From the IMG/VR virus record IMGVR_UViG_3300025168_000373, positions 1 to 31,591 of that record: 31,591 nt of DNA. One strand, written 5' to 3'. The stretch is from a virus. Below the pieces are notes generated by a model. That model saw only the letters and a list, made by a program, of their open reading frames with translations, made no database searches and was not told the origin of the DNA. This document shows, one piece after another, positions 1 through 31,591 of this stretch (positions within the stretch are counted from its first letter, which is position 1; each line of letters opens with the position of its first letter). The position numbers were made by a program, and so were the translations under genes.

Positions 1-23
1 ATCTATCACGAGAGCTCGAAATC

Positions 24-54
24 CGGAAAAAATTTCCGAGGCGCCAAGGCGCCT
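24..54. repeat. Two tandem perfect dyads
   Basis: CGGAAA (24-29) and TTTCCG (33-38) are separated by AAA. They are followed immediately by AGGCGCC (39-45) and GGCGCCT (48-54) separated by AA. Both are perfect inverted repeats with tiny loops. No T-run follows the second, so it is not a classic intrinsic terminator. They could be protein-binding sites or short hairpins. Confidence 0.45.
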
Positions 55-137
55 AACAGACTGTGCCAGTTCGGACAGCTCTGTCACAGAAGGGGGTACC
101 TCTTCGCTAGCTCGAGGGACCCCCAGCAGGGAACCGG

Positions 138-155
138 GTGTTAGCGAGCTAACAC
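138..155. promoter_or_regulatory. 18-bp perfect operator-like dyad
   Basis: GTGTTAGC (138-145), GA, GCTAACAC (148-155) is a perfect inverted repeat. It is nested inside a second pair of arms, AGCAGGG (125-131) and CCCTGCT (174-180). The size and symmetry fit a dimeric repressor site, but no promoter can be placed on it from sequence alone. Confidence 0.4.
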
Positions 156-201
156 ATGCTACCTACCTGGGAACCCTGCTGCACTTGCAGACTGTGGTGA
201 C

Positions 202-229
202 CCGAACAGGGGGGGTCCCCCCTTTTCGG
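202..229. repeat. Strong GC hairpin
   Basis: CCGAA (202-206) pairs with TTCGG (225-229). Inside are a G7 run (209-215) and a C6 run (217-222) separated by a single T, so the real loop must open several of these pairs. TTTT sits inside the 3' arm, not after it, so termination activity is doubtful on the plus strand. Confidence 0.35.
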
Positions 230-421
230 TCCTGTGACAGTAAGAGGGACCCCCCTCAACACGCAGGTTGTTTTTGGGTTTTGCAAAATCCCACGAGCCT
301 CGGGGGAGGTTTAGTTCAGCCCTGAAGCAACCGCTGCTGCCCCGCACGAGCTGGGAGGTCTCGAGCTCGAGTTCACGCCCCCTGCCCCGCCGACTGAACA
401 CCTGTACAGCCTCTCGACCCC

Positions 422-775
422 TGACTACGCTTTTGGAGCAACTCGCCGCTAAGTGTAGTCAACCCGTAGTCACGATAAGCCCCGGAGGAACGGGTGTCTC
501 GCTGCTGCTATTTGTAAGGTGTAGTCAAGGTGTAGTCACGAGAGTTGGCTTTTAACCTAACCTAAACCTAAGTGACTACACTTAGGGGGGTATATATCAC
601 TACTATACACATACTACTAGTAGTACTACTACCCTCTCTACAACGCTATAGAGCTTATAATAGGGAAAAAAGTGTAGTCAGCGTAGTCATTCGGAGTAAT
701 GCCAGGTTCAAGCCGCACTCTCGTGACTACACTTGGGTGTAGTCAAGCGTAGTCAAGCGTAGTCAAGTGTAGTCA
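422..775. repeat. Iteron array: 13 copies of GTGTAGTCA/SCGTAGTCA
   Basis: Plus-strand copies start at 453, 464, 519, 530, 672, 681, 737, 747, 757 and 767. Inverted copies (TGACTACRC) start at 422, 573 and 724. All share the core GTAGTCA preceded by TG, CG or GCG. They cluster in three groups: 422-472, 519-581 and 672-775. Neighbouring copies are spaced 9 to 11 bp apart, close to one helical turn. This is the arrangement expected of initiator- or regulator-binding iterons. Adjacent copies leave only one or two bases between them, so this is not a CRISPR array. Confidence 0.85.
591..670. other. AT-rich island with overlapping palindromes, DUE-like
   Basis: This 80-base stretch is about one-third G+C by direct count, in an otherwise GC-rich sequence. 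It contains TATATAT at 591-597 and two overlapping perfect 14-bp palindromes, TACTACTAGTAGTA (612-625) and TAGTAGTACTACTA (618-631). An exact TATAAT lies at 656-661 but has no recognisable -35 at 16-18 bp. With iterons on both sides it could be a DNA unwinding element, an activator-dependent promoter, or both. Confidence 0.5.
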
Positions 776-842
776 GTCTCGGAAGACTGCGAACGTGGTT
801 CACAGCAGCCGCATCCGCAGCAGCAGGGCTTCGTTGGTAACT

Positions 843-860
843 ATGGCCAGATTTGGCCAT
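843..860. promoter_or_regulatory. Dyad upstream of the HTH gene
   Basis: ATGGCCA (843-849), GATT, TGGCCAT (854-860) forms 7-bp perfect arms 60 bases before the start of the helix-turn-helix gene. It is an operator or 5'-leader hairpin candidate. Confidence 0.35.
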
Positions 861-919
861 TTTGGGTGGCCTGTCCGCTTGGAGTGCTGTAATAGGCCCT
901 ACACTTAGGGAGACTCTCC

Positions 920-1156
920 ATGGCACCTGCCCCTACTCGACCCCCTCTCACCCTCCGAGAGGTCGCAGATATTTGTGGCTACCATTATGCGTACGTGCGG
1001 CAACTCGTTTCACGTGGAACACTGAAGTCGAATAAGGTGGGCAAGTTCCGGTACGTCCAGGTGCGTGACTTGCTCGCGTACGTGAAGACCAAGAGCGACA
1101 TTCGGCTCGAGTATCTCGAAGCTCGCCTCCCCATGGTAGAAGACCCTGCTCGCTAG
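920..1156 (+). CDS. Small helix-turn-helix (excisionase/MerR-like) DNA-binding protein
   Basis: This 78-residue protein has one small winged-helix type domain at residues 11-56. TLREVADICG leads into a recognition helix (about 21-31), then a wing, GTLKSNKVGKFRYVQ, ending in RDLLAYVK. That order (HTH, G-x-L-x-x-x-K-V-G-x-x-R-Y, closing helix) is the signature of the excisionase/MerR-like HTH families that bind short DNA sites. The ATG at 920 has GGGAG at 908-912 upstream. The stop codon is part of the Shine-Dalgarno (TAGGAGG) of the primase gene, so the two are probably co-translated. Its position beside the iteron array makes it the best candidate iteron-binding regulator or replication accessory protein. 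That role is inferred. No integrase is nearby, so a true excisionase role is less likely. Confidence 0.82.
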   Translation: MAPAPTRPPLTLREVADICGYHYAYVRQLVSRGTLKSNKVGKFRYVQVRDLLAYVKTKSDIRLEYLEARLPMVEDPAR

Positions 1157-1165
1157 GAGGCCCTC

Positions 1166-3616
1166 ATGTCCAACCTGACCGCGTCCCACGAGCAGATCGA
1201 AGCGTACCTGGCGGCTGTTCTGTCTCCAGACCAGCTCGTGGAGCTCCGGGCGCTCAACGTCCCCACCAACATGGGGCCTCGCACCTTCTCGGGCTTCTTC
1301 AACGACCACTCCAAGCTGGCCCACGCGGCCGCGAACTTGTCCGACCTAGGCTCTTCTGGGGTGTACTTCACCCTGAACCCCCTCAAGCCTACGGTCTCGA
1401 ACAACCCTCGCAACCGTGTCGCCCCCGCAACCCGGGGCTCCCTCACCAAAGACATCGACGTTGAGCGCTCGAAGTGGCTGCTCATCGACATTGACCCCGA
1501 GAGGCCCGCAAAGGGGGGCGCCACTGACGACGAGAAGGCCCTTGCGGGCCAAGTCGCCTTCGCCGTGCTCTCGTTCTTGAACAAGCAGGGCTGGCCGGAG
1601 CCCATTTTGGGCGACTCGGGCAACGGCTACCACCTCCTCTACCCTCTCGTGGAGTCCTCGAAGGTCACTTCGGGGGCGATTCAGGGTGTCTTGCGGGCTC
1701 TGGCCTTCATGTTCGACACGCCTGGGGCCAAAATCGACCAAAAGGTCTTCAATCCGAGCCGAATCTGCAAGATTTACGGAACGGTGGCGCGTAAAGGCAG
1801 TGGCGAGGGTACCCGTCCCCACCGCATGACCTCGCTCAAGGCTCCGGCGGGCGGTCCTGCACTCGTTTCGGCCAAGTTGCTGCTCGATATGGCCTCGATG
1901 ATGCCCACGAGGGGCGAAAAGTCGGGCGCACCGACCGGAATGCTCGACAACTACCTCAGTGAGCACTTCCCAGGGCTTGATGGGCCTCATCCGTGGTCTG
2001 GCGGCGGCCGAAAGTGGGTGTTTCCGGTCTGTCCGTGGGATCACAGCCATGTCGACCGCTCTGCCTACGTGGTTCAGTTCGGGAACGGCGCCATCGCGGC
2101 CGGATGTCTCCACAAGCGGTGCGAGGGCACCTCACACGGCGACAGCGGCGGCATCAACGCCTGGAAGGCGCTCCAGAAGCTCGCGGGCACCCCTTTCAAG
2201 GAGGCTGTTGAGGCCACCATCCTCACCAGCTCGGGCAGGTACCGTTTCACCGACCTGGGCAACGCTCGTCGGCTTGTGGACAGCTACCCGCTCGAGATCA
2301 TCCACTGTGTGCCCCGCAGGACGTGGTATGTCTTCGACGGCACCCGCTGGAAGACAGACATGGACGGTGAGGTTCAGCGTTGCGCAAAGAATTCTGTCGG
2401 GGGCATCTTCGTCGAGGCTGACGCCTGCTCCGACCCCGACCTGGCGAAGGCACTGCGCAAGCACGCCACTCGCTCCGAGTCAGCACGGGCTCTGTCGGCG
2501 ATGGTACAGCTCGCGGGCACCGAGCCCAACGTGGCTGTGACGGCCGACCGTCTCGACCGTGACCCTTGGAGGTTCAACGTCGCCAACGGCACCCTCGACC
2601 TGAAGACGGGACGGTTGTACTCCCATGACCGTACGGACTTCATGACCAAAATCAGCCCCGTCGAGTGGCTCGAGGACGCCGAGTGCCCCCACTGGGATGC
2701 CTTCCTCGACTACGCGATGCAGGAGGACAAAGAGGTCATTGGCTTCATTCACAGGTTCTTCGGCTATTGCCTCACCGGGCTTTGCGCGGAGCAGGTACTT
2801 CTGTTCATGGAAGGTACCGGGCAGAACGGCAAGTCGACGGCGTTGCTCATTCTCATGTACATCATGGGCGACTACGCCATCCAGGGCGCCCCGGGGCTGT
2901 TGCTCGCGAAGAAGGGTGAGTCCCACCCGACTGAGGTGGCCGACCTGGAGGGTGTGCGCTTCGTCGCCAACGCCGAGGTCGAGAAGGGCAAGCCGTTTGC
3001 CGAGACGCTCATCAAGCAACTCACGGGCTCCGACCGAATCCGCGCTCGCCGTATGCGTCAGGACTTCTACGAGTTCGACCCAACGCACAAGCTCATCATC
3101 GCGGCCAACCACCGCCCCATTATCAAGGGCAACGACGAGGGCATCTGGCGCCGCATCCTGCGCCTGCCGTGGGCAAAGAAGATCGAGAAGAAGGACCCAT
3201 TCTTCATCGAGAAGCTCAAAGAAGAGGCCCCTGGCATCCTACGTCGCCTCGTGGAGGGCTGCCGCGAGTGGCAGCAACACGGGCTTCGGCCGCCACCCAT
3301 CGTCCTCACAGCGACGAAGGAGTACCGCGAGGAGATGGACCTGCTGGCCGAGTTCCTCGAAGAGTGCTGCTACCTGGGGGAGCAGTACTTCACCACGAAG
3401 AAGTCGCTCTACATCGCGTACGTCGACTGGTGCGAGGGCTTCCACCAGCGGGCTGTCGGGTACAACCTGTTCTGCCGCCAGCTCTCGGAGCGCGACTTCC
3501 GGGCACAGCCCCGGCGCATCACCGAGGGCAACACGAAGAAGAGTGCGCGCGTCTGGCTGGGCATCGGCCTTCGAGCTGCGGGGGTCGTCACCAGCATGAA
3601 CCGGGGCGCCGTATGA
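1166..3616 (+). CDS. Primase-SF3 helicase (AEP primase + D5/P4-type helicase)
   Basis: This 816-residue replication protein primes and unwinds the phage origin. The N-terminal archaeo-eukaryotic-type primase domain shows its acidic pair in LLIDIDPE (D108, D110), the SGNGYHLL motif (151-158, with H156) and NPSRICKIYG (about 196-205). A Cys/His cluster (C289, H293, H295, C314, H316, C319) probably binds zinc. A D5-N-like linker (about 420-545) precedes the SF3 helicase: Walker A GTGQNGKST near 550-558, acidic Walker B NAEVEKG near 600, sensor motif IIAANHRP near 645 and arginine finger WRRILRLPW near 660. The C-terminus resembles the poxvirus D5 / P4 primase tail. The ATG at 1166 follows TAGGAGG. 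Its stop overlaps the next start (ATGA). No DNA polymerase is in this window. Confidence 0.95.
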   Translation: MSNLTASHEQIEAYLAAVLSPDQLVELRALNVPTNMGPRTFSGFFNDHSKLAHAAANLSDLGSSGVYFTLNPLKPTVSNNPRNRVAPATRGSLTKDIDVERSKWLLIDIDPERPAKGGATDDEKALAGQVAFAVLSFLNKQGWPEPILGDSGNGYHLLYPLVESSKVTSGAIQGVLRALAFMFDTPGAKIDQKVFNPSRICKIYGTVARKGSGEGTRPHRMTSLKAPAGGPALVSAKLLLDMASMMPTRGEKSGAPTGMLDNYLSEHFPGLDGPHPWSGGGRKWVFPVCPWDHSHVDRSAYVVQFGNGAIAAGCLHKRCEGTSHGDSGGINAWKALQKLAGTPFKEAVEATILTSSGRYRFTDLGNARRLVDSYPLEIIHCVPRRTWYVFDGTRWKTDMDGEVQRCAKNSVGGIFVEADACSDPDLAKALRKHATRSESARALSAMVQLAGTEPNVAVTADRLDRDPWRFNVANGTLDLKTGRLYSHDRTDFMTKISPVEWLEDAECPHWDAFLDYAMQEDKEVIGFIHRFFGYCLTGLCAEQVLLFMEGTGQNGKSTALLILMYIMGDYAIQGAPGLLLAKKGESHPTEVADLEGVRFVANAEVEKGKPFAETLIKQLTGSDRIRARRMRQDFYEFDPTHKLIIAANHRPIIKGNDEGIWRRILRLPWAKKIEKKDPFFIEKLKEEAPGILRRLVEGCREWQQHGLRPPPIVLTATKEYREEMDLLAEFLEECCYLGEQYFTTKKSLYIAYVDWCEGFHQRAVGYNLFCRQLSERDFRAQPRRITEGNTKKSARVWLGIGLRAAGVVTSMNRGAV

Positions 3617-4392
3617 GAGACACGCGCCCACTCCTGCGGGGCCGTTCCTTCGTGGCTACGATGGCGCGCGAGCTCTGCCAACACTCGCCCATCTCACCCC
3701 GAGGCTTCTGGGCCGCTGTGGTGTGCTTACGCATCAAGCACGGGTGCTACATCCCAGAGGACTGGCCCCGTCAGTGCTCGTATGTCGACCCCGAGAGCAC
3801 CATCCCTCCGACGATTGAGCGCCATCCTCACGTTCTAGAGTGGGTGTTGTCCGACAACTGCTGCCGGGCACCCGAGCAGTGGCCCGCGTCGATGCTGGGG
3901 GCTTTCCGGCACCGGCTCATCCCCAGTCCCTTCGAGTATGGCCGCATTGCCCTCCGAGCGCATGTGCCCTACGTCGCGGGTGACCAAGCCTACATCGACT
4001 ACGTGTCCTTGAAGCTCTACTGCTACGGGATGCCCCTTGCGTGCATCAGCACCCACTTCAAAATCGAAGAGCATCGAGTAGCCGAGGGCATGTACCGTGC
4101 GATGTCCCGGATGTACGACAAGCCCCCGTTTGTCGTCTGGGCCACCGCTACTGACTTCAGGAAAGCGCGCATACTACCTCAAATGTGGCACGCCTGTAAG
4201 GACAGCAGCCCTGGCGGCCGGGGCAAGTTCCTGAAGACACTTCAGACAGACATCTTCGCATTCAGAGCGGCGACACTCAGTTCATGGGTGAACAGCCCTC
4301 TCATCATGTCGTACCTCATCCACTCGACACCCAAGCAGCCCCGCGATGGTGTCTACCTCTATGACCAGTACCTGGGGAGCACCCACCGATGA
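3613..4392 (+). CDS. Unknown protein with HTH-like segment, after primase
   Basis: The 259-residue product is read from the ATG at 3613, which overlaps the primase stop. An open frame extends further upstream but lies inside the primase. I do not recognise the family. It is cysteine- and aromatic-rich. Residues about 127-165 (YIDYVSLKLYCYG through EGMYRAMSRMY) read like a helix-turn-helix: a bend at YGMPLACISTHF, then a second helix IEEHRVAEGM. That would suit a DNA-binding or small terminase role, since TerL lies downstream. The ends on both sides are ATGA overlaps, so it is translationally coupled to the primase and to the following gene. The existence of the gene is firm; its function is open. 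Confidence 0.85.
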   Translation: MRDTRPLLRGRSFVATMARELCQHSPISPRGFWAAVVCLRIKHGCYIPEDWPRQCSYVDPESTIPPTIERHPHVLEWVLSDNCCRAPEQWPASMLGAFRHRLIPSPFEYGRIALRAHVPYVAGDQAYIDYVSLKLYCYGMPLACISTHFKIEEHRVAEGMYRAMSRMYDKPPFVVWATATDFRKARILPQMWHACKDSSPGGRGKFLKTLQTDIFAFRAATLSSWVNSPLIMSYLIHSTPKQPRDGVYLYDQYLGSTHR

Positions 4393-4817
4393 GCAAGTCA
4401 AAGAAGCCCGCAGGTCGTCCTCGCACCAACGTCAGCCCCGGGGCTGACTACGCGCAGTGGCTCATGCTCGTCCCCAAGGACCTGCGTGGTGAAGTCGCAG
4501 AGTTCATCCGCAAGCACCCGCTCGACACGCTCGAGGACTTGGCCGAGTTCAACAAGGTCATCATGGCCGCCATCATGGAGGGTCGCATCACCCCGGTGAT
4601 TGCCTCCGAGCTGCGGGCTTGGCACGAGCTCACCTTCAGCATCATCGCGGCGAAGAACTCTCTCGACGGTTCACCCGAGAACGCCTACACCGATGTCATC
4701 ACAGCACTGGTGCAGGTGAAGCGTGAGACGAAGAAGATCGAGCCCACCTACTTCGAGGCCGACGACTTGACGAACCTGCGCGAACCCGTGAAGATTGCGG
4801 TAGGCGAGGGGGAGTGA
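4389..4817 (+). CDS. Unknown protein, possible small terminase subunit
   Basis: The protein has 142 residues, with a basic N-terminus (SKSKKPAGRPRTN) followed by a mostly alpha-helical acidic/hydrophobic body. Segments include LVPKDLRGEVAEFIRKHPL, EFNKVIMAAIMEG and the long helix LRAWHELTFSIIAAK. The size and the position ahead of TerL fit a small terminase subunit, which recognises the packaging site. I see no unmistakable HTH, and the preceding 259-residue protein is an alternative candidate. Its start overlaps the upstream stop (ATGA) with GGGGAG upstream. Its end overlaps the next start (TGATG). Confidence 0.8.
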   Translation: MSKSKKPAGRPRTNVSPGADYAQWLMLVPKDLRGEVAEFIRKHPLDTLEDLAEFNKVIMAAIMEGRITPVIASELRAWHELTFSIIAAKNSLDGSPENAYTDVITALVQVKRETKKIEPTYFEADDLTNLREPVKIAVGEGE

Positions 4818-4999
4818 TGCCCGAGACGAAGTCTCGAGTCAACGAGGCTGGGAACTACACCAAGCCTGGGATGCGCAAGCGGCTCTTCAACCGCATCAAG
4901 GCCGGGGCTAAGGGCGGGAAAGCCGGTCAGTGGTCGGCACGGAAGGCCCAGATGCTCGCCCAACGGTATAAGAAGGCAGGCGGGGGGTACAGGGACTGA
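4817..4999 (+). CDS. Tiny basic conserved phage protein
   Basis: The 60-residue lysine/arginine-rich protein has a C-terminal block, GQWSARKAQMLAQRYKKAGG, that I recognise as a recurrent pattern in small proteins of environmental phages. Its function is unknown. The ATG at 4817 overlaps the preceding TGA and has GGGGGAG upstream; an in-frame GTG one codon earlier is possible. It sits with two other small basic proteins immediately before the terminase, which suggests a nucleic-acid- or packaging-related role. That is inference. Confidence 0.75.
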   Translation: MPETKSRVNEAGNYTKPGMRKRLFNRIKAGAKGGKAGQWSARKAQMLAQRYKKAGGGYRD

Positions 5000-5238
5000 T
5001 GGCCAAGCGTGAGCCCCAGAAGTCGCTGTCACGATGGACCAAGCAGAAGTGGCGCACCAAGTCGGGGAAGCCCTCGACACAGGGCCCAGACGCTACGGGT
5101 GAGGCGTACGCTCCCGCTAAGGCCATCCAGGGCATGTCGAAGAAGAAGTACGCCGCAGCTTCGGCGAAGAAGCGTGCGGCCACTCGCCTGGGCGATCAAT
5201 ACGCAGAGCACGGGCTGCACAAGGGGGAGAAGCGATGA
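4999..5238 (+). CDS. Tiny basic protein, DUF5872-like
   Basis: The 79-residue basic protein has the N-terminal pattern SLSRWTKQKWRTKSGKPS followed by TGEAY and PAKAI. This matches my memory of the DUF5872 family of small phage-encoded proteins. Its function is not known; the composition suggests nucleic acid contact. It overlaps the previous gene by one base (TGATG) and the next by four (ATGA). Confidence 0.75.
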   Translation: MAKREPQKSLSRWTKQKWRTKSGKPSTQGPDATGEAYAPAKAIQGMSKKKYAAASAKKRAATRLGDQYAEHGLHKGEKR

Positions 5239-5501
5239 GTCGGCGGTACACCTCAAAGCCCGCTCGAGGCAAGGCTCGCGTTAAGATCACAGCCGCCGGT
5301 CGCAAGGTGTCTTACGGCCAGGCAGGCAAGGCCAAGGGCGGTGGCTCGCGCGTCAAGCCGGGCACCTCGAAGGGTGATGCCTACTGCGCACGAAGCGCCG
5401 GGCAGATGAAGTCGCACCCGAAGGCCGCGAAGGACCCCAACAGTCCCTTACGGCTTTCGCGGAAGCGTTGGGCGTGCAAAGGCGAGAAGAGCTCGAAGTG
5501 A
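5235..5501 (+). CDS. Tiny basic protein with paired cysteines
   Basis: The 88-residue protein is very rich in Lys, Arg and Gly. The middle holds KAKGGGSRVKPGTSKGDAY followed by CARSAG. The C-terminus RKRWACKGE supplies a second conserved-looking cysteine. The pattern recalls small proteins of unknown function (DUF6321-like) seen in environmental phages; this is memory, not a search. The start has GGGGGAG upstream in an ATGA overlap. The end overlaps the chosen GTG start of the terminase. Confidence 0.75.
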   Translation: MSRRYTSKPARGKARVKITAAGRKVSYGQAGKAKGGGSRVKPGTSKGDAYCARSAGQMKSHPKAAKDPNSPLRLSRKRWACKGEKSSK

Positions 5502-7198
5502 AAGCTCTCCCTCCCGAAGCCCTAGAAGCCCTACGCGACCCGAGCATCAGTCTGCCTGCGTACGCTAAGGTCATCGACCAGAAGACTGGGCGGGAAATCA
5601 AGTACGACCCGTATGCCATCACCAACAAGCTCCAGGCTACGGTGGTCGGCTACTACGCAGACCCGCCCGTCACCGAGATAGGCCAGGTCAAGTGGCTCAA
5701 CCTGCTGGGCTATCGTCAGGGTGGTAAGTCCCTTACGGCCGAGGCGTGCGGCTACGTAAAAGCCGCCTACACGCCGGGCTTCGACCACGTCTGTATCGCT
5801 GACACGAAGTCCCGTGCCGAGTACCTGCACCGTCGCGTCCACCTCATCCATCAAAGTTGGCCCGAGATCGTGCGGGCTTCAACGGTGCCGAACCGAGAGG
5901 TCCGCCAGCTCTCGTTCCAGCACGGCGGCAGGATGCGTATCTTGTCCGGTGAGTCCGGGGCTGTCGGCATCGGCCAGTCACCGGACAGCTTCCACGGCTC
6001 CGAGCTCCCCTGGTGGCGCTCGGCCGGCAGCCAGTTCTCGATGATCTACCCGTCCATGATCAACCGAGACCACGCGCAGGTGTTGCTCGAGGCCACGCCC
6101 GCCCCGATGTCGATGCCCTCGACCGAGTGGTGGCGCGACCAGTGCCGTGACTCCAAGCTCGGGAGGGGTCGCTGGGTCTACGCCTTCTTCCCCTTCTGGG
6201 ACGGCAAGCTCAACCGACGCCCGTGGCCGAAGAACAGCAAGCTCACCGCCGAAGAGGTCAGCCTGCTCGACCGCTACGGTCCCTACGGGCTGAAGAAGGA
6301 GAACCTCGCGTTCCGCCGTCTCATGATCGAGACGGACGCCGAGATTCGCCGCCACCCGGACCTCTTCAAGGTCTACTACCCCTTCGACGACGTGTCGTGC
6401 TGGGTCGCCTCTGCGGGCTCTATCTTCCGCTCCGACATGCTCAAGCGGCATCAGGAAGCTGAGTTGGTGTCATGGAAGGCACCCTACATGGAGTACGAGC
6501 AGCCCCAGCCGGGGGCTGTGTACGTCATCGGCGCCGACCCTGCGGGCTACGCCTCGCGCGACCACGCAGCGTTCCACGTCTTCAAGGTCTACGCCGATGA
6601 GTGGACCCAGGTGGCGTGCTTCGGGGCCACCACAGACCCCGTAGACTTCGCCAAGCGGCTCAACGAAGTCGGCCGCAAGTACAACAACGCCCTCATCGGC
6701 GTCGAGTCCAACGGTGTCGGCGTAGCCACGCTCGCTCTGCTCGAAGAGCTGGGCTACCCGAACCTGTACTACGAGAAGGCGTACAAGCCCGGCATCGCTG
6801 CCACCGTGAAGTCCCTGCCCCAGATGCTGTCCTATCTACAGGATGCTCTGATGGACACGATGGTGCTCCGCGACGAGGACACGGTGGGGCAACTCGGCTC
6901 GTACCGAGAGGACAAGTCGACCGAGCGGTCTGCGTCCTCCGAGCTTCTGGGCTCTGCCACCAAGGGCAAGCGCCGGGACAGACACCACTGGGACAAGGTG
7001 TCCGCTCTTCAAATCACATGCGTGGTCGCGAGGGCAGCGCCCCGCCGCTACCGTGACAACCAGCCCCCCGAGGGCTTAGAAAACGTGGTCCTCTTCCGAG
7101 ACATGTCCTACAACCAGTTGCAGGAGTACCGGAAGTCTGGTAGCAAGTCGAAGAAGAGCAAGCGGGTGCGAGCGCGGTATCCGCGCAGGAGGCGGTGA
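5498..7198 (+). CDS. terL: Terminase large subunit (packaging ATPase-nuclease)
   Basis: This 566-residue motor protein pumps DNA into the prohead through the portal and cuts the concatemer. The N-terminal ATPase has the deviant Walker A GYRQGGKS at 71-78. An acidic SELPWW segment near residue 165 probably supplies the catalytic Glu, and a coupling motif LLEATPAP lies near 192. The C-terminal RuvC/RNase H-like nuclease shows Asp in IGADPAGYASRD (about 344-355), Glu in IGVESNG (about 400) and Asp in RHHWDK (about 498), spaced as in T4 gp17-type nucleases. I chose GTG at 5498, which overlaps the previous stop (GTGA). In-frame TTG 5468 and GTG 5474 lie inside the upstream gene. Confidence 0.96.
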   Translation: MKALPPEALEALRDPSISLPAYAKVIDQKTGREIKYDPYAITNKLQATVVGYYADPPVTEIGQVKWLNLLGYRQGGKSLTAEACGYVKAAYTPGFDHVCIADTKSRAEYLHRRVHLIHQSWPEIVRASTVPNREVRQLSFQHGGRMRILSGESGAVGIGQSPDSFHGSELPWWRSAGSQFSMIYPSMINRDHAQVLLEATPAPMSMPSTEWWRDQCRDSKLGRGRWVYAFFPFWDGKLNRRPWPKNSKLTAEEVSLLDRYGPYGLKKENLAFRRLMIETDAEIRRHPDLFKVYYPFDDVSCWVASAGSIFRSDMLKRHQEAELVSWKAPYMEYEQPQPGAVYVIGADPAGYASRDHAAFHVFKVYADEWTQVACFGATTDPVDFAKRLNEVGRKYNNALIGVESNGVGVATLALLEELGYPNLYYEKAYKPGIAATVKSLPQMLSYLQDALMDTMVLRDEDTVGQLGSYREDKSTERSASSELLGSATKGKRRDRHHWDKVSALQITCVVARAAPRRYRDNQPPEGLENVVLFRDMSYNQLQEYRKSGSKSKKSKRVRARYPRRRR

Positions 7199-7911
7199 TG
7201 GCAGACGTGAAGCTAGACAGCGAGGCTGCGGGAGCGCGGAGCGAACGTGCCGGAGCAGGTTTCCGCTCGGACCCACGGAAGATGAAGGCCGAGAAGAGCG
7301 CGCCAATGGTGTCACGTGCTCGAGGCAGAGGCGACGCCAGCCAAGCTGTGTTTGATCAGGGTGCAGACGGCAAGGTGACGTTCTCGTCCAAGGGTGACGG
7401 GTACTTGTACTCCTTCGATCCCTCCACCAAGCAGTTCACCATCCTTGCTTCTCCTGGTGGCAAGGGCGTGGGCGCCAAGATTGGCCCCGAGCACAACCTG
7501 GCCGGAGACTTCCAAGAGGCAATGGCGCGGGCGCAGTCGGAGGCGATGCCAGCGTCACCAAGAAGGGAGGAGTTCCCAGGCTTCGCCCCTCCAAATCAAA
7601 CTGACTTGGCCGAGTCATCTCCAACGGACCTTGAGCGAAAGCTGAACACGGGTTTTCCTGCACCCCGACGCTTCGACCTTGAGCCGAGTGCTGAGTCGCA
7701 GACCTTTTACGATGACTATATGGAAGCCGGGCTGACGACGCCTGACCCGTTCGCAGAAGTCACGGAGGTCAACCGCGACCGTGCGTTGTCCGACATGCCT
7801 GTCTCGCAGGCGGCGGCCCGGGACAATGTTGCGGCTATGCACAAAAACCGCATGATGCGCTTCAAGCAGATGCGGGAAGATGCCGCGCGTAAGGCGTTCG
7901 ACCAGGGGTGA
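7198..7911 (+). CDS. Unknown protein, paralog A between terminase and portal
   Basis: This 237-residue protein is of unknown function. Residues about 57-110 carry a small beta-rich module: GKVTFSSKGDGYLYSFDP, then a hairpin, FTILASPGG, GVGAKIGPEH, and a short helix. The same module recurs in the next gene. The rest is charged, with a helical C-terminus (about 195-237) rich in Arg, Met and Ala. The ATG at 7198 overlaps the terminase stop (TGATG). The position between terL and portal is where head or packaging accessory proteins occur, but no known family is recognised. Confidence 0.82.
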   Translation: MADVKLDSEAAGARSERAGAGFRSDPRKMKAEKSAPMVSRARGRGDASQAVFDQGADGKVTFSSKGDGYLYSFDPSTKQFTILASPGGKGVGAKIGPEHNLAGDFQEAMARAQSEAMPASPRREEFPGFAPPNQTDLAESSPTDLERKLNTGFPAPRRFDLEPSAESQTFYDDYMEAGLTTPDPFAEVTEVNRDRALSDMPVSQAAARDNVAAMHKNRMMRFKQMREDAARKAFDQG

Positions 7912-7914
7912 TAC

Positions 7915-8943
7915 ATGTTGGGGACAAACAAGAACGGTAACACGCGGCGGCCATCGGAGCTCGCAGAGGAGGCGGCAGCCACTGCTGTGCGGAAAGACAA
8001 GGCCCGCACAGCAGGACTCAAGCAGCTTCAGCGTGAAAGCATTGACAGCCCTGACGCGCGTTCGATGTACCGGCGGGTACAGCAGCGAGACTCGTCTGAC
8101 TTCTCCGACGTGGCCGACATGAATGTCGAGGCAGAGGCCGACGCGATGGACCCTATCAAGATTGAAGGGGTCGCTCCGACGAAGGCCGAGGTCACGGGCG
8201 TCGACCGCGACAAAGTAAGGACTCAGTCTGCCCCTACTTTTGGTACCCAGTACAGTCTGAAAGGGGGCAAGGTGAGGTTCTCCCCGAAGGGCGACCTCTA
8301 CGTCTACGAGTACGACCCAAAGACGCGGGAGTACACCGTCGTGGACGGGCCTGGAGGCGTAGGCGCTAAGTTTGGGGCGGACCACCCATCCATCGCAAAG
8401 TTTGACGAGTCTCGCATGGCTGCCCAGCAAGAGAGCGGCGTGACGCCTCCCGAAGAACTGGCAATCGAGGGGGACGCCGGTGTCGACCCTGACTCACTGA
8501 CGCCTGCTGAGTTCAGGGAGCGTTACGGATTCTCGCAAGAAGAAGCGGAAGGGGTTCCCTCCGGGAGAGTGTCCGTCTCCCCCGGTGAACTGATTGACTT
8601 TGACGATTTTCTTCCTGAAGAAACTCTCTTGCCTAGCCCGAAGGAAGTGACTGAGGACACAACGGACCCCCAGTCACCCGCTTTACGGGCGATTCTGTTT
8701 GAGGGACCGCAACCCATTGTGGACAAAGAGGGTGTGTTGTACACCCACAACGTCCGCAACGCTCTTATGACGGGGAAACTCGATATTGATGAGTGGCCTA
8801 AGATCAAGCAGAGGCTTCAGGTCGAAGGTGCTATTAAAACACAAATCGGGGCAGATCCAACGACGGATACTGGTTTCCGCGCAAGGATACTAGCAGCACA
8901 AGCGGCTTCCCGTGCCATGAGGTTACGGGGTTATCGAGGCTGA
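7915..8943 (+). CDS. Unknown protein, paralog B between terminase and portal
   Basis: The 342-residue protein carries the same beta module as the preceding protein at about residues 116-170: GGKVRFSPKGDLYVYEYDP, EYTVVDGPGG, VGAKFGADHP. Before it is a helical charged N-terminus with an Ala/Arg/Gln-rich part. After it comes a long acidic, proline-containing tail with a segment YGFSQEEAEG. The nucleotide composition of the distal third (about 8560-8900) looks less GC-rich than its neighbours. The start has AGGGGTGA upstream, three bases after the previous stop. It is probably a structural or packaging accessory. Alternatives are open. Confidence 0.82.
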   Translation: MLGTNKNGNTRRPSELAEEAAATAVRKDKARTAGLKQLQRESIDSPDARSMYRRVQQRDSSDFSDVADMNVEAEADAMDPIKIEGVAPTKAEVTGVDRDKVRTQSAPTFGTQYSLKGGKVRFSPKGDLYVYEYDPKTREYTVVDGPGGVGAKFGADHPSIAKFDESRMAAQQESGVTPPEELAIEGDAGVDPDSLTPAEFRERYGFSQEEAEGVPSGRVSVSPGELIDFDDFLPEETLLPSPKEVTEDTTDPQSPALRAILFEGPQPIVDKEGVLYTHNVRNALMTGKLDIDEWPKIKQRLQVEGAIKTQIGADPTTDTGFRARILAAQAASRAMRLRGYRG

Positions 8944-8961
8944 CACCAAGGGAGTTCAACT

Positions 8962-10749
8962 ATGGCCCTCACGCCAAAGCAGATTCAGGGCGTCATCAAG
9001 ACGCACCGAACCAAATCGCGCATCGAGCGCAAAGACTGGGACAGGTGGAGGGCCTGGTACGCTGCTGAGTACTGGGGGCAGCAGGAAGACCGCCCCTCGG
9101 GCTCTACGGCCATCATGGAAGAAGAGGAAGTCAACTTCCAGACGAACTACCCGTACGCCTACATCGACACGATGATCGCCAACATCTGTCCGCAGAACCC
9201 CCAGGTCACTGTTCTAGCGAGGCAGGAGAAGCTCCAGCCTGCGGCCCAGTTCCGCGAGGCTCTGGTCAATGACACGTTCCGGCGGAACAAGCTCCACCAC
9301 GTCATGTGGAAGACTGCGACCAACGCCTCCATCTGTGGACGTGGGCTCGAGAAGGTCGTGTGGAACTTCGAGAAGGAGATGGTCCAGGTCTTCGACGTGG
9401 ACCCTCGGCACATCTTCTTCGACATGTCGGCCGCGAAGTTCGAGGACATTCGCTACCTCGTCGAAGTCACGGTCCTGACGAAGACCGAGTTTAACAAGCG
9501 AGCCAAGTCTGAAGACGGGCAGTCCTCACAGTACGACCCTGCGGTAGCGAAGAAGGCCCACTACGGGGGCTATCCGACGTGGCTGAAGGACGAAGCGCGG
9601 GACAGCTCACTCGTCAACGAGGCCAGCCTCGAAGTCTACAAGTGGGTCACGGTCTACGAGGTCTACGACTTCGAGTCAGATAAGTACTTCCACATCCTCG
9701 ATGGCGTCGAGGACCCCCTGTTCGAGGGCGAGCTCCCCTACAAGTATGTTCGCAACCCGTTCGTGCTGGTCACGTTCAACGAGAACATGACTGACCTCGG
9801 CGGGCTCTCCGACATCAAGCTCATCTCAGCTCTCCAGGAGCGCCTCAACGAAATCGACACCCTCGAGCTGTGGCACGCCCACACCTCGACTCCGATTGCG
9901 ATGGTCAACACGGCACTGGTCGACAACCCCGAGGACTTGATCACAGCTCTGCGCGAGGCCAACCAGCCGGGCTCCATGATTGCTGTCGAGGGCAAGGCCA
10001 ACGCACCTCTCCGCGACATCATCGGACAGACGCCTACGCCGAGCTTCAGCCCCGAGTTCCGCGAGATGCGGGAGCGGTGCAACCTCGTCATCGAGTTCAT
10101 CCTGGGCATCCCGCAGTACAGCCGGGGCGTAGTCGGAGTCGCTGATGTTGCTACGGAAGTCGCGCTGGCAGACACAGCGACTCGTACGAGGAACGGTCGC
10201 CGCATTAAGATGGAAGAAGACGCTCAAGCGGAGTTGGCGAACAAGGTCATCGGGCTCTACGAAGAGTTCCTACCAGAAAATACGACTCTCCCGATTCGTC
10301 TCACGGACAGCCAGGAAGTCCTAGAGGCAACGCGCGAGTCGCTCGCCATGCGCAGCTCGCGGCGCCCTACCGAGCCGCTGGAGTTCGACTACCTGGCGGT
10401 GCCCTACAGCCCGACGGAGAACCACCGGATGGTGCAACTCCAGAAGCTCCAGCAGTACATGCCCCTCCTCGTAGGCAACCCTGCGGTCGACCAGTCGAAG
10501 CTCATCACCAAGCTGCTCGACCTCCTCGGGATGCGCGACATTCTGGCACCGCCACAGCCTGCGCAGCCTCCCGGAATGCCAGGAGCTCCAGCGCCCGGAG
10601 GCGCTCCCCCTGGGATTCCGCCGGAGCTTGCCGCACTCATGGGCGGGGGCGCCCAAGCGGGGGCTCCTGGCGCCGATACGACCGCCACAGGGGCACTCCC
10701 CCCGGGCATTGAGCCTCCGGCAGTCCCGACGCCGATGGGTAGCCTCTGA
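8962..10749 (+). CDS. Portal protein
   Basis: This 595-residue protein would form the dodecameric ring at the unique capsid vertex. Evidence is the position after terL and before scaffold/capsid, the length, and portal-like features. The N-terminal helical WDRWRAWYAAEYWGQQ segment is followed by NYPYAYIDTMIANICPQNP (about 62-80) and a long helical/beta body with KLISALQERLNEIDTLELW and IEFILGIPQYSRG. A helix of the stem/crown type follows (about 400-440). The last ~65 residues are Pro/Gly/Ala-rich and probably disordered, starting with QPAQPPGMPGAPAPGG. The ATG at 8962 has AAGGGAG upstream. The stop overlaps the next gene (TGATG). Confidence 0.92.
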   Translation: MALTPKQIQGVIKTHRTKSRIERKDWDRWRAWYAAEYWGQQEDRPSGSTAIMEEEEVNFQTNYPYAYIDTMIANICPQNPQVTVLARQEKLQPAAQFREALVNDTFRRNKLHHVMWKTATNASICGRGLEKVVWNFEKEMVQVFDVDPRHIFFDMSAAKFEDIRYLVEVTVLTKTEFNKRAKSEDGQSSQYDPAVAKKAHYGGYPTWLKDEARDSSLVNEASLEVYKWVTVYEVYDFESDKYFHILDGVEDPLFEGELPYKYVRNPFVLVTFNENMTDLGGLSDIKLISALQERLNEIDTLELWHAHTSTPIAMVNTALVDNPEDLITALREANQPGSMIAVEGKANAPLRDIIGQTPTPSFSPEFREMRERCNLVIEFILGIPQYSRGVVGVADVATEVALADTATRTRNGRRIKMEEDAQAELANKVIGLYEEFLPENTTLPIRLTDSQEVLEATRESLAMRSSRRPTEPLEFDYLAVPYSPTENHRMVQLQKLQQYMPLLVGNPAVDQSKLITKLLDLLGMRDILAPPQPAQPPGMPGAPAPGGAPPGIPPELAALMGGGAQAGAPGADTTATGALPPGIEPPAVPTPMGSL

Positions 10750-11000
10750 TGGCACGCGACTACCAGCATGAGTACGACACGTACCATTCGAGTGTGTCTG
10801 CAATGAAGGACCGAGCGGCACGGAACAAAGTGCGACGTAGAGCCCTGCGCAATGGCACAGTCACCAAGGGTGACACCAAAGACATCGACCACAAGAATGG
10901 CAACCCGAGGGACAACTCGTCGGGCAACCTTCAGGTCATGGACCGTAAGAGAAATCGAGGCGACAAGCGCGTCGAGGACATTCAAGGGAGAAACCGATGA
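10749..11000 (+). CDS. Small HNH-like protein
   Basis: This 83-residue basic protein has an HNH (beta-beta-alpha-metal) signature: KDIDHKNGNPRDNSSGNLQV followed by KRNRG. The conserved DH, the N-G-N turn and the NL pair are present; the last motif position is Asn, not His, as in many phage HNH proteins. It may nick DNA during packaging, or be a degenerate homing-type endonuclease now in a virion role. HNH genes usually sit beside TerL, so the location after portal is less usual. It overlaps the portal stop and the next start. Confidence 0.8.
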   Translation: MARDYQHEYDTYHSSVSAMKDRAARNKVRRRALRNGTVTKGDTKDIDHKNGNPRDNSSGNLQVMDRKRNRGDKRVEDIQGRNR

Positions 11001-11167
11001 AAGACACGAAGAAGACGACGGCAAAGAAGGCTGTACCTGAAGGCAAGGTGCCAAAGAAGAAGCGCCCGTTCAGCTACCGTAAGTCTCCCTCGAAGTCGTC
11101 CCCGCTGTCGACGTTCGGTGACCTCCGTGCGACAGGCCGGAAGAAGCTCAAGTCAGCGGGCGACTGA
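10997..11167 (+). CDS. 56-residue basic protein
   Basis: This small ORF starts at the ATG overlapping the previous stop (ATGA) and ends on a TGA that overlaps the following start (TGATG). The product is highly basic, beginning MKDTKKTTAKKAVPEGKVPK, with a middle RPFSYRKSPSKSSPLSTFGD and a terminal RKKLKSAGD. It matches no family I know. It is almost certainly translated because both junctions are coupled. Like the trio before the terminase, it may contact nucleic acid or the acidic scaffold. Confidence 0.72.
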   Translation: MKDTKKTTAKKAVPEGKVPKKKRPFSYRKSPSKSSPLSTFGDLRATGRKKLKSAGD

Positions 11168-11580
11168 TGCCCCTCTACGACTTCCGCTGCAACAACGGCT
11201 GTGGCTACTACAACGACATGTTCATTCCTCTGGCGGATGTCGACAAGGCTGTGTGCCCCGACTGCCAGGCGGGCATCACCATCCGCATCGGCGCCGTCAT
11301 GACGATCGGCCCGATGCCCTCGAAGCCCTTGAAGGTCGGCCAGGTCGGCCGCTCGTTCGAGTCTGCGTCCGAGTACCGTGACTACCAACGCCAGAACCCT
11401 GACTGCGCCGTTGTCGACGCAGACTCGACGGAGTGGCGGAAACATGTGGACACGGCTAGGGAAAAAGCCGAGCGCACGGCTAAGCGCCGGGGCTACCGCG
11501 ACCTTGCCGACCAGCGCGAGAAGCGGGGGCTTGAGCAGAGAAAAGGGCGCGGAGAGGTTGACGCAAAAGTTTTCGTCTAG
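11167..11580 (+). CDS. FmdB-like zinc-ribbon protein
   Basis: The 137-residue protein opens with a zinc ribbon: MPLYDFRC-x3-C (C8, C12) and C30-P-D-C33, close to the putative regulatory FmdB family pattern (MPxYxYxCxxC ... CPxC). The rest is a charged helical tail with the segment EWRKHVDTAREKAERTAKRR. In phages such ribbons occur in small regulatory or structural-block proteins; the role here is unknown. Its start is the last base of the previous TGA. A 24-base gap follows, one of the few real intergenic gaps. Confidence 0.78.
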   Translation: MPLYDFRCNNGCGYYNDMFIPLADVDKAVCPDCQAGITIRIGAVMTIGPMPSKPLKVGQVGRSFESASEYRDYQRQNPDCAVVDADSTEWRKHVDTAREKAERTAKRRGYRDLADQREKRGLEQRKGRGEVDAKVFV

Positions 11581-11588
11581 TACTCAAC
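11581..11588 (+). promoter_or_regulatory. TACTCAAC motif in an uncoupled gap
   Basis: This 8-bp word is repeated at 30588-30595, in the only other sizeable uncoupled gap of the structural region. It directly follows the TAG stop, and the extended form TAGTACTCAAC resembles TAGTACTTGAC at 30559-30569. It is a candidate phage-specific control element. Both uses precede head or structural genes. Confidence 0.25.
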
Positions 11589-11604
11589 ACATGAGAGGTG
11601 CCGC

Positions 11605-11964
11605 GTGCCCATGATGACTCAGTTGCTCGACAAGCTCAAGAGCGACCCGCCCCAGACCGAAGAGGAGCTGGAGCAGCTTCTCGGCGAGACGGGCTACGAC
11701 CTTGTGCCGACCGAGCCCACTTCTCCTGAAGGCGAAGACATGGACGCCGCAGGTATGGGCGACATGGCTAAGGAAGAGCCCCCCGAGGGCGAAGAGATGG
11801 TCGAAGAGGAGTCCATGGAGGAAGAGGCAGACATGCCCCCTCCCATGAAGATGCCCGGTAAGGCTCTGACTCGCATCGAATTTTCGATGAAGCGTCAGAA
11901 CGCTGCCAAGCGCGCCCTCGATGAGGACAAGAAGAACAAGAAGAAGGGAGGAATGTATGGCTGA
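11605..11964 (+). CDS. Acidic protein with basic tail, pre-scaffold
   Basis: The 119-residue protein starts with GTG at 11605, preceded by GAGAGG at 11593-11598; ATG at 11611 or 11614 is possible but spaced further away. The middle is extremely acidic and rich in Met and Pro (EEPPEGEEMVEEESMEEEAD). The last 35 residues are basic (FSMKRQNAAKRALDED, then KKNKKKGG). This charge asymmetry, and overlap with the scaffold gene (its stop lies inside that gene's start region), suggest an assembly accessory, for example an extra scaffolding element. No family is recognised. Confidence 0.75.
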   Translation: MPMMTQLLDKLKSDPPQTEEELEQLLGETGYDLVPTEPTSPEGEDMDAAGMGDMAKEEPPEGEEMVEEESMEEEADMPPPMKMPGKALTRIEFSMKRQNAAKRALDEDKKNKKKGGMYG

Positions 11965-12784
11965 AGAGGTCGAGGCGGGGGTTGCGCCCGCGCCAGCATC
12001 AGCGTCCGACGCATCCGAAGCTGTGGGTAGTCCATCTGATGCTTCCGTGGATGACTCCCTTTCTACGGAAAGCGAGGCGCAACCTACCGCCTCTTTCGCT
12101 TGGGACGAGTGGGACGGTGAGACGGATAGTCTCCCCGAGGCCGCCCGGACATGGGCTGACCCCTTCAAGACCCACTACAGCAAAGGGCTCGAGACACAGC
12201 TCACCGAAGTCGAGGAGCTGAAGAAGCTCTACGACGGGCTTCTCTCGGGCCACTCTGACCCACGCCTTGAGCAGATGGAGACGAAGCTCAAGGACATGGA
12301 GGGTCTTCACGGGAAGACCAACTCCGAGTGGGAGACCAAGTACGGTGAGCTCGAGAAGACTCACCAAGAGTACCAAACCCAAGTCGAAGCTGCGATCGAC
12401 AAGGAAGCCGAAGAGTACGCCGAGTGGTTCCAGTCTGAGAACACGGACCTCTTCGAGAACGAGAACCTAGCTGAACTGTTCGTCGGGCTTCTCGACGAAG
12501 GCTGGGAAATGGAGACGGCGGCTGAGGCCACACGTCTTCCTGCGCCGCTCCTCCAGGCGGCACGACAGGCGAAGGCGGACGGCGTCCCAGACGCTTACGC
12601 GCTCCGCATTGTGGGCCAGGCGAAGAGCCCGGCAGCCCCAAGGCCCGGGGCAAAGCTGACTGCGGGGGCTACGGTTCCTGCTCGTTCCCGCGAACAGGCG
12701 ATGTTACCCGACAAGGTGCAGCCAACCTCGTTCAAGGATCTTCGCAATCAAGTCGCGCGTCTTGCGCTGAAGAGGACTAGCTAA
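11957..12784 (+). CDS. Capsid scaffolding protein
   Basis: This 275-residue protein would guide procapsid assembly and then leave. It is acidic, with a low-complexity Ala/Ser/Asp N-terminus (1-45). A coiled coil follows at about 78-155 (LETQLTEVEELKKLYDGLL ... EWETKYGELEKTHQEYQ). Next is an acidic helical segment, then a Pro/Ala linker near 225. The C-terminus SFKDLRNQVARLALKR is basic and helical and is the expected capsid-binding end. It sits directly before the major capsid gene, which is the usual place. The start ATG at 11957 has GGGAGG 5 bases upstream. The stop overlaps the capsid start (TAATG). Confidence 0.88.
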   Translation: MAEEVEAGVAPAPASASDASEAVGSPSDASVDDSLSTESEAQPTASFAWDEWDGETDSLPEAARTWADPFKTHYSKGLETQLTEVEELKKLYDGLLSGHSDPRLEQMETKLKDMEGLHGKTNSEWETKYGELEKTHQEYQTQVEAAIDKEAEEYAEWFQSENTDLFENENLAELFVGLLDEGWEMETAAEATRLPAPLLQAARQAKADGVPDAYALRIVGQAKSPAAPRPGAKLTAGATVPARSREQAMLPDKVQPTSFKDLRNQVARLALKRTS

Positions 12785-13869
12785 TGGCTATCTCTCCTGA
12801 CGTCTTGGCGACAGCTCTCAACGAGCTGATGCCTGCATACTCGGAGATGTTCGTTAAGTGGCACCCGCTGCTGGACAACATTCTCAAGGGTGGAAACATG
12901 GACCGCTCGGCCCTCAAGGGTCCGAAGCGGGAGTTCGCCGTCGTCACTGATGGGCCGGGTACGGTCACTCAGGTGCAGACGGGCACCGAGATCATCGCTG
13001 GTGGTCGTACGCAGAACGGACACCGGGGCAACGTCGTTGCACCGCGTCTCATCTATGCGTTCGACGTGCCCGGCAAGGACCTGGCAGAGGCCAACGGCGA
13101 GATGGACCTCGCTCGCATCCTCCAGCACTACCCGGAGCTCGCCCTGGCGGACTTCCACGAGCGCATCGCCAAGCAGCTCGGTACGGGTAACGGTCCCGGC
13201 GTCGGGTCCTTCGCGACCATGAACGGCAACTCGACCTTCAACCCAGACGGCACGGCCCGCGACGGCTTCTTCGAGTTCGCTGCGGTCGGTTCCCAGTCCA
13301 ACGTCGTCCACGGGCTTGACCCGGCGACGGTGACCGGCTGGAACAACCAGTACGAGGATGTCACGTCCTTCGCCACCAACGGTCGTAGCCTGCTGCGGAA
13401 GGCGTACTTCGCCGCCAGCCGCCAGGGCAAGACGCTCGGCCCTGTCGATCTGATGATCGGCGACGAGCAGTCCTACCTCAACTACATCGAGGACCTCGAT
13501 GACCAGGTTCGCGTGGTCAAGATCGAGGGCGACAAGGCTCCGGGCAACGTCCGTCAGGGCGTGAAGTTCCTCGATGCCGACTTCTACCTCGACGATGCCA
13601 TCGACATCACCGACCCGAAGTACACGTCGGCCAGCAGCTCGACTGACGCGGGCAAGGACGGCGTCATCTACGGGTTCAAGACCCCGACGTGGCACCTGTT
13701 CACCATGGGTCACGATGCCAGCCGCGAGACGAAGGGCGACTTCGCCGTTCGTGGTCCGTTCCGTATCCCGGACCAGGACCTCTACCGCTACGAAATCGTC
13801 CTGATGATGGGTCTTCACACGACCCAGCGTCGGGCCAACTTCGCCGTCACTGGCTGCGCCACGCCGTAG
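12784..13869 (+). CDS. Major capsid protein (HK97-fold, podovirus type)
   Basis: The 361-residue protein would build the icosahedral shell. Evidence is the position after scaffold, its size, very regular GC-rich codon use as expected of the most abundant protein, and the domain pattern. There is a helical N-arm (SPDVLATALNELMPAY, WHPLLDNILKGG), then a beta-rich E-loop-like stretch (PGTVTQVQTG). A long spine helix follows (MDLARILQHYPELALADFHERIAKQL, about 100-130), then glycine-rich loops, an A-domain segment with DLMIGDEQSYLNYI and a beta C-terminus ending YEIVLMMGLHTTQRRANF. The stop codon is embedded in TAGGAGG for the next gene. Confidence 0.92.
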   Translation: MAISPDVLATALNELMPAYSEMFVKWHPLLDNILKGGNMDRSALKGPKREFAVVTDGPGTVTQVQTGTEIIAGGRTQNGHRGNVVAPRLIYAFDVPGKDLAEANGEMDLARILQHYPELALADFHERIAKQLGTGNGPGVGSFATMNGNSTFNPDGTARDGFFEFAAVGSQSNVVHGLDPATVTGWNNQYEDVTSFATNGRSLLRKAYFAASRQGKTLGPVDLMIGDEQSYLNYIEDLDDQVRVVKIEGDKAPGNVRQGVKFLDADFYLDDAIDITDPKYTSASSSTDAGKDGVIYGFKTPTWHLFTMGHDASRETKGDFAVRGPFRIPDQDLYRYEIVLMMGLHTTQRRANFAVTGCATP

Positions 13870-13878
13870 GAGGCCATC

Positions 13879-14376
13879 ATGGGATTTACAGCAGCGGGCA
13901 TTAGCCCCACTACCGTCACTCCGACGAAGCAGGCTCCACTGGGCTTCGTTCTTACCGTCCCTGACGGCGACAACGGGCTGCAGGAGTGGGTCTACGTCTT
14001 CAATGACGAGGCCAGCACTGCCTTCGCAATCGGGAACGTGATCATCAAGGACCCGAGTGCGACGACGTTCGACTTCTACGGCGGCATTCAGGCCCCGGAC
14101 ACGGCGCACACGCCTGCTGTCATGGTGCTGGGCGTCGCACAGCACCCGATTGCTGCGGGCTCGTACGGCTTCATCCTGCGTAAGGGTGTGGGCCTCGTTC
14201 TGGCAGGCAGCGTGGGCGTGGCAGTTGATTCGGCATTCACGACAGGCGGTAGCGCTGCCGGTACGGTGCTTGTCTACGCAGACGACACTGCTGGCGCCAA
14301 CATCGCAGTCATCGGGCATACCGCAACCGCAATTAGCGGCGGTGCAACCGGCACCGTCTACGTCAACTGTGGGTAG
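13879..14376 (+). CDS. Decoration-like head protein, copy 1
   Basis: The 165-residue beta-rich protein contains LGVAQHPIAAGSYGFILRKG at about 84-103, a motif shared with the next gene (GVAQHSIPAGSYGYVLRRG). The pattern hydrophobic-G-V-A-x-H-x-I-x-x-G-x-x-G is what I associate with DUF2190-like capsid decoration or stabilising proteins that cap the outer shell. Later Gly/Ala/Thr strands complete a compact beta sandwich (SVGVAVDSAFTTGG, GTVLVYADD). It follows the capsid gene, with its Shine-Dalgarno overlapping that gene's stop. It is probably exposed on the capsid surface; copy number is unknown. Confidence 0.72.
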   Translation: MGFTAAGISPTTVTPTKQAPLGFVLTVPDGDNGLQEWVYVFNDEASTAFAIGNVIIKDPSATTFDFYGGIQAPDTAHTPAVMVLGVAQHPIAAGSYGFILRKGVGLVLAGSVGVAVDSAFTTGGSAAGTVLVYADDTAGANIAVIGHTATAISGGATGTVYVNCG

Positions 14377-14382
14377 CGTCTG

Positions 14383-14856
14383 ATGGCTGTCACCTCCGCA
14401 AGTGTGTCCGTTAACGCCGAGGCCAACATCGGCTCTACGCTTGAGGTCCAGTTCTCAAGCCGTGGGCCGCAGACCTGGGTGTACATCCTCAATGAGGACT
14501 CGAACGCACTTACGGAAGGTGACGTTGCCATGCGCAACACCACCTCGACTGACTACAAGGTGGTGTTGTCGTCCGCTGGAGCCCTGGTGCAGTCGATACG
14601 CTGCGTCGGGGTAGCCCAGCACTCCATCCCTGCGGGCTCGTACGGCTACGTGCTGCGCAGAGGCATCGGCACCCTTCAGGTGGGCTCGGGTGCCACCGTC
14701 TCCGACAGCGAGGGCCTCACGGCCGGAGGTGTCGAGGCAGGTTCCATCATCAAGTTCGCTGCGGGCAACGTGGCCCCAGGTTGCATCATCGCGTTGGCTG
14801 TGCAGAACATCGCGGCAGGTGCTACAGGATTGGCGTTCATCGACTGTCGGGGGTAG
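14383..14856 (+). CDS. Decoration-like head protein, copy 2
   Basis: The 157-residue protein is a diverged tandem paralog of the preceding one. Both have an N-terminal strand with W-V-Y-(V/I)-(F/L)-N-(D/E), the motif at about 76-94, then a Gly/Thr-rich second half (SEGLTAGGVEAGSIIKFAAG), in the same order and length. The start is weak by Shine-Dalgarno but lies six bases after the upstream stop, so it is probably reached by reinitiation. Likely role: second capsid surface or vertex protein, inferred from the paralog and the location. Confidence 0.7.
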   Translation: MAVTSASVSVNAEANIGSTLEVQFSSRGPQTWVYILNEDSNALTEGDVAMRNTTSTDYKVVLSSAGALVQSIRCVGVAQHSIPAGSYGYVLRRGIGTLQVGSGATVSDSEGLTAGGVEAGSIIKFAAGNVAPGCIIALAVQNIAAGATGLAFIDCRG

Positions 14857-14858
14857 CT

Positions 14859-16601
14859 ATGAACTTGACCGAGATCCGAACCGCGATGTTCGCGCAGGCG
14901 GATTGGTCACCCGAGCAGTCTGAAGAAGCTGTCGGTCGTATCAACGGCTTCATCAACCGCGCCTACAACCAGTTGTCGCTCGAGGCTCCCTACCTGTTCT
15001 TCGAGCACAAGCTACGTCTCGCTGTCGAGCCCGACGTGAAGTCCGCCTCGGACAGCGACACGCTCCAGCCGCTGGGCAGCAATGAGCTCACGCCGCCCGG
15101 GAGAGACCCCTGGACGTTTGCTACGACGTACACGAAGACAACTGCTGACGCCGACTCTGACGGGCTCTACACGACCGCTTGGAAGACGGACAGGTCGTGG
15201 GATGGTCGCACCATCGAGATTGAAACGGGCACACACAAGGTCCGCAATCAAATCCGCACCGTCTGGTACGACAGCTCTGACGACAAGCACAAGATGACGC
15301 TGGTGCATCCGTTCGATATCGAGACGCACGGCAACAAGCCAGCGGGCACCACGGGCTTCAAGTGGCGCATCTACACCGAGGAGTACCCCTTCCCGGACGA
15401 CATTATCAAGATGCGCTCGATGCGGCTGTTCGACAACACTCAGCAGTACCCGCTCGATGTGATGGGCCAGGACGAAGCGGAGCAGCGGGTGTTCGTGGGA
15501 CCACGAGCGCAGGTCGCGTCGGGCATCCCCCGAGTGGCGTTCCGTCGCGAGCACTTTCAGCTCGAGGGGCCAGGCGTTGCTCCTACGGCTGTCCCTGCTC
15601 CCGAGAAGACAGGGACTCAGCCCGTCGTACCCACCTACCCTTGGAAGGGACCCGAGAAGCCCGGTGAGTTTCAGTACGTCGTCACGTACACCTGGGGCAA
15701 GCGCGATGCCGACTTCCGGCTTGCAGGGCTGGCCAAGTGGGACTCGTACGCGAAGAACTGGTACAACACGGGGCAGACCATCGCACAAGCTCCGGGCAAC
15801 GACCCGGCGAGCAACCGACTACGCGAGCCTCGGTACGAGTCCGCCCCAAGCCCTGCGTCAGCGACTGTCGCGACACAGGGACTGTCGGAGGGAGACACGG
15901 ACTTCACGGCTATCAAGGTGCGTGTCCCCAACATCGAGTATGCCCTGGGCTTCCTGACCGAGCACCCTGGGACTGGGTCACCCTCTGGCAAGCGCGTCTC
16001 GCAACACCAGAGCGGCATCCACGTCCGCATCTACCGCAAGAGACTGTCCGTCATCGAGGACCCCACAGACAACCCCTACGGCTCCATGACATACGCCTCG
16101 GAGGGGATCAACAGCGGTAAGGTCGTCATCGACAACAAGGACAAGTTCTACCTGCTGGCAGAACTCCGTGTCGACGAGGTCAACCGGGGTGTGTTCATCG
16201 ACGATGGGCAGTACCTCCCAGACCGCTCACGCCCGCTACGGGACATTCACGGGTACCAGCAGTACGCGCTCTACCCCCGCCCCGACCAGAGGTACGCGCT
16301 GGATGTGCGCTGCGTCAGGCGGCCCGAGGCGCTGGAAGCCGCACAGGATGTGCCCCACATCCACGCGGAGGCTACCAACGTGCTCATCACACGGGCTATG
16401 TCGTACCTGTACGAGAGCATGGGCAACCTCCAAGCGTCCCAACTCATGCTGGGGCGGTACTCGGAGTTGCTCGGGACACTAGCAAAGCGGTATGGTGACT
16501 TGCGCCCAGCGGCCGTCCCCATTCTTCGGCGGATGACGCGGGCACGTTCCTCACACCGCTCGCAAGACAACTACCGCAAGTGGTACAAGTCGAACACATA
16601 A
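14859..16601 (+). CDS. Head-tail adaptor (connector) protein
   Basis: This 580-residue protein is best placed as the adaptor that extends the portal toward the tail. The N-terminal helices (EIRTAMFAQADWSPEQSEEA, GRINGFINRAYNQLSLEAP) and a helical C-terminus of about 75 residues (HAEATNVLITRAMSYLYESM, LMLGRYSELLGTLAKRYGD, then RRMTRARSS) bracket a long beta-rich insert, as in large connector proteins of T7/P22/N4-type tails. The position between capsid/decoration genes and the nozzle agrees. I chose the ATG at 14859, two bases after the previous stop; an upstream start would lie inside that gene. Confidence 0.78.
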   Translation: MNLTEIRTAMFAQADWSPEQSEEAVGRINGFINRAYNQLSLEAPYLFFEHKLRLAVEPDVKSASDSDTLQPLGSNELTPPGRDPWTFATTYTKTTADADSDGLYTTAWKTDRSWDGRTIEIETGTHKVRNQIRTVWYDSSDDKHKMTLVHPFDIETHGNKPAGTTGFKWRIYTEEYPFPDDIIKMRSMRLFDNTQQYPLDVMGQDEAEQRVFVGPRAQVASGIPRVAFRREHFQLEGPGVAPTAVPAPEKTGTQPVVPTYPWKGPEKPGEFQYVVTYTWGKRDADFRLAGLAKWDSYAKNWYNTGQTIAQAPGNDPASNRLREPRYESAPSPASATVATQGLSEGDTDFTAIKVRVPNIEYALGFLTEHPGTGSPSGKRVSQHQSGIHVRIYRKRLSVIEDPTDNPYGSMTYASEGINSGKVVIDNKDKFYLLAELRVDEVNRGVFIDDGQYLPDRSRPLRDIHGYQQYALYPRPDQRYALDVRCVRRPEALEAAQDVPHIHAEATNVLITRAMSYLYESMGNLQASQLMLGRYSELLGTLAKRYGDLRPAAVPILRRMTRARSSHRSQDNYRKWYKSNT

Positions 16602-16611
16602 GGGAGACTCT

Positions 16612-16860
16612 ATGACAGCGCAGGACAGCGCCCCGATGGTTTGCGGGGGCATCTACCAGTACATCGACTTCCGCAAGGTCAAGGTCGAGGCTACGCTCGT
16701 TGGCAAAGAGACGTTGCCTGACGGCACCCAGCAGGGCACCCTGCTTCGGCACGGGCATGTGCCCGAGTTGGTTGAACACGGCAGCGAGAGGTGGCGTCAG
16801 CTCACGCTGACGGGGCGTCCTGCCTCCCCCCGCGTGGGACGGCCGCGTAAGGAGGGCTAG
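16612..16860 (+). CDS. Small unknown protein between adaptor and nozzle
   Basis: This 82-residue protein has a compact, mixed alpha/beta-looking sequence: MVCGGIYQYIDFRKVKVEA, then a glycine turn, TLLRHGHVPELVEHG, and a basic tail RVGRPRKEG. AAGGGAGA precedes the ATG at 16612, ten bases after the adaptor stop. The stop overlaps the GTG of the nozzle gene (TAGTG). It may be a tail completion factor by location only; no family is recognised. Confidence 0.7.
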   Translation: MTAQDSAPMVCGGIYQYIDFRKVKVEATLVGKETLPDGTQQGTLLRHGHVPELVEHGSERWRQLTLTGRPASPRVGRPRKEG

Positions 16861-19175
16861 TGGGCAACCCCACAAATGCAGCGACCATCGGGCCTCTCGT
16901 TCTACGAGTCCAGGCCGATGGTCTGTTCAACTCCAATGACGTTGCCCAGCGCATCGTCAACATGCGCTACAGCGAAGAACAGACGCTGCATTCCATCGTG
17001 GGACCGACTGCCTACGTGCCCGACAAGGCGACAGGAAACCGCCCGTCCTCGAGGACACAGCCTGTTGGCGCACCCACGGGGCTCGCGGGCGACGACCTGA
17101 ACCCAGCAGAGCCTCACTATGGCTTCCGGCAGCACGGGCTCTTCCACACCGTGATGCCCTCGGGCAAAGAGCTTCTCCTGCTGCACACGGGCAACGAGTT
17201 GTGGGAGTGGCGCGGTTGGCATCGGAACTGGCGTCAACTCATCAGCCCCGAGGCTGGATCTCATGGCATTGTAGGTGAGCTCCCCGACAAGCCCCAGGCT
17301 GACTTCCGCACGCAGTTCACGTACACAGGCAACGGCATCGTCATCGTCCCGCAGCAGGGGCGGGCATACTTCTATGATGGCGCATACATCGCACCTCTCG
17401 GGTTCTCCGAGACGCCCTCGAGCCCGACTGCGCGGGGACCTGACAGCTCGGACACCGAGTTCAGTGCTCTCATAGGTTCCATCAACAACGCAGGCTACGC
17501 CCACACGAGCTCGTTCAAAGGCGCCACACTCTTCGACAACGCTACAGGTGCGCTGGTGCTTGCGCATACTCCTATGACGGAAGGCTTCGGGCCTTGCCGC
17601 TTGGGGACTACTCACACGCTACCGGCGGTGGACCCCGAGGACCTCGAAAATGCTGCGACAGGTTGGGTGCAAGAGGGTGAGTGGCGTTGCGCTGTCCAGT
17701 ACATCGACCGCTGGGGGAACTTGTCCGCAGCCTCGGCGCCGAGCAACGCAATCACCATCGACGTGTGCCCCGCCGTAGTTGGCAAAGTACCTGAAACAAT
17801 CGGCACTGGGCAAAGAATCATCGAGAGCTTCAAGCAGCTCCCGAGTACGGTGCGTGTGCAGGTCAAGTGGGAAGGCATCTCTACAGGCCCCCCTCACTGT
17901 GTGGGGCGCATTCTCTACCGGACGAAGGACACACGCAACACGGGGGACAACTCGCTCTACTACTTGTCCCAGAACGCACTGTCGGTGCCCGAGTACGCGA
18001 CCATTCCTGATAATGTTGTGGTGGACTTTCCCGACAACATCCCAGACACCTGGCTGGACGAGCCCCTTGTGCAGTACCTCACTGTACCCGAGTTCCGGTT
18101 GTCCACGATGGCCCTTGGTAGGCACTGGATAGCCAACTTTGTCGGAGGTCCTTCCACGGTGCGTCCCGCTGAAGCGGGGCTACCAGGGACGTTCAAGGGG
18201 GGCTTCGACCTAACACCCGACCCTACATCTGAAGTGACGGGCATCGCGGGTGTGAACGAAGGTCTGCTTGTCTGTACGCGCTCATCGTCGTTTCTAGTGA
18301 CTGCCTCCGACGATGGCCAGGGCTTCAAGTACGTGCCCTTGTCGCAGACGGTGGGATGCGCTTCTCCCGACAGCATGGTGACCTTGCCGGAAGGTCCCAC
18401 CATTTTTCTCGGTCGGGACGGCTTCTACCTGTACGAGGGCGGCCGACTGCAGTATGCTTCCCCCGAGTTGCGTCGGACGATGAAGCGGCTCACCTACGCG
18501 CGCCTCAAGCAGGCCGTCGCCGCGTACGACCCGCGCAGCAGAGAGTACCGTTGTTGGGTCAGCCTAGACGGCTCCGAGCGCAACAACCACTGCCTCATCT
18601 ACGGACCGAGCCCGGATGGCTCTCGGGGCTGGCGTGAGCGGGACGACATGGTGGTCGACAGCGTCTGTGTCACGGCGGACCATCGCCGGTATATGCTCGT
18701 CGGGGGCAACCTCAACGACGACAACAAACGCAGCGGCGTGTATCTGCTCGACCACAATGCGAGCGTGGACATTCCAGCCCTGACAGAAGACCGTGAAGCC
18801 CTTATTGAGACGGGCTGGCTCGAGGCAGGTGACTCGGACAAGGCCAAGACCTCCTACGTCGTGTACCTCTGGCTGCGCGAGACTGAGAACACGAAGGTCA
18901 CTGTCGATGTCCTACGCAACTGGCGCGAGAAGGTCATTGATACCCACACGACTACTCGGTACTCGAAGAAGGATGTGCCGGACTTCTGGGCTTCGACGAA
19001 GCTGGGTACAGGGACGTGGCGGGACAAGCGCCCATACTGGACCCGTGTGCCCATCCACGTACCTTCGGCCGAGTCTGTGAAGTTCCGCATCCGGGGCACA
19101 GGCAACTGGGAGTTCGTCGGGCTCCAGGTCAAGATGTCCTCGCGTTACTACGGTGGCGCACAGCTCTCGCCGTAG
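16860..19175 (+). CDS. Tail nozzle / beta-propeller-type tail protein
   Basis: The 771-residue protein has many repeated beta segments with Trp/Tyr/Gly turns (ELWEWRGWHRNWRQL, GRAYFYDGAYIAPLGFSE, FLGRDGFYLYEGG, YDPRSREYRCWVSLDG). It ends in VKFRIRGTGNWEFVGLQVKM, the layout of P22 gp10 / T7 gp12-like nozzle proteins that close the tail tube below the adaptor. The start is GTG at 16860 on the previous stop (TAGTG). The end, TAGGAGG, is the next gene's ribosome site. Direct host contact or enzymatic activity is not evident; I see no catalytic hydrolase motif. Confidence 0.8.
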   Translation: MGNPTNAATIGPLVLRVQADGLFNSNDVAQRIVNMRYSEEQTLHSIVGPTAYVPDKATGNRPSSRTQPVGAPTGLAGDDLNPAEPHYGFRQHGLFHTVMPSGKELLLLHTGNELWEWRGWHRNWRQLISPEAGSHGIVGELPDKPQADFRTQFTYTGNGIVIVPQQGRAYFYDGAYIAPLGFSETPSSPTARGPDSSDTEFSALIGSINNAGYAHTSSFKGATLFDNATGALVLAHTPMTEGFGPCRLGTTHTLPAVDPEDLENAATGWVQEGEWRCAVQYIDRWGNLSAASAPSNAITIDVCPAVVGKVPETIGTGQRIIESFKQLPSTVRVQVKWEGISTGPPHCVGRILYRTKDTRNTGDNSLYYLSQNALSVPEYATIPDNVVVDFPDNIPDTWLDEPLVQYLTVPEFRLSTMALGRHWIANFVGGPSTVRPAEAGLPGTFKGGFDLTPDPTSEVTGIAGVNEGLLVCTRSSSFLVTASDDGQGFKYVPLSQTVGCASPDSMVTLPEGPTIFLGRDGFYLYEGGRLQYASPELRRTMKRLTYARLKQAVAAYDPRSREYRCWVSLDGSERNNHCLIYGPSPDGSRGWRERDDMVVDSVCVTADHRRYMLVGGNLNDDNKRSGVYLLDHNASVDIPALTEDREALIETGWLEAGDSDKAKTSYVVYLWLRETENTKVTVDVLRNWREKVIDTHTTTRYSKKDVPDFWASTKLGTGTWRDKRPYWTRVPIHVPSAESVKFRIRGTGNWEFVGLQVKMSSRYYGGAQLSP

Positions 19176-19183
19176 GAGGCGCT

Positions 19184-19933
19184 ATGTCCTGGCGCTACAA
19201 GCTCTACAACATCGAGCCCGAGCAAGTTGTCACGATCGACCCGATCAACGACAACTTCCAGCCGTACGTGGAAGAACTCGGTGGTGCCCTCAACGCCCAC
19301 AACTTCTACGCCGAAGCGTTTAGCCGGACCAATTTTAAAGACAGCGCGGCGCACATCTTTCATCTGTCTCAGCCCACTACCGTGGAGCCGGGACTCGCGG
19401 GCTACGACAACCCCGCAAGTGCGGGATGGGTCACTATCCGAGGCTCGGAGTCGTGGCAGAGCTTTCCCGAGGCCGGGCTCACACTGAAGTTCACAGCGCA
19501 GGCGGCAAAGGTGTATTTGTGCGCCAGCCTCAATATTCACTGCGGGACGAACAAGACGTACACACTGGATGGAGATGGGGAGCGGGTACCTGACTACCAG
19601 CAACTTGGGTACGGCTACCTTGTGGCGCTCAGGTTCAACGGGACTGTCCTGAATGAGACTATCGTAGGGAGCGGTGACGCAGGCGTCGACAGCTATGAGG
19701 CCAACGACTTCACGGTTCCATCATCCGATGCTACGTTTGAGCTCCCTCAAGGGGGCGGTGGGACGGCAGCCGCGCGTCTCCCTCTGTCGGTCGATGCTGT
19801 TCTCGACATCGTACCCGGCGAACACACGGTCGAAGTCGTTGTAATGAACATCAAAGGTTCGATGAGAACGATTGGTGGACGCAACACATTCATCGGGCAA
19901 CGCGAGCTGTTCGCCCTTGAGATGGTGCGCTGA
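19184..19933 (+). CDS. Appendage-type beta protein 1
   Basis: This 249-residue protein shows a short N-terminal oligomerisation-like segment, EQVVTIDPINDNFQPYVEEL followed by GGALNAHNF, then beta strands with aromatic/Gly turns. Residues about 95-250 look like a jelly-roll (LTLKFTAQAAKVYLCASLNI, LVALRFNGTVLNETIVG, HTVEVVVMNIKGSMR). Such short beta proteins downstream of a nozzle often form fibres or tail appendages. The start ATG at 19184 follows TAGGAGG; an earlier in-frame start is inside the nozzle gene. The host-binding role is an inference. Confidence 0.72.
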   Translation: MSWRYKLYNIEPEQVVTIDPINDNFQPYVEELGGALNAHNFYAEAFSRTNFKDSAAHIFHLSQPTTVEPGLAGYDNPASAGWVTIRGSESWQSFPEAGLTLKFTAQAAKVYLCASLNIHCGTNKTYTLDGDGERVPDYQQLGYGYLVALRFNGTVLNETIVGSGDAGVDSYEANDFTVPSSDATFELPQGGGGTAAARLPLSVDAVLDIVPGEHTVEVVVMNIKGSMRTIGGRNTFIGQRELFALEMVR

Positions 19934-20952
19934 TGGCTTACGAGTTCCTCAAGGATGGCACCCCCTTCACCGCCGCGTCGTTGAGGACGCGGTTCGACGT
20001 GCTCGTCTCTGACGTGAACGCTGTCGCGGCCGACGCCATCCAGTTCCTCGGGCTTAGTCCCGAGGTGCTCCCCTCGTTCGTGGGTTCAGGTGAGACTGTC
20101 ACCGAGACACTGACTGCGGAGAACACAAGCGCCACGGTCGTTACCCCTTCGACGGCAGGTACAGACGCGGCGGGCAGCCCCCCTCTGATTGACGGCTCGG
20201 AGTTCAACGCACGCCTACAGCCGGGCGCAAACTTTCAGGCGTTCAAAACACTGAGTACAACAGGGTTCTCGCTACAGCCCCGTTCCGCAGGCGAGTACTC
20301 TCTCGACCGTGCGCTGGGTGAGGACGAACCGACTGCCCTACTTGTGATGGCGAATGTCGAGGTTCGTCAGTTCGAGGACGTTCAGGTCGTAACCCTCGGC
20401 CTCTCTACGGGTAGCTTTCAAGTCTGGGGCATCTCACTCAATGAGTACGAATGGGATGCTACCGTCATCCTAGAGCTTGAGGATGCGTCGGGGACCAAGG
20501 GCTACTTACGACGGACAGAGCGGCAGGTGTCTCCTCGAGTCACCATCGGAGCTGTAGGCAACAACGAGTCCCCGGACCCCCCTGTAGAGGTAAAAGAAGG
20601 TGAGGATGTCGACGGGCACAGTCCGCCTGGTGCCAGGGAGGATTTTCTATTGGGGCGTGTCGCAATGAGCCCCCTGCGGGACTATCCGGGACACACACGC
20701 CGCCTTGAACGCGACTTCTACCCTGTCGTGGCCCAGTTTGACCATCGGACTCATCAGGACGTGAGTATCCGAACCGTCATCACAAAGGCAGACCTGACAC
20801 GAGCGGTAGACAGTAACAACGTCCCAGTCACGCTCTCGGGGATCAAGCACATCCGGTTCGGCTTCGGTTCTCTGAACGAGCGCAACTATACTGTTCAGCG
20901 GGCCAACATCTCGGTCATCCCCTTGCTGTCGGAAGTGAAGGTGTACGCATGA
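19933..20952 (+). CDS. Appendage-type beta protein 2
   Basis: The 339-residue protein begins YEFLKDGTPFTAASLRTRFD and a helix, VLVSDVNAVAADAIQFLGL. A Thr/Ser-rich linker follows (ETVTETLTAENTSATVV), and then a beta domain of jelly-roll appearance (ALLVMANVEVRQFEDVQVVT, SFQVWGISLNEYEWDATVIL) ending in a strand of the type RVGFGSLNERNYTVQ. It shares only the general plan, not close sequence, with its two neighbours. It overlaps both neighbours (TGATG, ATGA). Likely a tail or head appendage; no known fibre family is identified. Confidence 0.7.
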   Translation: MAYEFLKDGTPFTAASLRTRFDVLVSDVNAVAADAIQFLGLSPEVLPSFVGSGETVTETLTAENTSATVVTPSTAGTDAAGSPPLIDGSEFNARLQPGANFQAFKTLSTTGFSLQPRSAGEYSLDRALGEDEPTALLVMANVEVRQFEDVQVVTLGLSTGSFQVWGISLNEYEWDATVILELEDASGTKGYLRRTERQVSPRVTIGAVGNNESPDPPVEVKEGEDVDGHSPPGAREDFLLGRVAMSPLRDYPGHTRRLERDFYPVVAQFDHRTHQDVSIRTVITKADLTRAVDSNNVPVTLSGIKHIRFGFGSLNERNYTVQRANISVIPLLSEVKVYA

Positions 20953-21788
20953 GTATCATCTCTGTCACACCAGTCTACGACGGGGCCATCATCCCTACGG
21001 AGACCATCAACGACAACTTCAGCAAGTTCGCCGAGATCAACGGCAGCCTAGGAGCTTTGAACGTCGCAGGGATTGACGAGGAGCTGGACCATCGCCACTT
21101 GCAGTTGGGAGCTGCGAGCGGGGGCACGATGGTGGGCGGTACCGTGAACCTCGACTACTTCAATGGCATTCGCTACACGTTCGTGCGTACTGTCGCAGAG
21201 CCTGACTCAAGCTCCCGCACCATGGAGTTCTACGACCATGGCTACCTGTCCTTCTTCAATCTGAAGAACACGCAGGTGGACAGTACGTTCGGGGGTATCG
21301 CAGACGCCGTAGTGGCGGGGGAGGCCCGGACGCTGGCAATCCCTGGGGCTTCAACTTCCTTCTTCGTGCCGTACCGCGCGCATGTGCTTGTGACTTGGCA
21401 GGTGTCGTGGACCTCTGACGCAGCCCGCTTTGGTCCTACCCCACGCAAGGGTCAATCAGGCGAGGGGGCTCCCGACCGCAGTGCGTTCACGAAGCCCAAC
21501 ACAGCCATCAGGTTCTTTTTTGATGGCGCGGAGCACAACCAAGCATCGACGACTCGCGAGACTCGAGAAGCGATGTTTGGTTCGCCTATGGTGGACGTGA
21601 ACTCTGGGCAGATCCCGACTCACGCCCTACGGGACCGGTACAAGTCGCGCTACTGGCAGGGGCACGCCTACATCGGCGAAGTCAGCAAGGGCTTCCACAC
21701 GGCAAGCCTTCGCGTGTGCGCCATGCAGAACGTCAGGCAAACGCGCGTTCGCGTAAGGAACATCAAGGTACTATACTTCAAGGCGTAG
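20949..21788 (+). CDS. Appendage-type beta protein 3
   Basis: The 279-residue protein opens with SVTPVYDGAIIPTETINDNF and AEINGSLGALNVAGIDEELD, echoing the INDNF segment of appendage protein 1. Residues about 110-279 are beta-rich (STSFFVPYRAHVLVTWQVSW, AIRFFFDGAEHNQAS, HTASLRVCAMQNVRQTRVRV). This N-terminal helix plus C-terminal sandwich is typical of short trimeric phage fibres. The stop is followed by a Shine-Dalgarno-like TAGGGGG for the next gene. The function as receptor-binding or attachment protein is an inference. Confidence 0.7.
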   Translation: MSIISVTPVYDGAIIPTETINDNFSKFAEINGSLGALNVAGIDEELDHRHLQLGAASGGTMVGGTVNLDYFNGIRYTFVRTVAEPDSSSRTMEFYDHGYLSFFNLKNTQVDSTFGGIADAVVAGEARTLAIPGASTSFFVPYRAHVLVTWQVSWTSDAARFGPTPRKGQSGEGAPDRSAFTKPNTAIRFFFDGAEHNQASTTRETREAMFGSPMVDVNSGQIPTHALRDRYKSRYWQGHAYIGEVSKGFHTASLRVCAMQNVRQTRVRVRNIKVLYFKA

Positions 21789-21797
21789 GGGGCCGAG

Positions 21798-22358
21798 ATG
21801 GCGACAAAAGCACAGCGGACTAGGGATGCGGCGGACTTGGGCTATGCCAGCCCAGCACAAGCACGCCGCCTTGCGTCGGTAGATTTTGCTTTGCGCCAGC
21901 AGAAAGAGGCAGCAGCCCGAGCCGACCCCGAGGTGCAGGCGAAGTTCGCCGCGCAGCTTGCCCGTCAGGACGCCCCTATGAAGGGGTCGACTGTGACCAT
22001 CAAGGCACCGCCTCCGGGGCAGTCGTCAGGGGCGCTCGCGACTGCGGCGCGTCAGGCTGGTGGTGGTGCTGCGACGAGTGCCCAGCAGACTACTGCTGCC
22101 ATTCAGAAACGCTACAAAGACGCACGGATGAAGGACTTGGGCCTGGCACAGCAACGACAGGCCCAGGCTGAAGCGGGTGTTCTCGGAGCCCTCGGAGGCG
22201 TCGGACAGACTTTTGCTGCCGAGCAAGCCAAGAAGTTCGCCGCCAAGGCGGTCGGTGGTGCGGCAGCGATGGGATCGACGATGGCCCTCGGAGGGGCCGC
22301 GCAGGCCGCGAAAATCTCACCTGAGATGCTCCAAGCATCTCAAGGCACGTTGACGTAG
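21798..22358 (+). CDS. Internal/ejection-type virion protein 1
   Basis: The 186-residue protein is Ala/Gln/Gly/Lys-rich and helical (AQARRLASVDFALRQQKEAA, RQAQAEAGVLGALGGVGQTF). Near the C-terminus lies an apolar Gly/Ala segment (AVGGAAAMGSTMALGGAAQA, about 150-172) that could insert in a membrane. Composition and its place before other helical proteins fit the small ejection proteins of short-tailed phages (T7 gp14-like role, not sequence). Start context: TAGGGGGCCGAG then ATG. Confidence 0.65.
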   Translation: MATKAQRTRDAADLGYASPAQARRLASVDFALRQQKEAAARADPEVQAKFAAQLARQDAPMKGSTVTIKAPPPGQSSGALATAARQAGGGAATSAQQTTAAIQKRYKDARMKDLGLAQQRQAQAEAGVLGALGGVGQTFAAEQAKKFAAKAVGGAAAMGSTMALGGAAQAAKISPEMLQASQGTLT

Positions 22359-22360
22359 TT

Positions 22361-22537
22361 ATGCCTTTTCCTCTACTTGCTCTGATTCCCGCTGCGATGG
22401 CGGCGAAGCAAGCCAAAGATAAGTCGGCGCAGCAAGCGGCGGACGAGGTGCCAAGCGCCGCCATGCAGCAGAGGATAGCCGCAGCCGCTCAACAGAAGCT
22501 GCGCAACAAGTTGACTACGGAGTCTTCTGATGGCTGA
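22361..22537 (+). CDS. 58-residue helical small protein
   Basis: This small ORF starts two bases after the previous stop (ATG 22361) and runs past the start of the following gene, overlapping it by eight bases. The N-terminus MPFPLLALIPAAMAAK is apolar and helix-prone. The rest is Ala/Gln/Lys-rich, DKSAQQAADEVPSAAMQQRI, ending NKLTTESSDG. The composition resembles the neighbouring helical virion proteins. The ribosome site is poor, so reinitiation is likely. It could be a small internal virion protein. Confidence 0.55.
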   Translation: MPFPLLALIPAAMAAKQAKDKSAQQAADEVPSAAMQQRIAAAAQQKLRNKLTTESSDG

Positions 22538-23957
22538 GGCAGGATTCGACGAGAAGCTCCGTGCTTTTGTCCGAGCCCGCAGAAGGGAGCCAGGACGTGT
22601 CTTCGGCGAGCTCGCTCGCGGGGCTCTCGCCGGACTTGCGGGGGGGCGGGCCGCTCCGCGAGTTGACGACCGTACGCCCCAGATCGACGCACTGAACAAG
22701 CAGTACGAGGTCCTGGGTGCGCTTGAAGGGGCTGCTGGCGGTGACCCCTCCAAGGTGGCCAAAGCCAAGCTCGACTTTCTCGCCAAAATGACCAGTGAGG
22801 CGCGGCAGCGTCTCAACAAGAAGGCGAGCGTGTACTCGGACGCCCAGTACCGTAGGGCAAAACTGCATCTCGACACGAACGACAAGTTGATTGTGCGTAG
22901 TCGAGAGGCTCTCAATGCGCTGGAGCCCTCGCGGCGTGGGGGCAGTGGTGGTGCCGGAGATGTCAACACCGAGAAGGTCAACACCACTTTCTACCGTGCG
23001 CTTAACCAACTCTCGTCGAGCTCGACGGACACTTCCCCGACAGACACAATCCGCGCTACTATTGCGAGCGCGCGTCTCAACCCTGCTGAGCGTGAGGAGT
23101 TAGAGCGCCGGTTGGTCGACAGTAAGGAGGTCAGTCTCCCTGCGGCGAAGCGCCTAGAGGCTATTGGTGGCGAGGAGCAGCAGAGTCCCGAGGAGTTTAT
23201 CTCCGAGTTGATGAGGCCCTTTGAGCAGGACGATGCGGTGGCTGCGCAAGTCATCAACTCGCCGGACCCGGCTGCTGCGCTCAACAGCATCCCTGACGAC
23301 CAGCTTCGGCAGCGTATTAAAGAGATGCACTTCGTGCTCGGCGAGGACGGCAACCCGAAGGTCGACCTCGCGACCGGGAAGTCGATGCTGCGTGAGGACG
23401 CCCGCATGGCGGCCGAGCAGTACACGACTTTGCAGGGCATTACCGAAAGTCTCGGCGACGTGCAAGCCAACATTGACCGGATGGTCACGGGCTCAAGCGG
23501 TGGCCAGTTCTCGGGAGAGATGAAGGAGATCCTCGCAAGCTACGGCGTAGGCTCGACCGAGGAGCTCTTCGCAAAGTACGGGCTCGACACAGCCTCAATG
23601 CAAGGGCGCGAAGATGCCCTCCGGGGCAAGTACGGGGGTGAGCGCGCAGACGTTGCTTCCGAGATTCGCAAGCTGTCCGTGGCGCCGAAGGCCCCTGTGG
23701 CTCGCGCTGCCTTTGAGGTTCTGCAAGACCCCAACTTTTCTTCCGAGATGCAAACGCGCGGGTTCTCCGACAAGTTGTCGGGAGTACGTGCAATGGCCCG
23801 CGAGATGGGTGGGCAGATGCGCGCAGAGCGAAAGGAAACGAGAGGCGCCGCTCGTGCTAGGTTAGCTCGGCCTAGAGTGATAGGTGCGCTCCAGAGGAGT
23901 CTCGATGCCAGACGCGGTCTCGCTGCCAGACACGGACCCCAAGAAGTCCCCGAGTGA
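22530..23957 (+). CDS. Internal/ejection-type virion protein 2
   Basis: The 475-residue protein is nearly all charged alpha helix with heptad-like stretches (SKVAKAKLDFLAKMTSEARQ, EREELERRL-type segments, AEQYTTLQGITESLGDVQAN). No membrane segment is obvious; the glycine/alanine stretch near residues 30-40 is weakly apolar. ACGGAG precedes the ATG at 22530. Its last 53 bases overlap the next gene in another frame. The location between a small and a giant helical protein matches a two-to-three component ejectosome (T7 gp15-like role). No enzymatic motif is seen. Confidence 0.68.
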   Translation: MAEAGFDEKLRAFVRARRREPGRVFGELARGALAGLAGGRAAPRVDDRTPQIDALNKQYEVLGALEGAAGGDPSKVAKAKLDFLAKMTSEARQRLNKKASVYSDAQYRRAKLHLDTNDKLIVRSREALNALEPSRRGGSGGAGDVNTEKVNTTFYRALNQLSSSSTDTSPTDTIRATIASARLNPAEREELERRLVDSKEVSLPAAKRLEAIGGEEQQSPEEFISELMRPFEQDDAVAAQVINSPDPAAALNSIPDDQLRQRIKEMHFVLGEDGNPKVDLATGKSMLREDARMAAEQYTTLQGITESLGDVQANIDRMVTGSSGGQFSGEMKEILASYGVGSTEELFAKYGLDTASMQGREDALRGKYGGERADVASEIRKLSVAPKAPVARAAFEVLQDPNFSSEMQTRGFSDKLSGVRAMAREMGGQMRAERKETRGAARARLARPRVIGALQRSLDARRGLAARHGPQEVPE

Positions 23958-26900
23958 GCCGTCTCCAGTACCGGAGCTGTCGGTAGCCGAGCGTCTGAAG
24001 CAGCTACGCGGTACGGCATCCACAGCTTCTGGGGCTGACTTCCGCGCGGCGTTCAAAGAGGCTAACCAGCTCGAGAAGGCGCGCGCTGCCGGGACTCGTG
24101 AGAAGCAGCGTGAGCGCCTCATCACGCGCTCTGAGTACGACAAGCGCATGGAGACACTCCGCGCGAAAACGCCTCAAGCGCGTCAGGCCCTCGACGCTGC
24201 GAAGCAGGCGCATCGACCTGACCCCGAGACGGCCGCGATCATCAAAGTGAAGGAAGACGGCAACAAGTTGTTCAGCTCGTCGTTCCCTGTCTACTTGCAG
24301 AGCGTGGCGAAGCGTCGGGGCATCGACTTCGACGACGCGAACGCGCGGAACGCTCTCGTCACCGAGATAGTCGCGGGCGCCGCCCGCCCCCTCGACCAGG
24401 GCTACGACCCGAGCGTCCCCATCTACGACCAGAACAAGCGGGGCTTCGACACCGACGCGATGCAGGTGGCGAACATCTGGTCGATGGCAACGCTGGGGAA
24501 GAAGTACACGAGCCCCCAGGAGTTGCGCGAGAGCCTCCCAGAGGACTTCGGAGAGCTCGTCCGAGCGCAGGACAATCTCAAGCGCCTACAGGAGGAGGAA
24601 GTCGCCGAGAGGGGCAGTGAGCGCGTCGTGGGGCTGCTCGGGGATGAGTCGTTCGAGGTCGACCGCACGCTGAACACGGACCTCAACGTGCAGATTGCAC
24701 GGAACCAAGCCCACGGGGCTGAACACACTCTGCTTCTCGCCGACCTAGATGAGACCGCCAAGCAAGCCTTGCGTGATGCAGGGACCATCGCTCCCACGAA
24801 GGAGAGCATGGACTCGGCGGGCATCAGCCCTGCGAAGCAGCGCCGCCTCCTGGCACTCCACCGCCTCCGTGACCCTACACGCCCACAGGACATTCGCGTC
24901 GGGCTGATGCGGACGAGCGACGGTACGGTAGCCCTCGACCTCGGGCTCGCGTACGACGAAATCTACCGCTCACGCTTCCACGCCATCTCAGAGCAACTCC
25001 CCGAGTTGGACTACGCCCGGGTCGTACAGCGGGCACAGAAGGAAGCCAATGCCGTTGTCCAGCGCATGGTCAACTTGAAGGCTCCCGTCTATCATCCTGA
25101 CCCCGAGGGCGCGTTCCGTGCCTACGCTCGAGGCGAAGGCATCCTCGGCAACATCGTTGACGGTGCCCAGATCCTTGCGAGTGTCACGACGTTGGGTATT
25201 GATGAGCTCGCGGGTGACTACACCGACAAGTTGATCAAGTCCGTCGGGGCTACCCTCCTACCGCCTGTACGAGTGGCAGGAACCCTGCAGCAGGCAACAG
25301 GAGAGAAGATACGCGCGGGTGAGTTCGGATTCGTCAGTCACTTCCTGTCCGACAACACCGTCACGCGCGGCATCGACCAGCTTCTGCGCGTCAACCTTCT
25401 CTCCGAGGGCTTGTCGGCGGCGTACGCAATGGCCCTCGAAGAAGTCGTGGACGACAAGGGCTCCTTCGACGGCGAGATTTACGACATCGCCAAGCGCACG
25501 CTGGAACTCTACGGGACCGACGAGCACCTGTTCCGCATTGCGTCACGGGATGACGACCTCGGCACCATGATGTTCACGCTCACGCGAGCGATGGACCCGA
25601 CCGTGGCCCTCGGGATGCGGGAAGCCCCTGAAGAGCAGGGCGTCCTCGGGAAGGCCGCGATGATTGGCGGCGGCTTGGCGGTCATCGCAGGGCTGATGTT
25701 CGAGCCCGATGCGCTGACGATGCTAGGACCTGCGGCCAAGCTCGGACAAGCTGGTGGACGTGCGGTCAAGTTCCTCTCGGGGCTCGACAGTGTAGCCACC
25801 ATCGGCCGGGGCTTCTCCAACGTCGAGTACGACGGTGTGCGCGGGCTCGACGGCATCAAGAAGCTGCTCGATGACTTCGAGGCTGACCCTTCAGACGCGA
25901 TGAAAGAGACGGTTCAGCGCAAGTTGGAGGAGTTCGCCTACGCTGACCCAACAGGGCGTCAGGCTGTGGGTGTACGCGCGTCCGAGATGGGCGCCCTCAA
26001 CAAGGGTGTCGAGGCAGTGGCTCCCGGGCAGGTACCCTCACTCGCTCGCGATGTCATGGCGTCGAGCAAGCGCGCCGAGAAGACCTACGAGGCGGAAGCC
26101 GAGCGGGCTGCGGCGTCAATCGAGAAGAGCAGCAAGGTCCTGAAGGACGCCCCTGCCGAGGTCCAGGCCCTCGCAGCAGATGTGATGGCACACAAGGGCG
26201 TCCTCGATGCCGAGCAGGTAACCAAGTCTTCCGTGAGTGCGTCCGAGCAACGCTTACTGATGGTGCAGAACCGCATCGACGCACTGAAGAACGCTCCGAC
26301 GACTGGTCCGCAGGTAGACGCGCAGGTGCTGAAGGCACTTCAAGAGCGTCTCGCCAAGGTGGACCTCAAAGACGATGCAGCTCGCATCAACATCTTGAGC
26401 GACACCAGTGTCCAGCAGGTCATGCGAGCTGCGGGCGTTGACCCGGTGGAGATGTTGGCCCGTGCGCAAGCACTTCAGCGGAACGGTAAGGCACGGGGCA
26501 TTCAACGCCCCAAAGACCTCGAGAAGTTCGCCGACAAGCTCCGTGAGACACTCACTGTGTCGATGGCGCGACCCCTTCAGGACACTCTCAACGACACGCT
26601 GAAGGGTCTACAGAAGCAGGTGACAGAGGCAGGGGCCAAGCTCCAGGTCGACCGAGGCAACCTTCAGAAGGCTGTGACTGACCGAGCCGCCCTTGAGGCC
26701 CGCATTCAGGGCAATCTCTCCCGATTCAAGCTGTCGAAGAAGAGTCGGAAGAAGCTCAAGAAGGTCAGGAAAGGCAAGGTCACTGCTTCGGTCGAAGAAC
26801 TCGTGCGGTTGCTTGAGGAGGCTGACGGCACGCTCGTAGCAGCGGCCGAGAGCCGCGCAGGAGAGCTCGCGAAGCAAGCCCGAGCCCTCGGTGCCCGAGC

Positions 26901-29900
26901 GTCTCGTGAGCAGGAGAGCACGGCCTTCCTCCGCAACACGTTGCGGAACCTAGTCGAACTCGTCGAGGTTTCCCAGAGCATGGGACGCACCGCAGGGCGT
27001 GTACGCCAGGAGTTCGGGGGCGTTCTGAAGGGCATTCAAGACGAGGCGGCTGACGTAGAGAGCGCCGTCAGCCCTGCGACCCGGCAGGCGGGGGAGGAAG
27101 TACTGCGCGGGGCTGTCCCCCTTCAACGCATTCTCGACGACATGAAGAAGACCCTGTCTCCCGCTGAGTACGACGTGGCTGTCGAGCGGATGCTCAAGAA
27201 CCAACTGCTGTTGCAGCAGTTGTACCGGACCCCTGGGGCTGTAGGTGACCTCGTCAGGAACCAGACCACACGGCGCGGGGTCAACAGCTTCATTCAGAAC
27301 CGCATCTACGATGTGGAGCTCACCCTCGCAAAGGCCCAGGGCATCTGGGACGAAGCCCGCGAGTTTCTGTCGGTGCAGATGGGTGTCCTCGACATCCAAA
27401 CCAACAAGCAACTTCGCCGAGCTGCGACCGAGAGCCGCATCTACACGCGGACCCTGAACGGTGAGGTCAACGAGTACATCACGTACGCCGCAAAGGTTGA
27501 TGGCGAAGACAACATCGCGCGTGCCCAGCGTCTCTACATCGAGTTCATGGACGGTACCGATGTCATCACGCTCAAGACTGCTGTAGGGCAGGAGATGACG
27601 CTGTCGGGGCGCGTCGGCAGTACGAGCCCTCTTGAGCACACGATGGACTACCTGGCAGGGGCCACACGCCTCTACAAGACCCAGGACCAGGCCGACGAAG
27701 CCCTGGTGGCACTGGTGCGCAGCTTTGCCACCGACCGTCTCGCGCGGGAGTTCGTGGAGGACTTCGAGGGCAAGGCGCTCCGGCAGTTCAGCGACGACTT
27801 CCTCAAGCTCATTGATGCCGAGACAAGCGCCGCTGACATCGCCCGGCAACTCCCCGGGCTCATCACGAAGGCATGGGACGAGGCCGGGGCTTCCGTCTCA
27901 AAGAGCCTCGCCAACTACCGGTTGATGACGCAGACCATGACGCTGCTGGCAGGTGAGAGTCGCCTTCTCAAGCGCGTGGCGGGGACTGCCGGGGCGAAGG
28001 CCCACCTGTTCTCCGCAGCGCGTGCGAGGGCCATCAACAACTTCCTCGAAGAGGGTCTCGCCGTACGTCAAAGGCTACCGACTACGCCTGTGGTGGGCGA
28101 CCTCGTCGTCACCAACAAGTCGGTGCAGAGCTTCAACACAGCACTTCGCAGGAGCGTCACCCGTGAAGCTCCCCGTGATGTGCCCGTTGCAGACTTGGTC
28201 AAGGTGGGGGAGCCCGAGCGGGTGGCCGTCCGGGGCTTCTACGAGGACCCTCGCGCGGGCAAGATGACGCGCAGCGACCTCAAGCCCAACGAGCGCGAGC
28301 ACTTCGTAGGTACGCCGCGTGACCTCGCAGCGGAGAAGATGGCGTCCGGCGCGGAAGCAGTCACGGCGTACCGAGTCACCGAGGTGTTTGACCTCAAGGG
28401 CGTGCCCCACGTTCGTTTGGCCGACCTCGAAGGCAACTACGTGGGTACGCGGCCGCTCGGTGAAATGACACTGCGCGACCCGCTCCTGGGCTTCAACGAT
28501 GCGGTCGACGGCATCCTCGCCCTCGGGCTCTCGTTCACGTCGGGTAGGTCGAAGGCAGCCGTCGCCGCAGCCGGTACTCAGGTGAAGAGGCAGCACAGCA
28601 AGCTGGTGGCACGGTCTGTCGACGCGGAGGGCAACATCCTCTACGTCCCGCGCGACATGTCCCGCGACTTGTACGACGCTCTCGACGGGCTTCAGAAGGA
28701 CCTCGTCGATGCCCCCGTGCGCGGGGCGATCCCGTTTACCTTCCGAGATGCTGCCATCAAGGCCCTGTCTCTCCACAAGAAGGCCATCCTCTTCGGGCTC
28801 ATCATCCCTCGAGCTGCGTTCGGTACCAACGCTATCTTCGGTGACGCGACTCAGATGATCATCGACTTGAACGACATCCCGCTCACGGCTTCTCTGCGGG
28901 TCAGCACGTTCGGCGCGTTCGGGTACATCCCGGGTCTTCGGAAGCCCCTGCAACGCACCTTCGATGTCCTCAAGAAGTCGAAGCAGTTGCCGAGTGCGAT
29001 GGCTTCCATGAGCGACCCTGCCATCCGGGCCGTCCTAGAGGGGTCGGACCAGCTCATCGAGATTCGCCGAGGCGGCAAGGTCATTCGCGAGCCTGCGTCC
29101 TCCATCCTTCGGAAGGCACTGGACAACGGCGCGGGCGACAACATCCTGACCTCGGACGCGATGTTGTCCCTGCGAAGGCTACGACGTGACCCCGTGCTCG
29201 GGGGGAAGATACGCGACTACAATCGCCTGCTTGAGATTCAGATGCGCGAGGCCACTAAGGCCCAGCGCGTAGGGCTGTTCCTCAACCTGTACGCCGAGCA
29301 GGGCATGACGGCCGAGAAGGCGGGTCTGCGTATGCGGCAAGCCCTGTTCAACTGGGACGATGCCATCGGCGCCAGTGAGAACGCCTTCCTCGCACGCCAC
29401 TTCCTGTTCTACACGTTCATCAAGAACGCCTTTGCCCAGTCGCACCGGGCCTTGTTCGAGGGCTACACGGACAACCTCGACGACTACATGCGCAAGTTCC
29501 TTGGTGCCCGGACGAAGCTCCAGCGCCTAGAGGGTGTGTCCTATCTGACAGGTGGGTTCTTCACGGGCATCACGCAGAAGGACGAGCTCACACCCGAGGA
29601 AGCTGAACGGCTGTCCAACGCGAAGGAGACGCCCGAGTACATCATCGAGCAGACGCTCATGTCGCTACAGGGCCTTGGGAGAGACCAAGCACGTGTTGCG
29701 AAGGCCCTCACGGGGAAAAATGTCGACTCGGTAGCGGGCATCCTACCCAAGGTCACGCACATCGAGTTCCTGAACAACTACCTCGACATCGCCAACACCA
29801 TCCTGGGCTTCACGGCTGTGGGGGCACTGAATGCCCTTGAGGCACCTACGGGGTTGGAGCTGACGGACTACGAGGCAGACATCGGTGCTGCCAGCCAAGC

Positions 29901-30561
29901 CCTCCTTCGGTACGCGACGGACATGGCCAACCCGTTCTCGGGGGAAGCCCTGAAGGGGCTCGCGTCCCTTGCGGGTGTCAGAGACCCCCAGGCTGCCTAC
30001 GGCGGGACGAGTGGGCAGAATGTGCGCTTGTTCGAGGCCGCGATGCTCACGCACTTCGGGCTTGGTGACGGGCTCGAGGAGCAGAAAGACGACACGCTGC
30101 GCATCAACCCCGACAGTACAACCGGGGCTCTGGCCAAGTTCGTGGGCCAGGCGCCCATCACAGGCATCATGCGGCAGTTCATGCTGCCCGAGTACACGCG
30201 GTTCCGGTTGCTCGATGAGATCAACGGCGGCTACGTCACCAAAGCCTCACTTCCTCTGCTGCGCTTCCTGTCGAGGACTATGCCCGGCGTACACCCTTAC
30301 GACGCTGTCGACGAAGCTCGCATCGAGGCGGGGCCTCTAGCGGTCGAGTACACCGAGGCCCAGAAGGGTTGGTTGGCGGCGCGTGTTCAGGCTTTCTCCG
30401 AGCTTTTCGGCATTCACAAGTACGCCTTCTTCTCGGGGCGCGCGACCCAAGAGTACCGCATCAAAGACGCCGAGCAGTTCATGTCGACGACCGTCAGCCA
30501 GTCCCGCAAGCGGGCCAAAGAAAGGAAGCCGGTCCCGTCAAAGCTACCGAAGGACGAGTAG
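23905..30561 (+). CDS. Giant internal virion / ejection-type protein (2218 aa)
   Basis: This single 2218-residue frame takes up a fifth of the window. It is mainly helical and charged. Apolar Gly/Ala-rich segments lie at about 585-615 (AAMIGGGLAVIAGLMF) and 1625-1660 (AILFGLIIPRAAFGTNAIFG). Long coiled-coil-like stretches run from about 715 to 1050. A motif at about 1812-1844 (ALFNWDDAIGASENAFLARH, then FYTFIKNAF) resembles a block I recall from large phage structural proteins of unknown function. I see no lysozyme, transglycosylase or RNA polymerase motif. I chose the ATG at 23905, with AGAGGAG upstream; a GTG at 23884 is in frame but less well placed. It is probably the largest ejection protein. 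Confidence 0.8.
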   Translation: MPDAVSLPDTDPKKSPSEPSPVPELSVAERLKQLRGTASTASGADFRAAFKEANQLEKARAAGTREKQRERLITRSEYDKRMETLRAKTPQARQALDAAKQAHRPDPETAAIIKVKEDGNKLFSSSFPVYLQSVAKRRGIDFDDANARNALVTEIVAGAARPLDQGYDPSVPIYDQNKRGFDTDAMQVANIWSMATLGKKYTSPQELRESLPEDFGELVRAQDNLKRLQEEEVAERGSERVVGLLGDESFEVDRTLNTDLNVQIARNQAHGAEHTLLLADLDETAKQALRDAGTIAPTKESMDSAGISPAKQRRLLALHRLRDPTRPQDIRVGLMRTSDGTVALDLGLAYDEIYRSRFHAISEQLPELDYARVVQRAQKEANAVVQRMVNLKAPVYHPDPEGAFRAYARGEGILGNIVDGAQILASVTTLGIDELAGDYTDKLIKSVGATLLPPVRVAGTLQQATGEKIRAGEFGFVSHFLSDNTVTRGIDQLLRVNLLSEGLSAAYAMALEEVVDDKGSFDGEIYDIAKRTLELYGTDEHLFRIASRDDDLGTMMFTLTRAMDPTVALGMREAPEEQGVLGKAAMIGGGLAVIAGLMFEPDALTMLGPAAKLGQAGGRAVKFLSGLDSVATIGRGFSNVEYDGVRGLDGIKKLLDDFEADPSDAMKETVQRKLEEFAYADPTGRQAVGVRASEMGALNKGVEAVAPGQVPSLARDVMASSKRAEKTYEAEAERAAASIEKSSKVLKDAPAEVQALAADVMAHKGVLDAEQVTKSSVSASEQRLLMVQNRIDALKNAPTTGPQVDAQVLKALQERLAKVDLKDDAARINILSDTSVQQVMRAAGVDPVEMLARAQALQRNGKARGIQRPKDLEKFADKLRETLTVSMARPLQDTLNDTLKGLQKQVTEAGAKLQVDRGNLQKAVTDRAALEARIQGNLSRFKLSKKSRKKLKKVRKGKVTASVEELVRLLEEADGTLVAAAESRAGELAKQARALGARASREQESTAFLRNTLRNLVELVEVSQSMGRTAGRVRQEFGGVLKGIQDEAADVESAVSPATRQAGEEVLRGAVPLQRILDDMKKTLSPAEYDVAVERMLKNQLLLQQLYRTPGAVGDLVRNQTTRRGVNSFIQNRIYDVELTLAKAQGIWDEAREFLSVQMGVLDIQTNKQLRRAATESRIYTRTLNGEVNEYITYAAKVDGEDNIARAQRLYIEFMDGTDVITLKTAVGQEMTLSGRVGSTSPLEHTMDYLAGATRLYKTQDQADEALVALVRSFATDRLAREFVEDFEGKALRQFSDDFLKLIDAETSAADIARQLPGLITKAWDEAGASVSKSLANYRLMTQTMTLLAGESRLLKRVAGTAGAKAHLFSAARARAINNFLEEGLAVRQRLPTTPVVGDLVVTNKSVQSFNTALRRSVTREAPRDVPVADLVKVGEPERVAVRGFYEDPRAGKMTRSDLKPNEREHFVGTPRDLAAEKMASGAEAVTAYRVTEVFDLKGVPHVRLADLEGNYVGTRPLGEMTLRDPLLGFNDAVDGILALGLSFTSGRSKAAVAAAGTQVKRQHSKLVARSVDAEGNILYVPRDMSRDLYDALDGLQKDLVDAPVRGAIPFTFRDAAIKALSLHKKAILFGLIIPRAAFGTNAIFGDATQMIIDLNDIPLTASLRVSTFGAFGYIPGLRKPLQRTFDVLKKSKQLPSAMASMSDPAIRAVLEGSDQLIEIRRGGKVIREPASSILRKALDNGAGDNILTSDAMLSLRRLRRDPVLGGKIRDYNRLLEIQMREATKAQRVGLFLNLYAEQGMTAEKAGLRMRQALFNWDDAIGASENAFLARHFLFYTFIKNAFAQSHRALFEGYTDNLDDYMRKFLGARTKLQRLEGVSYLTGGFFTGITQKDELTPEEAERLSNAKETPEYIIEQTLMSLQGLGRDQARVAKALTGKNVDSVAGILPKVTHIEFLNNYLDIANTILGFTAVGALNALEAPTGLELTDYEADIGAASQALLRYATDMANPFSGEALKGLASLAGVRDPQAAYGGTSGQNVRLFEAAMLTHFGLGDGLEEQKDDTLRINPDSTTGALAKFVGQAPITGIMRQFMLPEYTRFRLLDEINGGYVTKASLPLLRFLSRTMPGVHPYDAVDEARIEAGPLAVEYTEAQKGWLAARVQAFSELFGIHKYAFFSGRATQEYRIKDAEQFMSTTVSQSRKRAKERKPVPSKLPKDE

Positions 30562-30636
30562 TACTTGACCGAAACATTTACTTCTGCTACTCAACGACCA
30601 GAGCCAAGCCCGGTTCGAGGTCTATAGGAGACACAC
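30562..30636 (+). promoter_or_regulatory. 75-base gap with TTGACC and TACTCAAC
   Basis: This is the longest gap between structural genes. TTGACC at 30565-30570 could be a -35, but no good -10 is found 16-18 bp away. TACTCAAC at 30588-30595 matches the gap before 11605. TAGGAGA precedes the next ATG. A T-loop-like GGTTCGAGG is present but does not make a tRNA arm. A local promoter is possible, not shown. Confidence 0.3.
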
Positions 30637-31461
30637 ATGGGCAATCTCAAGCAGCGTCTGATCAAGCCGGGCACCGACTTCAACTACGCTGAAGGCGTGA
30701 AGGTCAAGGCATCGGCCGCCATCTACGCGGACCAGATCGTCTACGTCACGGGTTCCGAGGGACCGTACCTCAAGGCAGCTCCGGCAGACGCTGACGACGC
30801 TACCAAGACGGTCGGCCGCCTGATGATCGCCAAGCACGCCATCCCATTGGACGGCTTCGGGGTGGTGTTGCCCTGGAAGTTGGTCACGTCACTCGACACC
30901 AGCACGCCAAACGTGGGCGACCCGGTCTTCCTGGCCGACACCATCTCTGCGGCAGTGGGAGGTAACCTCACGTTCACGGCTCCCACCGACGCGAAAAGCA
31001 TCATCGTCGGGCGCGTGACTACCAAAGCAACGGTGGCCAACGGCGGCGCCATTATGGTGCACGCCGATGCTCCCGAGGAACGTGTCCAAGGTGGAGCCAT
31101 TACCGGTGTTGCAGGTGCGACCGCCCTCACGGGTGGGCGTCCGATGGAGCAGTTGGTAATCGAAACAGCCGCAAGTGATACTGCACAAGATTTCTCACTC
31201 CCGTACCCTATCATTGTCACGGGTATGGCCGTCGTCGCCAAGGGAGGTAGTGCAACTGCAAACATTGACCTGTTTAAGGGCGCAACGACAGACTCGATTG
31301 CCATCCAGGTAGCTACGGGAAACACGATCAACATCAAGACAGCTACGACGGGCATCAATCCCGCCAACTGCATCGTCCCCGCAGGGACCGTTCTTCGCGT
31401 CAAGAAGAGTGATGTAGGAACCGCAGGCGATCTCGTCATCATTGACTATATTCGCGGCTAG
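30637..31461 (+). CDS. Decoration/head-fibre-like protein, distant third relative
   Basis: In this 274-residue protein the first ~145 residues have the DUF2190-like pattern, with RLMIAKHAIPLDGFGVVLPW (61-80) at the spot where the 13879/14383 proteins have GVAQH-x-I-x-x-G-x-x-G. After a Gly/Ala linker (VQGGAITGVAGATALTGG, 150-168) comes a second beta domain (PYPIIVTGMAVVAKGGSATA ... DLVIIDYIRG). The two-domain form looks like a decoration domain plus an outward sandwich. TAGGAGACACAC precedes ATG 30637. The downstream half (31141-31440) is slightly less GC-rich by count (about 54%), which hints at domain shuffling. Confidence 0.65.
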   Translation: MGNLKQRLIKPGTDFNYAEGVKVKASAAIYADQIVYVTGSEGPYLKAAPADADDATKTVGRLMIAKHAIPLDGFGVVLPWKLVTSLDTSTPNVGDPVFLADTISAAVGGNLTFTAPTDAKSIIVGRVTTKATVANGGAIMVHADAPEERVQGGAITGVAGATALTGGRPMEQLVIETAASDTAQDFSLPYPIIVTGMAVVAKGGSATANIDLFKGATTDSIAIQVATGNTINIKTATTGINPANCIVPAGTVLRVKKSDVGTAGDLVIIDYIRG

Positions 31462-31484
31462 GCCACGCCACCTGGAGGTGACCG

Positions 31485-31591
31485 ATGGCTACTGGCCAGT
31501 ACAGGAAACAGAACCTTCTCCCGTCTGACCTAGACGTTACGACGGTGAAGGCGGCAGCTGCGCCTACCACGGCGTATACAGGCTACGTCAC
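31485..31591 (+). CDS. Partial gene running off the window
   Basis: ATG 31485 follows a strong GGAGGTGA (31474-31481 region) and stays open to the last base. The first 35 residues are visible, starting MATGQYRKQNLLPSDLDVTT. They are not enough to assign a function. It is probably another structural protein, since it follows the decoration-like gene closely (23 bases). Confidence 0.75.
   Translation, partial: MATGQYRKQNLLPSDLDVTTVKAAAAPTTAYTGYV

Follow-up and report, generated by a model that had tools for sequence, protein, structure and literature searches.

A putative iteron-type replication origin on the 5′ side of the HTH–primase operon in a group of tailed phages

Introduction

Does the repeat-rich region upstream of a phage primase gene start replication, or does it control the genes that follow it? 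The question is raised by positions 422–775 of a 31,591-bp virus record (IMG/VR IMGVR_UViG_3300025168_000373), the whole of which is referred to below as the window; to our knowledge, the origins of uncultured phages are rarely known. An earlier note, made from the letters of this DNA, had proposed that the region is a replication origin, an operator array for the early genes, or both. Our analysis supports this proposal and clearly favours the origin. We consider it highly likely that 422–775 is a phage replication origin, at which the primase-helicase would bind iterons, melt an A+T-rich island and prime DNA synthesis, with a small HTH protein in an accessory role.

Head and packaging genes are located downstream of the primase gene, and the window therefore comes from a tailed phage. 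Since relatives found through the terminase include many contigs of ca. 50–57 kb, the window is probably a fragment. Its largest open frame, at 23884–30561, is a single one of 2225 amino acids.

Results and Discussion

Iteron Array and A+T-Rich Island

An exact count revealed 13 copies of GTAGTCA at positions 422–775, 10 on the plus strand and three on the minus strand, which confirms the thirteen 9-bp copies on both strands and the coordinates reported earlier. The whole 31.6-kb window contains 20 such heptamers, compared to 2.5 expected from dinucleotide shuffles. The 13 copies follow the pattern (G/C)(T/C)GTAGTCA: eight are perfect GTGTAGTCA, four are GCGTAGTCA and one (464–472) is CCGTAGTCA. 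The left block (422–581) consists of copies at 422–430 (−), 453–461 (+), 464–472 (+), 519–527 (+), 530–538 (+) and 573–581 (−), and the right block (672–775) of copies at 672–680 (+), 681–689 (+), 724–732 (−), 737–745 (+), 747–755 (+), 757–765 (+) and 767–775 (+), tandem neighbours having a spacing of 9–11 bp. A partial iteron-like match, CCTACACTTAGGG, is present on the plus strand at 899–911, just 5′ of the start codon of the HTH gene, and was also found in contig L002 (repeat family D3 and alignment with L002); judging from its position, it may be a half-site or a ribosome-binding region. A telomere-like run, TTTAACCTAACCTAAACCTAAG, adjoins the left block at 551–572; it is common to the window and L002 and is absent from the other relatives inspected.

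The innermost iterons, 573 (−) and 672 (+), enclose an A+T-rich island (582–671), a candidate DNA unwinding element whose G+C content is 0.36, compared to 0.62 overall. The G+C content of its core, 591–670, is 0.325, in agreement with the earlier estimate of about one-third, and by nearest-neighbour energy this core is the weakest 80-bp segment of the entire record. The two overlapping 14-bp palindromes that the earlier note had emphasized do exist within the island (TACTACTAGTAGTA at 612–625 and TAGTAGTACTACTA at 618–631). However, in L002/L071, the nearest relative, an inserted base pair disrupts the first, and neither is visible in the islands of the other relatives compared; since relatives do not share them, the palindromes were rejected as a key element. 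At the right rim of the island, an edge element, CTTATAATAGGGAAAAA (654–670, plus strand), stops 3 bp short of the GTAGTCA core in the first right iteron. It includes the hexamer TATAAT (656–661).

The HTH and Primase-Helicase Genes

As the earlier note had stated, an HTH gene and a primase–SF3 helicase gene follow directly downstream. The first (920–1156, plus strand) encodes a 78-amino-acid protein with an HTH_17 match (5.4e-8), a small winged HTH of the MerR type (BldC/Xis-like family). Its structural relatives are phage Xis (4j2n) and BldC (6ama), both by alignment profile (2.6e-8 and 2.2e-7, respectively) and as the best Foldseek matches (E 0.02 and 0.11).

The second gene (1166–3616, plus strand), which begins 9 nt further on, encodes an 816-amino-acid primase-helicase of the D5/P4 class, the candidate initiator. 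It comprises an AEP primase-polymerase domain (residues ca. 1–350), D5_N (367–516), an SF3 helicase domain (ca. 540–710) and a C-terminal winged helix (726–802; nucleotides 3341–3571, plus strand) with a predicted helix-strand-helix-helix-strand-strand order, the last being a candidate iteron-binding domain. Domain scores were 7.1e-33 for D5_N, 1.2e-9 for DUF5906 and 6.7e-5 for Pox_D5. By sequence, the protein is related to the solved structures of primase C962R and another DNA primase, 7ola. In Foldseek searches with a predicted model, the AEP N-terminus matched structures of AEP primase-polymerases, RepB′ and PrimPol, and RFX-DBD winged helices were among the structural matches; the helicase part of the model was poor and was left unused. 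RNA-family and tRNA searches found nothing.

The Same Locus in Related Phages

Searches with the terminase and the primase yielded 25 contigs with enough upstream sequence and a primase sharing at least 53% identity with that of the window; 20 of these, the window among them, are distinct. Clusters of exact GTAGTCA occur only in the window and L002, and conservation of the array emerged only once arrays were sought de novo, by counting words upstream of each primase and comparing the counts with shuffles. In nearly all loci a single short word, present on both strands, stood well above the shuffles. In L080 another repeat supplied the top word, yet CGTAGTA copies form an array where one is expected; exact repeat copies number just four in L100. 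Thus, an array of 4–13 repeats on both strands occupies the same site upstream of the primase in all 20 distinct phages.

The word itself differs between phages. It is TGTAGTCA in the window and L002/L071, TGTAGTAA in L037/L073, TGTAGACA in L076, L079, L082, L084, L086, L089 and L099, CGTAGAA in L083, CGTAGTA in L080, TTTGTGGTT in L026/L095, TTTGTAGTTT in L033/L098, TGTTACA in L031/L090, TTGTAAC in L075, GGTTACA in L078 and TTGTAGACGAT in L085, L088 and L100. Since most copies within each phage carry the same word, the arrays evolve in concert. The earlier note had made conservation of the repeat core in relatives a check on its proposal; position is conserved throughout, and only the core letters are not, drifting in step within each phage.

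The order of elements is the same: left block, island, oppositely oriented right pair, more copies, the small MerR/Xis-like HTH gene and the AEP-SF3 (D5/P4-type) primase-helicase gene. Counterparts of the left block were found in all 20 phages, the left inner tandem pair of the window being down to one exact copy. The HTH gene is at the same position, 6–9 nt from the primase gene, in 19 phages (the one left out being L080); used as a similarity query, it retrieved L002 only, and in the other phages it was located by position. Across the island, the innermost iterons are 88–114 bp apart from start to start (mean 102, 20 phages). The G+C content of this gap is 0.27–0.43, and in no locus are more than 1.4% of the 80-bp windows weaker, which makes the gap the least stable DNA there or close to it.

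The CTTATAATAGGGAAAAA element is the top match in the locus in 16 of the 20 phages, where it ends 1–3 bp before the inner right core. It is found across several iteron words and is thus largely word-independent; it is weak in L073, L090, L095 and L098. A scan of 2.9 million viral contigs for the exact 17-mer returned nine matches, six of them at these arrays. The other three (L218, L219 and L222), which have neither an array nor a primase, were dismissed as chance.

In a blind scan of 509 one-kb tiles from five near-complete genomes, each genome showed one strong array, always at this locus. Comparison of the window with L002, whose primase is 96% identical, revealed that the noncoding array and island are nearly unchanged, while the DNA further upstream has diverged. 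A simple 7-mer test upstream of ca. 75 bacterial homologues detected no comparable array. A geometry test pointed to the array geometry 3′ of the primase in some full-length bacterial homologues, e.g., L108 and L163; the stricter form of this detector missed the window itself, and the relaxed form gives 34 hits in 1760 shuffles. The GC skew is flat within the window, and in five near-complete relatives its minimum lies 0–8 kb upstream of the array, which does not pin the origin.

The Locus as a Probable Replication Origin

Several observations support the origin reading: the array keeps its position in all 20 phages while its word changes coordinately; the inner iteron distance is held at 88–114 bp around a gap at or near the weakest DNA of the locus; the five near-complete genomes have one strong array each; the edge element keeps its place beside the first right iteron largely irrespective of the word; and the array DNA is preserved between the window and L002 while the upstream DNA diverges. 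Weighing on the other side are the GC skew, the four exact copies of L100, the single exact copy in the left inner pair of the window and the weak edge element of four phages. From the array, island, rim element, geometry and operon, and from their conservation, we infer initiation at 422–775, the likely binding protein and the following order of events. Copies of the AEP-SF3 primase-helicase would bind the iterons, most likely via the C-terminal winged helix, and assemble on both blocks flanking the island. They would then melt the A+T-rich island, perhaps first at its TATAATAGGGAAAAA rim. Once loaded as helicase rings, they would open the duplex outward and prime DNA synthesis. An accessory role is envisaged for the small MerR/Xis-like protein, either in repressing the operon or, as an architectural factor, in bending the origin DNA; it might also take part in binding the iterons.

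Comparison with Known Origins

The published layout of PICI/SaPI origins has the same geometry as the window locus, where two sets of multiple short repeats are likewise placed around an A+T-rich region. SaPI5 Rep belongs to the D5_N/Primase_Cterm helicase class (PMC7581432). In SaPI Rep and in SCCmec Cch2, which is of the same class, iterons are bound by the C-terminal domain (PMC7581432), which also supports the origin reading. However, PICI origins are located immediately 3′ of rep, whereas the window array is on the 5′ side, ca. 400–750 bp upstream of the primase start and before the HTH gene. Moreover, PICIs are satellites that lack a full set of virion structural genes of their own, while the present group consists of tailed phages, which encode terminase, portal and head proteins; matches to the terminase large subunit, portal and major head protein are present in the window. 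By analogy, the array would work like a PICI origin, yet we do not class it as one and claim no PICI membership. The locus is very probably an iteron origin built like those of PICIs, in this case placed on the 5′ side of the HTH–primase operon.

Matching geometry beside the homologous primases of phage phi105 and mycobacteriophage Angelica, beside some bacterial homologues and beside the HTH–primase pair of a Thermaerobacter plasmid lends further support to the origin reading. In both phages, as at the window locus, inverted iteron blocks surround a gap, here of 84–95 bp, with inner tandem pairs 9 bp apart. The phi105 arrangement (word TGTTAC, 84-bp gap) can be written as ++ / 45 bp / − / 12 bp / +, and that of the window as ++ / 43 / − / 13 / +. 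Angelica has the iteron word AGCACAGAT and a rim, TTATATGGGAAAAAG, that resembles TTATAATAGGGAAAAAAG. Unlike in the window, the arrays of these two phages are just 3′ of the primase, their words are different and protein identity is ca. 34–38%. The geometry is less clear 3′ of the primase in phiSP15-1 and others. The iteron-flanked islands 3′ of the P4-type primase are at L199:5508–5678 (phi105) and L203:5400–5640 (Angelica), where the records annotate no origin. On the 8.5-kb plasmid of Thermaerobacter sp. FW80 (NZ_CP037897), three copies of GTGAAC and three of GTTCAC flank an A+T-rich 58-bp gap ending in ...TTATATCGGAAAAAG, and, as in the window, the array is followed downstream by an HTH gene and a gene for a P4-family primase. 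It differs in its word, its shorter gap, its location farther upstream and its plasmid context, the HTH gene being a counterpart by position.

In satellite phage P4, iterons are recognised by the primase-helicase (α) through a C-terminal origin-binding domain, as proposed here for the window, but the P4 repeats, unlike those of the window, are divided between two distant sites, ori and crr. P4 α also has a TOPRIM primase (PMC4234260), whereas the window primase is of the AEP type. Sulfolobus plasmid pRN1 resembles the window in that a small DNA-binding gene, orf56, is co-transcribed with orf904, whose product ends in a winged helix, and differs in having no iterons and a proposed origin that is a stem-loop 3′ of orf904 (PMC4234260).

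Promoters and Alternative Roles of the Array

If the array were mainly an operator, the HTH protein would bind the tandem repeats head-to-tail, like BldC, and control the HTH–primase operon from a promoter in the island that contains the TATAAT at 656–661. A perfect −10 hexamer is indeed found inside the rim element in many loci, the HTH gene adjoins in 19 of the 20 phages, and its best structural relatives include a cooperative direct-repeat binder. However, a consensus scan of the window placed no σ70-type promoter in the island, and the rim TATAAT is part of none of the promoters found. A promoter-like motif, TTGnnn-N13-16-TGTTAC/GGATAC, is instead located outside the array, between it and the HTH gene, in 17 of the 20 loci (0.08 expected from shuffling, an optimistic figure, since the motif was spotted by eye before counting). 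It lies ca. 260–295 bp 5′ of the primase start in L095, L098, L090, L075, L076, L079, L086, L089 and others; the three loci without this form are those of the window, L071 and L073. The motif suggests that the operon has its own promoter beyond the array.

Three further points disagree with an operator. An operator would not need as many as 13 sites, distributed over both strands on either side of a 100-bp melting minimum. Phages whose iterons differ have HTH proteins with near-identical recognition helices (VSKRTVQRM), and the helix of the window/L071 is strongly divergent, though the iteron there is one base from TGTAGACA. Finally, in phi105 and Angelica the array geometry is found on the 3′ side of the primase gene, for which no neighbouring HTH gene is listed. 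An array that serves mainly as an operator is thus improbable, and the origin is clearly favoured, since the geometry resembles that of origins known for this class of helicase, melting is locally easiest in the island and the promoter-like motif is separate from the array. A second, regulatory role of the array is possible.

Tandem repeats close to attachment sites are targets of phage Xis proteins, and some plasmid centromeres are likewise iteron-like arrays. Because the HTH protein has an Xis-like fold, the array could be viewed as a partition (centromere) or excision/attachment region served by that protein. None of the 19 window proteins scanned is an integrase or ParA/ParM-like, the window being only part of a probable 50–55-kb genome; the array is, besides, tied to the primase operon, and the island and rim element suit melting, not partition. 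We regard such a role as very improbable.

Candidate Readers of the Iterons

Given an origin at 422–775, which of the two proteins would recognise the repeats? In a Mantel-type test, iteron-word distances correlated with the distances of primase residues 762–800 (r 0.58; partial r 0.55 with the helicase core controlled). Over all taxa, with the same control, the partial r was 0.51–0.55 for the winged helix and 0.01 for the HTH protein. When the primase was divided into 40-residue windows, residues 781–816 correlated best with iteron distance, an AEP window being close behind. In addition, phages with TGTAG(T/A)(C/A)A- or CGTAG-type words are set apart from the others by a serine/lysine change in the putative recognition helix and by a difference of 4 residues in the wing. 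These data are suggestive of the winged helix, rather than the HTH protein, as the iteron reader, in a correlation that is confounded by ancestry and that the AEP domain matches almost equally.

In other replicons, a separate initiator protein recruits the helicase. The HTH protein could likewise be the true iteron binder and recruit the primase-helicase to the origin, a variant of the origin reading whose probability overlaps with that of the latter. Tight HTH–primase synteny with a 6–9-nt spacing is in line with such recruitment, as are the comparable pair in pRN1, in which an AEP-SF3 protein comes after a small DNA-binding one (PMC4234260), and the correlation of HTH distances with iteron distances (r 0.63) once the most divergent members, i.e., the window, L071 and L073, are left out. 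Yet with the helicase core controlled and all taxa included, HTH distance has no explanatory value left, whereas the winged helix retains it, and SaPI Rep and SCCmec Cch2 bind their iterons with the C-terminus of the helicase itself (PMC7581432). We therefore consider binding by the HTH protein rather unlikely and retain the winged helix as the candidate reader.

A Possible Common Origin Design

With less than even confidence, we propose that the origins served by P4/D5-class initiators follow a common design, whether in phages, satellites or plasmids and even where the hosts are unrelated. Inverted iteron blocks would be set at a fixed spacing around a melting island, with a TTATAATAGGGAAAAA-like rim that depends little on the word. 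Specificity would reside in an exchangeable word, which drifts in all repeats together with the wing of the initiator's winged helix, and the module could lie on either side of the gene. The presence of the layout in this tailed-phage group, and apparently also in phi105 and Angelica, suggests a wider spread. For this phage group as a whole, the origin can be read, as a candidate, from sequence, ca. 10 iteron words being matched to ca. 20 initiators, a series that makes the protein–DNA code of D5/P4-class initiators directly testable.

Additional Features near the Array

Position 1 of the window and the ends of L076, L078, L081, L082, L087, L088, L095 and other contigs are all located 0.7–1.3 kb upstream of the primase. 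Such shared ends may reflect a true terminus of the genome, a site of packaging or a break in assembly.

A 12-bp palindrome, TTGAC[AG][CT]GTCAA, is absent from the window and present in 2–4 copies in other relatives (L073:2948–2981, L079, L102). Just upstream of the L002 array, at L002:2937–3335, ca. 10 scattered copies were found, mostly TTGACGTGTCAA, and these palindromes are possibly repressor operators.
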